Below, piece after piece: positions 1-64,000 of a DNA stretch of 64,000 nucleotides. The position numbers and the translations under genes were made by a program. Within the stretch, counting starts at the first letter, position 1. Each line of letters opens with the position of its first letter. The notes under the pieces were generated by a model, which saw only the letters and a program-made list of their open reading frames with translations, searched no databases and was not told where the DNA came from. The DNA is from Tautonia marina (lineage in GTDB: Bacteria; Planctomycetota; Planctomycetia; Isosphaerales; Isosphaeraceae): contig NZ_WEZF01000021.1 of assembly GCF_009177065.1 (NCBI RefSeq), positions 1 through 64,000 of the forward strand, given 5' to 3'.

Positions 1-61
1 GCCAGCGGACCCCGGGCGGATCCGCATGGGCCAGCCATCCCCTGGCCCGGGGTCCGCTGGC
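1..61. repeat. Perfect 17-bp inverted repeat (hairpin)
   Basis: Bases 1-17 are the exact reverse complement of bases 45-61, leaving a 27-base loop that itself contains short self-complementary stretches. The stem is very GC-rich. It may continue to the left of the window. It could be the transcription terminator of a gene ending outside the window or a REP-like palindrome. No T-run follows on the plus strand, so a classical rho-independent terminator is not shown. Confidence 0.7.
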
Positions 62-151
62 GCGGAACCCGGGGCACCCGGCGTAGTCGGGAGATTGAGG
101 AAAGGGATCCCACCGATCGGGATGTGGAATGTGGCACGAGGGTTTGCGTCG

Positions 152-279
152 GTGCGAGGGTCTGCGTCGGTGCGCTTCCGGGTGCGCGGCTCGATGCGCG
201 GTCGGTGCGCTGCGTAGGCAAGTCGTATCTCGTTTTCCAATCGACGGTTGAGGCCAATGGATCGGTTCGTTTCGGCAAT
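152..279 (+). repeat. Comb repeat copy 1 (GTGCGC array + TTCGTTTCG)
   Basis: GTGCG/GTGCGC words start at 152, 170, 182, 194 (ATGCGC) and 205, i.e. spaced 11-12 bases once the array is established. After the last word come 55 bases of unrelated sequence and then TTCGTTTCGGCAAT at 266-279. The same architecture recurs four more times in this window. No coding function or known repeat family is recognised. Confidence 0.7.
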
Positions 280-338
280 CGGGCGATGGGGATCGGTGTG
301 GTTGGGTCGGGTGGTCGGGCGGAACGTCGTTGCAGGCG

Positions 339-460
339 GTGCGATTTTGGGTGCGCGGACGGTGCGCCGTCGGGTGCGCTGGCGGTGCGCCTAGGCGAAT
401 CAACGCTTCTCACAATGGGATTAGGGTTTACGACAATTCCCTCAATTCGTTTCGTCGATT
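339..460 (+). repeat. Comb repeat copy 2 (GTGCGC array + TTCGTTTCG)
   Basis: GTGCGA/GTGCGC words start at 339, 351, 362, 374 and 385, giving spacings of 12, 11, 12 and 11 bases. Exactly 55 bases separate the last word from TTCGTTTCGTCGAT at 446-459. A second TTCGTTTCG lies shortly after, at about 478. The 55-base interior has no obvious similarity to that of copy 1. Confidence 0.7.
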
Positions 461-877
461 CGGTGTCCGGGATCGGGTTCGTTTCGCGCCGAGCGATCGT
501 TGGAGAAACGACGCTCGAGGTTAAGTGTGTTTCATTCGGAAGCGTGCTCGAAATCGGATTCGATACGCGCAGGGGTCTGCGGGCCGGGAAGAGGAGCGAG
601 CCCGGGGAAGGGAGCGAGCAAGGGCAGGGGACGGCAGCGAGCATGGTGACCGGTCGTTGGGTGGCTCACAAAGGGGCAGAGCAGGTCCGGTCGGTCGTCG
701 AATCAGACGGGTTCCTCGACAAGATCATCGAGAAATCGGGGGGCCGTAGTCACAAATTCCCCAGGTGGCCACCGATCAGGCAGGGGCCGGGTCAGGCAAG
801 GGGTGATCCGATTGCACGAGCGCGGGCTTCCAAGGGCTGACGGAAGCCCCCGGCTGGCCAGCAACCAGAACGACCCA

Positions 878-961
878 GGGAATATTGCCCGGGGAATATT
901 GACAAGGAAAAGAATCCGGGTATTATTCGGAGGTGTCGAGAAAAACCCGGGTGTTATTCGG
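878..961. promoter_or_regulatory. Iteron-like operator sites upstream of DUF2239 gene
   Basis: Two copies of GGGAATATTG (878-887 and 892-901) are followed by two near-identical 15-mers, CCGGGTATTATTCGG (916-930) and CCGGGTGTTATTCGG (947-961), whose starts are 31 bases apart, about three helical turns. All four share a CC(A/G)GG core followed by an AT-rich tract, unlike the surrounding GC-rich DNA. They end 14 bases before the start codon at 976, so a repressor or activator binding region is the simplest reading. The regulator is unknown. Confidence 0.45.
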
Positions 962-975
962 CGAGGATCGAGACG

Positions 976-1581
976 ATGGACGAGGAACGCACGTACACAG
1001 CGTTTGCTGGAGTGAGGCGGATAGCCACGGCGGATCGGAAAACGATGCTGCTTGAGACGAAGGCGTATCTGGACGGGGGCAATCCGGAGCCGGTCTTGAT
1101 CTTTGAGGATCAGACCGGCAAGCAGGTCGATTTCGACTTCCGGGGGACACCGGAGGAGGTTCTGGAGCGGGTCGACCCCTCCGGGTCGAAGCGACAGGGG
1201 CCGGGGCGGCCGAAGCTCGGCGTGGTCGCGAGGGAGGTCACGCTTCTGCCAAGGCACTGGGAATGGCTCGAACAGCAGCCGAGCGGGGCCTCGGCCGCCC
1301 TGCGGCGGCTGGTGGACGAGGCGAGGAAGCGGGAGCCACGAGCCGAGCGGGAGCGGAGGGCCCTGGAGGCGGCAGGCGCGTTCATGTGGTCGATGGCGGG
1401 GAACCTGCCGGGGTTCGAGGAGGCGTCTCGGGCGCTCTTTGCCAGGGATCGGGAGTGCTTCGACCAGCTCATCGACGACTGGCCGGCGGACATCCGCGAC
1501 CACCTGCGGCGGCTGGTGGAGAAGCCGTTCCAGGGTGTCCACGAGGCGCCTCCGTCTGAGGAGCTCTCGGCGGGGACGTGA
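976..1581 (+). CDS. DUF2239 family protein
   Basis: A 201-residue soluble protein matching the DUF2239 pattern along its length: N-terminal YTAFAG, the segment PVLIFEDQTGKQVD near residues 40-52, RGTPEEVL near residues 56-63, then a GPGRPKLGVVAREVTLLP block near residues 75-92 and a WLEQQPSGASAALRRLV block. The family has no established function. The GRPKLG segment and the basic, helical C-terminal half would fit nucleic-acid contact, but that is inference. Start ATG 976 was chosen because the family similarity begins at once. It stands alone, with iteron-like sites just upstream and aroC convergent downstream. Confidence 0.85.
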   Translation: MDEERTYTAFAGVRRIATADRKTMLLETKAYLDGGNPEPVLIFEDQTGKQVDFDFRGTPEEVLERVDPSGSKRQGPGRPKLGVVAREVTLLPRHWEWLEQQPSGASAALRRLVDEARKREPRAERERRALEAAGAFMWSMAGNLPGFEEASRALFARDRECFDQLIDDWPADIRDHLRRLVEKPFQGVHEAPPSEELSAGT

Positions 1582-1694
1582 GATGGTGGACCGAAAAAGG
1601 GCGGGCGAGCGCGGATTCCAATGGATCATCCCGTCCCGATCGGGGGACGGAGCCCCCTCCTACGGGAAGAGAAATCTGCGCTCGCCAAGAGGAC

Positions 1695-2861
1695 TTACTG
1701 GCTGACGGGACCGGCAGTCCAGAACTCGTCGAGGTGGCGGCGGGAGAGGTCGTGCATCGCGAGCATGGCGGCGCGGATGGCGTCGAGGCTGGAGCCGACG
1801 AAGCGCTCGGCGACGGCGGAGGCGATCTCGAAGGCGACGACGGATTCGAGGATGACGCTGGCGGCGGGGACGGCGCAGACGTCGGAGCGCTCGTAGCTGG
1901 CGGGGGATTCCCCCTTGGTGGCCATGTTGACCGAGGGGCCGCGGGCGGCGAGGGTGCTGATCGGCTTCTTGGCGGCGCGGACGACGATCGGCTCGCCGTT
2001 GGTGGTGCCGCCTTCGATGCCGCCGGCGTTGTTGGTGGGGCGGCGGAAGCCGAAGCGGCGGTCGGAGGGGTCGTGCTCGGGCTCGAAGCGGATCGGGTCC
2101 ATGACCTTCGAGCCGGGGCGGCGGGCAGCCTCGATGCCGAGGCCGATCTCGACGCCTTTGATCGCCTGGATGCTCATGACGGCCAGGGCGAGGCGGGCGT
2201 CGAGCTTGCGGTCCCACTGGGCATGAGAACCGAGGCCGATCGGGCAGCCGGTGACGACGGCCTCGACGACGCCGCCGAGGGTGTCGCCGGCCTCTCGGGC
2301 GGCGTCGATGGCGGCGACGATGCGGGGGTCGATCTCGGGGTTGCAGGAGTAGACGGGGCTGGCGTCGCGGAGGGCGGGGTCAAGCGAAACGGGGGGGGCG
2401 TCGATGCCGCCGAGTTCCCGGACGTAGCCGAAGACGTCGATCCCGAGGTCGCGGAGCAGGAGCTTGGCCAGGCCGCCGACGGCGACGCGCATGGCCGTTT
2501 CGCGGGCCGAGGCCCGTTCGAGGACCTGGCGGATGCCGGTCTGGTAGGCGATCGAGCCGGCAAGGTCGATGTGGCCGCCGCGGGGGGCGGCGGGCTCCTT
2601 GAGGCGTTCGAGCTTCGCGTCGTTGTTGATCAGACGCAGCGTGATCGGCCCGCCGGTGGTCACGCCGTGGTAGGTGCCGGAATCGACGATGACGCGGTCG
2701 GTTTCGAGGGTCTGCCGCTTGCCCCGGCCGTAGCCCCCCTGGCGGCGCTTGAGGTCGATGTTGATGAACTCGGCGTCGAGCGTGATGCCCGAGGGGAAGC
2801 CTTCGACGATGGCCGTCAGGGCCGGGCCGTGCGATTCACCGGCCGTCAGGTAGCGGAGCAT
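1695..2861 (-). CDS. aroC: Chorismate synthase
   Basis: A 388-residue cytoplasmic enzyme of the shikimate pathway that converts 5-enolpyruvylshikimate-3-phosphate to chorismate using reduced FMN. The diagnostic GESHG motif is at residues 8-12. RRQGGYGRG (about 36-44), the GGLAKLLL segment, and the FRRPTNNAGGIEGG and KPISTL blocks are all present and in order. Length is typical. The open frame continues upstream of 2861, but the family N-terminus MLRYLTAGESHG fixes the start. It is followed at a distance by a small membrane protein and purC on the same strand, so it may be the last gene of a minus-strand biosynthetic run. Confidence 0.97.
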   Translation of the reverse strand: MLRYLTAGESHGPALTAIVEGFPSGITLDAEFINIDLKRRQGGYGRGKRQTLETDRVIVDSGTYHGVTTGGPITLRLINNDAKLERLKEPAAPRGGHIDLAGSIAYQTGIRQVLERASARETAMRVAVGGLAKLLLRDLGIDVFGYVRELGGIDAPPVSLDPALRDASPVYSCNPEIDPRIVAAIDAAREAGDTLGGVVEAVVTGCPIGLGSHAQWDRKLDARLALAVMSIQAIKGVEIGLGIEAARRPGSKVMDPIRFEPEHDPSDRRFGFRRPTNNAGGIEGGTTNGEPIVVRAAKKPISTLAARGPSVNMATKGESPASYERSDVCAVPAASVILESVVAFEIASAVAERFVGSSLDAIRAAMLAMHDLSRRHLDEFWTAGPVSQ

Positions 2862-2944
2862 GGAGGTGTCGGACCTTCTGGGGTCTGTCGGGGTTGTGTT
2901 GGCTTTTTTAGTCGTTGTCGATTCGTGGGTTGAGTCGGGGAGGA

Positions 2945-3328
2945 TCAATCCCTGAGCCGAACGTCGAGGTTGAGCAGGAACCAGCCGAGGAGCGTGAGCG
3001 CCCCGGTCATCACCACCAGACTGAGGAGGATCGAAACCAAAGCGCTGATCGACGACCACCCGGAGCGAAGCCAGTCGAACGGGCGGACCTGGCCGAGCGG
3101 TTCCCCCGGCGGCCGCTCTCGGAGTGCTTGAATACCGATGCCGATGGTCCAGGCGGCGGCCGGAACGGGTAGGCCGAAAAGAACGACGAACAGAAGGAGG
3201 CCAAACCAGGAGGGCAACGCCCCCACCACGGCCAGAATCATGATCGTGGCGGGGAAGATCAGGATGAGAGCGCCGACCCAGAAGGGGAGCGTGGGACCCA
3301 TCCGAACCTCGATGCCCTGGTGATCCAT
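2945..3328 (-). CDS. Small membrane protein, unknown function
   Basis: A 127-residue protein with about three hydrophobic helices: near residues 14-36 (FWVGALILIFPATIMILAVV), 42-65, and a C-terminal one near 95-118 (ALVSILLSLVVMTGALTLLG). A charged loop (RERPPGEPLGQVRPFDW) lies between helices 2 and 3. No catalytic motif or named family is recognised. It sits 21 bases after the purC stop on the same strand and 83 bases before aroC, so co-transcription with purC is likely. Confidence 0.6.
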   Translation of the reverse strand: MDHQGIEVRMGPTLPFWVGALILIFPATIMILAVVGALPSWFGLLLFVVLFGLPVPAAAWTIGIGIQALRERPPGEPLGQVRPFDWLRSGWSSISALVSILLSLVVMTGALTLLGWFLLNLDVRLRD

Positions 3329-3349
3329 TGCCGCCTTTCGGGGCGGGTG

Positions 3350-4243
3350 TTAACGCTTCGGAAACGATTGCCCGGTCAACAGTTCGAAGGCTTGAATGTA
3401 CTTGGCTCGGGTCTGTTCGACAATTGCGTCGGGCAGGGCAGGGGGTTCGCTTTGCTTGTCCCAGTCGGTCGAATCGAGCCAGTCGCGGACGAATTGCTTG
3501 TCGAACGAAGGGGGGACGACGCCGGGCTTGTAGGCGTCGAGCGGCCAGTAGCGAGAGCTGTCGGGCGTGAGCACCTCGTCGATGAGAATGAGTTCGCCGC
3601 TGGAGGTGTCGCGGCCGAACTCGAACTTGGTGTCGGCGAGGATCAGGTTGGTGGAGGCGGCGTGTTCGGCCGCCTGGCGGTAGATCTGAACGCTGAGGTC
3701 GCGGAGTGTTTCCGCGAGTTCGGGGCCGAGGTCGGTTGAGAGTTCTTCGAAGCTGACGTTCTCGTCGTGCCCCTCGTCGGCCTTGGTGGCGGGGGTGAAC
3801 AGCGGGGGGTCGAGCTTGGCGGCCTCGACAAGGCTGGTGGGCAGGCGCTCGCCGCAGACGGTCCCTTTGGTCCGGTACTCGCGCCAGGCGCTGCCAAAGA
3901 GGTAGCCCCGAACGACGCACTCGAAGGGGATGACCTCGGCCTTGCGGACGAGCATGACCCGGCCGTCGAGCTGGGCGCGGTCGTCGGCCGAGAGGTCGAG
4001 CCCGGCGGCGTCGAGATCGGTCGAGATGAAGTGATGGGGCGTGTTGAGCCGACCGAACCAGAAGACGGAGAGGCCGGTCAAGATGCGGCCTTTGTCGGGA
4101 ATTCCGTTCGGCAAGACCCAGTCGTACGCACTGATGCGGTCGGTCGCGACGATCAAGAGACGATCGCCCAGGTCGTACACGTCGCGGACCTTCCCCGATC
4201 GCTTCGGGAGACCCGCGAGATTCGTTTCGAGCAAAGCCGACAC
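3350..4243 (-). CDS. purC: Phosphoribosylaminoimidazole-succinocarboxamide synthase
   Basis: SAICAR synthase of de novo purine synthesis, joining CAIR and aspartate with ATP. It has 297 residues, the length of the longer eukaryote-like bacterial form. Visible motifs are GKVRDVYD (17-24), ATDRISAYD (about 33-41), the [14 protein letters not shown] segment, and the KFEFGRD and [14 protein letters not shown] blocks in the C-terminal half. The start is GTG at 4243, chosen because the next residues ([11 protein letters not shown]) fit the family N-terminus. It probably leads an operon with the small membrane gene. Confidence 0.96.
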
Positions 4244-4482
4244 GTCAACACACTCCCTATCCGTCTCGATGGCGCATGGAGCAGAACTGGACGATCCACC
4301 TTATCGGATCGGCGCACTCCTCGACAACCCGAGCAGTTCGGCCCACCCGGGCAGGGCCGGGCTCACGAGGTTTGACCCGCCATCGCCGGTACGATAGCCT
4401 GGAACATCGGTTGAACCGTCACCCGTGCGCCGAGTGGACGCTCCCCCCGACGTTGTCCTGATCCGGAGTTGAGGTCTCTGCC

Positions 4483-5859
4483 ATGTATCGGCTCGATGCT
4501 CGCAAACCGGCCCATTTCTGCGACGGACTGACCCGTCGGGATTTCTTGCATGCCGGCTCACTCGCAACCCTGGGGCTCTCCCTGCCCGGCCTGCATGCGC
4601 TGGAGGCCCAGGGGGCCGTCAAGCGCGACCAGGACATGAACTGCATCATGCTGTTTCTGGTTGGCGGGCCAAGCCAGCATGACACCTGGGACATGAAGCC
4701 CGATGCGCCGAGCGAGATTCGAGGCCCCTTCCGGCCGATCGACACGAACGTGCCGGGCATCCAGATCAGTGAGATCTTCCCGAAGCTGGCCGCCAACATG
4801 GACAAGGTGGCCCTTGTCCGGTCGGTCTATCACACGGCGACCGCCGTGCACGACACCGGCCACCAGATGATGCAGACCGGCCGACTCTTCGGCAACGGAG
4901 CGATCAAGTACCCGCACATGGGCTCGGTCCTTTCGTACCTGAAAGGCCCCCGAGGAGACGTGCCGCCGCACGTCTTGCTGCCCCGGCCGATCGGCAACAC
5001 CGGCGGCAACATGCCGCACGGGCAAGACGCCGGATTCCTGGGCAAGAGCTACGATCCGTTCGTACTCGGCGCCGATCCGAACGCCCCGGACTTCAAGGTG
5101 CCCGACCTCTTGCCGCCGGAGTACGTAACGCAGGTCCGGGAATCGCGTCGCCGTTCCTTCCGCAACGCCATTGACGGCGCGGTCCGGGACTTCGAAGCGT
5201 CGGAAGACGCCCGGTTGCTCGACGAGAACTTCCAGCGCGCCTACGGCTTGATGTCGAGTGCCGAGGCCCGCGAAGCTTTCGCCCTCGACGCCGAGCCCGA
5301 GGACCTTCGCAACCGATACGGCCGAACCCGGTTCGGCCAGAGCTGCCTGATGGCCCGCCGCCTGGTCGAGCGTGGCGTGCGGTTCGTCACGGTGAACATG
5401 TTCGAAACGGTCTTCAATGAGGTGACCTGGGACATCCACGGCTCGTCGCCGTTCAGCGCGATCGAGTCGTACCAGAACGAGATCGGGCCGAATTTCGACA
5501 CCGCGTATACCGCCTTGCTCACCGACCTTTATGAGCGAGGAATGCTAGAAAACACGATGATCCTGGCGTTCGGCGAGTTCGGCCGGACCCCGAAGATCAA
5601 CCCCGCGGGCGGTCGAGATCACCACCCGGCCTGCTGGACCGTCTTGTTTGCCGGTGGCCCGATCCAAGGCGGCAACGTGGTGGGAGCGTCGGACGAAATC
5701 GGCCACTCGCCGAAAGATCGGCCCGTTTCCACGGCCGAGATCGCCGCGACCGTCTATCATGGTCTTGGGATCGACCTCGACACGGAACTGCCCGGCCCTC
5801 AAGGGCGACCGCTCCGGGTGGTTGATCACGGTGTCGAGCCGATTCACCCCTTGTTCTGA
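4483..5859 (+). CDS. DUF1501 domain protein, Tat-exported
   Basis: A 458-residue protein with a twin-arginine leader (TRRDF at residues 17-21, then a hydrophobic LATLGLSLPGLHAL stretch) and a DUF1501 domain over the rest. DUF1501 belongs to the alkaline-phosphatase/sulfatase-like superfamily. Here HDTWDMKPDAPSEIRGPF follows the leader, and FGEFGRTPKIN with GRDHHP lies in the C-terminal third. These proteins are hugely expanded in planctomycetes and usually sit beside DUF1549/DUF1553 genes, as here. The substrate is unknown. A strong hairpin at 5886-5924 follows the stop. Confidence 0.9.
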   Translation: MYRLDARKPAHFCDGLTRRDFLHAGSLATLGLSLPGLHALEAQGAVKRDQDMNCIMLFLVGGPSQHDTWDMKPDAPSEIRGPFRPIDTNVPGIQISEIFPKLAANMDKVALVRSVYHTATAVHDTGHQMMQTGRLFGNGAIKYPHMGSVLSYLKGPRGDVPPHVLLPRPIGNTGGNMPHGQDAGFLGKSYDPFVLGADPNAPDFKVPDLLPPEYVTQVRESRRRSFRNAIDGAVRDFEASEDARLLDENFQRAYGLMSSAEAREAFALDAEPEDLRNRYGRTRFGQSCLMARRLVERGVRFVTVNMFETVFNEVTWDIHGSSPFSAIESYQNEIGPNFDTAYTALLTDLYERGMLENTMILAFGEFGRTPKINPAGGRDHHPACWTVLFAGGPIQGGNVVGASDEIGHSPKDRPVSTAEIAATVYHGLGIDLDTELPGPQGRPLRVVDHGVEPIHPLF

Positions 5860-5885
5860 TCAACCCGATTGACTTGAGGACGTGA

Positions 5886-5924
5886 TCGGCGGGCCCGAAA
5901 CCTCCCCCCCCCAGGGCCCGCCGA
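5886..5924 (+). terminator. Hairpin, candidate terminator after DUF1501 gene
   Basis: TCGGCGGGCCC (5886-5896) pairs perfectly with GGGCCCGCCGA (5914-5924), with a loop containing a run of C. It starts 27 bases after the DUF1501 stop and ends 28 bases before the methyltransferase start. No T-run follows, so it may be a terminator of the GC-rich type or an mRNA stabiliser. Confidence 0.5.
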
Positions 5925-5951
5925 CCTCGACCGAGCGAACACAACCCGTAC

Positions 5952-6737
5952 ATGAGCCGACCCGTGCCTTCTTCCCATGACCGGGCCGTTGCCTCCGCGT
6001 TCGATGCTCAGGCGGATCAGTTTGAACGGGCTCCCGTGCAGACCGATCCCGCCGCGCTTGCCCGGCTGCTTGAGGTGGCCGATCTGGAACCCGAAAGCCT
6101 GGTGCTCGACGTCGGCTGCGGCCCCGGTCTGGTGGCCGAGGCGTTGCTCGAAGCCGGGCACAGCGTGGTCGGCATTGACCTGTCAACCGAGATGATCGCC
6201 CGCGCCCGCCGTCGTTGCGAACGATTTGGGGATCGGGTGGTCTTCCTCGTGGGGTCGCTCCAGGACCCTCAGCCAGCCGAGTTCGCCCCGTTCGACGCCT
6301 GCCTCTCGCGCTACGTCTTGCATCATATTCATGATCCGATGCTGTTTGTCGCTCGGCAGGCGGCGTTGCTTCGCTCCGGTGGGGTGCTGGTCCTGAGCGA
6401 TCAAACCACTGATCCGTCTCCGGAGTCGAGGTCGTGGCACCAGGGGGTCGAGCGGCTTCGAGACCATTCGCATACCTCCCACGCCACTCCGGGAGAACTG
6501 GCCGACCTGCTGACCGTTTCGGGCATGGAGTCGGTCCACATGCAGGAAGAAACGTTCGTGCTCGACTTCGACGAGTGGTTCGACCGCGGATCGCCTCAGC
6601 GGGAGAAGGCGTTCGTCCGTCACGTGGTCCTGTCCGGCCCGCCGACTCACGGCTTCCGTCCCCAGGAACAGACCGACGGTCGCATTCGGATCGAGTGCTG
6701 GCGCGCCACGGCCCGAGGCGTCAAGAGCGGCCGATAA
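5952..6737 (+). CDS. Class I SAM-dependent methyltransferase
   Basis: A 261-residue cytoplasmic protein of the UbiE/Methyltransf_11 type. SAM-binding motif I is VLDVGCGPGL at residues 51-60. The acidic residue ending strand 2 is in VVGIDLSTEMI, and the motif IV region is DACLSRYVLHHIHDP. The YVLHHI segment is typical of UbiE-like and small-molecule methyltransferases. The C-terminal part (EETFVLDFDEWFDRG) resembles YcgJ/YdaC-like enzymes. The substrate cannot be read from the sequence. It lies between two planctomycete surface-protein genes, but no functional link is evident. Confidence 0.85.
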   Translation: MSRPVPSSHDRAVASAFDAQADQFERAPVQTDPAALARLLEVADLEPESLVLDVGCGPGLVAEALLEAGHSVVGIDLSTEMIARARRRCERFGDRVVFLVGSLQDPQPAEFAPFDACLSRYVLHHIHDPMLFVARQAALLRSGGVLVLSDQTTDPSPESRSWHQGVERLRDHSHTSHATPGELADLLTVSGMESVHMQEETFVLDFDEWFDRGSPQREKAFVRHVVLSGPPTHGFRPQEQTDGRIRIECWRATARGVKSGR

Positions 6738-6798
6738 ATTGATGTGTTTTCGAAGCGAACCGACCCTCCTGGCTTGCCCCCTTTGACGAGACAACCGC

Positions 6799-9276
6799 AT
6801 GAGCAACCCTCGACGATTCGGGACGGCTCTGGCTTCGATCCTGGTTTGTTGTGTCACCACCGCCGGGGCAGACGACGCGGTGACGCTCGTGCCCTCGACG
6901 TTGACGCTTGACGGGCCGAAGGCATCGCAGCGGGTGATCGTCGAGCGATGGAATGCGCACGGTGTGGCCATCGGCGAGCCGACCGAGGCGGTGTCGTTTG
7001 CCATCAGCAACCCGAACATTGCCACCGTCTCGGCCGACGGAACGGTGGTGCCGGTCGCCGACGGTGTGACCACGCTGACGGCGAGCCTGGGGGATCAGAC
7101 GATCTCGGCTCCGGTGCAGGTTCGCAACGCAGGCCGAGACGAACCCTGGAGCTTTCGCAATCATGTCTTGCCCGTGCTAACCAAGGCGGGCTGCAATCAG
7201 GGGTCGTGCCACGGAGCGGCGGCCGGGAAGAACGGTCTGCGGCTCACCTTGCGGGGCTATGGCCCGGAAGTCGATTACGACACCCTGACACGCCAGGCCC
7301 TGGCCCGTCGCATCAACAAGACGGCACCTGCCGAGAGCCTGCTGCTGCTGAAAGCAACCGGTGTGATTGAGCATGGGGGCGGTCCGCGATTTGCGCCGGA
7401 TTCGCTGGATTACCGGATCATCGCCGAGTGGATTGGGGCCGGGATGCCCGCGCCGAGCGAGGAGGACGCCCGGATTGACCGGGTCGAGGTGATGCCCTCG
7501 GCCGTGACGCTCGAACCCGGACAATCGCAACAGGTGCTGGTTCGAGCGGTTTCAGAGGATGGCCGGATCGCCGACGTAACCCGTTGGGCGAAGTTCGGGA
7601 CCACCGACGAAACCGTGGCCACCGTTGATGACTCCGGCCGTCTGACCGTGGTCGGCCACGGCGAAGGGGCGATTACGGTCTGGTTCGATAGTCAGGTGGA
7701 CCTGGCGACCGTGACGGTCCCCTACGATCGAGCGATTGATCGGGAGTTGTTCGCCTCGGCACCGAGATTCAATGACATTGATACGATCAACCTGGAAAAA
7801 CTGCAATCGCTGAACATTCCTCCGTCCCCCTTGAGTGACGACGCGACCTTCCTGCGCCGAGCGTTTCTGGACACGACCGGCACCTTGCCGGAGGTGGCTG
7901 AAGTCGAGGCGTTTCTGGCGGACGACGATCCGGAGAAGCGGGCAAAGCTGATCGATCGACTTTTGAACAGCGAAGAGTTCGTCGATTACTGGTCGTACAA
8001 GTGGTCGGATCTCTTGCTGGTTTCGTCTCGAAACTTGCCGAAGCCGGCAATGTGGAGCTTCTACCGCTTCATTCGAGAGAGCGTGGCCGAGAATCGTCCC
8101 TGGGACGAGTTTGCTCGGGAGATTCTGACCGCGAAGGGGAGTACTCTCGATAACGGAGCGGGCAACTACTTCGTGATTCACCGCGATCCGATTGAATTGA
8201 CCGAGAACGCGAGCATGGCGTTTCTCGGCCTGGCGATGACCTGTGCGCGGTGTCACAATCACCCGTTGGAAAAGTGGACTCAGGACCAGTATTACGGGTT
8301 TGCGAACCTGTTTGGCCGGGTGAAACTGAAGGACGGGGATCGCGGGGCCGCGCAAGGAGATGTAGAAATCATTCCGGCCTCGGAGGGAGAGATTCTTCAC
8401 CCGCGCCGGGGGATTGCGATGGCACCGCAACCGCTCGATGCCCAGGCCATGCCGCTTGAATCTCCCGGCGATCGTCGCGAGGCGTTGGCGGATTGGCTTG
8501 AATCGCCTGAGAACCCGTACTTCGCCGCGGCTGTGGTGAACCGGGTCTGGGCGAACTTCTTCGGCCGAGGACTCGTTGATCCCGAAGACGACCTCCGATC
8601 GACCAACCCGCCGAGCGACCGAGCCTTGATGGACTGGATCGTCGAGGACTTCCGGGTGCACGGCTACGACGTTCGGCACCTGATCCGGACGATCATGACC
8701 TCGGCCGCCTACCAACGCTCCGCGACGCCGGTGCCGGGAAACGAAGGGGACACGAAGTTTCTCAGCCGCTATGTTCCTCGTCGCCTCCCGGCCGAGGTCC
8801 TGATCGACCTGATGGCTTCCGTGACGGAGGTTCCAACCCCCTTTCCGGGTTATCCGACCGGCTGGAGGAGTGTACAACTGCCCGACGTTCAGGTGGCGAG
8901 CACTTTTCTTGATGCGTTCGGCCGCCCCGAGCGAAACGACACATGCTCGTGCGAGCGATCGTCGGAACCGTCGCTTGCCCAGGCGCTACATCTGGCCAAC
9001 GGTGACACCTTAAACGAAAAACTGAGGAGCGAGAATTCGGCCGTAGCGCGGGCCGTGGCGTCTGGAGAGTCGTTTGCGGTGCTGCTCGACGGTCTGTTCA
9101 AGGCCGCGCTGTCTCGCCCCCCGACCGAGGCCGAGGCGTCTCGGATCCTTCCCGCGCTGGAAGCCGCGGTGGCCGAGGCCGAGACGGAGGAGGAGCGAGC
9201 CGCGCTGAAGCGCCAGGTGATCGAAGACCTCTACTGGGCGACCCTCACCGGAAATGAGTTTCTGTTCAACCACTGA
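6799..9276 (+). CDS. Exported Big2 - DUF1549 - DUF1553 protein
   Basis: An 825-residue protein with a cleavable signal peptide (about 1-24). A bacterial Ig-like (Big2) domain follows (about 28-115), then a cytochrome-like segment CNQGSCHG near residue 135. A second Big2 domain spans about 230-315, then DUF1549 (about 325-535, with CARCHNHPLEKW) and DUF1553 (about 555-810, with NPYFAAAVVNRVWANFFGRGLV and ERSSEPSLAQALHLANGD). This architecture is characteristic of planctomycetes and verrucomicrobia. The CxxxCH and CxxCH patterns suggest covalently bound haem or metal binding outside the cytoplasm. The precise role is unknown. It is 75 bases upstream of a cytochrome/WD40 gene and probably co-transcribed. 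Confidence 0.9.
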   Translation: MSNPRRFGTALASILVCCVTTAGADDAVTLVPSTLTLDGPKASQRVIVERWNAHGVAIGEPTEAVSFAISNPNIATVSADGTVVPVADGVTTLTASLGDQTISAPVQVRNAGRDEPWSFRNHVLPVLTKAGCNQGSCHGAAAGKNGLRLTLRGYGPEVDYDTLTRQALARRINKTAPAESLLLLKATGVIEHGGGPRFAPDSLDYRIIAEWIGAGMPAPSEEDARIDRVEVMPSAVTLEPGQSQQVLVRAVSEDGRIADVTRWAKFGTTDETVATVDDSGRLTVVGHGEGAITVWFDSQVDLATVTVPYDRAIDRELFASAPRFNDIDTINLEKLQSLNIPPSPLSDDATFLRRAFLDTTGTLPEVAEVEAFLADDDPEKRAKLIDRLLNSEEFVDYWSYKWSDLLLVSSRNLPKPAMWSFYRFIRESVAENRPWDEFAREILTAKGSTLDNGAGNYFVIHRDPIELTENASMAFLGLAMTCARCHNHPLEKWTQDQYYGFANLFGRVKLKDGDRGAAQGDVEIIPASEGEILHPRRGIAMAPQPLDAQAMPLESPGDRREALADWLESPENPYFAAAVVNRVWANFFGRGLVDPEDDLRSTNPPSDRALMDWIVEDFRVHGYDVRHLIRTIMTSAAYQRSATPVPGNEGDTKFLSRYVPRRLPAEVLIDLMASVTEVPTPFPGYPTGWRSVQLPDVQVASTFLDAFGRPERNDTCSCERSSEPSLAQALHLANGDTLNEKLRSENSAVARAVASGESFAVLLDGLFKAALSRPPTEAEASRILPALEAAVAEAETEEERAALKRQVIEDLYWATLTGNEFLFNH

Positions 9277-9350
9277 TTGTTACTCGAAATTCATCACATG
9301 CCCGATTCGGGTCGAGTGATCGTCTCGACGCTGGCAGGAGACCCTCGCGC

Positions 9351-12300
9351 ATGACTGTGCTGAGTTGCCTGGCCGCCTTGCCGTGGATAGCCCTGGCGAC
9401 GGATGCGGAACCGGTTCGGTTTCGAGATCAGGTCGCGCCGATCCTGGTTGCCCGATGCCTGGGATGCCATCAGGATGACGATGCGCAAGGCGGGCTGAAC
9501 ATGAGCACCTTCGCCAAGCTCAGGGAGGGAGGGGCGATCGAGGGGGACCTGATCTTGCTGCCGGGAGAGGCAGAGGAGAGTCACCTCGTTCGGGTCTTGC
9601 AACCGGATGCCACGCTCCGCATGCCCTTGAAGCAAGCGCCCTTGACGGACGAGGAGATCGACCTGATTGCGCGATGGGTGGACGAGGGAGCGGTCTTCGA
9701 TGGTCCTTCGGAAAAGGTGCTCCTGTCGTCGCTGGTTGATCCACTGGCGAATTTGCCCGAGGTGGAGGTGACGGCCGAGGTGGCCGATCCGGTTTCGGCC
9801 GTGGCCTATGCGCCGGATGGTGGTCGGCTGGCGGCGGCACGAGGGTCTGCCATTTACCTGTTCGACGCGAATTGCAGCGATCCGACGGCGTTGCTGGAAG
9901 GGCACGAGGGAGGGATCAACGCCCTGGCCTTTTCGCCGGATAGCCAACGGCTGGTCGCCGCTGGAGGCCGGCCGGGACTGTTCGGTTCGGTCGCGGTCTG
10001 GGACGTGGAAACGGGAGAGCGGCTTCGCTCGTGGAAGGGGCATGCCGACACGATTCTCTCGGCCGTTCTCTCGCCGGACGGAACAACCCTGGCCACGGCA
10101 AGCTATGATCGCATGGTCATGCTCTGGAATCTGAATTCCGGAACGGAAATCCGCACGCTTAAGGAGCATACCGACGCGGTCTATGGGCTTGCCTTCTCGC
10201 CGGATGGGACCCGGCTGGCGTCGGCGTCGGGAGATCGGACCGTCAAGATCTGGGAACCGGCAACGGGGAGGCGACTGGAATCGCTCGGCGATGCGACCGA
10301 GGAACTGTATGCCGTGACATTCGCCGACGAGGGATCGAGCTTGCTGGCCGCGGGAGCCGATCGAACCATTCGGCGATGGCTCCTGGAGGGAACGACGGGG
10401 AGGCTCGACCGATCGGCCATTGCTCATGATGGAGCGGTGCTCGATTTACTGGTCACGGGCGATGGAGCTTCGCTCATCTCGACCGGAGAGGATGGGGCCA
10501 TCAAGCGGTGGTCGTTGCCGGATCTGGCGCCGCTCGACGTGTGGCCCCGACAACCGGACTGGCCCCTGGCGGCGGCCCTGAACCCTTCGGGATCGCAACT
10601 GGCGCTGGGCCGGTACGATGGGGCGTTGGTTCTGCTGCCCGGCTGGCCAGACGCCGAGGCTCAGGACACGTTTCAGGTGACGCTGCTGGACGCTCCCGAG
10701 GCCGAAGCGGAGCCCCCGACGACGCAGGCTGAACCGGACACGAAGACGCCGGAACTGGTCCGCCGCCCTTCACTCGGGCCTCCCAGCCCCAGGGGGGCCG
10801 AACGGGGTCGGACGTTGACCGTGAACCTGTCGGGCACGGGGGTCGGCCAGGCAAACGCGGTGGTGTTCGATGATCCGCACCTGGCGGCCACCATCTTGCC
10901 GAGTGAGTCGCCCGATCCGAACAGGCTCCAGATCAATGTTTCGATTGCGGAGGATGCGCCGATCGGTCGTCACCTGATTCGGGTGCAAACACCGCTTGGC
11001 GTTCCCCCGGCGCAAGGGTTCGCGGTTTACGAAGGTGCCGAACAGGCCGAGGTGGAGCCGAATGACACGCCAGAGCAGGGGGCAATCGTCTCCTGGCCGA
11101 CGACTCTTGCCGGAACGATGGCGGCGCCGGGAGACGTGGATCACGTCCGATTTCGCGTGGCTCGGGGTCAGACGATCGTGTGTGCCGATCGTGGTGGAGG
11201 GCTCGGCTCGGCGCTTGATCCGGTGCTGGAGCTGAGGAACGACGCGGGGCAGGTGGTCGGACAGGGGCAATCGGTCGTGTCGTATCGGGCCGACTCCGAC
11301 GAGCAACTCACGCTTCGCATTGCAGATCGGCAATTCAGCGGATCAGGGAATCATTTCTATCGGATCGAACTTGGTGAGATTCCCAGGCTTGAGGATGTGT
11401 TTCCGCTGGGAGTTTCGCAAGACGGCTCCGCCGAGGTGACTGTCTCTGGGGCGAACCTGGGAGAATCGGTCGTAACGGTGTCGGCCTCGGCGACCGAAAT
11501 GCCCGGATCGTTGCGGAACGTTCCGGCCACCGATCGGCACGGCCGAGCCGCGGAGGGGAATGGAAAGGTCGTCGTCGCTGAAGGGCCTCAGGTCGTTGAG
11601 CACGAACCGAATGACACCCCACAGGAGGCGATGGTACTGGAGGTGCCCGGCGGCGTTTCGGGGCGGATCGACCACGAGAGGGATCTCGACCAGGTGGCGA
11701 TCTCCGTGGAAGCTGGTCATCCGTTGGTCGTCGAGGTCTTCGGGGATCGGCTGGGGACCGAGATCGACCCGGTGATCGAGATTCTGGATGCCGAGGGGAC
11801 CCCGGTTCCCCTGGCGGTGCTGCGCCCGGTTGCTCGATCGTCGGTCGCGTTTCGAGACCATGACGCGAGCCAGGATCGGATTCGCCTGACCCGATGGGAT
11901 GAACTGGCCCAGAATGATTATTTGCTGATTGGTCGAGAGCTGACCCGCCTGTTCGCCCTGCCTCGCAATCCGGATGACGACGCGGTGTTCTGGTCCTCAG
12001 GAGGGCGACGGCTGGCGTACCTCGGCACCACTCCGGAGCAACACCCGCAGGATCAACCGATCGAGAAGGTTGAGATTCATCCCCCCGACACAACCTTCCC
12101 GCCAGGAGGAGCCTCTCCGGTCACGCTGGTTTACCGGAACGACGATGCTCCCGGACTGGGCAAGGATGCGGCCCTTCGCTTCGATCCCCCGCAGGACGGG
12201 ACGTACCTGATTCGGGTAGGGGATGCGCGCGGGCTCGGGGGGCGCGGGTTCGGCTATCATCTGGTCGTCCGGGAACCACGGCCCGACTTCGGCGTGACGC

Positions 12301-12986
12301 TCCGGACCGAGCATCCCGACATTCCCCGAGGCGGAGCCACGGTCGTCTCGGCCATGGTGCAGCGGATTGACGGGTTCGACGGCCCGATCGACCTGCGGGT
12401 GGAAGGACTTCCGCCGGGAATCCGAGCGACCTCGGCGCAGGTGGAAGCGGGGCACTTGACCGCCGATCTGTTGCTGATGGCCGACCGAGACGCGCCGACC
12501 TTCTCCTCGACCTCGTGGCGAGTGGTGGCCGAAGCGTCCAAACGCGGGACGAACGGCGAGGTCATTCGGCATGAGATCCGTCCGGGAGGCGACCGATCTT
12601 CCTGGATCACCGTGACACCGGAACCCGACCTTCGTGTTTCGACCGACCGGGATCGGGTGGTGATTCGCCCCGGAGATCAGGTCGAGCTGACCTTCCGCGT
12701 TGATCGTTCGGCGAGCTTCTCCGGTCGTGTCCCGATTGACGTGCGCAACCTGCCGCACGGGGTTCGCGTGCTGAATATCGGTCTGAACGGTGTGTTGATT
12801 ACCGAGTCGCAGACCGAGCGAACGGTGTTCCTGTACGCCGAGCCGTGGGTTTCGCCCACCGAACGCCCGTTCTTCGGGGTCGGTCGGGTTGAGGCGGCCG
12901 GGACCGAACACAGCACCCCGCCCATCACCCTGGTCATTTCAGACGAATCGACCGAGGGGTCTTCCGCCAAGGACGACCAGCCCTGA
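9351..12986 (+). CDS. Giant planctomycete cytochrome / WD40 / pre-peptidase protein
   Basis: A 1211-residue exported protein. After a short signal peptide comes a planctomycete cytochrome C (PSCyt1-like) module: FRDQVAPILVARCLGCH with one CLGCH haem-binding motif near residue 38, ending in DEEIDLIARWVDEGA. WD40 repeats follow (about 140-430, with repeated LAFSPDG.RLAS.SGD blades), forming one seven-bladed propeller. Then come beta-rich modules, including two pre-peptidase C-terminal-like domains that begin with EPNDTP (about residues 568 and 754). It likely works with the preceding DUF1549/DUF1553 protein at the cell surface. Electron transfer and scaffolding are inferred roles. Confidence 0.88.
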   Translation: MTVLSCLAALPWIALATDAEPVRFRDQVAPILVARCLGCHQDDDAQGGLNMSTFAKLREGGAIEGDLILLPGEAEESHLVRVLQPDATLRMPLKQAPLTDEEIDLIARWVDEGAVFDGPSEKVLLSSLVDPLANLPEVEVTAEVADPVSAVAYAPDGGRLAAARGSAIYLFDANCSDPTALLEGHEGGINALAFSPDSQRLVAAGGRPGLFGSVAVWDVETGERLRSWKGHADTILSAVLSPDGTTLATASYDRMVMLWNLNSGTEIRTLKEHTDAVYGLAFSPDGTRLASASGDRTVKIWEPATGRRLESLGDATEELYAVTFADEGSSLLAAGADRTIRRWLLEGTTGRLDRSAIAHDGAVLDLLVTGDGASLISTGEDGAIKRWSLPDLAPLDVWPRQPDWPLAAALNPSGSQLALGRYDGALVLLPGWPDAEAQDTFQVTLLDAPEAEAEPPTTQAEPDTKTPELVRRPSLGPPSPRGAERGRTLTVNLSGTGVGQANAVVFDDPHLAATILPSESPDPNRLQINVSIAEDAPIGRHLIRVQTPLGVPPAQGFAVYEGAEQAEVEPNDTPEQGAIVSWPTTLAGTMAAPGDVDHVRFRVARGQTIVCADRGGGLGSALDPVLELRNDAGQVVGQGQSVVSYRADSDEQLTLRIADRQFSGSGNHFYRIELGEIPRLEDVFPLGVSQDGSAEVTVSGANLGESVVTVSASATEMPGSLRNVPATDRHGRAAEGNGKVVVAEGPQVVEHEPNDTPQEAMVLEVPGGVSGRIDHERDLDQVAISVEAGHPLVVEVFGDRLGTEIDPVIEILDAEGTPVPLAVLRPVARSSVAFRDHDASQDRIRLTRWDELAQNDYLLIGRELTRLFALPRNPDDDAVFWSSGGRRLAYLGTTPEQHPQDQPIEKVEIHPPDTTFPPGGASPVTLVYRNDDAPGLGKDAALRFDPPQDGTYLIRVGDARGLGGRGFGYHLVVREPRPDFGVTLRTEHPDIPRGGATVVSAMVQRIDGFDGPIDLRVEGLPPGIRATSAQVEAGHLTADLLLMADRDAPTFSSTSWRVVAEASKRGTNGEVIRHEIRPGGDRSSWITVTPEPDLRVSTDRDRVVIRPGDQVELTFRVDRSASFSGRVPIDVRNLPHGVRVLNIGLNGVLITESQTERTVFLYAEPWVSPTERPFFGVGRVEAAGTEHSTPPITLVISDESTEGSSAKDDQP

Positions 12987-13031
12987 CGGACACCCTTCGG
13001 AAGACAGTTCCGGAGATCGAGCGATACGGCA

Positions 13032-13748
13032 TCACCGTTTGATCCCACTCCGAGCCTCGGCAATGACTCGGAGTGCGGAGGTGAGAACACAGGCGATGCC
13101 TCCCAGCTCCAGCAGCCAGTTCATGCGGATTCCCAGGATTTCATCCTTGAGGAACGCATCGACATGATGGAAGGAGGCGGCACGAATCAGGACGAATCCA
13201 TAAAGAAAGACCAAGCCGATGGCCGCCAACGGCCTTCTCAGCAGGACCGATCGGAACAGAACGGCGAGCAACGCAAGGCCTCCTGCTCCCACAATCGCCA
13301 CACCGAGGATAAAGGCACGCTGAACGACCTGGCGATCTTGATACCACCCTTGCTCATGAGCAAGGCGGCGACCAACGGCGGTCAGGAGGCTCTGTAGATC
13401 GAGCTGTTTGTTGATCCCCAGAACGAGCATGGCCAGCAGCAAGAGCCACCAGAAAGAGGCCCGGCGACCGGGTGATTTTGCTCCGGTCGTCGGTGCGATC
13501 CGGAACTGGTCGCTCTTCCAGAAGATGGGGTGAACCGTGGAGCCCCCGACGTGGAGCCGCCGCTCGGCTCGGGCCGCGAATCCGCAGGCAATGGCCGCGG
13601 CAAAATACGCCGCGACGGTCAACCACCCCATGATCGAGGGGTCGCCAATCCGAGGGCTCCATCCCAGTTCAACGCGTTCGGCAAACAGGATCAAGCCCAT
13701 TGGTAACATCTTGTTCTGAACATTGGTGGTGACATTCAAACCGTTCAT
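13032..13748 (-). CDS. Membrane protein, unknown function
   Basis: A 238-residue protein with about five hydrophobic segments: WLTVAAYFAAAIACGFAA (about 41-58), FWWLLLLAMLVLGI (about 97-110), FILGVAIVGAGGLALLAVLF, PLAAIGLVFLYGFVLIRAASF and the C-terminal LLELGGIACVLTSALRV. The order TM-loop-TM and the motif RAASFHHVD before the last helix are distinctive, but no family is recognised. The true start could be an internal Met near residue 17 or 40, since the first 16 residues are polar. It is convergent with the giant cytochrome gene, with a 45-base gap. Confidence 0.6.
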   Translation of the reverse strand: MNGLNVTTNVQNKMLPMGLILFAERVELGWSPRIGDPSIMGWLTVAAYFAAAIACGFAARAERRLHVGGSTVHPIFWKSDQFRIAPTTGAKSPGRRASFWWLLLLAMLVLGINKQLDLQSLLTAVGRRLAHEQGWYQDRQVVQRAFILGVAIVGAGGLALLAVLFRSVLLRRPLAAIGLVFLYGFVLIRAASFHHVDAFLKDEILGIRMNWLLELGGIACVLTSALRVIAEARSGIKR

Positions 13749-13901
13749 CCATTGGAGCTACAGTCTGTCAAATGGGGGGCATGCCTGTCAAACTTGCCTC
13801 GGTCTGCGGCAATGCCTCTCATCGCGGGGAGGGATCGGCCCTGGATTGCCGTCGTTGCACAAAGCGTTGGGAACGCCCCGCTATCCGGGAGCGTGTGAGT
13901 C

Positions 13902-14783
13902 ATGAACACGGATCGCTGGAATCTCTGGCTTGCGATCATCACGTTTCTGGCAACGGTGGTGGTGCTGATCGTGGCCCGGTCGGCCTCGCGTCGCAAGGCG
14001 GTCTGGAGGATCGCGGAAGTTGCCCGCGAACTGGGGCTCGCCGAGCAGGCTCCGAACGATCCGGAACTTCGATCGTGGCTGGACCACCCGTATTCTGGAA
14101 TCCTGGACAACGACCGGTCGCTGGTCTGGGCGCTTCGTGGGTCGTATGAGGACCGCGAGGTGGTCTTGCTCGGCATCCACGAACGTTCCAGCCGAAGCGT
14201 TGCCGGGCGATCGAACGACGATCGAGCCCGACGGTTCCCGTGGTTCCGCCGGTATTGGACCAGGGGTCCCGCCGTGGCGAGCGACGTGAATCAGCTTCTG
14301 GTTGTCCTGGTCGAAGCGTTGCCGGGTCTGCCCGATTTCCGGATCGGGCCAGACGCGACCGCGGCGCGAGGGGCAGGGAGCCGGTCCCGAGGCTCCGCAC
14401 CGCGATTCCTCGTCGATCGATCGGCGAGCGTTCTGTTTGAAGGGCTGATGATTGATCCTGAAACGGCTCTTGGAGAGTTGCCGCAAACGTTTCTCGATCG
14501 GGCGGCTCGGGTGCTCGTGGGGCGACGACACCCGTGGACGATCGAGGGGTTTGACGAACGCATGAGCGTGCGGATCGCTCGGTGGCGATCGCCTTCCCGA
14601 GTGCGATCGTATCGGGCCGTGCTGGATGATGCCCTGTCACTCCGAGCGGCCTGGGAGCTGCGGGCCGACCGCTCGGACGATGCCGAAACGCACCGATCCA
14701 TCCGGTCGGCTCTTGAGCGCATCCGCCAGGCGTCTGAATCCTCGGAATCGGACGGAGGATCGTTGCAGGAAGACCGAACCTGA
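13902..14783 (+). CDS. Single-pass membrane protein, unknown function
   Basis: A 293-residue protein with one N-terminal hydrophobic helix (WLAIITFLATVVVLIVA, about residues 9-25). An Arg-rich cytoplasmic-looking domain of about 260 residues follows. No known domain is recognised. The layout, an anchor followed by an alpha/beta-looking region with ILDNDRSLVWALRGSYEDREVVLLGIHE, resembles the uncharacterised anchored proteins common in planctomycetes. It is convergent with the NUDIX gene, with only 20 bases between the stops. A 153-base non-coding gap with no visible signal precedes it. Confidence 0.6.
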   Translation: MNTDRWNLWLAIITFLATVVVLIVARSASRRKAVWRIAEVARELGLAEQAPNDPELRSWLDHPYSGILDNDRSLVWALRGSYEDREVVLLGIHERSSRSVAGRSNDDRARRFPWFRRYWTRGPAVASDVNQLLVVLVEALPGLPDFRIGPDATAARGAGSRSRGSAPRFLVDRSASVLFEGLMIDPETALGELPQTFLDRAARVLVGRRHPWTIEGFDERMSVRIARWRSPSRVRSYRAVLDDALSLRAAWELRADRSDDAETHRSIRSALERIRQASESSESDGGSLQEDRT

Positions 14784-14803
14784 CAGGGGAGGGACGAACC
14801 GTG

Positions 14804-15442
14804 TTACCGCTTGGGACGGTAGCGTTGGGAGTCGCCTTCAACCGGCTCGATCCAGAGTTCCTTGGCGCAGCGTCCGAGCCATCGCGCGGAATGGCGGAGG
14901 GGCAAGCCGACGGCATGGAACATGGATCGGGCGTCATCGCGGTTGAACGGGTCGGGCAGCAAGGCGAGCCCAAGCGGACCGGCCTCGACCCCTTTGCGAA
15001 GCCATTCGAGGGCGTCGTTCAGGATCTGGGCATGGTCGAACGCGAGGGGACGATCGGGGGAATCGGCGATGATCCAGGAGGCTTCGGCGGCATCGTCTCC
15101 GCCCGAGGGCTCGGGCGGGGGAGGGGGAAGCACGGTGGCATAGGCCAGGCTGATCGTTCGGCCTCTCGGATCGCGACCGGGAGCCGAGTAGAATCCGAGC
15201 GGTTCGAAGGGCAGCGAGGGCTGGACCTCGATTCCGGTTTCCTCGAACAGTTCGCGGCGGGCCGCGGGTTCGGCGGCCTCGTCGAGGTCAAGAAAGCCAC
15301 CAGGCAAGGCCCATTGTCCTTCAAAGGGCGGCTGTCCCCGACGAATCATCAGGACACGAAGCGCCGAGCGATCGACCGCGAAGGCCACCGTATCGACCGT
15401 AACGGCGGGTCGGGGAAAGTCGTAACAGTACGATTGCGTCAT
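14804..15442 (-). CDS. NUDIX hydrolase
   Basis: A 212-residue cytoplasmic protein. The NUDIX box GX5EX7REUXEEXGU is complete at about residues 49-71 (GFLDLDE...RELFEETGI). The N-terminus PAVTVDTVAFAVD and the VLMIRRGQPPFEGQWALPGG segment are typical of the NrtR/ADP-ribose-type NUDIX group. The frame stays open upstream to 15550, but the ATG at 15442 gives the family-like start. Downstream of the NUDIX fold is a C-terminal helical region ending in a basic tail. The likely activity is nucleoside-diphosphate-linked hydrolysis, possibly ADP-ribose. NrtR-type regulation of NAD genes is possible, but no winged helix is clearly seen. Confidence 0.85.
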   Translation of the reverse strand: MTQSYCYDFPRPAVTVDTVAFAVDRSALRVLMIRRGQPPFEGQWALPGGFLDLDEAAEPAARRELFEETGIEVQPSLPFEPLGFYSAPGRDPRGRTISLAYATVLPPPPPEPSGGDDAAEASWIIADSPDRPLAFDHAQILNDALEWLRKGVEAGPLGLALLPDPFNRDDARSMFHAVGLPLRHSARWLGRCAKELWIEPVEGDSQRYRPKR

Positions 15443-15616
15443 GAGAGTTGCATCCTGCCCGGAAGTCTCCGGCTCCACTCTGTCTGGCCGAGAAGCTTCC
15501 CGTTGTTCATCATAAAAAGACTGGGAAGATCGTCTACTGCCAGTCTTCAAGGTCTCTGAGCCGTTGCGGACCCCTGCTGCGAATTTCGGACCTCAACGTT
15601 TAACCCAAGCCAAGCC

Positions 15617-16720
15617 ATGACCGACCTTACCGACGATCCCCTGGCTCGTCTCGACGACCCGGCCGTTACCGAACTGGTGGGCCGCCTGACCACCCTCGAC
15701 GGCCCGGCCGATGCCTCGGACGAGTGGCCGGAGCCCTTGTGGTCGGCCTTGAGGGAGTGTGGCGTGCCTCGCTGGCCGGTTCCTCGGACCTTTGGAGGAG
15801 ACGGGCTGGACCGGGTGACGATGGTCCGTCGAGAGGCCGGGCTGGCCGAGGGAAGCCTGACGGCCGCGTTCATCTTTTCGCAGTTCAATGCGGCAACCCG
15901 CCGACTGGTCAGTGCGGCCGATCGGGGGCACGAGGGGGCGGCAGATTGGCTTCGGGCGATTGCTTCGGGCCAGGCGTTTCCGACGATCGGCACCTCGCAA
16001 CTGACCACGTCTCGACGTCGAGGCCGTCGCGCCCTGGTTGCCGAGCCGATTGCGGGAGGCGGCTATCGGCTCCAGGGAGCCATGCCGTGGGTGACCGCGG
16101 CCACCAAGGCCGATCTGTTCGTTGTGGGGGCAGTGCTTGACGATGATCGGCAGGTTCTCATCGCCTTACCGAGCGATCGAGCGGGGCTCTCGATCGGAGC
16201 GCCGATGCCCCTGGCGGCCTTGCAAGCGTCTTGCACCACGGAAGTGGCGTGCGACGCCGTGCACGTGGAGCCTTCCGAGGTCCTCTTTGGCCCCGAGCCC
16301 GACGTGATGGCCGTGGCCAGCGATGGGGGAGGAGCCGGCAGCCTGGAAACCTCGGCCCTGGCGATCGGCCAGGCCCTGGCAGCGCTGCGGGCCTTGCGGG
16401 AGCTGGCGCCCTCACGAGACGATCTGGACGAGCCGGTCGAGGCCCTGGAATCGTCGTGGCAAGCGATTGCCGATTCCCTGCTTGCCGCGGCCGAGGGTCG
16501 GGCCGACGCTCCCTCGTCGGCCGACCTGCGAGCCGAGGCCAACCGCTTCGTGCTGCGAGCGACGCACGCCTATCTGACCGCTCGACGAGGAACCGGAATG
16601 CTGCGGACCGAGCCGGCGCAGCGTTGGGTCCGGCAAGCGATGTTCTTTCTCGTCTGGTCCTGTCCGGGGCCCGTGGCTCAGGCAGCGCTGCGCGATTTCG
16701 CGGGGATCTGTCCGGCGTGA
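15617..16720 (+). CDS. Acyl-CoA dehydrogenase-like flavoprotein
   Basis: A 367-residue protein resembling the acyl-CoA dehydrogenase superfamily: an N-terminal helical part (LWSALRECGVPRWPVPRTFGGDGL, about 42-65), a middle beta domain with TIGTSQLTT and YRLQGAMPWVTAATKADLFVVGA (about 128-175), and a C-terminal helical bundle. The usual catalytic Glu motif near the C-terminus is not obvious, and the C-terminal domain is short, ending RDFAGICPA. It may be a divergent or non-dehydrogenase member (monooxygenase or nitroalkane-oxidase type). The start ATG at 15617 is preceded by a divergent 174-base gap to the NUDIX gene. Confidence 0.75.
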   Translation: MTDLTDDPLARLDDPAVTELVGRLTTLDGPADASDEWPEPLWSALRECGVPRWPVPRTFGGDGLDRVTMVRREAGLAEGSLTAAFIFSQFNAATRRLVSAADRGHEGAADWLRAIASGQAFPTIGTSQLTTSRRRGRRALVAEPIAGGGYRLQGAMPWVTAATKADLFVVGAVLDDDRQVLIALPSDRAGLSIGAPMPLAALQASCTTEVACDAVHVEPSEVLFGPEPDVMAVASDGGGAGSLETSALAIGQALAALRALRELAPSRDDLDEPVEALESSWQAIADSLLAAAEGRADAPSSADLRAEANRFVLRATHAYLTARRGTGMLRTEPAQRWVRQAMFFLVWSCPGPVAQAALRDFAGICPA

Positions 16721-16884
16721 GCACCGAACGGCCCGAAGCGATTTCGAACGCTGCTCCCGTCTGGGGAAGCACCTGAAGCGAGGGAGCGTTCACCTTCGAT
16801 ACGCTCCTGGTCCGCAACGACGGACCGAGGAGCGCGGAGGGGAGACTTGACCGTCGATTGACGCGGGCACGCCACGTGGTTCGG

Positions 16885-19734
16885 TCAGGTTCCGGCCGAG
16901 TCGGCTTCGGGCGTTTGCGCGACGGGAGGATCACCGGGGGGGCCAACCTGGGCCGGATCGGCTCCGATCGGTTCTCCTCCGGCAATGGCGGCGAAGCGGG
17001 ACGGGTCGATGGACGAGGACTTGAGGGCCGAGGGGTCTCGAAGTTCGACGAGCATCTGCACCGAGTCGTCCGTTCCTTCCGAGCCGAGGGCATCGGTCCA
17101 GGAGTCGAGGTTCGTCGGCGCGTTGTCGGGAACGGACAGGCCATCGGACGCCGAAACCAGCCAGGAGGCTCCCTGGAGATCGTAGCGGTTTCCCTCTCCC
17201 GTCCATTTCAGGCCGGAGGGGAACGGAGCTCCCTCGGTCGGTGGGGACCAGCAGAGCAGGTGATCGGCACGGATGCCTGACTCTCGGACGTGAATTTCGA
17301 GCGGCTGATCGGCAAGCAAGCTGGTGGTTTCGAGGAATCCGGTGGCAAGAAACACCGAGCAGCGGTCGATGGTCACTCGGCCGGGTCGGGGCTGGTTGGC
17401 AAAGCGACTGGCAACCCGAATCGGCCATCCCGACGGACGACCGGGCGTGCCCTGAGTCCAGACGAAGATGCTGTTCGAGATCTCGTGACGCACCCCGCCG
17501 AAGACAACCAGGTCGAGTGGGCGGTCGAAGCCTCGGAACAGGCAACCGTCGATCCGAACCGAGGAGCCGAACGACTGAACGACGCTGGAGCCAAGACTCG
17601 GCCCCGACTGGACCAGGAAGGTGCAGCGCCGGAGGGTCAGCTCGCCGTTCGATTCGATGACGGGAGGTCGAGCGGTTTCGGCCGAGGCGGAGCCGCCGTA
17701 GCGGACCACCACGGTGAGGTCTTCGAGCGTCAGCCCGCCGACCTGCTGGCGGAGCCAGGACTCCCGGCCCTCCAGGGTGATTTGGACCGGGGCTCGTGAA
17801 TCGGGATGCGGGCGAATCACGATTCCGGAGCGGGGAATCAGAGAGGCAGAATCTCCCTCGGCCATTACAAACGGCTCGGTGAGATCGCCCAGGTAAAGGA
17901 CCCCGCCGTTATTCGGAGCCATCATCATGGCATCGTAAAACGTGGGGCAGATGCGCATACCCCGGCCGTCTGAGCTGCCGACCGAGAACTCGGGTACCGA
18001 CGCCGGCCGATCGACCGGGGGTGGCGTGGCCTCGGGAATGGTCTCGACGATGACATCGCTGTCGTCGGAACGGAGGCTTATCCCGATCAGGACGATCAGC
18101 AGGAGGGCCGCGACCGAGCCGATGACCCCCGCCACGATCCAGATCCGTTTTCGACGCTGATCCTCGCGTTCCGCCGATTGCGGCTCGGTGGAGGCGGGGG
18201 TGACCTTGTCGGTGTCGGACGAACCGGGATCGCTCGCCGATCGAGACATCGAGGAGCGGGATCGGCTTCGAGACGCCGCCATCTCGGTCAAGGAGGGTTC
18301 AGGTCCAAGGTCGATCGGCAGCCCAAGACCACTCGCCATTGGAGACGACGAGACGAGCGGCTCGGGCTCGGTGGTGGGCAGGGCCATTTGAGGCGCAACG
18401 GGTTCGCGAGTGCGTTCGTCGTCAGAGGCGTGGTCGGAATCGGCGTCGGAGTGGGATCGAATCGGTTCGATTCCGCTGTCGGCCGGCCCTCGGGGCTCGG
18501 GCTTCATGGCCGAGGCAGTGCGGGTGGGTGGGGCCTCGTCCTGATCCGGGCCGGCCTCGGGCTCGGGTCCGGGGCCGGGGCCGAAGCGGTAGCCGTTTGG
18601 GTCGGAAGCGTCATCAAACGGGATTGCGCCCGGAACCGGTCGCGCCCCCTGAGCCGGTTCGGCGGCATTGCGAACGGCGGCGATCTGCTCGGCCACCGAG
18701 GACGCCCCCTCGGCAAACGGAGCCAGCGCCTCAGCCAGCGCCAGAGGGGTGGGGAAGCGGTCATCGGGAGACTTCGCCATCAGGCGACGGACGATCGCCT
18801 CCAGCCCCGGAGGAACCTCGGGAACCAGTTCCGAGAGGGGTTCCGGCTCGTGCAACTGGTGGGCGTAGAGCTTCTGCGGCAGGCTTGCCTCACGAAACGG
18901 AACCGAACCGGAAATCATATGGTAGAGCGTGCAACCGAGCGAATACAGGTCGCTCCGAGTGTCAACCGACCGAGGATGGCGGGCTTGTTCGGGGCTGATG
19001 TAGTCGAACGTGCCGACGGTTGCGCCGTCTCGGGTGACGACATCATCGGGATCGCCCAGGTCGATGGCCAGGCCGAGGTCGGTGAGCTTCGCGGTGCCAT
19101 CCTCGGTCACGAGGATGTTCTGCGGGTTGACGTCGCGATGGATCAGACCTTTGAGCCGGGCGTGTTCCAGCCCGAGGGCTACCTGCCGGGCAATGGAGGC
19201 GGCCAGGGCGGGGGAGAGCCGGCCGACCTCGGCGAGAATCTGAGAGACGTTGCGTCCCTCGATGTATTCCATGACCAGGTAGCGGAGGTCGCGGTACTCG
19301 CCCTCGTCGTAGATGCGGACGAGGTTGTCGTGCTGAAGCTGGGCGCCGACCTTGGCCTCGCGCTCGAAGCGGGCCACGGCGCGAGGGCTGGTCATCCGTT
19401 CGCGAGAGAGAATCTTGATGGCGACCAGGCGGCGGAGTCTCGTGTCACGCGCCAGGAAGACCAGGCCCATGCCTCCCTTGCCGATGATGTCGAGGACGAT
19501 GTACTTGCCCATTTTCAGGGCGGCGGCGCGACCGGCGACGATTTGCTGGCCTTGCCAGAGCGTCAGATGTTGCGACGCGATGGCCTGACGCGCGAGCCGG
19601 CGGTCAATCGCGTCGGGGTCCTCACGCTTCTCGGGAGGAATGGCATCCCAGCACGACTGCAGGGTCGCTTCATCGAGCAGTCCATAGCGCAACGTCTCTT
19701 TCCAGAATCGAGACGTTCGCGGGTCGATCGACAT
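16885..19734 (-). CDS. Transmembrane serine/threonine protein kinase with beta-helix-like ectodomain
   Basis: A 949-residue receptor-like kinase from the ATG at 19734 (the frame is open to 19821). The order is a short planctomycete N-terminal segment, a kinase domain (about 80-345; glycine loop GKGGMG 85-90, VAIK Lys 107, HRD 199-201, DLG 219-221), a long disordered Pro/Glu/Ser linker, one transmembrane helix (about 530-552), and an extracellular beta-rich region with alternating short beta segments resembling a right-handed beta-helix. The HRDxKxxN loop reads HRDVNPQN, so the conserved catalytic Lys is Asn. DLG replacing DFG is common in planctomycete kinases. Activity therefore may be altered. 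It stands alone, and its ligand is unknown. Confidence 0.9.
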   Translation of the reverse strand: MSIDPRTSRFWKETLRYGLLDEATLQSCWDAIPPEKREDPDAIDRRLARQAIASQHLTLWQGQQIVAGRAAALKMGKYIVLDIIGKGGMGLVFLARDTRLRRLVAIKILSRERMTSPRAVARFEREAKVGAQLQHDNLVRIYDEGEYRDLRYLVMEYIEGRNVSQILAEVGRLSPALAASIARQVALGLEHARLKGLIHRDVNPQNILVTEDGTAKLTDLGLAIDLGDPDDVVTRDGATVGTFDYISPEQARHPRSVDTRSDLYSLGCTLYHMISGSVPFREASLPQKLYAHQLHEPEPLSELVPEVPPGLEAIVRRLMAKSPDDRFPTPLALAEALAPFAEGASSVAEQIAAVRNAAEPAQGARPVPGAIPFDDASDPNGYRFGPGPGPEPEAGPDQDEAPPTRTASAMKPEPRGPADSGIEPIRSHSDADSDHASDDERTREPVAPQMALPTTEPEPLVSSSPMASGLGLPIDLGPEPSLTEMAASRSRSRSSMSRSASDPGSSDTDKVTPASTEPQSAEREDQRRKRIWIVAGVIGSVAALLLIVLIGISLRSDDSDVIVETIPEATPPPVDRPASVPEFSVGSSDGRGMRICPTFYDAMMMAPNNGGVLYLGDLTEPFVMAEGDSASLIPRSGIVIRPHPDSRAPVQITLEGRESWLRQQVGGLTLEDLTVVVRYGGSASAETARPPVIESNGELTLRRCTFLVQSGPSLGSSVVQSFGSSVRIDGCLFRGFDRPLDLVVFGGVRHEISNSIFVWTQGTPGRPSGWPIRVASRFANQPRPGRVTIDRCSVFLATGFLETTSLLADQPLEIHVRESGIRADHLLCWSPPTEGAPFPSGLKWTGEGNRYDLQGASWLVSASDGLSVPDNAPTNLDSWTDALGSEGTDDSVQMLVELRDPSALKSSSIDPSRFAAIAGGEPIGADPAQVGPPGDPPVAQTPEADSAGT

Positions 19735-20218
19735 GGCTCGGGTCAATTCCGGGCGCCCGCATGAGAACGCAAGGCAAAGAGTGGGCGCAGGCGAGGTGGA
19801 TGTCAGTGCTTGGTCGGACACGCGAGATGCCCCAGTTCACTAGTTTAGCCCCCAGTCCCGGCGGGTCGCAACCCATCGGTTCTCACCGAGACAGTGGCTT
19901 GGGTTCTCTCCTGGTTCCGCAAGGGCGAGTCACCCACCCAACAACCCAAACGGACCGATTGTTCGCTAAAATCGTAGTTCGCGTTTGACGATTCGCGCGA
20001 CGTGGGCAAGGCACGACGGAACCCGACAAGATGAGGGTCAGGTGGGAATCGGGCTCGATCCGACAAAGAACGCTGCGCCCATCCCTCATCAACGCGACCA
20101 CCCCGGCCCTTCCAGCTTCGTCGCGGCTCACTCCAAAGTTGGGGCCGACCGGGAAGGGGAGGGAGACGTCGTCGCCAGGTTCAACCGCGACCGGGCGACC
20201 AGTAACCGATCGCAGCGT
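19735..20218. other. 484-base non-coding gap
   Basis: Open frames in this gap have no recognisable domain and are probably chance products of high GC. A modestly AT-richer patch (about 19930-19985) could hold the kinase promoter on the minus strand, but no clear -35/-10 pair is visible. No RNA gene or strong hairpin was seen. Confidence 0.4.
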
Positions 20219-20785
20219 TCATCGACCGGGGCCGGTTGAGGGGGAGGTGAGAGTCGAGATCAGGTCCGCCAGCTCGCGGTCGTCGGCTTCGGGCGGGGCT
20301 TCGGATCGCTCGTCGGACGACGATCCGGCAAACTTGGCCCGATCGGCGTCGGCGAGGATCGCCACGACCCGCGCCGATCGCTCCGGGCCGAGCCGGGTCA
20401 GCAGGGCGGGATCGGCCGCGATTTCCTCGGTCGTCTTCGCGCTCCAGTTCGGGCCGAAGGCGGTGATCAGGGCGTCTCGAAGTCTCTCAGCGCGGCGAAT
20501 GCGGTGGTCAATGGGAGAAGGGAATGCGGGGGGGCGGTTTTGACCGCGTTCGGATTCTGGGAGTTGAGCGCGACGTCGATTCCTTCGCCATCGCATCCAG
20601 AGACCAGAAGCGAGGGCAACCAGCAGGATTAGTCCGAGGAAGACCAGGCCCCACCCGTTGCCTTCGCTCGAATCGAGCCAGGGTTCCGGGCCGAGATTGG
20701 GACGGGGCGGCAAGACCGGCTCGGCGGTCGGCGGCGGGGTGGGGCCGGGCGGTGGTTCCGTGATTTGCGTCACTCGCGGGGTCAT
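20219..20785 (-). CDS. Membrane-anchored protein coupled to DUF58 gene
   Basis: A 188-residue protein with a Pro-rich N-terminal segment (EPPPGPTPPPTAEPVLPPRP) and one transmembrane helix (GLVFLGLILLVALASGLWM, about residues 44-62). A cytoplasmic helical tail follows with an ALITAFGPNWSAKTTEEIAADPALLTRLGPE segment. Start ATG 20785 overlaps the DUF58 stop at 20782 by four bases (ATGA), which shows translational coupling and picks this Met over the longer open frame. In BatA/MoxR-type loci a similar anchored protein follows DUF58, so it probably belongs to that complex. The linked MoxR ATPase and von Willebrand genes are not in the window. Confidence 0.75.
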   Translation of the reverse strand: MTPRVTQITEPPPGPTPPPTAEPVLPPRPNLGPEPWLDSSEGNGWGLVFLGLILLVALASGLWMRWRRNRRRAQLPESERGQNRPPAFPSPIDHRIRRAERLRDALITAFGPNWSAKTTEEIAADPALLTRLGPERSARVVAILADADRAKFAGSSSDERSEAPPEADDRELADLISTLTSPSTGPGR

Positions 20786-21711
20786 CGGGGACCCGTCCGC
20801 CGTCGAGCTCGTCCTCGGAAGATCCCGAGCAAGGGTCCGATGGGATCGAGTTGGGTCGAGAGGTCGAGCCCTTCGATGGACGTAGCCTCGCACCAGGATC
20901 GGAAGGCGCGTTGCCGATCCTCGGCCATGCGGGCGTAGGAGGCTCGAAGCCGGGCCGACCCGGAATCGACGATCCGACGGCGGCCGGTCTCGACATCTTC
21001 GAGGGCAAGGATGCCGGCGTTGGGAAGCTGTTCCTCCAGGGGATCGACCAGGCGGAGGGCGACCACGTCTCCTCGGCTCGCCAGCTCTCGCCAGGGGGCA
21101 ACCGGTTCCGGGTTCAGAAAATCGCTCAGGACAACGACCAGCCCGCGACGGGCAAACCGCTGGGGACGCGTAACCGCCGCCGTGAGGGAAGATCGCCGCG
21201 AGGTCGACGGGGAGGTGACGAGCATCCGAAGCAGTCGGGAGAGATGCCTCGGCCCTCCTCCTGGCGGCAACTCGGACTCGATCCGGTCGCTCACGAGGGT
21301 CAGGGCGGCCCGATCGCCGTTCTGGATGGCCGAGGCCGCCAGCAGGGCCGCGGCCTGCGAGGCCCGGTCCGACTTTGAGCGTCCGTCGGCGCCGAATCGG
21401 AGACTCTGCGAGACATCAAGAATCAGCCAGAGGCTCAGCGATCGCTCCTCGACGTAGCGACGCACGAACGGCCGACCCTGGCGTGCGGTGACGTTCCAGT
21501 CAAGATGGCGGACATCGTCACCGGGTTCATAGGCCCGAAGTTCGGCAAAGGTCAGTCCCGAGCCGGGCCGGGCGCTGTGATACGCCCCGGCCAGTTGCGC
21601 CACGGCCGTCGGTCGGACCCGGAACCGCAAGCGACGGGCGCGACGGACAATCGCGCCCGGGTCGAGGTCCGGGACCGGCGGCTCGGGGCGTTTGCGGGGG
21701 AAGAATCGCAT
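20782..21711 (-). CDS. DUF58 domain protein (MoxR-associated type)
   Basis: A 309-residue protein with the DUF58 signature: YHSARPGSGLTFAELRAYEPGDDVRHLDWNVTAR (about residues 45-80), followed by VRRYVEERSLSLWLILDVSQSLRFG, a von Willebrand A-like strand with a DVSQS metal-site motif. DUF58 proteins usually form operons with a MoxR AAA+ ATPase and act in assembly or stress functions. Here only the coupled downstream anchor protein is present. ATG 21711 is preferred to a TTG at 21720. GH57 lies 60 bases upstream on the same strand. Confidence 0.9.
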   Translation of the reverse strand: MRFFPRKRPEPPVPDLDPGAIVRRARRLRFRVRPTAVAQLAGAYHSARPGSGLTFAELRAYEPGDDVRHLDWNVTARQGRPFVRRYVEERSLSLWLILDVSQSLRFGADGRSKSDRASQAAALLAASAIQNGDRAALTLVSDRIESELPPGGGPRHLSRLLRMLVTSPSTSRRSSLTAAVTRPQRFARRGLVVVLSDFLNPEPVAPWRELASRGDVVALRLVDPLEEQLPNAGILALEDVETGRRRIVDSGSARLRASYARMAEDRQRAFRSWCEATSIEGLDLSTQLDPIGPLLGIFRGRARRRTGPR

Positions 21712-21770
21712 GGAGGACAATCGATCCCGATCAGGCCTGGTGCCTCGTCGACAACTCCGGATCGGGAGAA

Positions 21771-24011
21771 TCAGCCGACCACCGGGGCTCCCGCGACGCG
21801 CGAGGAGGGGGCAGGCCGGTGCGTCGATGCGGCCCGATCGGCCTCGGAAGGCTGGTCAGACGGCTCGGGTCGGGCCAGATCGAGCGACCAGGAGAGGCGG
21901 ACGGTCCAGCGACGGGACTCGTCGGCGGTGATCCGCCAGTGGGGGATGACGGCGGTGCTCTGGTAAATCCCTTCGAAGCCGCCCTCGCTTTGGCTGGCGG
22001 TTTCGACCGGGAAGCACCAGAGGCTCGATGGGACCGACCAGCGCATCGAGACGCCCAGGTCGAGCCATTCGTCGGTCAGGTTGACTCCTTCGGCGTGCGG
22101 AATGTCGAGCTTTGCGTCGAGCAGGCCAAGCCGGTTGCCGTGGAGGTCGGAGACGAACCGATCCTCGGCGTGACCGGCCATCGCGGCCAGGTTCAGCTCG
22201 ATGGCAAAGTGGACCGGCTGGCCGACGGGTAGGTCTTCAAGGATGTAGACGACTTCCAGGCCCGGCCGTCCGGCTTCCATGGCGATCGTCTTGTGGATGC
22301 GGATCAGGTGGCCGTCGGCCAGGCCCTGGCGTTCCATCATCAGGGCGATCCGCCCTTCCTCGCGGTGGGCCTTCGACAAATAGGTGCCGGTGGCGAAGTC
22401 GCCGCGTTCAATGTCGAGGCAGGAGGTCAGGTCGTCGAGCGAGGCGTCGATCGGGAGGAAGTGATCGACGAGGGCCTTGCGGGGGGCCCGGTCGTAGACG
22501 AGCAGCTTGTCCATGCCTTCCTGCTTGAGGATCACCCGATCGTGCAGGTTCGATGGGCCTTCGAACGTCTCGCCCGAAGGCTCGGCCACGGCGGCCGAGG
22601 CGATGGCGCCGTGATACGACTCGGGACGGCGATCGAGCGTGGCCAGGACGTTGACCCCGGCCTTGCGCACGTCCAGTTCATAGACATGGCCGCCACTGGC
22701 CGGGCGAACGTAGGCGATCAGGCGATCGTTTTCGAGCCGGGCCTCTTGGCGGGCGTCGAGATTGTAGTCGGCCACGTCGAGCGCCACGCGGGGGCCGATC
22801 TTTCCTTCGGCGCGGTCGAGGGCGTCGTGGCAGGCGATCAGGTGCTTGAAGATGGCGTTGCGAAGATGAGGCAGATACAGGCCGCCGAAGGCCCCGTGCC
22901 AGTAGGGGCAGTTGCACTGACCGCGATAGAGTTCTTGACGGGCGAGGTCGAGCGCCTCGGCATCGGCGTCGCCGGACTCTTCGAGGGTGTTGAGCCGATG
23001 GGAAAGCTCAAGCATCCGGGCGTACATCTCGTCGGTTTCGATGTACTTGTTCTTGAAATTCCGCCAGAAGCCCCCGGCGCGGACGAAGGGGCGAACGTGA
23101 TCGACGGCGGTCACTCCCTCGGACCCTTTCACCGCGGCCTCGAAGGCCGAAAGCTGGGTGGGGGGGAGGACCCACTCGGTCATTTCGCGGTAGGAGCAGT
23201 CGGGCAGGTAGACCTTGCCCAGCGGGACGGTCGAATCAACGACGGAGGCAAAGGTCGTCGGTTCGAGCCAGTCGCGGTTGCCCCGGATCATGTCGCAGAA
23301 GCGACGAAGCCAGCCTTTGGTGAAGATGTGCTCGTGGGTGTCGGGCCAGCCGCCAAACTTCTCACCGTCGTCGGCGCAGACGACCACGGCATCGGGCCGG
23401 GACTGGCTCAAGCCGCGGAGGTACTCGTACGAGGCATGGGGCTCTTGCCAGGGGACGAGGTAGCGCATCGACTCGCTATTGGGGAAGACCTTCAAGAGGT
23501 GGCCTTCGTCCTCGGTCAGGTAGTAGCCGAACAGGTCGTCGGAGGCGGCCCCGGCGCGCTGGAAGTGGAAGTCGTCGAGCACGGTGAACTCGATCCCCGC
23601 CTCGACCAGGGCCGAGACGAGATGCTGCTCCCAGACGCGTTCGGCGATCCAGGCCCCTCGGATCGGCTGTCCGAAGAGGCGTTCGAGGTAGTCGGAGTAC
23701 GACCGGATCTGCCCGACGCGGTCCCGGTGGGGGATCATCGTGAGGATCGGCTCGTAGAATCCGCCGCCGAGGATCTCGACCCGTCCGGCGGAGACCATCG
23801 CCCGCAAACGTTCGATGTACTCGGGACGGTGAGCCACCAGCCATTCCATCAACGGACCGGAACTGTGCAGACTGAAGGGCAGTTCGGGGTACTGCTCCAT
23901 CAGTTCCAGGAACGGCAAGTAGCTGTCCCGGTAGGCGGCCTCGAAGACGTTCTCGAAGTTTCCGACCGGCTGGTGGTCGTGCAGCGCGAGGATCAGGCGA
24001 ACGCGCGACAT
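21771..24011 (-). CDS. GH57 4-alpha-glucanotransferase / alpha-glucan enzyme
   Basis: A 746-residue glycoside hydrolase family 57 enzyme. The N-terminal beta/alpha barrel has HDHQP (11-15), the nucleophile in WIAERVWE (Glu124), and the acid/base in CADDGEKFGGW (Asp214), matching the spacing of the characterised archaeal 4-alpha-glucanotransferase. The C-terminal half corresponds to DUF1925 and DUF1926. It transfers or hydrolyses alpha-1,4-glucan segments in the cytoplasm, as no signal peptide is seen. Glycogen synthase lies about 1.1 kb upstream on the same strand, which supports a role in glycogen turnover. Amylopullulanase-like specificity cannot be excluded. Confidence 0.92.
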   Translation of the reverse strand: MSRVRLILALHDHQPVGNFENVFEAAYRDSYLPFLELMEQYPELPFSLHSSGPLMEWLVAHRPEYIERLRAMVSAGRVEILGGGFYEPILTMIPHRDRVGQIRSYSDYLERLFGQPIRGAWIAERVWEQHLVSALVEAGIEFTVLDDFHFQRAGAASDDLFGYYLTEDEGHLLKVFPNSESMRYLVPWQEPHASYEYLRGLSQSRPDAVVVCADDGEKFGGWPDTHEHIFTKGWLRRFCDMIRGNRDWLEPTTFASVVDSTVPLGKVYLPDCSYREMTEWVLPPTQLSAFEAAVKGSEGVTAVDHVRPFVRAGGFWRNFKNKYIETDEMYARMLELSHRLNTLEESGDADAEALDLARQELYRGQCNCPYWHGAFGGLYLPHLRNAIFKHLIACHDALDRAEGKIGPRVALDVADYNLDARQEARLENDRLIAYVRPASGGHVYELDVRKAGVNVLATLDRRPESYHGAIASAAVAEPSGETFEGPSNLHDRVILKQEGMDKLLVYDRAPRKALVDHFLPIDASLDDLTSCLDIERGDFATGTYLSKAHREEGRIALMMERQGLADGHLIRIHKTIAMEAGRPGLEVVYILEDLPVGQPVHFAIELNLAAMAGHAEDRFVSDLHGNRLGLLDAKLDIPHAEGVNLTDEWLDLGVSMRWSVPSSLWCFPVETASQSEGGFEGIYQSTAVIPHWRITADESRRWTVRLSWSLDLARPEPSDQPSEADRAASTHRPAPSSRVAGAPVVG

Positions 24012-24039
24012 GGTGCGACGGGTCCCAGAGCGGGGGAAT

Positions 24040-24058
24040 GCCCGTCATCATGACGGGC
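24040..24058 (-). other. 8-bp perfect hairpin upstream of GH57 gene
   Basis: GCCCGTCA and TGACGGGC flank a three-base loop. It lies 29 bases before the GH57 start and about 150 bases after the PEP-CTERM stop, so it may terminate the upstream gene or structure the GH57 leader. No T-run follows on the minus strand. Confidence 0.4.
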
Positions 24059-24207
24059 CGGGGCAGGGCAGGACACTCCGATCCGGAGGAACCGACGGCT
24101 CGGAACGGTTGGTCAAGATGACCGACGTTGCCATTATCAACAGAATGGGCCGATTCTCCAATGGAGACCGGCCCGAATCGTTCGATCGAGTTGAACGGTC
24201 AGACGGA

Positions 24208-24933
24208 TTACACGGCTGGCCGCAGCGGCCGGACTCGGCGTCGCCAGGCCAAGACCCCGACCAAACCCGTGAGCCCCACGGCCAGTTGAATCATGGCGGC
24301 CGGTTCGGGAATGGCCCGAATCTCGGGGCCGATCGGATCGACCGGGGGCGGTGTCACGTCGGGACCATCCGGCGATCCCGGAAGTTGCGGCACCTCGGAC
24401 TCTCCCGGACCCGAAGGAAGCTGATCGAGCGGCGGTGGCACCGTGGGATCCGTGAAGGTTTCAGGAACAATCGGGGGTTGCGTCGGTTCGGGCGTTTGGG
24501 GCGAGACAGAGCCGTCGGGAGGAGGCGTGGGGCCACCGTCCTGGCCCAGTCCCGGCCCTTCATCCAACGGATCACCCACGGTTCCCAGCCCCGAATCGGG
24601 ATCGACGTCCGACAGCAAGTACGCGAGAAACGGATGGTAGAAGTCGAACCGCTCGGGATTCAAGGCCCGACGAGCCTCAAGCCCCTCAAGCCCCAGGCTC
24701 AGGGCGGAACCGAGCCGCTGATGATAATGATCGAATCGACGGGGAGCTTCCGATCGCCGATCGACCAGGTCGTGAATCGTCCAATCCTGCCCCTGAAACC
24801 GCAGGGCATTCATGTCGTCCTTGCGGGTCAAACGACTCCGAAGACTTTCGGCCTTCGCCGGGGAAGTGATCCCGAACAGGATCAGTCCCAAGAAGCACAT
24901 CACGATTCGGGAAGACGCGACTGAAGGAGTCAT
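24208..24933 (-). CDS. PEP-CTERM sorting-domain protein, Pro-rich
   Basis: A 241-residue exported protein with a signal peptide (about 1-27, ending SPAKAES) and a conserved-looking helical segment (about 40-90). A long Pro/Gly/Asp-rich low-complexity region (about 95-205) follows, then a C-terminal PEP-CTERM tail: IPEPAAM, a hydrophobic helix and a basic WRRRVR end. PEP-CTERM proteins are processed by an exosortase and displayed outside the cell; no exosortase gene is in the window. It lies between glgA and the GH57 gene on the same strand, but nothing in it suggests glucan binding. Confidence 0.82.
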   Translation of the reverse strand: MTPSVASSRIVMCFLGLILFGITSPAKAESLRSRLTRKDDMNALRFQGQDWTIHDLVDRRSEAPRRFDHYHQRLGSALSLGLEGLEARRALNPERFDFYHPFLAYLLSDVDPDSGLGTVGDPLDEGPGLGQDGGPTPPPDGSVSPQTPEPTQPPIVPETFTDPTVPPPLDQLPSGPGESEVPQLPGSPDGPDVTPPPVDPIGPEIRAIPEPAAMIQLAVGLTGLVGVLAWRRRVRPLRPAV

Positions 24934-25107
24934 TTGAGGGACATCTCGGGAGGTGCAAGCGGATCAAAACACTTCACACGCCCTTGCAGCGGGTATCAGA
25001 ATCCGAATGAATGGAACCAGTCAAGGGAGTTCCACAAATTACGGGCCCACTTTTGCTCTCGTGACGGTTCTTTCGAACGTGACGTGAGCGCATTTCCGCT
25101 TCGCCCC

Positions 25108-26598
25108 TCAGGAAAGGTGGCTGCCGGCGCGACGGAGGCGAGCGGTTTCATAGAGCCGAGCGTACTGTTCGGCACTTCGGTGCCAGGTCCAGTCGGCGTG
25201 CATCCCGGTCGAAACGAGGCGGGACCGGGCATCGGAGTCTGCGTAGAGGGCCAGGGCGCGATCGACCGCCCGGATCAGGGCCTTCGCGGTGGGATCGGTG
25301 AAGCTCACGCCTGTGGCGGTCTGGTTCTGGAGGGTTTCGTCCGTCGCATCGACGACCGTGTCGGCCAGGCCACCGGTGGCCCGGACGACCGGAACCGTCC
25401 CATACGCCAGGCTATAGAGCTGATTCAAGCCACACGGTTCGTAGAGACTGGGCATCAGGAACAGGTCGGCAGCCGCTTCGAGTTGGTGAGCCAGCGGTTG
25501 CGAGAATTCGAGGTACACGCGCAGATTGTCCGGATACTCCTGAGCGAGTTGCTGAAGGGCCATCTCGTATCGAGGTTCCCCAGTGCCCAGGATGACGATC
25601 TGGAGATCTCGCCGAAGCAGCTCTCCGGCGGCGTCGACCACCAGATCCCAGCCTTTCTGAGGATCAAGCCGCGAAATGGCCGCCATCAAGGGGACGTCGG
25701 CCCGTTCGGGAAGCCCGGCCAGGCGTTGAAGAGACGCCTTGTTGGCTGCCTTGCCGGCCGGCCAGGTTTTCACGGTGTAACGCGCCGTCAGGTGAGGATC
25801 GATCGCCGGGTTCCAGACCGTGACATCAATGCCGTTGACGATCCCGTACAGATCGGCCTGTCGAGCGCGAAGCAGGCCGTCGAGCCCTCGGCCTCCTTCC
25901 GGAGCCTGAATTTCTCGGGCGTAGGTCGGGCTCACCGTGCTGATGAGATCCGCGTACACCAGCCCGGCCTTCAGGAAGTTCAACCGGCCGTAGGCTTCGA
26001 GTCGATCGGGCGTGAACAGAGACCAATCGAACCCCGTTAAGGGCATGTCGAGATGCCAGAACGATCCCTGATAGGCCAGGTTATGAATCGTCATCACGGT
26101 ACTGACCTGGCGAAAAACCGAGCCGGGCTGAGGACGATACACTTCCTCCAGGTAGGCGGGGACGAGGCCGGTTTCCCAGTCGTTGCAATGGATGATCTCG
26201 GGCTGAAAGTTCAGCATCCGGATTCCTTCCAGCGCAGCGCGCTGAAAGAAAACGAAACGCTCGCAGTTGTCGGGGTAGTCAACCCCCTCTGCGCCGTAGA
26301 TCCCGGTGCGATCGAAGTACGGGGCGTAATCGATCAGATAGACAGGCACGTCGGAGCCCGGCAAGGAGGAGACGAGAATCCGTCCTTCCAGGGTTCGATG
26401 GCCGATCGGCACGCGGACCCGGACACCCGTTTCCCGGATCGGTCGTCCGGCATACAGCGCACGGCGATAGCCGGGCATCATGATGGCGACCTCATGACCC
26501 AGATCGTTCAGAGCCTGAGGCAGTGAGGCGGCAACATCAGCCAGGCCGCCGGTTTTGGCAAACGGCTCGACCTCGGCAGAGAGCAGAAGGACCTTCAT
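25108..26598 (-). CDS. glgA: Glycogen synthase (ADP-glucose type)
   Basis: A 496-residue GT5 glycosyltransferase that extends alpha-1,4-glucan from ADP-glucose in the cytoplasm. The substrate motif KTGG is at residues 15-18, inside MKVLLLSAEVEPFAKTGGLADV. The second half has SRLDPQKGWDLV and the active-site EPCGLNQLYSLAYGTVPVVRATGGLADTV block. Start ATG 26598 is the family start, although the frame is open to a TTG at 26622. A GH57 enzyme downstream makes a small alpha-glucan cluster, but glgC and glgB are not present. A 237-base gap without visible signals separates it from the upstream zinc-ribbon gene. Confidence 0.95.
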   Translation of the reverse strand: MKVLLLSAEVEPFAKTGGLADVAASLPQALNDLGHEVAIMMPGYRRALYAGRPIRETGVRVRVPIGHRTLEGRILVSSLPGSDVPVYLIDYAPYFDRTGIYGAEGVDYPDNCERFVFFQRAALEGIRMLNFQPEIIHCNDWETGLVPAYLEEVYRPQPGSVFRQVSTVMTIHNLAYQGSFWHLDMPLTGFDWSLFTPDRLEAYGRLNFLKAGLVYADLISTVSPTYAREIQAPEGGRGLDGLLRARQADLYGIVNGIDVTVWNPAIDPHLTARYTVKTWPAGKAANKASLQRLAGLPERADVPLMAAISRLDPQKGWDLVVDAAGELLRRDLQIVILGTGEPRYEMALQQLAQEYPDNLRVYLEFSQPLAHQLEAAADLFLMPSLYEPCGLNQLYSLAYGTVPVVRATGGLADTVVDATDETLQNQTATGVSFTDPTAKALIRAVDRALALYADSDARSRLVSTGMHADWTWHRSAEQYARLYETARLRRAGSHLS

Positions 26599-26835
26599 CA
26601 GAGCTTGCTCATTCGAATTCAAGCCGTTTGACGCATCGTGCCGAACCGAGCGACAAGGAATTCTTGGGAATTGAGTGCCGTTCCGGGCACGAATTGTTCC
26701 GTGGAGTGAGAGGATTCCGGGATGCTCAACCTCCTTTGTTCCAGAAACCTGTCCACGAACGACGCCCAGGGGGCCACAACGTTCGAAACACGCGTTGTCA
26801 TCGTGCCGCTGATCCGTCGGTCCTCCTGAGAGGAA

Positions 26836-27972
26836 TTACTCGCTCGCCGATCGAATCTCGGACGCGTTGAAGGTGACTCCGAGCACGGCGGTCGTCTCGG
26901 GAGCGGTGCGCAATCGAAGCCGCCAAAGCAATCGGCCGTCGAGGCGATTGGGGGAATCCGTATCACTGAGAACCACGGTCTCGATCTGTTCCCCGGGGCG
27001 AAGTTCCTGGAAGGTTTGCCCGGCAATCTCCCACTCGCTGGACACTGGAAGGCGATAGGCATAAATGCGCGTCCCGGAGGCATCCTCAACAAAGGTCTCC
27101 GGAAGCCGACGATCCGGCTCTCGCACAAACGCCTCATCCAAGGGGGCAAAGATGACATCGTCCGACGTGTTTCGCAAGCGAAGATGCAGTCGCAAGGCGT
27201 CGGAACCGCCGTCTCGACGCTCGGTCCGGCCATCGACCCGCGTCCGTTTCAGCTCAACCGGTCCGACTGAAACCCGAAGGGGCTGAATCTCCAGAGCGTC
27301 AACGCTCAGGAGCTCACCCAGGGGAACGATGCGATCCTCGGCGATCGGCTCGGCGGGTTCGACGACGGCCGAGCCTTCCTCTCGGCGACCGGCATCAATT
27401 CCCGGTTCCTGACCCGCGTCGAGGCCGGCGGCCCAGACGGGAGCCTGCTGCCGAGGCGGTGGGTTCCGGTGCGAGGTCCACCAGAGCCAACCACAGGCGA
27501 TCGTCATGGCACTGGCGTAACTGCCGAGCAAGGCCATCGGCCAGGCAGATCGATGGTGGGAGTGGTCCTCCGAGTCGTCGTGATGCGAGTGGGATTCTCC
27601 CCCCTCGGCCGGAGAAGACGGCCGGAGGGATGGCCCAGGCGGAGCAGCCTGGTTCGAATCGGCCGAGGCGCCGAGGCCGAGATTGATCCCCAGTGTCGAA
27701 CTGAGGGTCGAAGCGTGGTCAGGCTTGCTCGGCACGTCGTCGTCGGACGACACAAGAGCCGCCGCGGCGATCGGGTCGGGGCTCGCCAGGACATCGGTCA
27801 GGCTTTCCCCGGAGAACGGCATCGGCGCATCGTCATCCCCCTTCTCCCCGGGTGAAGACCGGGACTCGGTGGGCTCGGAACGAGGGACGTTTTCCTGCGA
27901 TCCGGACTCGGAGGGGGAAGGCGGAAGATCAATGCGCACGCCACAGTGCGGGCAGACGACTGGAGGAACCAT
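26836..27972 (-). CDS. Zinc-ribbon, single-pass membrane protein
   Basis: A 378-residue protein from ATG 27972, chosen because it puts the CPHCG zinc-ribbon half at residues 7-11. An acidic/Ser-rich disordered region follows, with a His-rich stretch (ESHSHHDDSEDHSHH). One transmembrane helix comes next (WPMALLGSYASAMTIACGWLWW, near residues 150-172), then a beta-rich C-terminal domain containing LRLHLRLRNTSDDVIFAPLDEAF and ETVVLSDTDSPNRL. Proteins with an N-terminal ribbon, an anchor and an extracytoplasmic beta domain are frequent in planctomycetes; no function is established. Only one CxxC pair is visible, so metal binding may need a partner or dimer. Confidence 0.7.
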   Translation of the reverse strand: MVPPVVCPHCGVRIDLPPSPSESGSQENVPRSEPTESRSSPGEKGDDDAPMPFSGESLTDVLASPDPIAAAALVSSDDDVPSKPDHASTLSSTLGINLGLGASADSNQAAPPGPSLRPSSPAEGGESHSHHDDSEDHSHHRSAWPMALLGSYASAMTIACGWLWWTSHRNPPPRQQAPVWAAGLDAGQEPGIDAGRREEGSAVVEPAEPIAEDRIVPLGELLSVDALEIQPLRVSVGPVELKRTRVDGRTERRDGGSDALRLHLRLRNTSDDVIFAPLDEAFVREPDRRLPETFVEDASGTRIYAYRLPVSSEWEIAGQTFQELRPGEQIETVVLSDTDSPNRLDGRLLWRLRLRTAPETTAVLGVTFNASEIRSASE

Positions 27973-28147
27973 CAGCGGCCAATCCTTTCCCGGCCTCGAC
28001 CACGCCATCGGTGGTTCGAGACCGGGCATCATGCGGAGCATCGACGGAGGCAGACAGAGGGCGTTCCACCACTCCGGCCTCTTGCCCGAGGATCGTTCAT
28101 CGCACCGGTTCCGCAAGCGAATCGGCGCGATGGGAAGTTCCTCGGGG

Positions 28148-28909
28148 TCATCGAGGAACCGGCCGCCACGTGTCACCAGAGACGATCCGAGGCGCGGCGG
28201 CTCGTCCTTTCCATTTTAGGTCGGGCCGTCCTCCGAGCAAGGCTGTCGGGTCCGATCCATGCGGGACTTCCACCAGCAAAGGGACATCACCGAGCCATCG
28301 AGACAGTTCGATCGGGTTGGTTGCCTCGGCCACGGGATCCCCCGTCGGCTCCGATCCGTTCAGGATCACACCGGCCACACGGAGCCCTCGCGAGCGGGCT
28401 GCCTCGACGGTCAGAAGGGTGTGGTTCAGCGTCCCCAGGCCTCGGCGAGCCACGATCAGCAGGGGGTAATCCAGCCTGACGGCAAGGTCGGCCAGGGTCG
28501 CTCCCTCGGCGATCGGGCAGAGCAGGCCGCCCACGCCTTCGACAATCATCAGTTCCGCCCCTCCGGGACCGGCCCACCAGGCGATGGCCTCGCGGGTTGC
28601 CTCCAGGACGCGGTCGAAGGCGAGCGGCTGACCCGCCAGACGGGCGGCAACGGGAGGAGCGAGTGGAGCCTCGAAGGTGATCGGCGTGACCCGATCACGC
28701 GGCACGTCTCGACCGAGGGCGGCGATCAGGCGTTCCGTGTCGTCCCAGCGCAGGTGTCCCTCGACCCGATCGGCCCCGCTCGCCAGGGGCTTGAGCACCC
28801 CGACACGCTCTCCCTGAGCCACCAGGGTCGCCACGATGGCCGACGAAACGCGCGTTTTGCCCACAGCGGTATCGGTCCCTGTGACCAGGAGCCCGCGAAG
28901 TCCGGTCAT
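28148..28909 (-). CDS. bioD: ATP-dependent dethiobiotin synthetase
   Basis: A 253-residue enzyme of biotin synthesis that closes the ureido ring of 7,8-diaminopelargonate with CO2 and ATP. The P-loop GTDTAVGKT is at residues 11-19. The VLKPLASG segment, EGVGGLLCPI (about 120-129), and the VARRGLGTLNHTLLTVEAARSRGL strand-helix pair are all typical. The ATG at 28909 was picked because the frame upstream is not conserved-looking. No other bio genes are in the window. DUF429 lies 32 bases upstream on the same strand, giving a likely operon dapF-DUF429-bioD. Confidence 0.93.
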   Translation of the reverse strand: MTGLRGLLVTGTDTAVGKTRVSSAIVATLVAQGERVGVLKPLASGADRVEGHLRWDDTERLIAALGRDVPRDRVTPITFEAPLAPPVAARLAGQPLAFDRVLEATREAIAWWAGPGGAELMIVEGVGGLLCPIAEGATLADLAVRLDYPLLIVARRGLGTLNHTLLTVEAARSRGLRVAGVILNGSEPTGDPVAEATNPIELSRWLGDVPLLVEVPHGSDPTALLGGRPDLKWKGRAAAPRIVSGDTWRPVPR

Positions 28910-28941
28910 CGGTGAATGATCCTCACAATTTGCGTGTTGAT

Positions 28942-29664
28942 TTAAAACCACATCTCCATGCGAAGTCCGCGGGAGTCGGTCGGCGGTTTGTCGGGAATTC
29001 GGCGTGCGATCCCTTCTGCAATCCGATTCGCCGTCCAGCAGGCGGCCATCGCGTCGAGCAGGTCGTCGTCGGTGGCGTCTTTCGGGGAGATCGCCTGGCG
29101 AACACTCGGGAACGCCTCGGGGCCGAACGCGGCGTCGATCACGGCTCGCCGAGCCGCGATCCCCTCGGGCGAGTGCTTTGAGTGAGGCATCGGCCGATCG
29201 CCGTTGAGCGCAAGAAACGAAAGCTCGGGATGGACCTCGACACAACGCGTTTGCTCATCCGGGCCGATGAGGCAATCGAGCGACAGCACCCGCCGATACA
29301 GGCCCCACGCCTGCGCCCCGACCCCTCGGCCGACGATCGCCCGGCTGATCGCGTCGGCCCCTTGCTGCGTGACCGCCACCAGGCTCGGGCGGATCGGCGC
29401 GGGGAAGACGCTCGACCGTCGAGGGCCGAGGAGCGTCCGGGCGATCCGGTCGCAGTCCCGATCGCCCGCGTCGGGCAGGCCGATCGGCATGTCGATCGCC
29501 AGCACGGAGGGCTCAGGGCGGATCGTGAGCAATTCTTCGCTCGAGCGGCAGAGCAGTGGAGTCACGGCTGATGTCTCCCGATCGAGCACGATGCAGATCC
29601 AGCCCCCCGGGCAGCCATCGGCCCCAGCAACCTGCCCCAGGGGATCGCGAGGACGAGCCTCCAT
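28942..29664 (-). CDS. DUF429 domain protein
   Basis: A 240-residue protein matching DUF429, an RNase H-like-fold family of unknown activity. It has GADGCPGGWICI (about 15-26), VLAIDMPIGLPD (about 55-66), the RSSVFPAP block, and EVHPELSFLALNG followed by DDDLLDAMAACWTA near the end. Conserved acidic residues in these blocks suggest a metal-dependent nuclease-like site. The start ATG (29664-29662) shares its first base with the last base of the dapF stop (TGATG), giving translational coupling. This and the bioD gene make a housekeeping minus-strand operon. Confidence 0.85.
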   Translation of the reverse strand: MEARPRDPLGQVAGADGCPGGWICIVLDRETSAVTPLLCRSSEELLTIRPEPSVLAIDMPIGLPDAGDRDCDRIARTLLGPRRSSVFPAPIRPSLVAVTQQGADAISRAIVGRGVGAQAWGLYRRVLSLDCLIGPDEQTRCVEVHPELSFLALNGDRPMPHSKHSPEGIAARRAVIDAAFGPEAFPSVRQAISPKDATDDDLLDAMAACWTANRIAEGIARRIPDKPPTDSRGLRMEMWF

Positions 29665-30518
29665 CAATCGGGCCACTCTCCGGAGAAGACCTCGGTGGCC
29701 GGGCCGGTCATGAAGACAGAGGCATCGTCGCTCGGCCACTCCAGCTCCAGGTCGCCGCCGGGGAGGTGGGCGAGGATCTTCCGATCGGTGCGCCTCGTCA
29801 GGACCCCGGCCACGCAGACGGCACACGCCCCGGTGCCGCAGGCCAGGGTGATCCCCGAGCCGCGTTCCCAGGTCCGCATGCGGACCTCATCGGGCTTCAG
29901 GACCTGGGCGACATGGACGTTGACCTTCCTCGGGTAGTGCGGGTCCTTCTCCCAGAGCGGGCCGATCTGCTCCAGGGGGAACCCGATCACGTCGTCGACG
30001 AAGGCCACCGCGTGCGGGTTGCCCATCGAGACGGCCGTTTGGGGAAGGACAATTTTGAGGTGTTCGTCGCCGATCTCGACCGGCACATCGACCGGAGGGT
30101 CGCCGGGCAAGGTGGTCGGGATGTCGGACCCCTGGAGGATCGGCGTTCCCATATCCACCCGAACGCGCCGGGCCTTGCCCCCTTGGATCTCCAGGTCGAG
30201 CGTCAAGACGCCTCGGCCCGTCTCGATCGTGATCTGATCCTTACGGGCGATCCCGTGATCATACACATACTTCGCCACGCATCGGATGCCGTTGCCGCAC
30301 ATCTCCCCCTCGGAGCCGTCGGCGTTGAACATGCGCATTTGCGCGTCGGCGCGTTCCGAGGGGAGGATGAGGATCAGGCCGTCGGAGCCAATGCCGAAGT
30401 GCCGGTCGCTCATCGCCTGCGCCAGTGGGGCGATCGCGCCGGGGAGCTTCTGGTCGAACAGAGACACATACACGTAATCGTTGCCGAGTCCGTGCATCTT
30501 TGTGAAGCGGAGGGGCAT
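29664..30518 (-). CDS. dapF: Diaminopimelate epimerase
   Basis: A 284-residue cytoplasmic enzyme converting LL- to meso-diaminopimelate for lysine and peptidoglycan. The two catalytic cysteines are in MCGNGIRC (Cys74) and ACGTGAC (Cys227), with [11 protein letters not shown] at the N-terminus and [12 protein letters not shown] in the second half. ATG 30518 gives this family start; the longer open frame is not used. It is coupled to DUF429 by a one-base stop/start overlap. Its presence fits planctomycetes that retain peptidoglycan synthesis genes. Confidence 0.96.
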
Positions 30519-30576
30519 GAGGTCCTCGATTGAGTTGATCCGCGACGCGGGTTTCTTCCCGTCCTTGCGATCCCAG

Positions 30577-31005
30577 TTATCTCCCGGTGGTCGCCAGGTA
30601 TGCGCCGACGGTACAGAGCAACGTCCAGCCGAGCATGACGATGAGCACCAGCCAGGCAAGGAGCATTCGCTTCAGGCGGTTCGTGATCCAGAACGTCGCG
30701 ACGAACGCCGCCGCGGTGATGATCAGGTGGGTGGCCATGAGGACGTAAACGGCCCGGATCGGCCACGGGATCGACGGATCGTCCCAGGGGAGCGGTCCGT
30801 CCGGCCAGGGGCAGTTGTTCAGTCCGATCGAACGATCTCGCTTAAACCCTGCTCCGAGAAAGATCAGCAGGACGGAGCACACTGTTAATGCCAGGAACCA
30901 AAGGGACCAGGAACGGCGACCATCGAGCCTCCCCCGGCCGGAGTTCCCCGGTCCGGAGGCAGCGAGGTGGCTGAGCGGTGGATCGTAAGGATTCGACGTG
31001 TCCAT
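30577..31005 (-). CDS. Small membrane protein A (NPYxPP type)
   Basis: A 142-residue protein starting [10 protein letters not shown], with three hydrophobic segments: [21 protein letters not shown] (about 34-54), [24 protein letters not shown] (about 84-107) and [18 protein letters not shown] (about 114-131). Between the first two is a polar loop with [12 protein letters not shown]. The neighbouring upstream gene encodes a paralogue with the same layout. ATG 31005 is preferred over 31017 because NPY then lies near the N-terminus, as in the paralogue. Function is unknown. It lies 58 bases upstream of dapF. Confidence 0.6.
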
Positions 31006-31051
31006 GAGGCATTCCACGCGGAGGAACCGGCAGGCCTACCTACGACACTGG

Positions 31052-31450
31052 TTACAAATAATGACCCATTGTTCCCATTCCTCCCGCGAGCCAGCACAAT
31101 GCCGACCAGGCCAGAAGGAATAAGATCAGAAACCAGGCAAAAAGACGCTTCCCCCAACTCCAGGTCATCGGAAAGGTGGCCAGGAACGCCAATCCGGAGA
31201 GGACGACATGGAAAATCCCAAGTGCGTCAACGACCCTCGTTGGCAAGGGTTTCGGCTCGGTTTCGAGGGGAATCCACTCCTTTGACTCATATCGAATCCC
31301 GACGTAAAGCATCAGCACCCAGCAGAGGTTCAGCGCAACGATCAGGAGTGCCCAGGAAGAAATCGTATCGTACTTCGATCGGGGCCGGTCGTGTGGTACG
31401 GTCGGATAATGATCTTCCCGAGGTGCCTCGTAAGGGTTCATCGAATTCAT
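31052..31450 (-). CDS. Small membrane protein B (NPYEAP type)
   Basis: A 132-residue protein starting MNSMNPYEAP, with three hydrophobic helices: ISSWALLIVALNLCWVLMLYVGI (about 30-52), VVDALGIFHVVLSGLAFLATF (about 72-92) and KRLFAWFLILFLLAWSALCWLAGG (about 100-124). The N-terminal NPYxxP, helix spacing, and pattern of aromatic and Leu residues in helix 3 match the downstream neighbour, so the two arose by tandem duplication. Planctomycete proteins that begin with NPY(E/Q)SP usually belong to uncharacterised membrane families. It lies 47 bases from the paralogue. Confidence 0.6.
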   Translation of the reverse strand: MNSMNPYEAPREDHYPTVPHDRPRSKYDTISSWALLIVALNLCWVLMLYVGIRYESKEWIPLETEPKPLPTRVVDALGIFHVVLSGLAFLATFPMTWSWGKRLFAWFLILFLLAWSALCWLAGGMGTMGHYL

Positions 31451-31470
31451 CCCCCCACCGAGAAGACCAA

Positions 31471-32226
31471 TCAGGACGACGCTTCCGCCCGAGCCACATC
31501 ATACCATTCGACGCCCCCCGGCAGCGGCGCCGAGGCGAATTCGAGATGGATCACGCGCCGATGGTCGGGCGAGGCGGCCGAATTCGAGGCGTGCAAGATC
31601 AACGGTCGCATCAGGACAACTCCCCCGCGATCGACGACGCACTCGACCGGCCGGACGCGATCGGTCCACGAACCGACCTCGGTCGGCGCGGTCCCGCCCA
31701 GCCGGTGGGAACCGGGCAAGACGCGCAGGGGGCCGTTGTCGGGTCCGGCGGGGTCGAGATGAAGCCGGACGGTCAGCATGGCCTCCAGCACCTCAACCGG
31801 GGCGAGGGCGTGGGGAATGCCCGCCTTGACCGTCCAGGAGGAGAAACCGGGGGCATCGACGCGCCTTCGGGCGGCGATGGTCAGGTCGCGGTGCCAGGGG
31901 AGGTTCCAGTTCGCCTCGCTCGTCTTGTCGAACCAGAGCCCGCGGACGGCGAAGGCGTCGGGGCCGAGGACCGGCTCAATCAAGGCTCGGATCGGCGGAG
32001 AACCGGCAAGGCGGCGGACCTCGGGGACACGCCCGAGAAGATCGCGCAGGCCGTAGGCACTCTGGCCGCGACGGAGGGAGGCGGGATCGGCGTCTTGATT
32101 GGCGGCGGCCTGAGCGCGATCGACAGCGAGGATCAAGCACTCGACCTCGGCGGCGTCGAGGACGTTGGGGACGATGGCGAACCCGTCGCGGTCAATTTGA
32201 TCGGCAAGCGTCTCATGGGCGATCAT
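31471..32226 (-). CDS. Phytanoyl-CoA dioxygenase (PhyH) family protein
   Basis: A 251-residue Fe(II)/2-oxoglutarate-dependent oxygenase-like protein. It has DRDGFAIVPNVL near the N-terminus (about 13-24), the facial-triad HxD in PWHRDLT (about residues 108-114), and the distal His in LILHASNSAASPDHRRVIHLEF (about 210-231), whose Arg residues fit 2-oxoglutarate binding. It therefore probably hydroxylates a small molecule. The ATG at 32226 overlaps the ferredoxin stop by four bases (ATGA), so the two are translated together. The substrate is not evident. Confidence 0.85.
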   Translation of the reverse strand: MIAHETLADQIDRDGFAIVPNVLDAAEVECLILAVDRAQAAANQDADPASLRRGQSAYGLRDLLGRVPEVRRLAGSPPIRALIEPVLGPDAFAVRGLWFDKTSEANWNLPWHRDLTIAARRRVDAPGFSSWTVKAGIPHALAPVEVLEAMLTVRLHLDPAGPDNGPLRVLPGSHRLGGTAPTEVGSWTDRVRPVECVVDRGGVVLMRPLILHASNSAASPDHRRVIHLEFASAPLPGGVEWYDVARAEASS

Positions 32227-32465
32227 GCGACCTCCTCGCCGTCGCAGCCGATGGCCTCGACGGGGCATTCGTCCATGGCGGCTCGGCAGGCGGCTTCCTC
32301 CTCGTCGTTGCGGGGTTGGAGGGTGACGAACGAGTAGCGGCCGGCATCCCAACGAATGAAATTCTCGGGGGCGGTTTCGCGGCAGAGTTCGCAGTCGATG
32401 CAGGTGTCATCGACGTAATAGCGCCCAGCGACGTTCTCGGGGACTTTGTGATTTGGGTCGGCCAT
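32223..32465 (-). CDS. Single-cluster ferredoxin
   Basis: An 80-residue ferredoxin. It has CIDCELC (about residues 22-28) followed by a late Cys-Pro (DECPVEAIGC), a pattern for one [4Fe-4S] or [3Fe-4S] cluster of the actinobacterial/mono-cluster type. The N-terminal VPENVAGRYYVDDTCIDC and the FIRWDAGRYSFVTLQP strand are usual for this group. It is translationally coupled to the downstream PhyH-type oxygenase, so it may donate electrons to that enzyme or to a shared pathway. Divergent promoters presumably lie in the 217-base gap before the coiled-coil gene. Confidence 0.9.
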   Translation of the reverse strand: MADPNHKVPENVAGRYYVDDTCIDCELCRETAPENFIRWDAGRYSFVTLQPRNDEEEAACRAAMDECPVEAIGCDGEEVA

Positions 32466-32682
32466 GAAACGGTGACACTTCGCAGGAGGTACTGGTTGGA
32501 ACCATTGAACTTCATTTTAGAAGGAGCAACGGTCGGCGTCATCCTCGATCAGCCGGTGGCGGATCATCCATGACTTCGCCATTGCGGCCGGATAGAATCG
32601 CGCGGAGCGATGCAACGGGAAGACTCTCCGCGTCGGGAAATCGACCTTCGTTGCCCCAACCGCTGCCAGGGAGAAGACCGCG

Positions 32683-33468
32683 ATGAGACTCCGATCCACC
32701 GTCACCGCCCTGTGCGGAACCGGCCTGTTGGCCCTCGTGTTCGGCCCCCTCTCGGCGACCGCTCAGGACGAACCGACCCCCGAACCCGAACGTGAGCAGC
32801 AAAGAGGACAGGCCCGCCCCGGTCGAGGTGGCGGCCGTCCCGCCGAACGGGGAGGTCCGCCGATCGATCGTTTGCGGGACGAACTGAACGAACTGCGGCA
32901 GATGCTTGAGCAAGAACGCGCCGCCCGCCGTGAGGCCGAGGAACGGTTCGAACGCTCCCAAACCGAGGAAGGCCGAGGCCGCCCCGGTGATCCCGCCGAT
33001 CGGGAACGACGCGAGCGCATGGAGCGGGAACGCATCGAGCGTCAGGAACGCGAACGGGTTCGTGATCGAGAACGGGGCGAACGCCGAGAGGCTCCGGGGG
33101 TCGTTGCGATCGCCGAGGCCAAGGTCGAGGCAGCCCGCGCCGCCCTGGAAGTCACCGAGATTCGTGCCGAGGCCGCCCGTCGAAAATTTGCGTCGGCCGA
33201 ACGGAACGAGGGCCGACCGATGACCGACGACGAGGAACTGGTCGGGCGACTCGCCATCGCCGAGACTCAAGCCGCCGTCGCCGAGGCCCGCGCCCGTCTG
33301 ATCGAGGCCGAGTTCAAGCTCGGCCAGGCCCGACGCGTTTCCGAGGACACCGGGGAAGACGTCGTCGTGAAGGTCGAGTCCGAATTCGGGGTTGAGGATG
33401 CCCTGGAAACGGCTGAGCAAGTGATCGACATCCTTCGCCGTTTCGAGTTCGACAAACGCCCTCAATGA
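32683..33468 (+). CDS. Exported coiled-coil protein
   Basis: A 261-residue protein with a signal peptide (about 1-27, ending LSATAQD), a Pro/Gly/Arg linker, and then a long heptad-like coiled coil rich in Glu and Arg (about residues 60-130, with runs such as RERRERMERERIERQERERV). A second Ala-rich helical part (about 140-235) follows. No enzyme motif is present. It is probably periplasmic and structural. The start ATG has a purine-rich AGGGAGAAG upstream. A hairpin repeat at 33548-33581 follows. Confidence 0.7.
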   Translation: MRLRSTVTALCGTGLLALVFGPLSATAQDEPTPEPEREQQRGQARPGRGGGRPAERGGPPIDRLRDELNELRQMLEQERAARREAEERFERSQTEEGRGRPGDPADRERRERMERERIERQERERVRDRERGERREAPGVVAIAEAKVEAARAALEVTEIRAEAARRKFASAERNEGRPMTDDEELVGRLAIAETQAAVAEARARLIEAEFKLGQARRVSEDTGEDVVVKVESEFGVEDALETAEQVIDILRRFEFDKRPQ

Positions 33469-33547
33469 GTGCCCGGCACGCTCGAACTCGATCGGATTGA
33501 CCGTTCGACTCCTCCGAACGAGCCTCGCCTCCGATCGTACGGTCCCA

Positions 33548-33581
33548 ACCTTCTCCCCCGCGAGCGAGCGGGGGAGAAGGT
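33548..33581. repeat. 14-bp perfect inverted repeat, REP/terminator-like
   Basis: ACCTTCTCCCCCGC (33548-33561) pairs with GCGGGGGAGAAGGT (33568-33581) around a six-base loop. A second small hairpin follows (ACCGAA/TTCGGT at about 33583-33596). The pattern of C-rich arm, GCGAGC loop and G-rich arm resembles intergenic repeats that occur in many copies in high-GC genomes. It lies between two same-strand genes and could also terminate transcription of the coiled-coil gene. Confidence 0.6.
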
Positions 33582-33698
33582 GACCGAAGGTTCGGTGAGA
33601 GGGACCTCAACCACGCCTCACCGCAATACCCTCGCGGGAACTGCTTCAGCCGCTCCACTGCGTGATTCGCTTCCTCACCCCTCGTCAGACCGGCTCCG

Positions 33699-36600
33699 AT
33701 GGCGCAGCACACGATTCCCGACCTCGGAGCCACATCTCGAAGCCGAAGTGATCCGACCAAACCGTTCGTTCCCGGCTGGCGAGGAACGCCGGGCAGGGTG
33801 CCTCCGCTGGCACCGGTGGCGTTGGCGATGGCGTTGGGGATCATCACGGATCGGTTTTTCGAAGGGTTCGAGACTGCAACGTGGGCCGTGATCGCCTTGC
33901 TGGCCTCGGTGGTGGCGATGGTTGGCTTGCGATGGCGAGGGGTCTGTTACCCCGCACTCGTGGTGGCATTCGCGGCAGTGGGAGGCGCCTGGCACCATTG
34001 GCGGTGGTCGGACCTGGCGGTGGATGATCTGGCCAGGGTCGTTACCGAGGAACCAAGGCCGAGCTGGGTTCGGGGGGTCGTGTTGACCGTTCCTGAGCAT
34101 CGGGTCAGTCCGATCGCCGAGGAACGCCCGGGAGACGACGGCTACACCCGGTTTGAGTTGCAGATCACCTCCGCCAGCGACGGCCAGAACTGGCACCGCG
34201 CCTCGGGTCGGGCCCTGGTGTCGGTGGGTGGCAATGAGAATCGCTTCGGCATGGGAGACGCGATCGAGGCGGCCGGATCGCTGGCGTTGCTACCCGGCCC
34301 GCTCAATCCCGGAGAAACCGACCCGAGGCTCGCCCCTCGCGCCCGGGGCATTCGCCTGCGGCTCTCGGTCGAAGGACCGGACGGTGTCAGGCTCGATCCG
34401 GAGGGGACACCGTCACTCAGACTCCGATGGCTTGGCTGGGTCCGGTCGTCGAGCGACGCGCGGCTGGCCGAACTCCTCAGCGTTCGGACGGCGCCGGTCG
34501 CGGCGGCCCTGCTGCTCGGCAGACGAGGGGGGATCGATGGGGAGACCTCCTCCGCGTTTTCCCGGACGGGAACGGCCCACCTGCTGGCGATCTCGGGGCT
34601 ACACCTGTCGGCCGTGGCCGGGGTGGTCGGATTGCTCGCGGTCGTGCTCGGATTCAATCATAAAGACGCGGCGAAGATTGTGCTGACGGCGACGATCGCC
34701 TATGCCACGCTCGTCGGCTGGACCCCTTCGGTCAGTCGGGCGGCGGCGATGGTGGGGGCCGTCTGCGTGGCCGCGATCATCGATCGCAGTAGCAAGCCGG
34801 CGAACACGATCACACTGGCAATCCTGTTCACGATCATCGTCAACCCCACCTCGCTGTTCCGGATCGGCTGGCAACTGTCGTTCCTGGCCATCGCGGCCTT
34901 GATCCTCGGCGTGCCGCCGTTGATGCGATGGATCGAGCGCAGGATGATCAATCCCGACCCGGACGGCGACCCGCTCGACCTGCTGGAGCGGAAGCTCGAA
35001 CCGGCCTGGAAAGGGATCGCCCGGCGCCTGGCCCTGGCGCCGGTGTTGGCCCTGGTGGCCTCGGCGGCCGTCTGGCTGGTGACGATGCCGTTGATTGCCT
35101 GGCAATTCAACGTGGTGGCACCCATCGGCATTTTCTTGAACCTGCCGATGATTCCGATGGTCAGCGCCGCCGTCATTCTGGGAGGGCTGGCCCTGATGGG
35201 CTCGGTCGTCTGGCAGCCGCTGGCGATGCCCGCGGCCTGGCTCTGCGATTGGCTGCTGGGTGTTTCTCTGACGATCGTCGATTGGGCCGAGTCCATCACC
35301 TTCGGTCACGCCTTCGTGCCGACTCCCCCAACCGCCTGGGTCATCGCTGGTTATGCAATGCTGGCGGTGGCCTGTCGAGCGTCGGCGGCGCGATGGCCAT
35401 TGCCGATTCGACGGGCCTCATGGGGAGGGGTAGTGCTGGTCGGGCTCTTCGGGGCAGGGGTGACAATCACTCCGCAGCGACCGTCGTCGTACGAGGTGGA
35501 ATTCCTGGCAGTGGGGCATGGCCTGACCACGGTGATCCGGGGACCTGACGGGTCGGCCTCGCTCTATGATTGCGGCCGATCGGGCGACCCGAGCGTCGGC
35601 CGACGGATTGCCGCCCCGGCGCTCTGGGCTCGGGGAATCCGACGGATCGACCGTCTGGTGATTTCTCACGCCGACGCAGACCACTACAACGGCGTTCCGG
35701 ACCTGATCGAGCGGTTCACCATCGGTGCGATGGTCGTTCCCGATGGCTTTGACGAACAGAACAATCCCGGAGCCAGGACACTCCTTGAACACGCCCGCGC
35801 CCGGACGATTGCCATTCACGAAGTGGCGAGCGGTGATCGATTCGAGCTGGTTCCTGGGTTGGTTGCGGAGGTACTCCATCCTGCCCGGGGCTGGCTGCCC
35901 GACGCGAGCGATAATGACCGCAGCCTCGTCCTGGATCTGACGGTCGGATCGGATCATGTCCTGCTGAGCGGCGATCTCGACGGCGCGGGGCTGGCCGAAC
36001 TGCTGGCGATGCCTCGTCGGCCGGTTACGGTCATGTTGGCCCCGCATCACGGCGGTCGGTCGGCCAATCCCCCCTGGCTCTACGACTGGGCCAAGCCCGC
36101 CGCGGTCGTTTCCAGCCAGCGAGCCCCCCGCCCCGGAGCGTCCGACGCGCTGGTAGGGCTCGCGGATCGAGGGATTCCGGTGCATCGGACCTGGCAAGAG
36201 GGGGCCATTCGCGTCTCCTGGGAGGCGGATCGAGGGGGAAATGGTCCAAAGCTGGACGCGATCGGTTCGCCCGGGGTGAGGGGTCAGATGGTTTCGGCCT
36301 CAATCGGGCCGAGCCGGTCGTCCTGGCTGCTGCGCGGGGTGGTCGGTGTCGGCGGGGTCTTGCTGGGACTCTGGCTCTGTGGAGCCACCGCGGTGATGCA
36401 CTGGGGAGCGTGGTCACTTGTGCTTCCGGGTCGAGGGAACGGTCAGGAGGTCGCGTTTCCGGACCCGTGGCAATTAGTCTCGATCGTCGCTCGGGATGGC
36501 GTCCGGCTCCGAGCATGGCGGCGAGGACCGGAGGGGAACTCAGGCCCGTGTCGGATCGCCCTCATTGCCCATGGCCTGGCCGAAGCCTCGCCGAGCATGC

Positions 36601-37280
36601 AAAGCCGGGCCGAGTCCCTTGTCCAAGGGGGCTGGACGGTGTTGCTCCCGGACCTGCGAACCTTCGGGCAGAGCGAAGGCAATCGCGCCTCGTTCGGGGC
36701 CCGAGAGGCCGACGATCTGAAGCAGTGGATCGATTTGATGCGTGCCGAATCTCCCGAAGCCCCGGTCGTCGTCTGGGGGCGATCCATGGGGGCAGCCGTC
36801 ACGTTGAGGGCCGCGGTCGAGGATGACCGCATCGCGGCGATTGTGCTTGAGGCCCCCTATGCCGATCTCCGCGAGGCCCTCGCGGCGCGGTTGACGCGAC
36901 TCAAATTCCCCGGGGCCGCGCGGCTCAGTGGACTGGTTCTCTGGCAAGCGGCCCGGCTCGCCGGCGATCGGCTCGATCGCCCCCGGCCGGTCGATCTGGC
37001 CCCTCAATTCCATCGGCCGGTCTTGATCCTTCAAGGAGAGGCCGATACCGTCACACCCGTCCCGGCCATTCATTGCCTCGTGAACGCCTTCCCGGCCGAC
37101 CGCCGCCCCGAGGTCGCCAGCATTGCCGAGGCCGAACACAGCGAGGTCTTCGACCGCGGAGGCCCGACCCTGGTCGATCGCATCCTCGGCTTCCTTGACC
37201 GAGCCACCAATCGATTCCATCCTCTGGAAGTCGATCAGGAGTCGGTTTCCTCCAGAGACGAGCGGAGCGATCGGATCTGA
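33699..37280 (+). CDS. ComEC/Rec2 protein fused to C-terminal alpha/beta hydrolase
   Basis: A 1193-residue membrane protein. The N-terminal part has membrane helices and a DUF4131-like OB domain (about 100-230). The ComEC competence channel helices follow (about 255-585; HLLAISGLHLSAVAG is the family hallmark). Next is a metallo-beta-lactamase-like domain (about 595-840) with SHADADHYNG (about 656-665) and MLAPHHGG. Instead of ending there, the frame continues through a further membrane helix (LLRGVVGVGGVLLGLWLCG) into an alpha/beta hydrolase (about 925-1180): HGLAEA, nucleophile elbow GRSMG, GEADTVTP (Asp) and EAEHSE (His). ComEC imports single-stranded DNA in competent bacteria; the hydrolase role is unknown. 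The 3' end overlaps a convergent gene by 46 bases. Confidence 0.92.
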   Translation: MAQHTIPDLGATSRSRSDPTKPFVPGWRGTPGRVPPLAPVALAMALGIITDRFFEGFETATWAVIALLASVVAMVGLRWRGVCYPALVVAFAAVGGAWHHWRWSDLAVDDLARVVTEEPRPSWVRGVVLTVPEHRVSPIAEERPGDDGYTRFELQITSASDGQNWHRASGRALVSVGGNENRFGMGDAIEAAGSLALLPGPLNPGETDPRLAPRARGIRLRLSVEGPDGVRLDPEGTPSLRLRWLGWVRSSSDARLAELLSVRTAPVAAALLLGRRGGIDGETSSAFSRTGTAHLLAISGLHLSAVAGVVGLLAVVLGFNHKDAAKIVLTATIAYATLVGWTPSVSRAAAMVGAVCVAAIIDRSSKPANTITLAILFTIIVNPTSLFRIGWQLSFLAIAALILGVPPLMRWIERRMINPDPDGDPLDLLERKLEPAWKGIARRLALAPVLALVASAAVWLVTMPLIAWQFNVVAPIGIFLNLPMIPMVSAAVILGGLALMGSVVWQPLAMPAAWLCDWLLGVSLTIVDWAESITFGHAFVPTPPTAWVIAGYAMLAVACRASAARWPLPIRRASWGGVVLVGLFGAGVTITPQRPSSYEVEFLAVGHGLTTVIRGPDGSASLYDCGRSGDPSVGRRIAAPALWARGIRRIDRLVISHADADHYNGVPDLIERFTIGAMVVPDGFDEQNNPGARTLLEHARARTIAIHEVASGDRFELVPGLVAEVLHPARGWLPDASDNDRSLVLDLTVGSDHVLLSGDLDGAGLAELLAMPRRPVTVMLAPHHGGRSANPPWLYDWAKPAAVVSSQRAPRPGASDALVGLADRGIPVHRTWQEGAIRVSWEADRGGNGPKLDAIGSPGVRGQMVSASIGPSRSSWLLRGVVGVGGVLLGLWLCGATAVMHWGAWSLVLPGRGNGQEVAFPDPWQLVSIVARDGVRLRAWRRGPEGNSGPCRIALIAHGLAEASPSMQSRAESLVQGGWTVLLPDLRTFGQSEGNRASFGAREADDLKQWIDLMRAESPEAPVVVWGRSMGAAVTLRAAVEDDRIAAIVLEAPYADLREALAARLTRLKFPGAARLSGLVLWQAARLAGDRLDRPRPVDLAPQFHRPVLILQGEADTVTPVPAIHCLVNAFPADRRPEVASIAEAEHSEVFDRGGPTLVDRILGFLDRATNRFHPLEVDQESVSSRDERSDRI

Positions 37281-37666
37281 TCGGCCGGCCCTTCACCTTC
37301 GAGGTCGGACCACTGGCCGAACACCAGAACCGTGCGTTTCGGAGTCCGGTAGCATCGGATTGAGCAGGAGTTGGTCGCGTCGAGGCTTATAAACTCGACC
37401 TCATGGCCAACCGCCTGATGGCCGTCGATCGACTCGATCACGGGGAAGGCATCGAGATCCGGGTACTCCTGTTCCATCGCGTCGAGCGCCTGCCCGGCCA
37501 CCTCCGACGGCTCGGGGCATGTTTCGTCGAGGGCGACCAGGGCAAAGGCAACGCCGTTCGGCGAGTGAACGGCGACGGTGGTTTTCTCACCGTCGGAATC
37601 GACCTCGACACTCCAGTCGGTGGGATAGTCGAATCGAATCCCGTGTTCGTCAAAGCGACCCGTCAT
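37235..37666 (-). CDS. Small soluble protein, PsbP/DcrB-like fold suspected
   Basis: A 143-residue protein starting MTGRFDEHGIRFDYPTDWSVE. The motif YPTDW after a GIRF strand, then alternating beta strands and two helices, resembles the PsbP/DUF1795-like (DcrB) fold, but this is a weak impression. The frame is open upstream to 37741, and ATG 37666 was chosen because the domain begins there. The gene converges on the ComEC-hydrolase gene and the two reading frames overlap by 46 bases at their 3' ends. trpS is divergent, with 287 bases between them and no visible RNA element. Confidence 0.7.
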   Translation of the reverse strand: MTGRFDEHGIRFDYPTDWSVEVDSDGEKTTVAVHSPNGVAFALVALDETCPEPSEVAGQALDAMEQEYPDLDAFPVIESIDGHQAVGHEVEFISLDATNSCSIRCYRTPKRTVLVFGQWSDLEGEGPADQIRSLRSSLEETDS

Positions 37667-37953
37667 GGCCAGGGGCTCCTCACGGGCCCCGGCCCCGAGA
37701 CGCCCCCTGCGTCCGGATCGATGCGGCCCGAGCGCGATCAATCTCTCGTCCCTATCTTATCGAGGTCGAGCTGGAACCGCGACCTGGCCGACGGTCTTCC
37801 GATCTCCTTCGGTTGGCCGATCGGCGGCGACCTTGCTAGAGTGAAAGACCGTGTCGCGTCGGCCGGTGCGGCCGACCCGGTCGGAGTGCGCTTCGGCCGT
37901 CGAAGGTCGAATCGTGGATGATTGATCGATCGATCGAAGAGAGCCAAGTACCG

Positions 37954-38925
37954 ATGCGAGTCCTGTCGGGAATCCAGCCATCCGGCCCGTTGCACCTGGG
38001 GAATTACTTCGGGGCGATTCGCCAGTTCCGCGAACTGCAACAGGGAAACGAGGTCTTCTACTTCGTTGCCAACTACCACGCCCTGACCAGCACCCGAAAC
38101 GCGGAAAAACTCCGCGAATACACCGATGACGTGGTGGTCACCTTGCTGAGCCTCGGCATCGACCCCGACACCGTCACGCTCTTTGTGCAGTCGGACGTGC
38201 CCGAAACGACCGAGTTGGCCTGGCTCCTGACGAGTGTCACGCCGATGGGGTGGCTAGAGAAGTGCGTCAGCTACAAGGATAAGGTGCAGCAAGGGATTCC
38301 CGCCGAGCACGGCCTGTTCGCCTACCCGGTCCTTCAGGCAGCCGACATCTTGCTCTACGACGCCGACCTCGTTCCCGTCGGCCAGGACCAGAAACAGCAC
38401 CTCGAAATCACCCGAGACATCGCCGAACGCTTTAACCACACCTACGGCGAGACGTTCAAGCTGCCCGAGCCGTACATCCTCAAGGACGTGGCCGTCGTTC
38501 CCGGCACCGACGGCCGGAAGATGTCCAAGAGCTATGGCAACACGATCGACCTGTTCGATGATCCAAAACTCATCACCAAGAAATGCAAGCGACTGATTAC
38601 CGATAGCCGCCCCCCCGAAGAACCGGGCGACCCGAGCAAGCTCGACGAGTTCCCCCTGTTCCTCCTGTTTCGCCTGTTCGCCACGGCCGAGGAATGGGAA
38701 GACGTCAAACGTCAGTATCTTGAAGGGGGCCTCGGCTACGGCACGGTCAAGGTTCGGCTAGCGGAGTTGATCATCGATCGCTTTGCCGAGGCCCGCGAAC
38801 GCCGAGCCGAGCTGCTCGCCCATCCGGAACGAGTCGCCGAGGTCAAGGCCGCCGGAGCCGCTCGGGCTCGTCAGGCAGCCCGGCAGGTCCTCGACCGCGC
38901 CCGCCTGGCCTGTGGCGTGGCCTGA
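37954..38925 (+). CDS. trpS: Tryptophan--tRNA ligase
   Basis: A 323-residue class I aminoacyl-tRNA synthetase that charges tRNA(Trp). The HIGH-like motif is PLHLGN (12-17) and the KMSKS motif is at 189-193. The FVANYHALT and DILLYDADLVPVGQDQKQHLEITRDIA segments bind tryptophan and ATP in known members. ATG 37954 (MRVLSGIQPSG) matches the usual N-terminus; an ATG at 37918 would add 12 unusual residues. Gene size is standard. It is monocistronic, with an opposite-strand gene downstream. Confidence 0.97.
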   Translation: MRVLSGIQPSGPLHLGNYFGAIRQFRELQQGNEVFYFVANYHALTSTRNAEKLREYTDDVVVTLLSLGIDPDTVTLFVQSDVPETTELAWLLTSVTPMGWLEKCVSYKDKVQQGIPAEHGLFAYPVLQAADILLYDADLVPVGQDQKQHLEITRDIAERFNHTYGETFKLPEPYILKDVAVVPGTDGRKMSKSYGNTIDLFDDPKLITKKCKRLITDSRPPEEPGDPSKLDEFPLFLLFRLFATAEEWEDVKRQYLEGGLGYGTVKVRLAELIIDRFAEARERRAELLAHPERVAEVKAAGAARARQAARQVLDRARLACGVA

Positions 38926-38989
38926 TTGCCGACCCAATTCGAGGCAGGCGGCACGAACGCTCGGTTGCGCCGCCTGCCCTGATGGTTCG

Positions 38990-39829
38990 TCAGACGATCC
39001 GGCCCCGACGGCGCCGGACGATCGCGACCGCTCCGGCCAGACCGACACCGAACATCGCAATGCTGGCCGGTTCGGGGATGACAGAGAATCGGATCGAGAA
39101 GTCATCCATGGCGAAGTACGCCGGCGTGTTCATCCCAAAGGTTCCCACGTCTGAGGAGGTGAGCCGGAACCCGATGCTGCGAGCTCCGATCAAGGTTGAC
39201 AGGTCCACGGTGGTCCAATCCTGGACAATGGAATCGAGGCTGCTGTCGTCGAACCGGAAGTCGGCCAGGTAGAAATCGACCTCGCCGATAATGTCTCCCG
39301 AAGCGCCAAGGCCCGAGTAGCCTACGATCGTCAGCAGGAAGAAATCGGGGTCGTTGCCCGTCGAACCACCGAATTTCTTGCTGAAGGCGTCGCCATTCTG
39401 CATTGAAAGGGCCGCATAGGTCGTGTTGGTAAAGCTGGCGGACATGCTGACCGGCGACCGATGCGGGTCCAACTCGGGCAGGTCGAACCGAACCGAGGAC
39501 GGAGACTGGCCATACGCGACCGCGTAGATGCCATCGCCCGAGGCGTCACCACCGGCAAAGCTGCTGAACTGATTCCCAAACCCTGCGGTGGTGTTATCGG
39601 TCTGGTTCGAATACGACCAGCCGGACCAGGTCTGCCAGGTCGGATTGTACGAGTTGCGGAAGAAAACACCGTTGCTCGAAAAGCCACCCGCACCGTCCGA
39701 TCCATTGTTGAATGACTCGCTTCCCAGGGTCAGGTCGCTGAAATCGACCGACAGGCTCTCGGCTCGCGCCGCCATCGGAGCGAGCACCAGCCAAAGCGCA
39801 ACGGCGAGCGAGAATCGTGAAACCATCAT
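38990..39829 (-). CDS. DUF4465 protein with PEP-CTERM anchor
   Basis: A 279-residue exported protein: signal peptide (about 1-25, ending MAARAES), a full DUF4465 domain (about 28-250) and a PEP-CTERM tail (IPEPASIAMFGVGLAGAVAIVRRRRG). DUF4465 signatures are NNGSDGAGGF, NSYNPTWQTWSGWSYSN, YAALSMQNGDAFSKKFGG, NDPDFF, FYLADFRF and GMNTPAYFAMDD. I recall, without being able to check, that surface cobalamin-binding BtuH proteins of Bacteroidetes are related to this family. It is the second gene after a cobalamin riboswitch (73 bases behind the DUF1559 gene), which supports a role in B12 capture at the surface. That role is an inference. Confidence 0.88.
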   Translation of the reverse strand: MMVSRFSLAVALWLVLAPMAARAESLSVDFSDLTLGSESFNNGSDGAGGFSSNGVFFRNSYNPTWQTWSGWSYSNQTDNTTAGFGNQFSSFAGGDASGDGIYAVAYGQSPSSVRFDLPELDPHRSPVSMSASFTNTTYAALSMQNGDAFSKKFGGSTGNDPDFFLLTIVGYSGLGASGDIIGEVDFYLADFRFDDSSLDSIVQDWTTVDLSTLIGARSIGFRLTSSDVGTFGMNTPAYFAMDDFSIRFSVIPEPASIAMFGVGLAGAVAIVRRRRGRIV

Positions 39830-39902
39830 GTCAAAATTACTCCTTGATTTTTCATTCCAGACAGGGGACCGCGCGTCTCGGAATGATTGCAACGGCACGA
39901 TG

Positions 39903-40724
39903 TTAGAATTCGTCGGCCGAGACGATCTCTCCGCCGGCCCGGGTGCAAAGCGCGGCCAGGGGACGCAACGCGATCGTTTCCTTGAGAAATCGCGCCGATC
40001 CATCGGCGAACAACGCGTTCGCGCCGCCGGAGTGCTCGCTGCGAATGTCGTTTTCGAACGCGGGGGCCTTGTTGATGGGAAAGGCCTGATCCATCACATT
40101 GCGGGCGTGAAGCCACTGGCCATCGCTGAAGGCTGAATCTTCCGAGATGAGCAACGTGCTCGACGTTCCATCCCGAATCATCGAGATCGAAATGGGGGTA
40201 TCGTAGAGCATCGTTCCCTTCGGCGGGTTGTTCGGACTGGTGATCCGTTCGCCGTACATTCCGCCGTAGTCGCAGCCTCCCCGCCCCTCGATCCGAGGTT
40301 CGGGCCTCGACGAGCTGGGACAGAGGTACACGGCAAGCACCGTCGCTCCTCCGGTGGCGTTGGTCGGGTCATCGTAGGGAAGGTCGATATTCAAGCTTTC
40401 ATAGAGCGATTCTTGCTCGATGTGGGGCAGCAGCAACGCCGACCAGGCGATCCAGCGCAGGTTCGAAGTCGACCCGCGAAGCCAACCGCCCGGCGCAAAC
40501 GTGCGGTGGACATCGTGATAGCCGTGGAAGGCAATCCCCATCTGGCGAAGGTTGTTCAGGCACTGGGAGCGGCGCGCCGCCTCCCTTGCCGCTTGGACAG
40601 CCGGAAGCAACAGCGCAATGAGGACGCCGATGATCGCAATGACCACCAGCAACTCAATGAGCGTGAAGCCACCAGCCTTGACCGGATGCATGCGGGCACC
40701 ACGGCGAAGGTCGTTTTGATTCAT
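39903..40724 (-). CDS. DUF1559 pilin-like protein under cobalamin riboswitch
   Basis: A 273-residue protein with a type IV prepilin-like leader: GFTLIELLVVIAIIGVLIALLLPAV (cleavage expected before Phe, near residue 20) and AREAARRSQCLNNLRQMGIAFHGYHD. The DUF1559 domain with SEHSGGANALFADGSARFLKE follows near the C-terminus. This family is enormously expanded in planctomycetes and has been linked to surface fibres and macromolecule uptake. The leader sits about 220 bases downstream of a cobalamin riboswitch on the same strand, with no intervening gene. It is therefore expected to be off when B12 is abundant. The DUF4465 gene follows. Confidence 0.92.
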   Translation of the reverse strand: MNQNDLRRGARMHPVKAGGFTLIELLVVIAIIGVLIALLLPAVQAAREAARRSQCLNNLRQMGIAFHGYHDVHRTFAPGGWLRGSTSNLRWIAWSALLLPHIEQESLYESLNIDLPYDDPTNATGGATVLAVYLCPSSSRPEPRIEGRGGCDYGGMYGERITSPNNPPKGTMLYDTPISISMIRDGTSSTLLISEDSAFSDGQWLHARNVMDQAFPINKAPAFENDIRSEHSGGANALFADGSARFLKETIALRPLAALCTRAGGEIVSADEF

Positions 40725-40944
40725 GGGTGGGAAAATCCGGGGGGAACGATTCGCCGGTGCTCCTTCAGAGTCGACCTTGCCCGATTTCCGAAGCCATGCC
40801 AGGATGGCGACGAAAACGAGTCACAGGCAAACGCCTTCGGAAGTCCCGGTCATCGTGACCCGGTAGGTCCTCGGAACGGGGGTCGAAACGAACTCTCGAC
40901 GCATTCCGTCCGGTGGGCTCGTCCCTCGCAGAGCCGGGGCCGGA

Positions 40945-41165
40945 TTCGACACAAGGTAGGTCTTCTGACTCCCGGGCTTGAGGCTCCGAGCCTTCTCATC
41001 GAGCTTCGGCGCCGCAACGCCGACACCAACTCGACAATGGCTGAAGGAGGGGTTAGAGCCTCTTGGAACGCCCGGTCACAGCGGCGGGGCCGTCCCGGAT
41101 TCTCACCGGGTTCCCTGTTCACCGTTCCCGCAGGAAGCAGGATCGGTCACCTTGGGCCTGTCAAC
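40945..41165 (-). ncRNA. Cobalamin (AdoCbl) riboswitch
   Basis: Read on the minus strand, the segment starts with GGTGACC..., then a G-rich GTGAACAGGGAA box, ACCCGGTGAGAATCCGGG, the core GCCCCGCCGCTGTGACC, and later a B12-box-like AGCCATTGTC, closing with GGGAGTCAGAAGACCTACCTTG. These elements, in this order and spacing (about 220 bases), are the hallmarks of Rfam-type cobalamin riboswitches. It ends about 220 bases before the DUF1559 start. No convincing T-run terminator follows, so control may be at translation or through an alternative fold in the leader. Confidence 0.93.
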
Positions 41166-41186
41166 GGAGATCGGATGGTAACGCCC

Positions 41187-41216
41187 ATTCTATGCACCCG
41201 TCAATCGGTTGACCAA
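41187..41216 (-). promoter_or_regulatory. Candidate promoter of the riboswitch transcript
   Basis: On the minus strand, TTGGTC (-35-like, 41216-41211) is followed after 18 bases by TAGAAT (-10-like, 41192-41187). Transcription would start near 41180, just before the riboswitch. The match is moderate and was chosen partly by position. Confidence 0.4.
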
Positions 41217-41388
41217 AATCGTGGAGAACTGCAGGAACCATCGGACCATTCGCGATTCTCAAATTCTTCCTCAAAATCCTCAAGCTCGGCCGGTGCTCTT
41301 GCCGATTCCAACCGATGATCCTTGAAACTCCCTTCGCTGAGGTCGGGCGAAGGGCGATCCCTCGGGACCCGTCAGGAGAGGAGGCATC

Positions 41389-42249
41389 ATGCGGCGGTCG
41401 ATCGTGAGCATGGGATGGCTCGTGATCACCGTCTCCGGCTGCGCGGCGATGGGCCCGGGGCCCGGCGCCGGCCCCGATTCCGAAGCCTGGGAACTGCGTC
41501 GCGAGCTGAGCCGAGAGGCCCGCCAGGCCACCGAGGCCCGCGATTTTCCTCGCGCGCTCGATCTGCTTGCCGAGTTGGCCGAGACCGACACCCGATCCGC
41601 CGATGCTCCTGCCCGAATGGGCCGCATCTATGCGGAACTCGGCCAGCTCGATGAGGCCTCCGAAGCCTTTCAACGGGCCCTGGATCGTGATGTCGATGAC
41701 ATCGATTCCCTGATCGGGCTGGGTCGCGTGAAACTGGCGAGAGGGAAGACGACCGAGGCCATCGCCCGCTTCGACGAGGCCATCGAGATCGACCCGGGAC
41801 AGGCGACGGCACACATTGGCCGGGGGCAGGCCCTGGAATCTCTCGGCCGAACCGACGAGGCGCTGGCCGCATATTTCCGCGCCTTGCGGCACGAGCCCGA
41901 TGCCGCACCGGCCCTCAGCCGGGTGGCCTCGATCCAACTCGATCGGAACCAGCCCGAGTCGGCCCTCGCTCGGCTCGATCACCTGGTCGAGTTGTCCTTC
42001 GAAGACCCCGAGACGCGCATCCAGCGCGGGCGGGCTCGTCTGGCGCTCGGCCTGACCGACGAGGCGATCGCCGATCTCCGCTTCGCCTCGGAGCACTTGC
42101 CCGATCGGGCCGATGTCGCCTACCTGCTCACCCTGGCTTTCGAGCAGGCCGACAAGACGAAGGACGCCCGAACCGCCGCCGATCGGGCCCTCGAACTCGA
42201 CCCGAACTCGGTCCTTGTCCGGGAACTGGCCGAGCGATTACACCGCTGA
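41389..42249 (+). CDS. TPR-repeat lipoprotein
   Basis: A 286-residue protein with a lipoprotein signal peptide (MRRSIVSMGWLVITVSGCAAM; lipobox VSGC, Cys at about 18) and about six or seven tetratricopeptide repeats from about residue 45 to the end (for example ARMGRIYAELGQLDEASEAFQRALD and AHIGRGQALESLGRTDEALAAYFRAL). It is likely a membrane-anchored protein-interaction scaffold outside the cytoplasm. The ATG has a good AGGAGAGGAGG Shine-Dalgarno sequence upstream. It precedes an unknown gene by 43 bases on the same strand. Confidence 0.82.
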   Translation: MRRSIVSMGWLVITVSGCAAMGPGPGAGPDSEAWELRRELSREARQATEARDFPRALDLLAELAETDTRSADAPARMGRIYAELGQLDEASEAFQRALDRDVDDIDSLIGLGRVKLARGKTTEAIARFDEAIEIDPGQATAHIGRGQALESLGRTDEALAAYFRALRHEPDAAPALSRVASIQLDRNQPESALARLDHLVELSFEDPETRIQRGRARLALGLTDEAIADLRFASEHLPDRADVAYLLTLAFEQADKTKDARTAADRALELDPNSVLVRELAERLHR

Positions 42250-42292
42250 GGAATCGACCGAGTCCGCAAACCGACCTGGACCGGAGGCTCTC

Positions 42293-42970
42293 GTGGGCTG
42301 GAAGGCATCTTGCATTCTCATCAACGATCGGGAACCGGGCTACCTCGGCTCGCTCCCTGAGCATGACCCCGAGGCGGCTCGACAACTCATTGACGATCTT
42401 CGACTCGGCCCGGTTCTCAGCAAAGGAATCACATCCTTCGATGAAGGGATCTTTCCACGTCACCTGGTGGTCGGGGCCTACGAAGGTGCGGCCGTCCTCG
42501 GCGCGCCCACGATTGCAGACGATTGCTTCTCGCTCGGTGATGACCCGGTGATGCGTCGGGTGATCGATCGATTTCCGGAGGCCGAGGTCGCCCGGTTCGG
42601 CCTGCATAGCGTGGTGAACTTCTGGAGTTACGAGTTCTTCGATCACGGACGATTGCTGCGTGCCTATGGAGGATCGGCCGACGATGGCGTGGTGGTCGAT
42701 CTGGGGAACCTTTTACCTGAAGAACGTCCCCACTTCGAGCGATCTATCATCCGAGACGGTGAACGAGTCTTCATCACGGAGTTCAACGGAGTGACCGAAG
42801 AGTACGACCCATCTTCGTACGGAGAGGAACTTGTATTTGAACTGATGGGTCGGTTTTTCGGCCGCAACATGGCCCAATGGAGCGGGGAAGACAATCCGTA
42901 CAGCCTTGTCATGGAAGGCTTCGATCGACTGCAACCCCCGCGCTGGTGGTGGCCGTTCTCGAAACCCTGA
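42293..42970 (+). CDS. Unknown protein, GTG start
   Basis: A 225-residue soluble protein. The GTG at 42293 was chosen because a GGAGG ribosome binding site lies at 42283-42287 and the sequence looks conserved immediately after (GWKASCILINDREPGYLGSLPEHDPEAARQLIDDL). The longer upstream frame overlaps the TPR gene and is unlikely. Later segments include VVGAYEGAAVLGAPTIADDCF and a C-terminal NPYSLVMEGFDRLQPPRWWWPFSKP. No family is assigned with confidence, though it vaguely resembles uncharacterised DUF6928-like proteins. It is co-directional with the TPR lipoprotein gene and convergent with the NHL gene. Confidence 0.65.
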   Translation: MGWKASCILINDREPGYLGSLPEHDPEAARQLIDDLRLGPVLSKGITSFDEGIFPRHLVVGAYEGAAVLGAPTIADDCFSLGDDPVMRRVIDRFPEAEVARFGLHSVVNFWSYEFFDHGRLLRAYGGSADDGVVVDLGNLLPEERPHFERSIIRDGERVFITEFNGVTEEYDPSSYGEELVFELMGRFFGRNMAQWSGEDNPYSLVMEGFDRLQPPRWWWPFSKP

Positions 42971-42990
42971 ACCGCCCGGGATCGCCTTCC

Positions 42991-44082
42991 TCAACGCGTT
43001 TTCGTCACCCGAGGCATCCGGAAGATCCGGTCATGCCCGGTATCGACCACGTAAAGCGAGTCTCCCTCGACACAGACGCCGTGCGGGTGGAGCAAGGTAA
43101 GCGACGGGTGGCCAAAGCCTCGTCCCAGCACGGTGGAAACGGTCTTCGTCTCAGGATCATAGCGACGGATCGCGCCATTCACATCATCGGCAAGATAAAC
43201 CGAATCGTCGGGCGCCACGGCGAGATGCTTCGGTCCATTCAACTGGGCTTCGAGTGCCGGACCATCTCGAAATCCAGCTTCCCCCGTACCGGCGACGGTT
43301 CGGATCGACCCATCGGTTTCGACCACGCGCAGGGCATGGCCGCCACGTTCAAGGATATAGACACGCCCTTCAGAATCGACCGCGACCGCTCGGGGATCGA
43401 CGAGAGGCGATGAGAGCGCGGGTGCTCCATCGGTCGGAACGCCTTTGCGACCGTCTCCCGCCACGTTGGAGACACGACCCGTCGAGAGGTCCACGACCCG
43501 AATCCGCCGATTATTCAAATCAGCAAGATAAAGGCGTTCATGATCGGGAGAAAAGGTAATACACATAATAAAGTTGAACGTCGCATCCGATGCCGGCCCG
43601 CCATCTCCCGAATCCCCCGATTCACCCGTCCCGACGACTGTGGCGATGGTGCCGTCGTCGGGATCAATCCGGCGCACGCAGTGGTTCCAGCTATCAGAGA
43701 TGTAGATCGCATCATCCGGACCCACGGCGACATTATGAATGCCGTTGAACGTGGCCGCGCGGGCCGGTCCACCATCGCCGTCGTAACCGGTCGAGCCGTC
43801 TCCGGAGATGGTCCGAAAACCCCCATCCGGCGCGAAGGAGTGGACCCGACCGCCTCCCAGTTCGACGATGATCATGGTGCCGTCGGACTGAAAGTCCACC
43901 CCGAACGGCTCCTTCAAGGGGCTGGGAGCGGCATCGGCCGCGCCTCCTTCTTCGGGCAAGAGGTGGCCGAGGATTAGCTCAACCTCCGACTCCGAGCCGG
44001 TCGGTTCGTCGCTTGCGGAGGCCTGAGGCCCGACGATCACAGTGACACAAACGGCCAGGATTCCGAGCATTCTGAAGCTCAT
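42991..44082 (-). CDS. Exported NHL-repeat beta-propeller protein
   Basis: A 363-residue protein with a signal peptide (about 1-24, ending PQASASD) and NHL-type repeats over the rest. Each repeat has a pattern like GVDFQSDGTMIIVELGGGRVHSFAPDG or HNVAVGPDDAIYISDSWNHCVRRIDPDDG, and there is a recurrent Gly/Asp-rich DGDGGPA loop. Five to six blades are visible, enough for one propeller. It may bind carbohydrate or protein outside the cytoplasm, or be enzymatic like SMP-30-type lactonases, though no catalytic set is obvious. ATG 44082 is preferred to a GTG at 44085. Confidence 0.8.
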   Translation of the reverse strand: MSFRMLGILAVCVTVIVGPQASASDEPTGSESEVELILGHLLPEEGGAADAAPSPLKEPFGVDFQSDGTMIIVELGGGRVHSFAPDGGFRTISGDGSTGYDGDGGPARAATFNGIHNVAVGPDDAIYISDSWNHCVRRIDPDDGTIATVVGTGESGDSGDGGPASDATFNFIMCITFSPDHERLYLADLNNRRIRVVDLSTGRVSNVAGDGRKGVPTDGAPALSSPLVDPRAVAVDSEGRVYILERGGHALRVVETDGSIRTVAGTGEAGFRDGPALEAQLNGPKHLAVAPDDSVYLADDVNGAIRRYDPETKTVSTVLGRGFGHPSLTLLHPHGVCVEGDSLYVVDTGHDRIFRMPRVTKTR

Positions 44083-44151
44083 CACGGGTACTCCGGATCG
44101 ATCAATTCGGGAGTGAGGATCTAGGCACGCGACGACGGGTTGCGGAAGCCG

Positions 44152-45051
44152 TCACACGTCGCACAGGGCGACAGCCTCGGCCAGACTCGTCAAGGGATCG
44201 CGCTTTGGCATGAATTCCTGGGCAAGGTATCCGTCGAAGCCGGTGTCCACAATCGCCCGGCAGATGGGAGGATAGTTCAGCTCCTGGGTGTCATCCAGTT
44301 CGTTGCGACCGGGGTTGCCCGCCGTGTGGTAATGGCCGAAATAGGGATGGTTCGCCTCGATCGTCCGGATGATGTCACCTTCCATGATTTGCATGTGATA
44401 AATATCGTACAACAACTTGAAATGATCGGAGCCGACGCGTTTGACCAGTTCAACTCCCCAATCGGAACGATCACACATGTAGTCCGGATGATCGACCTTG
44501 CTGTTGAGCAATTCCATGTTGATGATCACCCCGGCTTGCTCGGCCACGGGAACGATCTCACGAAGTGCCCTGGCGCAGTGCTCCAGGCCGGTTCGGTCGT
44601 CCATGCCGTTGCGATTGCCGGAAAAGGTAATGACGTTACGCCACCCTTCCCGAGCGGTTGCCTCGATGGCGTTGTGAATCGCCTTGAGGCATTGCTCATG
44701 GTTCTTCGGATCGTTCAGGCCCACGGTCAAGCCATGCGTTGAGGTCATCGTGCAAACGAGGCCGTGACGCTTGAGGGCGTCGAACTCGTCGGGCCGCATC
44801 AGATCGAGCCCAACCAACCCCATCTGCTTCGCTGCTGCCGCCAGTTCGTCAATCGGCAGTCGGCCGTAGCACCACCGGCAGGCCGATTGCTTCAGCCGTC
44901 CCCGGGTCACGGCGGTTCCCTGGGGTCGATCGTCCGACCGTGCGGGTCGTGCAGTGCCCAGCACTCCGACCGTCGTGGCCGCGGCAGCGGTTGATTGCAG
45001 CAAAGTTCTTCGGGTTATCGGCGAGCGGTTGCGGTCGTCCTGGCGACGCAT
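44152..45051 (-). CDS. Tat-exported TIM-barrel (hydroxypyruvate isomerase-like) protein 1
   Basis: A 299-residue protein with a twin-arginine leader (SPITRRTLLQSTAAAATTVGVLG) and an AP-endonuclease-2/xylose-isomerase-like TIM barrel. It has RLKQSACRWCYGRLPIDEL after the leader, NMELLNSKVDHPDYMCD (metal-binding Glu), LLYDIYHMQIMEGDII, and GHYHTAGNPGRNELDD with a final YLAQEFMPKRDP. It is close to hydroxypyruvate isomerase/Hyi-type enzymes. The in vivo sugar substrate is unknown. The ATG at 45051 is the best start. A paralogue is at 62487-63404. Confidence 0.87.
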   Translation of the reverse strand: MRRQDDRNRSPITRRTLLQSTAAAATTVGVLGTARPARSDDRPQGTAVTRGRLKQSACRWCYGRLPIDELAAAAKQMGLVGLDLMRPDEFDALKRHGLVCTMTSTHGLTVGLNDPKNHEQCLKAIHNAIEATAREGWRNVITFSGNRNGMDDRTGLEHCARALREIVPVAEQAGVIINMELLNSKVDHPDYMCDRSDWGVELVKRVGSDHFKLLYDIYHMQIMEGDIIRTIEANHPYFGHYHTAGNPGRNELDDTQELNYPPICRAIVDTGFDGYLAQEFMPKRDPLTSLAEAVALCDV

Positions 45052-45193
45052 GGCAATCTCCCTCGATGGGCTTCTGAGAACGATCAGCCTGGCCGCGACT
45101 CCGCAGCGTTGGCGCCCCGACCGCCCCAGTATAGCCAGACCCATCAGGGCTGCCACCTGTTCCCCTCAGCTCCCGAGGATGCCGAACCCTGGC

Positions 45194-45574
45194 TTAATCG
45201 TGACCGGCATCCACGGGCTTCCGATCGGGGTCGAGGTCGTCGTGGTGTCGATCGACAAACTTCCGATAGTCGTCCGGCCTGGGTTCGCTTGCACAGGGAA
45301 TTCCCTGACGATATGCCGCCCTCGTCAGCAAGTGAATTGCCGCTGGGGCCGTGATCGCGAGGAACAGAAAGGCAAGAACACCCTTGGTGATCGTCTCAAC
45401 ATCGGGGAACTCCATCACCAACGCGATGAGCAAGAACATCAGCCCGAGCGTCGAAGACTTCGCGGGGGGATGGACGCGGTGAAAGAAGTCGGGCAGGCGC
45501 AACACGCCGAGCGAGGCGACGACCATCAAGAATGTTCCCAAGATTGTCGCCATCATGATCAGGAGGTCAGTCAC
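45194..45574 (-). CDS. mnhG: Mrp Na+/H+ antiporter subunit G
   Basis: A 126-residue subunit with three membrane helices. The hallmark LGVLRLPDFFHRVHPPAKSSTLG lies near residues 22-44. GTG 45574 was chosen as the start since it gives the family N-terminus (MTDLLIMMATILG); it overlaps the mnhF stop by eight bases. The C-terminus has an unusually long polar tail (about 25 residues, ASEPRPDDYRKFVDRHHDDL). It is the last gene of the seven-gene operon. Confidence 0.9.
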   Translation of the reverse strand: MTDLLIMMATILGTFLMVVASLGVLRLPDFFHRVHPPAKSSTLGLMFLLIALVMEFPDVETITKGVLAFLFLAITAPAAIHLLTRAAYRQGIPCASEPRPDDYRKFVDRHHDDLDPDRKPVDAGHD

Positions 45575-45833
45575 CGAGCCGGCCCTCAAGATATGCGGTC
45601 AGCGTGATCGTCCCCAGGAAGCCGAGCAACGCAATCACCAGGACCACATCCATGAACACCCCGGTATCGAAGAGAATTTCGACTAGAAGAATCGCCCCGA
45701 TCACGTCCAGCCCCGCCGTATCGAAGGCCAGCACGCGGTCGTAAATCGTGGGGCCGATGATCATCCTCACCCCGCTGAGGACAACGCCCACCAGCAGTGC
45801 GACGATGGCCGCCAGAATGACGAACTCTTTCAT
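45567..45833 (-). CDS. mnhF: Mrp Na+/H+ antiporter subunit F
   Basis: An 88-residue subunit with three membrane helices (starting MKEFVILAAIVALLVGVVLSGVRM). The family signature GPTIYDRVLAFDTAGLDVIGAILL lies near residues 26-49. The ATG at 45833 shares its A with the mnhE stop (TGATG). Length is typical. It is part of the complex that exchanges cytoplasmic Na+ for protons. Confidence 0.93.
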   Translation of the reverse strand: MKEFVILAAIVALLVGVVLSGVRMIIGPTIYDRVLAFDTAGLDVIGAILLVEILFDTGVFMDVVLVIALLGFLGTITLTAYLEGRLGD

Positions 45834-46378
45834 CAACCTGCCTCACGAAGGGCCTGGGACGGTTCTCGACCTGTTAGCCGAAAGACCTGCCGGGCAAATC
45901 GCCGATAGTCTCGCTTCATCGTTTCCACGTCCTGCGCATAGATCGTGTGAATGTAAAGCGTCTCGCCCACGGGATCGAAGTCGATCACGAGCGAACCAGG
46001 AGTCAGCGTGATCAGATTTGCGAGCAAGGTGGATCCCGCAGGACCAAGGCCAGGAACCTCCAACGCGAAAATTGCAGGAGTCAATTGAGGTGCCGGGCTG
46101 AGGACATCGCGAGCCATCATCAAATTGCATGCGATTATTTCATAAGTGTAGTACCAGGCAAGTTTGACCAGGGACCAGAGGCGTTGAACGATTCCCACCG
46201 AGGGTCTCGTCGTAGCGTCTGCGTTCGGCTCGCTCGCATCGCTCCCAAAGACCGAGCGGCTCAGCCTGATGGCGGCAACGCCGACGATCAGACCCACCAC
46301 GAAGGTTAGCCCATCGAACTGCCCGAACAGAAGCATCCAGAGTCCCGACAGGAGCAGGACGCCAAGCACGAGTCTCAT
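45833..46378 (-). CDS. mnhE: Mrp Na+/H+ antiporter subunit E
   Basis: A 181-residue subunit. Two N-terminal hydrophobic helices (VLLLSGLWMLLFGQFDGLTFVVGLIVGV) are followed by a cytoplasmic domain with LANLITLTPGSLVIDFDPVGETLYIHTIYA, the family hallmark. The start overlaps the mnhD stop by four bases (ATGA). It has slightly more linker sequence than usual between the membrane and cytoplasmic parts. Confidence 0.93.
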   Translation of the reverse strand: MRLVLGVLLLSGLWMLLFGQFDGLTFVVGLIVGVAAIRLSRSVFGSDASEPNADATTRPSVGIVQRLWSLVKLAWYYTYEIIACNLMMARDVLSPAPQLTPAIFALEVPGLGPAGSTLLANLITLTPGSLVIDFDPVGETLYIHTIYAQDVETMKRDYRRFARQVFRLTGREPSQALREAG

Positions 46379-47892
46379 GAAGGCAACTCCTCAAGCCCTT
46401 CACCCGAAGTCGGACCAAGCACCGCGTCGATGTACGGGGTCACGGACAGAAGCTGTTCGGCCACCTGCCCACAGCAGAGCATCAGCGGAACGACACAGAG
46501 CCCGATGAGCAGGGAGAGCGCCGCCAGTCCAAGCACCCCGGAGAGCATGCCGGGATCGTACCCCAGTTCGGGCCGACGCTGCCCCTCGGGCTTGCCCCAA
46601 TAGCTCGCCCGCCAGATCTTCAGCATCGAGGCAAGTGTCAAGAGGCTGACGACAATCGCGGTTGCGGTCGTAATCCAGTAACCTTGACGGAATCCCGCGA
46701 TCGCCAGAAAGAGCTTCCCCCAGAATCCGCTCAACGGCGGCATCCCGGCCAGTGCCATTGCCGGAACGAAAAATCCGGCCGCCGCCCAGGGGTGTGTGGT
46801 CGCCATCCCTCTCACTTGCTTCAGTCGATCCGAGCCACCCACTCGCTCGACCATGCCTCCCGCAAGAAACAATCCTGATTTGACTACAATATGATGAACG
46901 ACATAAAACAGGCCCGCCGCCACCCCGGCCGGACTGAACAGGGCAAGACCAAAGGTCATGTAACCAACCTGGCTGATGATGTGAAACGCAAGGATTTGCC
47001 GGATTCGATCGCGGCCCAGTGCTCCCAGAACCCCCAGGACCATCGTCGCTGCTGAGATGCCCGCCAGCAGGCGGAAAAACTCCTCGTCCGCCTCGGTCAA
47101 CACCAGGGGAACGACCCGATACAGCGTGTAGACGCCCACCTTGGTCAGCAGGCCGGCGAGCATCGCGCTGTTCGGAATCGGTGATTCCGGATACGATTCC
47201 GGCAGCCAGAAGTAAAGCGGCACCAGTCCGGTCTTCAAGGCAAACACCGTCAAGACCAGCCCGATTCCTCCCCAGAACTGCGGCGGCAACTCCTCCTGAG
47301 CGATCAGCCTTGAAAGCGAAGCCAGGTTCACCGTTCCACTCGTTCCGTACACGATTCCAACGCCGGCAAGAAACAACAAACCACCAATGAAGTTGATGAC
47401 CACGTAGGGAAACGTCTTCCTGAGCTGCCTCGATCGAGAACCCATTGCAATCTGGACATACGAGGTGGTCAGCATGACCTCGAAAAAGACGAACAGATTA
47501 AACAGATCGCCGGTCAGAAAGCACCCCTCGACCGACGCAACCATAACCTGATGCAAGACGAGGAAATAAGGGACCTCTCGGGGTGCTTTCAGTCCATTCG
47601 GAGAATACACGAGCACAGCCAGGCCAACGATCGCCCCCAGCACCGTCATGATCGAACTCAAGCCATCGGCCACCCAGACGATGCCAACACGAGGATTCCA
47701 ACCACCCATCGAAAGGGTCAGGATCTCTCCTCGCCAGGCAGCATGGTAGGCCAGCAGACCCACCACTCCGATCAAGACGACCTGACTTGCCAGCGCCACC
47801 CCAAAGCGCACGCGAGGCCACCGCCCCAAAGCAAGCACGAGAAGCGCCGTCACCAGTGGAATCAGGACCGGCAGGCTGACCAGGATCTTCAC
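46375..47892 (-). CDS. mnhD: Mrp Na+/H+ antiporter subunit D (NuoM/N-like)
   Basis: A 505-residue membrane protein with about fourteen helices, homologous to proton-channel subunits of complex I. The conserved ion-pathway region includes FFEVMLTTSYVQIA (about 132-145), LKTGLVPLYFWLPESYPESPIPNSAMLAGLLTKVGVYTLYR (about 225-265), and LAFHIISQVGYMTFGLALFSPAGVAAGLFYVVHHIVVKSGLFLAGG. It starts with GTG, overlapping the mnhC stop as GTGA. It is thought to conduct protons or Na+ in the antiporter. Confidence 0.95.
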   Translation of the reverse strand: MKILVSLPVLIPLVTALLVLALGRWPRVRFGVALASQVVLIGVVGLLAYHAAWRGEILTLSMGGWNPRVGIVWVADGLSSIMTVLGAIVGLAVLVYSPNGLKAPREVPYFLVLHQVMVASVEGCFLTGDLFNLFVFFEVMLTTSYVQIAMGSRSRQLRKTFPYVVINFIGGLLFLAGVGIVYGTSGTVNLASLSRLIAQEELPPQFWGGIGLVLTVFALKTGLVPLYFWLPESYPESPIPNSAMLAGLLTKVGVYTLYRVVPLVLTEADEEFFRLLAGISAATMVLGVLGALGRDRIRQILAFHIISQVGYMTFGLALFSPAGVAAGLFYVVHHIVVKSGLFLAGGMVERVGGSDRLKQVRGMATTHPWAAAGFFVPAMALAGMPPLSGFWGKLFLAIAGFRQGYWITTATAIVVSLLTLASMLKIWRASYWGKPEGQRRPELGYDPGMLSGVLGLAALSLLIGLCVVPLMLCCGQVAEQLLSVTPYIDAVLGPTSGEGLEELPS

Positions 47893-48224
47893 GCGCCCGG
47901 TCCCCCCTCGACGATGTCCGATCCGGTTTCCCGGAAGATTCGGGAGGCCAGCACAATCAAAAAGGCGGCGTTCCCCAGACCAATGACGATTGCCGTCAAG
48001 ACAAAGGCATGAGGCAACGGATCGGTGAGCGTCCCGATCGACGGATGGTCCAGTAATGGCGGAACCGCATCGGCCGACAGCCCGGAAGACACCAGAATGA
48101 CCAGGTTCGCCGCGTTCGAAAGCACAACGAACCCCATGATGATGCGTTGCAGATCACTCGACATCATCAAGTACAGGGACACCGCTGTGAGAAGCGCGAT
48201 GAACAGTACGCCCAAGCCGATCAT
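47889..48224 (-). CDS. mnhC: Mrp Na+/H+ antiporter subunit C (NuoK-like)
   Basis: A 111-residue membrane protein with three helices, like complex I NuoK. It has LYLMMSSDLQRIIMGFVVLSNAANLVIL (about 18-45) and the conserved DPLPHAFVLTAIVIGLGNAAFLIVLA (about 67-92). The start ATG overlaps the mnhB stop by four bases. The protein is short but complete. Confidence 0.95.
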   Translation of the reverse strand: MIGLGVLFIALLTAVSLYLMMSSDLQRIIMGFVVLSNAANLVILVSSGLSADAVPPLLDHPSIGTLTDPLPHAFVLTAIVIGLGNAAFLIVLASRIFRETGSDIVEGGPGA

Positions 48225-48655
48225 GACGCCACCCTCGTCCGTTTCGAACCGATCATCACCACCAGTGCCGTACCGATCGAACCGATGATCACCAGCACCA
48301 CTCCCACATCGAACGCCAGAGTCCCGGAAAGCTTCAATTCATTGCCTCCCGGCAAGCTGTACTTCACTTGCGAGAATGTGAATGGCGGATGTCCCCAGAT
48401 CATCGGCACCAAACCTGACCCCAAAGCGATCGCCAGGCCAATCACCAACGAGGGACGCAGCATCAGTCGATACCGGCGTCGAGCCGCCTCGGCGCCGAAC
48501 GCAAGCATCTCCAGCACCACGGCCATGCTCAGTACCAATCCCGCGACAAACCCGCCACCCGGCTGATCATGCCCTCGCATCAACAAGTAAAGTGCAAAGA
48601 CGACCGCGGCAGGATAGACGGCTCGGGTCACTTCTCGAAAGATAAACGAGTTCAC
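48221..48655 (-). CDS. mnhB: Mrp Na+/H+ antiporter subunit B
   Basis: A 144-residue membrane subunit. Family motifs are YLLMRGHDQPGGGFVAGLVLSMA (about 23-45) and LKLSGTLAFDVGVVLVIIGSIGTAL near the C-terminus. The GTG start overlaps the mnhA stop as GTGA. It is encoded separately from mnhA, as in the standard seven-subunit arrangement, rather than as an A-B fusion. Confidence 0.95.
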   Translation of the reverse strand: MNSFIFREVTRAVYPAAVVFALYLLMRGHDQPGGGFVAGLVLSMAVVLEMLAFGAEAARRRYRLMLRPSLVIGLAIALGSGLVPMIWGHPPFTFSQVKYSLPGGNELKLSGTLAFDVGVVLVIIGSIGTALVVMIGSKRTRVAS

Positions 48656-50970
48656 GAACCACGCTCCTGTGCCGCTCGCTCTTTGATTCGGTTCGCTCGC
48701 CCTTTTGCACGGTAGAGCACCACGACTCCCAGCGCGGCCAGGGCCAGCACCACAATTTCCCCCAGGGTATCCACGGCCCGGAAGTCGGTCAGAATTACGT
48801 TCACGACGTTCTCACCAAGTTTTTGCGACTCGGAAAGACGTAGATGCTCGGCACCGGCTCGCTCGCTCGGCGAGTGCGAGGCCGCTCCCCAGGTCAGGCC
48901 CGCCAGAGTCAGGCCCACCAAAGCGGAGACCGTTCCATGCACCACTTTCTGACGGTTCGACCGCGGGTCAGGCCCGAGGTCGGGCAGTTGCCGGAAGATC
49001 AAGAGCAAGAGAATCAAGGCGACCGCCTCGGTCAAAATCTGGGTCAACGCAAGATCGGGTGCCTGATAGATCATGTAAACGACCACCGTACCGTATCCGG
49101 CGACCGTCAACATGATGAGCTTTGCGATGCGCCGCCGGAGGACAAGCAAAAAGACTGCGGCCGTCACGATCATCAACGCCGGGATCAGGCCCACGAACGA
49201 ATCCGGCCCCCAGGGACCAACCAAATCGGCCAGGCTCGCCCCGCCGTACCCAAGCCCGAGTATTCCGGCCGCCACGAAGGTCAGCAGAATGACTGACAGA
49301 TAGCGGGGATGCCCCCCCTCCTGGGCCACTCGCGTCCACCATTCGGCCAGGGTGATCGTCCCATTCGAGAGTGTCTCGGCGGCAACCTTTGGCCCCGGCA
49401 CCCCGGGCATCTGTCGAGCCACATGCCAGCCGAGAAACAACACCAACCCTGCGGCGTAACTGACCAGGCTGATCACCAGTAACGCATCCACGTAATGCCA
49501 GATGGCCGGGCTCGCCGGCCATTCGTGCCCCGGAGAGAGCACCTCGCTGAGCAACCAGTGCGGCGCCAGGCCGCCCACCACTTGCACCGTCAACAAGATG
49601 CCCGGCACGATCAGAAGCCATGAGGAACGCTTCTCGGGCGGCACTCCCTGCTCGGCCGAGGGCACGTGGCTCCCCAAAAAGACACCGATGAAAATCTTCA
49701 AGGAATAGGCAACCATCAATGAACTTCCAACAATCACGGCGACCAGCGCCGGGGTCAGCCGCTCGAACTTGCCTCCCATGACGATCTCATAGAATTCTTC
49801 CTTGCTCATAAAACCCAACGTCATCGGCAAACCGGCCATGGCCAGTGTGCCAATCCCGAACAGTACCGCCGCCGGCCGACTCCGGCTCCACCACCGCTGC
49901 GACTCAAGGAGCCCGAGATCCCTCGTCCCCGACGCTTTATCCAGCCAACCCACCAGGAAAAAGAGCGCCGCCTTGTAGGTTGCATGATTGAGAATGTGCA
50001 GAAATTCTGCTGACGATCCGTCACGTCCCGCGTAGCCGTAAAAGGCCGTGATCAGTCCCAGAAACCCGGCGGTGCTGAACGCCAGCAGTTCCTTCAGGTC
50101 GGTCGCTCGCAAGGCAAGCCAGCCGGTGATGACGTAGGACGCCAGGCCCACCGTGGTCAGGACCGGCAACCACAGCTCCGATTCACCAAAGACCGGAAGC
50201 AAGCGGCCGATCAGCAGGATGCCCGCCTTGACCATCGCGGCCGAGTGCAGAAAGGCACTAACCGGTGTCGGGGCCGCCATTGCGCCGGGCAACCAGAAGT
50301 GAAACGGAAACTGGGCCGACTTGGTCAACGCTCCCAGCAGCATCAACGCCAGGCCGATCCGGTGCATCGGGTCGGCCAGGATCGTCTCCTTTTGCGCCGC
50401 CAGGGTCGAGAGGTCAAACGTTCCCGCCCGGCCACCGATCAGGGCGATTCCCGCCAGCAAGGCCAAACCACCGGCCCCCGTGACCAGAAACGACTGCACA
50501 GCCCCTTGCCTCGACCCCTCCTCATCAAAGTGCATTCCAATCAAGAGGAACGAGGTGATCGTCGTGACTTCCCAGAAGACGAACAGCAGAATCAGCGAAT
50601 CGGCCAGGGCCAGGCCAATCATGGCTCCCATGAATGCCAGCAAGGCCGACCAGAACAATCGAGACGACTTCTCGCCGAAATACCCCCGCGCATACTGAAC
50701 CGTCGCCAGGCCAATCCCGGCGGTCAGAAGCACGAAGAAGATTCCCAGTTGATCGACCCGCAGATTCAGCGAGAACAGGTCCGGAAGCCCCCCGATCGGC
50801 ACGATCCGGGTCGATCCCGCCGCGACGACCGGCCAGTAGCGAACCGCCATCCCGAACACCCCTGCCGGGGCCAGCAACGCAACGGCTCCCGCCCATCGCA
50901 ACGGCACCACCAACGCGATCAGTGCAAGACAAAACGGCAGCACGATGATCGCGATCAGGGTTTCTGTCAT
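48652..50970 (-). CDS. mnhA: Mrp Na+/H+ antiporter subunit A (NuoL-like)
   Basis: A 772-residue membrane protein with about 20 helices. The N-terminal two thirds resemble complex I NuoL (FWEVTTITSFLLIGMHFDEEGSRQGA, QFPFHFWLPGAMAAPTPVSAFLHSAAMVKAGILLIGR, HILNHATYKAALFFLVGWLDKASGTRDL). The C-terminal part has the MrpA-specific MbhD/MbhE-like helices (QAPDLALTQILTEAVALILLLLIF) and ends NVVNVILTDFRAVDTLGEIVVLALAALGVVVL. ATG 50970 is the family start, although the frame continues upstream to 51171. It is the first gene of the operon. Confidence 0.95.
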   Translation of the reverse strand: MTETLIAIIVLPFCLALIALVVPLRWAGAVALLAPAGVFGMAVRYWPVVAAGSTRIVPIGGLPDLFSLNLRVDQLGIFFVLLTAGIGLATVQYARGYFGEKSSRLFWSALLAFMGAMIGLALADSLILLFVFWEVTTITSFLLIGMHFDEEGSRQGAVQSFLVTGAGGLALLAGIALIGGRAGTFDLSTLAAQKETILADPMHRIGLALMLLGALTKSAQFPFHFWLPGAMAAPTPVSAFLHSAAMVKAGILLIGRLLPVFGESELWLPVLTTVGLASYVITGWLALRATDLKELLAFSTAGFLGLITAFYGYAGRDGSSAEFLHILNHATYKAALFFLVGWLDKASGTRDLGLLESQRWWSRSRPAAVLFGIGTLAMAGLPMTLGFMSKEEFYEIVMGGKFERLTPALVAVIVGSSLMVAYSLKIFIGVFLGSHVPSAEQGVPPEKRSSWLLIVPGILLTVQVVGGLAPHWLLSEVLSPGHEWPASPAIWHYVDALLVISLVSYAAGLVLFLGWHVARQMPGVPGPKVAAETLSNGTITLAEWWTRVAQEGGHPRYLSVILLTFVAAGILGLGYGGASLADLVGPWGPDSFVGLIPALMIVTAAVFLLVLRRRIAKLIMLTVAGYGTVVVYMIYQAPDLALTQILTEAVALILLLLIFRQLPDLGPDPRSNRQKVVHGTVSALVGLTLAGLTWGAASHSPSERAGAEHLRLSESQKLGENVVNVILTDFRAVDTLGEIVVLALAALGVVVLYRAKGRANRIKERAAQERGS

Positions 50971-51023
50971 GATCAAATCTGCGTTCGAACCAATTGATCG
51001 AGCCACAAGAGACTCATCGTACC

Positions 51024-51038
51024 GCATTCCTCGTGCCA
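51024..51038 (-). promoter_or_regulatory. Candidate sigma-54-type promoter of the mnh operon
   Basis: On the minus strand, TGGCACGAGGAATGC has the GG-N10-GC spacing of -24/-12 promoters and a perfect TGGCACG -24 element. The -12 element reads ATGC rather than TTGC. It lies about 54 bases upstream of the mnhA ATG, with predicted initiation near 51012. It is the only such match I noticed with correct spacing in an intergenic region. Confidence 0.4.
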
Positions 51039-51173
51039 AGACGAGCGCCTCTCCTGCCAGATTCGAACCGATCGGCATTGACGGTTGAGGCGTCCTCGGG
51101 CATAACGCGGTTTTGTCTGCGCACGGCACCGTGCCGAGGTTGCCGGCTCGAGCCGTTCCGACAGGAGGCAAGG

Positions 51174-52520
51174 ATGCGAACCCTGTCCCGACCGCACCGT
51201 CAGGTGCTCTTTACCCTCGGGATGATCGTTGCGACGATGGGTCCGACGGCCTTCGTTGCATTCACCGCCTGGCAGGTCAACCGCCCCGGTCATCGCCACG
51301 AAGTTGAGGCCGAGTTGGGCCGCCAGCTCGGATTGAAGGTCACCCTCGAAGGGGTCCGATACCCCCGGCCCGGCACGATCGTTTATACCGGCGCCGTCCT
51401 CTGGCAACGCGAGCCGAGACGCGAGAAACAGCTCGTCGAGGTCGCTCGGGCCGATTCGCTGAAACTTTCCCGAGAAGGCCGACGCCTCGTGCTCCGGGCC
51501 GAAGGATTGGCCCTGGCCGCCGAAGGCCCTCGGCACGCCATGGACCAGGTCGGAGAACTGCTCAGCCGGGCCGCTGCGGATGAGGCGTGGGATCATGTCG
51601 CCGTCTCGGCCGACTCGTGCGCGATCGACCTGGGCGATGGACTCCATTACGACCTCCGCGATCTGGCCGCCTCGTTCCGGATCGACGCCGGAGCGCCGAC
51701 GGTCGAGGCCAGCTACCGTGTGGTCACTCCGTCCGGGTCGGCCAACCGTTGCGAGTTGGTCCTCGTCCGAGACCGACGGGGGAACGAGCCCGAGACGATT
51801 CTGACGCTTCGAACGGCCGAGGGGCTCCCGTTGCCGGCCTCGGTGCTTGACTCGTTCTTCTCCTCGGCCGACTGGATCGGCACCGAGGCCCAGATGCTCG
51901 GCGAGCTTCGTCTGGCTCGGATCGGCGCGGGGGACTGGCGGGCGAGCTTTTCGGGCGAGTTGATTGACGTCGATCTCGCCACCTTGGTCTCTGGTCGGGT
52001 CTCTGAGCATCGGCTCGATGGCCTGGCTCACCTGGTAATCGACGAAGCCGAGTGGGGACCGCAGCCGGTCGGCCCCGGTTCCGGCTGGCGATCGGTCTCC
52101 GGAGAGTTGCGGGCCGGTCCCGGTGCCATCAGTTCCGGCTTGCTCCAGGCCCTTCAAACCGAGATGCGGTTCCCCCTTGCCGAGCGATTCCAGCTCAGGC
52201 AGACATCGACATCCTTCGATCAATCCATCCCCTTCCGCGACCTTGGCGTTCGGTTCGCGATCGACTCCGACGGCTCGGTTCACCTGGCCGGGGCCCTTGG
52301 AGATACGTTTGAGCCTGGCGCCGTCATGATTGAGCCCGACGGCCTGGAACCGATCGCCTACGCCCCGGCGAGCCAGGCCGACGTCTTCGGCCTCCGCCGA
52401 ACCCTCGGTCCCGTCGATCCGGGCAATGCGGTCCTGGTCCCGGCCGACCCGGCCTTGAAGTTCATTGACTATCTGCCCCAGGGTGGCGGCGATCAATCTG
52501 AAGTGATTCGGGCCAACTGA
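51174..52520 (+). CDS. Large membrane-anchored extracytoplasmic protein, unknown
   Basis: A 448-residue protein. The ATG at 51174 follows an AGGAGG-rich ribosome binding site and starts a basic head (MRTLSRPHRQ) and one transmembrane helix (VLFTLGMIVATMGPTAFVAFTAWQV, about 11-35). A long beta-rich periplasmic domain follows, in which short amphipathic strands alternate with acidic loops (LAAEGPRHAMDQVGELL, IDLGDGLHYDLRDLAASFRIDAG, and others). The pattern is reminiscent of AsmA/TamB-like proteins that bridge envelopes, though no signature is certain. It is divergent from the mnh operon. Confidence 0.6.
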   Translation: MRTLSRPHRQVLFTLGMIVATMGPTAFVAFTAWQVNRPGHRHEVEAELGRQLGLKVTLEGVRYPRPGTIVYTGAVLWQREPRREKQLVEVARADSLKLSREGRRLVLRAEGLALAAEGPRHAMDQVGELLSRAAADEAWDHVAVSADSCAIDLGDGLHYDLRDLAASFRIDAGAPTVEASYRVVTPSGSANRCELVLVRDRRGNEPETILTLRTAEGLPLPASVLDSFFSSADWIGTEAQMLGELRLARIGAGDWRASFSGELIDVDLATLVSGRVSEHRLDGLAHLVIDEAEWGPQPVGPGSGWRSVSGELRAGPGAISSGLLQALQTEMRFPLAERFQLRQTSTSFDQSIPFRDLGVRFAIDSDGSVHLAGALGDTFEPGAVMIEPDGLEPIAYAPASQADVFGLRRTLGPVDPGNAVLVPADPALKFIDYLPQGGGDQSEVIRAN

Positions 52521-52535
52521 CGCCCTTGCACACGC

Positions 52536-52913
52536 TCAATCGTCGTCGAGCGGGACGAGATCCCCGGAGTCGATCTCCGGGGTTTCCGCCTTGGGAGCCA
52601 CGGGTTCCGATCCTTCGTGGGAAGATCGGGGCCAATCAAGCCGGAACAGGATCGGGCCGATGGCGATCTCGTCGCCATCTTCGAGCGCCGCTTCCTCGAT
52701 CCGCTCGCCATTGATGCGGACCCCATTGTGGCTGCCGAGATCTCGAATCACCAGGCCCCCGGCAATCTGAGCTACGCAACAGTGACGCCGAGAGATCCGA
52801 GAATGAGCCACCTGAGCATCACATTCCTGGTGGCGACCAATCAACACGACCGGACGTTCCAGAGGAATCGGTCGAATCAGCCCGGAGACGAGGGGGACGA
52901 GTCGGGCGGGCAT
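52536..52913 (-). CDS. FHA-domain protein 2
   Basis: A 125-residue protein that is mostly one forkhead-associated domain. The phosphothreonine-recognition strands are VVLIGRHQECDAQVAHSRISRRHC (about 21-44, conserved GR..S.RH) and VIRDLGSHNGVRINGERI (about 55-72, SxNG). It binds phosphothreonine peptides in other members. It overlaps the upstream FHA gene by 37 bases (52877-52913) in a different frame. Ser/Thr kinases are the natural partners; one is encoded at 16885-19734. Confidence 0.9.
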   Translation of the reverse strand: MPARLVPLVSGLIRPIPLERPVVLIGRHQECDAQVAHSRISRRHCCVAQIAGGLVIRDLGSHNGVRINGERIEEAALEDGDEIAIGPILFRLDWPRSSHEGSEPVAPKAETPEIDSGDLVPLDDD

Positions 52914-53470
52914 GACGCGTCGGGCTCCGAGGGCTGTGAATCCAGAGGAACATCAATCTCGGCCAGATTACCGTTTTCGGCAGGCATTTGCACAATCACC
53001 TGGATCCGACAACGATCAGCCACTGAAGCAGGTAACATCTCGCGGACTGCGGCGGCCAGGGGATTCTCCCCTGGGGTTGCCACGGCTGGAGCCACGAACG
53101 GGCTCGACGATGGAGGTTCGGCCGCCGCGTCCCGAGCCTGATGATCGGCCGGAATTGTCTCGGCCAGCGTCAGTTCCTCGGAATGGCCCACTTCCATCCG
53201 GTATCGGAGATGTGCGATTGAAAGCTCGTCGCCCGGACGGAGGGTTCCTTTCTCGATCCGCTGGCCATTAATCCGAATCCCGTTCGTGCTGCCAAGATCA
53301 CGGACGATCACGTCCTCCGTGTGCTGATCTTTCATCATGCAGCAGTGGCGCCGAGAGACCCGGATGGATTCGAGCCTGGCGTCGCACTGCGGATGACGCC
53401 CGACCATCACCATGGCCCGATCAATCACAATATCCGAGCCCTCGTCGAGGGCCACCAATCGTATGGGCAT
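52877..53470 (-). CDS. FHA-domain protein 1 with C-terminal extension
   Basis: A 197-residue protein with an N-terminal FHA domain (MVMVGRHPQCDARLESIRVSRRHC, about 20-43; DLGSTNGIRINGQRIEKGTLRPGDELSI, about 58-85). A Pro/Ser-rich linker and a small C-terminal segment (ENPLAAAVREMLPASVADRCRIQVIVQMPAENGN) follow. It looks like the parent of the neighbouring FHA gene, with 37 bases of out-of-frame overlap. The 246-base gap upstream shows no clear RNA or promoter signal. Confidence 0.9.
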   Translation of the reverse strand: MPIRLVALDEGSDIVIDRAMVMVGRHPQCDARLESIRVSRRHCCMMKDQHTEDVIVRDLGSTNGIRINGQRIEKGTLRPGDELSIAHLRYRMEVGHSEELTLAETIPADHQARDAAAEPPSSSPFVAPAVATPGENPLAAAVREMLPASVADRCRIQVIVQMPAENGNLAEIDVPLDSQPSEPDASCPPDSSPSSPG

Positions 53471-53716
53471 GAAACAAAGCCCCCGGCCACCCGGCCTGTA
53501 GAATCAGAGAGCCCCAGCCCGGGAGAGATGGCCGCTAGCGATCACAGGATCACAATCAGCGGGTCATTCTAGCCAGTCCCATTCCCGGTGTCCAAGAGGA
53601 AAGGGATTCGAATTCGAACGCAATTCAATGATTGAGAAGAACTGCGAGACGTGGGTATCTCGATTCGGTCGTGCCGATAAAGAATCTTGCATCGCAGGAG
53701 CAATCCGTCAAGGAGA

Positions 53717-54754
53717 TTATGCCGGATTTTCGAGCAAATCGCGTGCCGATTTTCCACCTGCCGGTGGAAGCGTTCCTCGCTCGCGGTGCCAATGCACCGA
53801 ATCGGCCAGCGATTCCCGGATCCCTCTTGGTGTCAGGCCGAGGGCCTGAAGGCTTCGAATCGGATCAAAATGCATGGTTCGCCGTGTCAGTCGAACACCT
53901 GTCAGGGTGGCTTGTGGAGCACGTCCGCTCACATGATCAGCCCAGAACTCACTCGCATACGCCGATACCAGCGCGACCGGATACGGCACCCGCAGGCGGG
54001 GAGGCCGAACGCCCGTCAATTCACCAAGAATGCCGAGCATTCCGAGCAGCGTCAGGTTCTCCGCTCCCAGTAGGTATCGTTTGCCTGGCGTCCCGCGTTC
54101 CATGGTCCGCGCAAGTCCTTCGGCCACGTCCCGAACATCAATCAAGTTCAGGGTGCAATCCATCACCGCCGGAAGCCGGGCGTTGCAGAAATCCAACATC
54201 AGGCGGGTCGGCGGCGAGTGTCCGCGATCGCCGGGGCCGACGGGCATCGTTGGGTTGGCGATCACGACTGGGTGTCCGGCTCGGGCCCGTTGCATAGCGG
54301 CCTGTTCGGCCCGGAGCTTCGAGAGGCAGTACGGGCCCACAGCGTCGGCCTCGGTGATCTCAACGTCCTCGCCGATCGGGCCGGTCGCTCGTGCTCGGGT
54401 CAGGATACTCTCGGTGCTGCAATGCAAGACCCGCTCGGCTCCGGCCGCCAGGCTAGCGTCGAGGACGTGAACAGTCCCGCGATGGTTGACCTCATCAAAG
54501 TCCCGTCGATCCCGAACCCAGAGGTTCGGGTTGGCCGCGAGATGGTAGACCCATCGCCCGCCGACGACCGCTCGATCGACGGCCGATCGGTCCCGGATGT
54601 CGGCGAACACCACCTCGACGTCACCGGGCAGATGCCCCACCTCCGCCCCCGGCCGCTCGACCACCCGAACACGGCGGCCATCGGCCACAAGTCGATCGAC
54701 CAGGTGACTGCCGATAAACCCCGCGCCGCCGGTCACAATCGTCAGGTCGTCCAT
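53717..54754 (-). CDS. NAD-dependent sugar epimerase/dehydratase
   Basis: A 345-residue extended short-chain dehydrogenase/reductase. The NAD-binding TGGAGFIGSHL is at about residues 8-18. The catalytic YxxxK appears as GPYCLSKLRAEQ, with Ser/Thr in HCSTES. The C-terminal half resembles UDP-sugar and hopanoid-associated sugar epimerases (HpnA-like). It probably supplies or modifies a nucleotide sugar. It is the last gene of a four-gene set; the upstream GT1-like gene ends 16 bases away. Confidence 0.87.
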   Translation of the reverse strand: MDDLTIVTGGAGFIGSHLVDRLVADGRRVRVVERPGAEVGHLPGDVEVVFADIRDRSAVDRAVVGGRWVYHLAANPNLWVRDRRDFDEVNHRGTVHVLDASLAAGAERVLHCSTESILTRARATGPIGEDVEITEADAVGPYCLSKLRAEQAAMQRARAGHPVVIANPTMPVGPGDRGHSPPTRLMLDFCNARLPAVMDCTLNLIDVRDVAEGLARTMERGTPGKRYLLGAENLTLLGMLGILGELTGVRPPRLRVPYPVALVSAYASEFWADHVSGRAPQATLTGVRLTRRTMHFDPIRSLQALGLTPRGIRESLADSVHWHRERGTLPPAGGKSARDLLENPA

Positions 54755-54769
54755 GCGTGTCTTGATTCC

Positions 54770-56170
54770 TCAAGGGGTCCCGGACGGATGGAGGGGAACC
54801 TGACTCGTCGCGGGGGAAGGAAAGCGTCGGGCCAGGAGCGCCTCGATTGCGTCGCTGGCGACGGCAGCCCCATTCTCCTGACGGACACGGCGGCCAATCT
54901 CGGCCGCACGATCGGCAGGCCCTGGCTCGTCGAGCAACTGCCGGAGCGCCCTGGCAACCCGATCCGCGCTGTATCGATCCTTCGGGATCATCCGGGCGAT
55001 CCCGAGTCGTTGGACCCGCGCCGCATTGTCCTGCTGATCGAAGCCGAAAGGGACGACCACCATCGGCCGTCCCGCCCGCATGGCCTGGGCGGTCGTGCCG
55101 ACTCCTCCCTGGTGGACGATCGCCGAGGCTCTGGGAAAGAGGCTTGAATACGGAGCGTAACCGAAGGCGGCCACCCCTTCGGGTAACGGTTTGGGCAGGG
55201 CGTTGACCCCTTCCGGGCCAATCAGAAGGATCGCCCGAGCCTTGAGCCGGCGGATCGCCTCCAGGCTCTCCGCGTAGAACGATCCCGGAGACCAGACGGC
55301 CGCCGAACCGAGCGTGAAGACCACCGGAGGAGGCCCGGCCTCAAGGAATCGCTCGACCTCCTCCGGGGGCGCCTCGTGGGCGCCGTTCCGATCGAAGTCG
55401 CAGAAGCCGGTGACCACTGTTTGCGGCGGCCAATCGGCCTGAGGACGGGCAAGGTGTTCGGAGAACAAGGCCAGGACGAGGTCGGGGGAGTGCTGCCCCT
55501 CGAAGATCGGGTTCTCCCGGGTCGGCGGCAAACCCAGTTCGGCCCGCAAGGCGTGCCAGGGTTTCGCCCAGGGAATCGTCTGCCGCCGGCCAAGTTGGAA
55601 CAAGGCCCGGTGGAACCGGGGGCCGAGCCATCGGAACCGCTCCAGCCACGACATGATCGGCAGGACCGGCGGATCGAGGCTCGACAGGAACGAAAGCGGC
55701 GCCAGGACCGACGAGGCCCAGGGAATCCCGTCCAGCTCCGAGATGAGTCGGACCGAGAAGGTCAAGGGGTGGGCCACCATCAGATCGGCCCCCTCGGCCG
55801 CGCGACGGGTGTCGTCGAAGCTCTCGCGGAGGACAGGCATCATCAGCTCGGACAGGACGATTCTTGCCCCTTCCCTGGTGTCGAACAGACGGGCCAGAAA
55901 CGCCCTTCGTTCGTCCAAATCTTCGACAGCATCGGGACGAACCGGAGCGAAGTCCAGACCTTCGGCCTCCACCTTCTCCCGCCAGTACTCGCTCGTCGCA
56001 ATGACGGGAGAATGCCCGCGCCGCTTCAGCTCGAGGCCGATGGCGAGGTACGGGTGCAGGTCCCCAAGCGAGCCGAAGGTCACCAGAGCAATCCGCTTCC
56101 CGACGGGTCGAAACGCAGGGGGACGGTGGGAGGATTCTGGCGGAATCGCTGGTTCGGTGTCGGCGTTCAT
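54770..56170 (-). CDS. GT1-like glycosyltransferase
   Basis: A 466-residue protein of the UDP-glucosyltransferase/UGT-like GT1 family. The N-terminal LVTFGSLGDLHPYLAIGLELKRRGHSPVIATSEYWR (about 29-64) is the typical acceptor-side Rossmann start. The C-terminal donor site is APYSSLFPRASAIVHQGGVGTTAQAMRAGRPMVVVPFGFDQQDNAARV (about 343-392), matching the HGG...P...DQ signature. It probably glycosylates a lipid or small molecule. Its ATG overlaps the GT39-like stop by four bases. The N-terminal 25 residues are Pro-rich and disordered. Confidence 0.87.
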   Translation of the reverse strand: MNADTEPAIPPESSHRPPAFRPVGKRIALVTFGSLGDLHPYLAIGLELKRRGHSPVIATSEYWREKVEAEGLDFAPVRPDAVEDLDERRAFLARLFDTREGARIVLSELMMPVLRESFDDTRRAAEGADLMVAHPLTFSVRLISELDGIPWASSVLAPLSFLSSLDPPVLPIMSWLERFRWLGPRFHRALFQLGRRQTIPWAKPWHALRAELGLPPTRENPIFEGQHSPDLVLALFSEHLARPQADWPPQTVVTGFCDFDRNGAHEAPPEEVERFLEAGPPPVVFTLGSAAVWSPGSFYAESLEAIRRLKARAILLIGPEGVNALPKPLPEGVAAFGYAPYSSLFPRASAIVHQGGVGTTAQAMRAGRPMVVVPFGFDQQDNAARVQRLGIARMIPKDRYSADRVARALRQLLDEPGPADRAAEIGRRVRQENGAAVASDAIEALLARRFPSPATSQVPLHPSGTP

Positions 56171-58347
56171 GGCGATGACCGGTTCTCGGGGGGAGTGTTC
56201 GGCAACACAACGACGCGGTAAAGAAGGTGGTTCGGCCCCATCGGAACAGGGGGGGTCAACACCCGACTCGACACGAGGTCTTCAAAGAGGGTTCGAGTCA
56301 CGACCGGAGAGAAGCTGTAACCCCCGGGCTTGCGGTGCCGCTCGATCTCGGACCAATCGACATACACATGGCTGATCCCCTGTCGGCGCAGTTCATCGGC
56401 GATCTCGGCAGGGGATCGTCCGGCGATGATCTCAGCCAGACGTTCCCGGTTAAAGACGGTGTTGTAGAGGATCGGATGGTCGATCGAGAAGACCCCGGCC
56501 TGGCCGATCACCAGGGTCGTCGAGCCGTCGGGCAGGGCGGCGTCGAGCCGGGCGAGCGCGGGCGTGGCCGTTTCCATCGCCTCTCGTCGCAGGCGGTTGA
56601 GGTCGGCCGTCCACGCCGTCGGCCCGCAAAGCGGGGTGGTCAGAAAGACCAGGTTCGTTGCCGTGACCAGACCGAGCAGGACCGCCAGCCAGGTCGGCCA
56701 GGGCCTCGACCGGGTCCAGTCGGCTCCGATCCCCGCCAGCACCGCCGCCGCCGGCAATAGCGGGAGCCAGAAGCGGTCGAGCCGGTGGGTTAAGAGAAAC
56801 CAGGTGGCGAACAGGTACAGGACATATGCCGAGAGCGGGAGAACCAGTCCCCGAGCGCTTCGCCTCAGCAGGGCTAGCGGAACGAGCAGGGCATAGAAGG
56901 GCGCGTGCCAGTCGGACCGGCCGATCACATCAAGGGTTGAGGACATGATCGCCGCGGTGGTGATCGGTCGGGGACCGTGGGCGTTCTGCCAGCGGGCGTC
57001 GAGGTCCGCGTCCCATTCCGAACCGCCGAAGACTCCGTAAGCGAGCGGGTAGACCGGGTTCCCGGTATCGATCACGTTCCTCGCCAGCCAGGGACCGACC
57101 GCGACCATCACCCCCAGCCCGAACGCCACCGGCAATCGCCACGACCGCCGTCGCCAGGCATCCGCCAGCGCCACCAGTCCGAAGGGAACGACCGCTGAGA
57201 CCAGCCCGGGATACTTGCAGGCCATCGCCCCACCGGCCAGCAGGCCGACGAACAGCCAGGAGGCGACCGATCGCCTCGGCTCCTCGCGCGGGATCGTCCA
57301 GGCCATCGCCGCCATGAACACTAGGGCCGCATGGTAGGAGCAAAGCGGCCCCTCGACGAACGGGAAGGTCGCCAGGCGGAAGACCCAGGGGGTCGTCAGG
57401 TAGACCAAGGCAGCAACCCAGGCCGATCGGCCCGAGGCCCACCGCCAGGCCGTCGCGGCGATCAGGGCCGCCGTCATCGGGGCAAAGGCGGCGATCAGGA
57501 GCTGACCGACCAGTGCCCCGGTCCACCAGTCATCCAGCACGAGCATGCCGAGCAGGTGGAGCATCTCGACAGCCGAGGGCATGCTCGTATAAACATTGTG
57601 GGAGAGGAAGGCGATCCGGCCGGTCTGATACGCTTCCTTCGGCCCCTGGAGGTGGTACTCCAGGGCGTCGTACTCGATCGTCGGCTGCATGGCCCCGAGC
57701 GCCATCAGGGTCAGGACCGGGGCGAGGATCAGGGCCAGGGCGATCGGTCCGAGGGGGAAGGGACGGCTCGGGGGTCGTGATCGGTTCGGGGGTCTGCGGA
57801 GCAGGTCGCGGCCCCAGAGGACCAGCCCAACCAGCAGCAGTCCCCCGAGCCCCGCTCGAACCGGCCAGGGTTCCAGCCCGCCGGCCCGGCCGAGGCCGAG
57901 CGTCAACGCCGACAACAGGGTCGCCCCCGAGACGAAGGCCAGGGGCCATCGGGCCAGGGAGGGAAGACCTCGGACGAGCCCCAGCAGGCGAAGCACCCCA
58001 TCGCCGAGCGACACGGCCGCCCCGGCGATCAAAAGGGCCGCCAGGACGATCGGCAGGCGCTGGCCGAGGTGCTCGGGATCGGAGAGGTTGGCCGCGGCCC
58101 TGGCCAGGTGCTCGTCGGCGGCGAGCAGGAAGTAGGCACGGCGGAGGCTCTGGAGAGTCACGCCGGAGGGATCGCCGGTCGCCTCGGCGCGGGCCTGGGC
58201 GTCGAGCCTCTGGGCCTCAATGCTCGGCAGAGGGACGACCATCAACCAGGCCAGCGCCGCGGCCTGCACGGCGATGACCAGGGCAATCGTCCAGGGAGCC
58301 CGCGGGGCGGGGGGGGTCAGCGTCAGAGTGTCGGCCCGATCGACCAC
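56167..58347 (-). CDS. GT39/ArnT-like membrane glycosyltransferase
   Basis: A 726-residue membrane protein with about a dozen helices. The first extracytoplasmic loop contains the acidic IEYDALEYHLQGPKEAYQTGRI segment, characteristic of GT-C glycosyltransferases (ArnT, PMT), which use lipid-linked sugars. A long loop precedes it, and the C-terminal soluble part is about 170 residues (from TWLAVLLGLVT on). It begins with a GTG whose 5' end overlaps the UxaA gene by 25 bases. The downstream GT1 and epimerase genes suggest a glycolipid or surface-polysaccharide pathway. Confidence 0.82.
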   Translation of the reverse strand: MVDRADTLTLTPPAPRAPWTIALVIAVQAAALAWLMVVPLPSIEAQRLDAQARAEATGDPSGVTLQSLRRAYFLLAADEHLARAAANLSDPEHLGQRLPIVLAALLIAGAAVSLGDGVLRLLGLVRGLPSLARWPLAFVSGATLLSALTLGLGRAGGLEPWPVRAGLGGLLLVGLVLWGRDLLRRPPNRSRPPSRPFPLGPIALALILAPVLTLMALGAMQPTIEYDALEYHLQGPKEAYQTGRIAFLSHNVYTSMPSAVEMLHLLGMLVLDDWWTGALVGQLLIAAFAPMTAALIAATAWRWASGRSAWVAALVYLTTPWVFRLATFPFVEGPLCSYHAALVFMAAMAWTIPREEPRRSVASWLFVGLLAGGAMACKYPGLVSAVVPFGLVALADAWRRRSWRLPVAFGLGVMVAVGPWLARNVIDTGNPVYPLAYGVFGGSEWDADLDARWQNAHGPRPITTAAIMSSTLDVIGRSDWHAPFYALLVPLALLRRSARGLVLPLSAYVLYLFATWFLLTHRLDRFWLPLLPAAAVLAGIGADWTRSRPWPTWLAVLLGLVTATNLVFLTTPLCGPTAWTADLNRLRREAMETATPALARLDAALPDGSTTLVIGQAGVFSIDHPILYNTVFNRERLAEIIAGRSPAEIADELRRQGISHVYVDWSEIERHRKPGGYSFSPVVTRTLFEDLVSSRVLTPPVPMGPNHLLYRVVVLPNTPPENRSSP

Positions 58348-59900
58348 GGAGCGAACTCCTCCTCACCGACGCCCTGCAGCTCGCTCTTCGTGGGTGAGCC
58401 GTCGGCAACGTCCAGGATCAGATCAAACAACCGCCGGCCAACCTCCTCGACCGGTTCTCCGGCCAGGACGGTCCCGGCATCGAGGTCCATATCATCGGGC
58501 AATCGCTCGAACATCGGTGTATTCGTTGCCACCTTGATGCACGGCGACGGCTTCAGGCCCGAGACGCTGCCGCGGCCGGTCGTGAAGACCAGCACGTTGC
58601 ATCCGCCGGCAACCATGCCGGTGAGGCTCGCGGGATCATATCCGGGGGTATCCATGAACACGAGGCCGGGGGTGGTGACCGGTTCGGCATACTGGAGCAC
58701 ATCGACCAGAGCGGTCGATCCCCCCTTGGCCACCGCGCCGAGCGACTTCTCGTAGATGGTCGTCAGGCCCCCTTCCTTGTTGCCGGGGGAGGGGTTGTTG
58801 TTGATCTCGGCACCGAAAACGCTGGTGTACCATTCCCACCATCTGATGCGTTCCAGGAGCTTGCGGCCGACCGCCTCGCTGACGGCACGGCGGGTGAGCA
58901 GGTGTTCGGCCCCGTAGATCTCGGGGGTCTCCGCGAGGACGGCTGATCCCCCCTGGGCCACGATCAGATCGGCCGCGACCCCGAGGGCCGGGTTGGCCGT
59001 GACGCCGGAGTTCCCGTCGGAGCCGCCGCATTCGAGGCCGACGACCAGCTTCGAGGCCGGTTGATCGGTCCGCTTCCAGGAATCGGCCGCAGGCATCAGG
59101 CGGCTGACGGCCTCGACAGCGGCCTCGACCGTCCGGGCGATGCCCCCTTGCTCCTGGATGTTCAGGACCCGAGGGGGTTCCGCGCCGTTCGATTCGCCTC
59201 GTGATCGGGCCCCGCCGAGCGTGACCAGGTGGCGGGACTCGACCAGGTGGCTGGCGAAGCCAACCTCGCAGCCGAGGCCGATCAGGACGTAGGCGGCCAC
59301 GTTCGGATGGGTGGCGAACCCGGCCAGCACGCGTTGAAGTTGCTCGTGGTCGGGGCCTTCGAACTGGAGCCCGCAGCCCCCTTTGTGGGTGATGGCGAAG
59401 ACGCCGTCGATGTTCGGGTAGTCCCGTTTCCAGGTTCCGTCGCGGAAGCGGTCGGCCACGTATTTTGAGACGCTGGCCGAGCAGTTGACGGTGCTGACGA
59501 CCGCGACGTAGTTCCGGGTGCCGACGCGGCCGTCGGGCCGAAGGATGCCGCGGAAGGTCCGAGGGCGTTCGTTCGCAGGGGGCTCGGGCCGCTCGGTGGC
59601 GAAGGCGTAGTCGCGTTCGAACAGGTCGGCCCGCAGGTTGTGAACATGCACCCAGCTTCCGGCAGGGATGTCGGCCGAGGCGAAGCCGATCACCTGGCCA
59701 TACTTGAGGACCGGCTGGCCCGATCGAATCGCCGTCAGCGCGACCTTGTGGCCGGGCCGGATCGGCTCGGTCGTCTCGACCGCCAGGCCGTCGATCGTCA
59801 GGAGGGTTCCTGCGGTGATCCCTCGGGCAGCGACGGCCACGTTATCCTCCTCGCGGAGCCGGATCACCGCCGGTGCCCGATCGCCGATCGCCGTAGCCAT
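58323..59900 (-). CDS. UxaA-type altronate/galactarate dehydratase
   Basis: A 525-residue enzyme. The N-terminal SAF domain (about 14-85, INGLAV-like TIDGLAVETTEPI then HKVALTAI) is followed by the large dehydratase domain (about 115-500), with GRVGTRNYVAVVSTVNCS, THKGGCG, GCEVG, GLECGGSDGNSGVTANPALG and FTTGRGS. Altronate and galactarate dehydratases of this family remove water from sugar acids with Fe2+. It overlaps the GT39-like gene by 25 bases, so the four genes form one unit despite apparently unrelated jobs. The family name is safe; the substrate is not determined. Confidence 0.9.
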   Translation of the reverse strand: MATAIGDRAPAVIRLREEDNVAVAARGITAGTLLTIDGLAVETTEPIRPGHKVALTAIRSGQPVLKYGQVIGFASADIPAGSWVHVHNLRADLFERDYAFATERPEPPANERPRTFRGILRPDGRVGTRNYVAVVSTVNCSASVSKYVADRFRDGTWKRDYPNIDGVFAITHKGGCGLQFEGPDHEQLQRVLAGFATHPNVAAYVLIGLGCEVGFASHLVESRHLVTLGGARSRGESNGAEPPRVLNIQEQGGIARTVEAAVEAVSRLMPAADSWKRTDQPASKLVVGLECGGSDGNSGVTANPALGVAADLIVAQGGSAVLAETPEIYGAEHLLTRRAVSEAVGRKLLERIRWWEWYTSVFGAEINNNPSPGNKEGGLTTIYEKSLGAVAKGGSTALVDVLQYAEPVTTPGLVFMDTPGYDPASLTGMVAGGCNVLVFTTGRGSVSGLKPSPCIKVATNTPMFERLPDDMDLDAGTVLAGEPVEEVGRRLFDLILDVADGSPTKSELQGVGEEEFAPWSIGPTL

Positions 59901-60101
59901 GCCGAGGTCCTTCGAGATTCCTGATCGCCTGAACGACCCAAAGGGGGCCAGGTCCGACCGTTTGGGTTGGACGCAGAACTTCAGTCTATCGCTCCGGGCT
60001 CGTCACCGCGAGGGGGCCATGAACGGACAGGGGGCTCCACGATCCGATCCGGGACCAACGCTCGGGGTCCTCCAGAGATCGGACCCGCCCGTCACCGGCC
60101 G

Positions 60102-60209
60102 ATGCGCCTCGGTGCGCCCGGGAAAGTGGGGCTGGTGCGCCTGGCGCGATTGCCAAAACATCTTTCACACCAAAAGTTTCCGCACGAAACCACGATTCGT
60201 TTCGGCAAT
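60102..60209 (+). repeat. Comb repeat copy 3 (GTGCGC array + TTCGTTTCG)
   Basis: ATGCGC at 60102, then GTGCGC at 60112 and 60135 (23 bases apart, as if one tooth were lost). Then 55 bases lead to TTCGTTTCGGCAAT at 60196-60209, identical over 14 bases to that of copy 1. The interior between teeth and motif is AT-richer (AAAACATC, CACCAAAAG) and unrelated to the other copies. Confidence 0.65.
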
Positions 60210-60258
60210 TCGCGGGGCCTGCCTGGCGGGGCGTTTCGGGAAAGGACCTGCTCGCCTG

Positions 60259-60367
60259 GTGCGCTCCTGGGTGCGCGTTCGAGTGCGCTTCGGCGCGTCT
60301 GCCAGGATCGGCGGAATCGCTGATTTCCAAAGAGGTTCCGATGATAACTCTTGTTCGTTTCGGTGAT
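60259..60367 (+). repeat. Comb repeat copy 4 (GTGCGC array + TTCGTTTCG)
   Basis: GTGCGC at 60259, 60271 and 60283 (12-base steps), plus a degenerate CGGCGC at 60291. Fifty-seven bases later is TTCGTTTCGGTGAT at 60354-60367. It lies about 150 bases after copy 3 and 170 before copy 5, so the three form a spaced direct array. Confidence 0.65.
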
Positions 60368-60428
60368 CTTGACCACGGGAAGACGCTCGGAGGTGGAGGG
60401 GCCATCGGTTCCGCGAAGGCGAAAGGCG

Positions 60429-60538
60429 GTGCGCCCAGGGTGCGCGGTTCAGTGCGCTGGAGGTGCGCCACACCGATTCAACGCAACCCTTTGTTGATCA
60501 TTCGATTGCGCCGATCATCCCAGGTTCGTTTCGGGAAA
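60429..60538 (+). repeat. Comb repeat copy 5 (GTGCGC array + TTCGTTTCG)
   Basis: GTGCGC at 60429, 60440, 60452 and 60463 (11, 12, 11). Fifty-six bases later is TTCGTTTCGGGAAA at 60525-60538. Its interior begins with CGATTCAACGC, similar to CGAATCAACGC in the same position of copy 2, the only interior similarity noticed. Confidence 0.7.
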
Positions 60539-61041
60539 TGGGGCGTCTCCGAGGAGCAATCAGTGCGGCCTGGATTTGCGATTGCCTCGGAGAGCGGGGC
60601 GATCGGGGAACCAGTGGGGGGAGGTGATCCCGAGCCACCCGAGGACATGATCGTCGAAGGTCGGAGGGCGGAGCATGCACCAGAGTCGGGAGCGGGTCGA
60701 TCCGATCGGGAAGTGGCGGACCTTGCGCCCGAGATCGGTGGATTGCCGATGCGGGCCGGGTCGGGGAGGGAGTCCCTCCCGGGGAGTCGGCATGATGGAC
60801 GCTCCCGGAGCCGGGATGGGAGTGGTCGAGTGGCCTGGGAGGTTAGACGCCTCGGCAATCCGAAGGTTCCCGGCGCCTCCGGGATTCCTCCCTCGGTGGG
60901 TGAACATCCGGGGTCATTCTCGCCTGGACTCATCTGTCGAATTGCCAAGGAGCGGCTCTCGATCGCAGAGAAATCGACCGAGGGGGAGGGGGGATCGGCA
61001 CTCCCCATGACCAAGAGTATCGAGGAATCAGGCCGCGGCAG

Positions 61042-61908
61042 TCACTCAAAATGGCGTTGGAGGGCGACGGCGAGGGGCTCGGTGGTGTCGGAGGCGGAGT
61101 CGAGCGTGTTGTTGTCGGCGGCCGATCGGGAGAGGACCACGTGGACGGCTCCCCAGAGGAGATCGTACCGGACGAGGCGGAGGGAAGACTCGGTGGCGTC
61201 GGGGTCGAAGCGGTAGCGGCGGCAGACCTCGACGTCGACCGAGTTCTCGCGTCGGCAGTTGACGGGGCGGGCCTCGTAGGCGAGGCAACGGCCGGCGGCC
61301 TCGTCGAGCATGGGGCACGGTTGCCGGAGGCGGGCCAGGGCGGCGCGGTGGGCTTCGGGGGTCGGGGACTCGGCGGCGAGCTGGCGGAATTGCCTCGCGT
61401 CTCGATCAACCCGATTCCGGAGCGCGGCGAGCTGGTCTGGGTCGAGGTGGATTCGGACGTGGCGGGCGAGGATCTCGGCTTCCAGGTCGGTCACGGCGAC
61501 ATGCTGATAACAGCAGTGGTCGCATCCGACCTGACAGGCCGGTTCCTGGATGATCGCGAGCCCCCGAGCCTTCCTTTCCTGTCGCCAGGCGTCATCCCGA
61601 TCGCGGACCCAGGCATCGAGGACCGGATACAACCATTGGGTCAAGGGCTCGTTCGGACGCTCCGCGGCGACCGACGCCACCCGCCCTTCGATCTCGGCGA
61701 CAAGAACCTCAAGGGACCAGGGATCGGGCGGCGGGAGCGTCGGGGAAGGCCGGAGGCGTCGGGCGCCGGGGCGATCGGGGCGTGCGGGGTCGGGTCGGCG
61801 GCGGGGCAAGGGGCAGAACTCGTGTGCAAGGTGTCGGGTGGTGTCGACCGCAGCGACGAACGGTCTCGGTGCGCGCTGCGCTCGACACCACCCCAGTACC
61901 GATTCCAC
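61042..61908 (-). CDS. YkgJ-family cysteine-cluster protein
   Basis: An open frame of 288 codons. The conserved part covers the last 220 or so residues: CQVGCDHCCYQHVAVT (about 134-149), then CPMLDEAAGRCLAYEARPVNCRRENS (about 209-234), the CxxxCxxCC and C...C...C pattern of YkgJ proteins that probably bind an Fe-S cluster or zinc. The start is unresolved: the longest frame begins with a GTG at 61908 inside a palindromic repeat (61836-61893) without a ribosome binding site, so the real start is probably a downstream alternative codon, for example a TTG at 61809. The N-terminal 50 residues (Arg/Pro-rich) may be untranslated. Confidence 0.75.
   Translation of the reverse strand: MESVLGWCRAQRAPRPFVAAVDTTRHLAHEFCPLPRRRPDPARPDRPGARRLRPSPTLPPPDPWSLEVLVAEIEGRVASVAAERPNEPLTQWLYPVLDAWVRDRDDAWRQERKARGLAIIQEPACQVGCDHCCYQHVAVTDLEAEILARHVRIHLDPDQLAALRNRVDRDARQFRQLAAESPTPEAHRAALARLRQPCPMLDEAAGRCLAYEARPVNCRRENSVDVEVCRRYRFDPDATESSLRLVRYDLLWGAVHVVLSRSAADNNTLDSASDTTEPLAVALQRHFE
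61836..61893. repeat. Large imperfect palindrome at YkgJ start
   Basis: GGGTGGTGTCGA (61836-61847) is perfectly complementary to TCGACACCACCC (61882-61893). Inner bases 61849-61855 pair with 61874-61880, giving a 20-position stem with one mismatch and an 18-base loop. The loop side carries a 21-base sequence (61853-61873) that recurs with one change at 61967-61987. Confidence 0.75.
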
Positions 61909-62088
61909 TCACAAATGGTGGTTTTTTTCTGGGTGGCCCCGGTTGCTCGTCAACCGGGGTCGCGGAGCGACGAGCGGTCTCGGTGCGGCCTCCCGTCGCC
62001 TCTCGCGGCTGCGCCACCCCGGTTGGCGAGCAACCGGGGCCACCCAGGACAACGGGGCGACGCATCATCTGAGCGTAGAAGCGGTACT
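61895..62088. repeat. Long inverted repeat, REPIN/MITE-like
   Basis: The arm at 61895-61960 and the reverse complement of 62016-62088 are related over their whole length. The inner 30 bases (61931-61960 versus 62016-62045) match at 29 positions. Each arm contains its own hairpin, CCCCGGTTG...CAACCGGGG (61937-61959 and 62017-62039). Two inverted hairpin units in one element is the REPIN layout. No transposase gene is present, so it would be non-autonomous. Confidence 0.7.
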
Positions 62089-62112
62089 CGGGCACCTGTC
62101 TCGGAGACTCGA

Positions 62113-62391
62113 TCAGGCCAGGGGGGTTTCGGTGTAGAAGATGGCGCGGAGGCGGCCGGGGGTGGTTTCGTCGGGGACGAAGCGGTCGACGATCAGGTCG
62201 CCGGAGCGGCCGTCGGAGAGTTCGAGGGTGTAGAGGACGCCCGGCTCCACGGCGGATTCGTCGGAGACGAGGAGGTAGCCGTTCCAGTTCGATCGGGTGC
62301 CGTCCTGGGGGCCGAGATATTCGATGTAGACGTTGGCGGGGTCGAGCCGGGGCTCGGAGCCCTCTTTGAGGATGCCGCGGAAGTGGTGCAT
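62113..62391 (-). CDS. Small protein, unknown function
   Basis: A 92-residue protein, MHHFRGILKEGSEPRLDPANVYIEYLGPQDG..., with a beta-rich pattern (NGYLLVSDESAVEPGVLYTLELSDGRSGDLIVDRFV) and no Cys, transmembrane helix or recognised domain. Because it is compact, uninterrupted and free of low complexity, I regard it as probably real. It lies 95 bases after the TIM-barrel gene on the same strand. Its stop is 25 bases from the inverted repeat. It could be a stand-alone beta-barrel-like or OB-like domain. Confidence 0.55.
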   Translation of the reverse strand: MHHFRGILKEGSEPRLDPANVYIEYLGPQDGTRSNWNGYLLVSDESAVEPGVLYTLELSDGRSGDLIVDRFVPDETTPGRLRAIFYTETPLA

Positions 62392-62486
62392 CGTCCGATC
62401 CTCCGCCGGTCGGGCGGGGCTCCCAACGCGGTGAGTGGTCGGGAGCGTCGCGGGTCCGGGTCGTGGGTCGAGGAGGTCAGTCAGAA

Positions 62487-63404
62487 TCAGAAGGAGTCAC
62501 ACTCAATGTAGGCGTTGATGACGGCCAGCTCCCCTTCCTTTCCGGGGAGGGAGTTGCCGTGCTCCATGCCGATGACGCCGTCGAACTGCTTGGCATGGAT
62601 GTGCTTGAAGATGTTGGTGTAGTTCATCTCCCCCGTGGTCGGCTCCTTGCGGCCGGGGTTGTCGCCGGTCTGGAAGTAGGCGACCTCGGACCAGGCGGCG
62701 TCGATGTTGGGGATGATGTTCCCTTCGCTGATCTGTTGATGATACAGGTCGAACAGGATCTTGCACGAGGGGTGATCGACGGCCCGGCAGATCATGTACG
62801 CCTGGGGAATCTGCCAGAGGAACATCTCGGGGTGGTCGCGGAAGTGGTTCAGGGGTTCGAGGACCATGATCAGGCCGCTCGGCTCGAAAATCTCGCAGCA
62901 GCGGCGCAGGAGTTCGATGGCGTTGGCGGTCTGGTAATCGAGCGGGAGCCGGTGGTCGAAGGTGCCGGGGGCGATGGTGGTCCACTTCGCATTGACACGC
63001 TTGGCGACCTCAAGGGCGTTGCGGACGTCGGCCAGGACCTTCTCGATGTGCTCGTCCTTGCCGGAGGTGAAAATCGGGTCGGAGAAGCTGGCGGTGGTGA
63101 CGAAAACCCCCATCTCCATGCCGAGACGTTCCATCTCTCGGGCGATTGCCTTCTGCTCCTCGACCGGACGGCGCATCATGCCGTTGTCTTCCAGAGCGCG
63201 GAAGCCAACGTCGGCCATGAACTTCAACTCGTCGAGAACGCCGCCGGGGGCATGATTGCGAAACATGCCGAAATGCGGGGCGTACTTCAGGCGAAAGTCG
63301 CGGTGGGGGACATCCTGCGCAGCGGCCGAGGCACGCGGGACCGATCCCAGGGCAGCACCGGCGGCCAGGCCGGCGGCAACGAAATCACGGCGATTGAGGG
63401 GCAT
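62487..63404 (-). CDS. Tat-exported TIM-barrel (hydroxypyruvate isomerase-like) protein 2
   Basis: A 305-residue paralogue of the protein at 44152-45051, with a twin-arginine leader (MPLNRRDFVAAGLAAGAALGSVPRASA). The barrel contains YAPHFGMFRNHAPGG, LIMVLEPLNHFRDHPEMFL (metal-binding Glu), ILFDLYHQQISEGNII and YFQTGDNPGRKEPTTGEMNY. These resemble hydroxypyruvate isomerase/AP-endonuclease-2 family enzymes. ATG 63404 gives the Tat leader directly at the N-terminus. Role and substrate are unknown; export suggests a sugar-derived substrate outside the cytoplasm. Confidence 0.88.
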   Translation of the reverse strand: MPLNRRDFVAAGLAAGAALGSVPRASAAAQDVPHRDFRLKYAPHFGMFRNHAPGGVLDELKFMADVGFRALEDNGMMRRPVEEQKAIAREMERLGMEMGVFVTTASFSDPIFTSGKDEHIEKVLADVRNALEVAKRVNAKWTTIAPGTFDHRLPLDYQTANAIELLRRCCEIFEPSGLIMVLEPLNHFRDHPEMFLWQIPQAYMICRAVDHPSCKILFDLYHQQISEGNIIPNIDAAWSEVAYFQTGDNPGRKEPTTGEMNYTNIFKHIHAKQFDGVIGMEHGNSLPGKEGELAVINAYIECDSF

Positions 63405-63699
63405 GAGTGCTTCTCCATCCGTCGATCGGCCGGGAGCGTTGTCACCGAACCCGACCCGAGCAGATCGGTGGACAACGCGGCCGTCATCTTTCTTTGAATG
63501 TACCAGGCAGATCGGCCGCGACAATGGGCCGTCGCGGAAGGCGGGCGGTGATCGCCGGACTTGCCATTCGGCGCCGGGCGGAGAATGTCACGATCCGCCT
63601 TGGCAAGATCGGGCGTTTGGCTATGATCGCGAACAACCCCCGATCGAGCCCGTCTCTTGAGAAGGCAGGCCGACTCTTTGTTCCGTCAGGGAGGACGGC
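63405..63699. other. Divergent intergenic region, 295 bases
   Basis: It separates the TIM-barrel gene from the glycosyltransferase gene and should hold both promoters. A ribosome binding site AGGGAGG (about 63688-63694) precedes the downstream ATG. No other clear signal was found. Confidence 0.45.
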
Positions 63700-64000
63700 A
63701 TGAAGGCCCTCGCCCTGGTCGAGGCTCCCGACCACGTCTGCTGCCGATACCGTGTCCGAGCCTTCGCGGAGGCCCTGGCAGCGGCCGGATGGTCGTTGAC
63801 CATTGAGGGCCTGGCCCGAGGGGCACTCGCCCGGCCGAGGCAATTGCGCAGGGCTCGGCAATTCGATGCCGTGATCTTGCAACGCAAGCTTTTAAACCCT
63901 TGGGAGATGGCATTGCTGCGGCGCGCCAGCCGCCGCCTGATCTTCGACCTCGACGACGCGGTCTTCTGGCGAGACTCGTACCACCCGAAAGGGGTGCGGT
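63700..64000 (+). CDS. Glycosyltransferase, N-terminal part (cut by window end)
   Basis: At least 100 residues are encoded from ATG 63700 (MKALALVEAPDHVCCRYRVRAFAEALAAAGW), running off the end of the window. The N-terminal Rossmann-like pattern, a long helix with CRYRVRAFAEAL, then FDAVILQRKLLNPWEM and RLIFDLDDAVFW, is typical of GT4-like glycosyltransferases of planctomycetes. It has a good AGGGAGG ribosome binding site. Donor and acceptor cannot be told. Confidence 0.7.
   Translation, partial: MKALALVEAPDHVCCRYRVRAFAEALAAAGWSLTIEGLARGALARPRQLRRARQFDAVILQRKLLNPWEMALLRRASRRLIFDLDDAVFWRDSYHPKGVR

Follow-up and report, generated by a model that had tools for sequence, protein, structure and literature searches.

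The centromere iterons of plasmids are direct repeats at 10-12 bp, and repeats of this kind (about 11-12 bp) are expected to load an oligomeric DNA-binding protein. CsrB-type RNAs sequester the RNA-binding protein CsrA through repeated sites. Among intergenic repeats, REPs are protein-binding sites and have been named as insertion-sequence targets (PMC2817692). Here we analyse an intergenic element in which GTGCGC words (teeth) form a comb ahead of the terminal word TTCGTTTCG, found in the window, by which we mean the whole 64,000-nucleotide stretch of DNA under study (contig 21, positions 1-64000, of the 7.07-Mb Tautonia marina genome, G000). A preliminary description of this DNA knew of no family with such a layout, and we came to the same result: ten cluster loci gave no match in Rfam, and no published description of the element was found in Rfam or in the literature on intergenic repeats in the family, a search of limited scope whose outcome is only suggestive.

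Three plus-strand units make up the main locus. Unit 1 (60102..60213) has teeth at 60112 and 60135, a decayed tooth (ATGCGC) near 60102, an interior dyad and TTCGTTTCG at 60196-60204; unit 2 (60259..60371) has teeth at 60259, 60271 and 60283, the interior and TTCGTTTCG at 60354-60362; unit 3 (60429..60542) has teeth at 60429, 60440, 60452 and 60463, the interior and TTCGTTTCG at 60525-60533. Two further plus-strand units form a far cluster: A1 (160..283) with teeth at 170, 182 and 205 and TTCGTTTCG at 266-274, and A2 (340..495) with teeth at 351, 362, 374 and 385, TTCGTTTCG at 446-454 and the same word again 32 bp further along (478-486). The five combs reported earlier are thus present as words, although the first copy has only two perfect teeth; the reported 55-57 bases after the array do not hold for the second copy, with 65 after its last perfect tooth, and the reported steps of 11-12 bases are indeed near one helical turn but span a wider 10-12 bp genome-wide. 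Altogether TTCGTTTCG occurs 8 times in the window, against 0.8 expected. A lone copy at 40884-40892 adjoins a cobalamin riboswitch (window 40938-41169, minus strand; Rfam RF00174, 86.8 bits). Separately, window positions of about 61895-62000 belong to a dispersed repeat of 65-105 bp that occurs many times in a second Tautonia genome (G003), with copies up to 97% identical and some of them inverted.

A search of the own genome for GTGCGC-N4-24-GTGCGC-N45-75-TTCGTTTCG, of the kind proposed earlier as a check, gave 78 + 19 = 97 matches, against 0 + 0 for the same pattern reversed. Because a unit with several teeth contributes each pair of neighbouring teeth as its own match, these matches correspond to ~66 distinct units. 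Relative to TTCGTTTCG, GTGCGC peaks at -61, -73, -84, -96 and -107, and with the reversed control at zero and the peaks fixed, both outcomes that had been named as telling against the element, namely a frequency no higher than chance and a broad spacing between array and motif, are excluded. Adjacent teeth are 12 (92 cases), 11 (68) or 10 (35) bases apart, or about 23 where one tooth is lost, and some units carry a second TTCGTTTCG 31-35 bp after the first. Units are intergenic and stand in tandem in one orientation, mostly 1-3 per locus (range 1-4); since gene calls came from a home-made codon model, gene boundaries are approximate. In two places in the own genome, ladders of TTCGTTTCG at about 33-bp steps exceed the ordinary copy number of a unit (contig 15, 1272-1415; contig 27, 60756-60900).

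The stretch between comb and terminal word had been taken for dissimilar sequence of constant length, a view that the alignment does not support. Once aligned with a correction for register shift (mostly 0 to -2 bases), it is not free sequence but contains a conserved imperfect dyad, CGnAA...TTnCGnCGA: relative to TTCGTTTCG, CGnAA lies near -42 to -38, TT near -33, AA near -24 and GTTnCGnCGA near -19 to -10, followed by TTCGTTTCGGGAAT. The candidate recognition site spans ~110 bp and comprises 2-5 GGTGCGCC half-sites, the CGnAA/TTnCG dyad and TTCGTTTCG, of which a further copy often follows at about three turns. An RNA hairpin in the interior was considered and rejected: the dyad is present in the consensus, but its pairs do not covary in Tautonia, and an apparent mutual-information signal was due to a shared 1-nt register shift. 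No Watson-Crick excess was seen across the dyad of the Tautonia units relative to column composition, RNAalifold returned 0 consensus pairs in the comb units, and the covarying conserved secondary structure that marks a structured regulatory RNA was not found.

Comparison between species supports the earlier view that this is not an ordinary decayed repeat, as the motifs are kept and the spacers are not. In orthologous clusters of the own genome and G003 (23 aligned pairs), identity is up to.9 in the downstream box described below and.71-.78 in the dyad half-sites, dyad positions and box both lying outside the search pattern, and about 50-60% in the spacers, near saturation. For the teeth it is about.72-.88, and the contrast between tooth and spacer is an upper estimate because the G003 loci were fetched by pattern, which favours surviving teeth; as a TTCGTTTCG match was required in counted units, its own conservation score is by construction. 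There are 24 syntenic locus pairs between the two genomes, and in G002, a more distant species, seven loci retain their orientation and the side on which the gene lies; most of the proteins beside them are 65-90% identical. In the gap of this far species that corresponds to the window locus there is a gene for a TetR-type regulator and no comb, and no clean empty site was obtained.

Across genomes, a sequence-only profile counted 94-104 units in the own genome, 87 in G003, 114-127 in G002 and 54 in G001, all of them Tautonia, against weak matches in other genera (0-4 at E <= 0.01, up to 7 at E <= 0.05). High-copy comb units are restricted to the genus Tautonia. A genome of another genus in the same family (G018) has related units with TTCGTTTCG at 34-bp steps and no comb. 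In a further such genome (G023), loci L286 and L289 carry a tandem GGTTCGTTTCGTCTTCCCG array with a 19-bp period. In G002, 66 loci are spread along the 8.67-Mb chromosome, and one lies on a 92-kb replicon; the comb units there (L165, G002 contig 5, about 57 kb) are probably on a plasmid.

Two findings go beyond the preliminary description, namely a promoter-like box and its link to a gene family. Read on the strand of the units, the box lies 130-629 bp past the last unit and ends in CAGTCAC; on the opposite strand it reads GTGACT-N17-CGATnAT, preceded by an A+T-rich stretch. Within 700 bp and on the expected strand it occurs at 84 of 111 loci, with the 17-bp gap in 80 cases, leaving about a quarter of the 111 with no box in that range, and none of three control placements (the other strand and two upstream) gave a single box (0/111 each). 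As the pattern was derived from these comb loci, its frequency there is no independent estimate; the controls show that the box is specific to its place and strand. Its layout resembles that of a sigma70 promoter pointing at the units: the 17-bp gap is within the 16-18 bp expected between -35 and -10 hexamers, and, as described below, the box also stands upstream of genes in the right orientation. For units 1-3 the candidate box is at 61010..61057 on the minus strand (GTGACT at 61045-61040, 17 bp, GATACT), from which predicted transcription would run toward the units, and for the far cluster at 718..765, again minus (GTGACT at 753-748, 17 bp, GATGAT). From this organisation we infer a working promoter.

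The own genome has 34 matches to the box, of which 33 are credible; 25 of these fall at comb loci, the other 8 before genes. Most of the latter genes encode proteins with an N-terminal motif of the type STGPRTxxGKxRSRxNAxKHGL (hereafter KHGL), while one encodes a DUF433-containing protein instead; relatives of the box-associated genes are also present in Tautonia sociabilis records. Each of two genomes has about 26 KHGL copies, and in most of them the box precedes the start by 115-170 bp. Where both motifs are found, the 3' end of the KHGL coding sequence carries a comb-type unit on the gene strand, and the distance from CGAAACGAA (or CGGAGCGAA) to GCGCACC is exactly 110 nt in nearly all genes with both. 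KHGL copies with CGAAACGAA use the arginine codon CGA there, though CGC dominates (303 CGC, 73 CGA), and two T. sociabilis genes have the site out of frame; because of these two features the nucleic acid, and not the protein alone, appears to be under constraint at KHGL 3' ends. In genus g16, two KHGL-like genes (n = 2) carry the unit in the opposite orientation. Since box and unit are common to both, comb loci resemble KHGL-type transcription units that lack the coding sequence. Among the representatives scanned, KHGL has no convincing Pfam or NCBIfam family. Its predicted fold has an all-helical core (pLDDT 76.7), for which only generic helical bundles and no informative structural relative were retrieved; in a predicted model, such a result does not amount to a new fold. 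The KHGL loci L178 and L179, which lie at contig ends and are almost identical, are probably a recent duplication broken by assembly.

In order to rationalise this arrangement, we propose that each locus is a non-coding transcription unit in which a dedicated promoter, GTGACT-N17-CGATnAT, would point at one to four tandem recognition sites of ~110 bp, a protein-binding array, probably of DNA, that belongs to a KHGL-linked regulon; we give this proposal an even chance of being correct. The array would most likely be occupied by a genus-specific DNA-binding protein in the form of an oligomer. A DNA-binding protein is favoured by the helical-turn steps, the dyad without covariation and the occurrence of the unit in either orientation, and DNA is favoured over RNA because the unit is inverted in the two g16 genes; we infer a protein ligand that acts on DNA. 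As the same promoter-like box and site bracket the KHGL genes, the best candidate ligand would be KHGL itself, a putative DNA-binding protein, or a protein acting on KHGL loci. Comb loci, as members of the regulon that lack a coding sequence, may act by titrating the protein or silencing the locus, or they may mark where transcription ends. The suggestion in the preliminary description that the layout suits sequence-specific recognition is supported. A wider version, in which promoter-driven non-coding arrays and a multi-copy protein family reading them form a bipartite system controlling its own dosage or a chromosome-wide state, is tentative and more probably wrong than right.

That units keep a fixed orientation towards the box would also be compatible with an RNA function or with transposon ends. 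Comb transcripts might, with their repeated unstructured motifs, sequester KHGL or another RNA-binding protein, the 3' copy in the KHGL mRNA serving autoregulation; the box, where found, always points at the units, and in KHGL genes the unit takes up the 3' part of the coding region, yet the absence of a conserved fold or covariation, tooth steps that suit DNA better and the inverted unit in KHGL-like genes of another genus make this explanation unlikely, if worth keeping in sight. Alternatively, box and unit could be the ends of a transposon-like element encoding KHGL, with comb loci as non-autonomous copies that lack the gene, a history to which the conserved ends with a variable interior, the sharing of both ends by coding and non-coding members and the comb-free gap of the far species would lend themselves. 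It appears improbable, given that no transposase family was recognised, no KHGL relics were detected between the ends, no recently duplicated, near-identical comb loci were seen, the 1-4 tandem units stand at one end only, 24 pairs are syntenic between G000 and G003 with seven loci common to G002, and the motifs have stayed above background for a long time since any insertion. Inside units, two different inserts were observed that have inverted-repeat ends and 9-bp target duplications (TTCGTTTCG; GCTTCGTTC) (L037, 6345-6519; L183, 2761-2895). Both sit in the TTCG word, so insertions may favour this word as a target; when 13-bp inverted ends with a 9-bp duplication were scanned for, these two and one in an unrelated sampled region were the only inserts flagged.

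A role in chromosome organisation, with combs as dispersed centromere-like or nucleoid-anchoring arrays for an iteron-type protein and an incidental promoter, could draw on the likeness of 10-12 bp direct repeats to plasmid centromere iterons and on the spread of loci over both the chromosome and the 92-kb replicon; it leaves the tight tie to the promoter-like box and KHGL genes unexplained, no orientation bias separates chromosome halves counted from dnaA, and we consider it highly improbable. The notion of neutral origin, by decayed repeats or by base composition in a genome of high G+C, is refuted by the reversed control (0 versus 97) together with the between-species footprint, and we give it practically no weight. 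Several other readings were tried and set aside. Units are not coding, with stops equal in three frames (54, 53 and 54 of 140 units) and distances between tandem units that do not keep to multiples of three. Nor do they act as a leader or riboswitch for an adjacent gene, as all four orientations of flanking genes occur. Replication-linked polarity was rejected on the half-chromosome split from dnaA, which gave no arm bias (p = 0.46); a second split gave p = 0.005, was chosen post hoc and is not relied on. As for KHGL pseudogene relics, tblastn without composition correction matched 79 of 115 loci, weakly and in low-complexity sequence, and with correction and cores of verified genes it matched one locus, itself a KHGL gene. 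A phage origin was dismissed after a search of 2.9 million viral contigs gave 20 matches, each of them single; one of these had a moderate profile score, and it shows no cluster.

What emerges is a high-copy conserved non-coding element with a promoter-like box and a partner gene family, for which the libraries searched gave no matching description. If our reading holds, it would offer planctomycetes a directly testable protein-site system, and an example of a protein whose C-terminal tail has its sequence constrained by a nucleic-acid site. Combs share with MITEs the presence of both ends in coding and CDS-less members, but differ in that neither terminal inverted repeats nor recent copies were seen, while their positions are syntenic and their motifs conserved above background. 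Like CsrB/RsmZ sponge RNAs, they are non-coding loci with a repeated site that is also present in a protein-coding mRNA, whereas they have no conserved RNA structure, occupy dozens of loci and step by helical turns. With iteron centromeres (parC/ParR, tubC/TubR) they share tandem direct repeats, here at 10-12 bp. Instead of a single site on each replicon, however, there are ~60 dispersed loci per chromosome, and these carry an extra dyad and TTCG sites. By analogy, REP/RAYT repeats appear to be the nearest system in logic. The comb consensus is ~110 bp, not a 20-40-bp palindrome, and has no GTAG/CGTC-type tag; its units are tandem in one orientation with a dedicated promoter-like box and many gene copies, and no Pfam transposase match, such as a Y1 tyrosine transposase, was found in the four box-driven proteins scanned. 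Both systems nonetheless combine many dispersed, clustered intergenic sites with a protein gene flanked by the same site, in the one case REP/BIME elements and RAYT, in the other comb units and KHGL.
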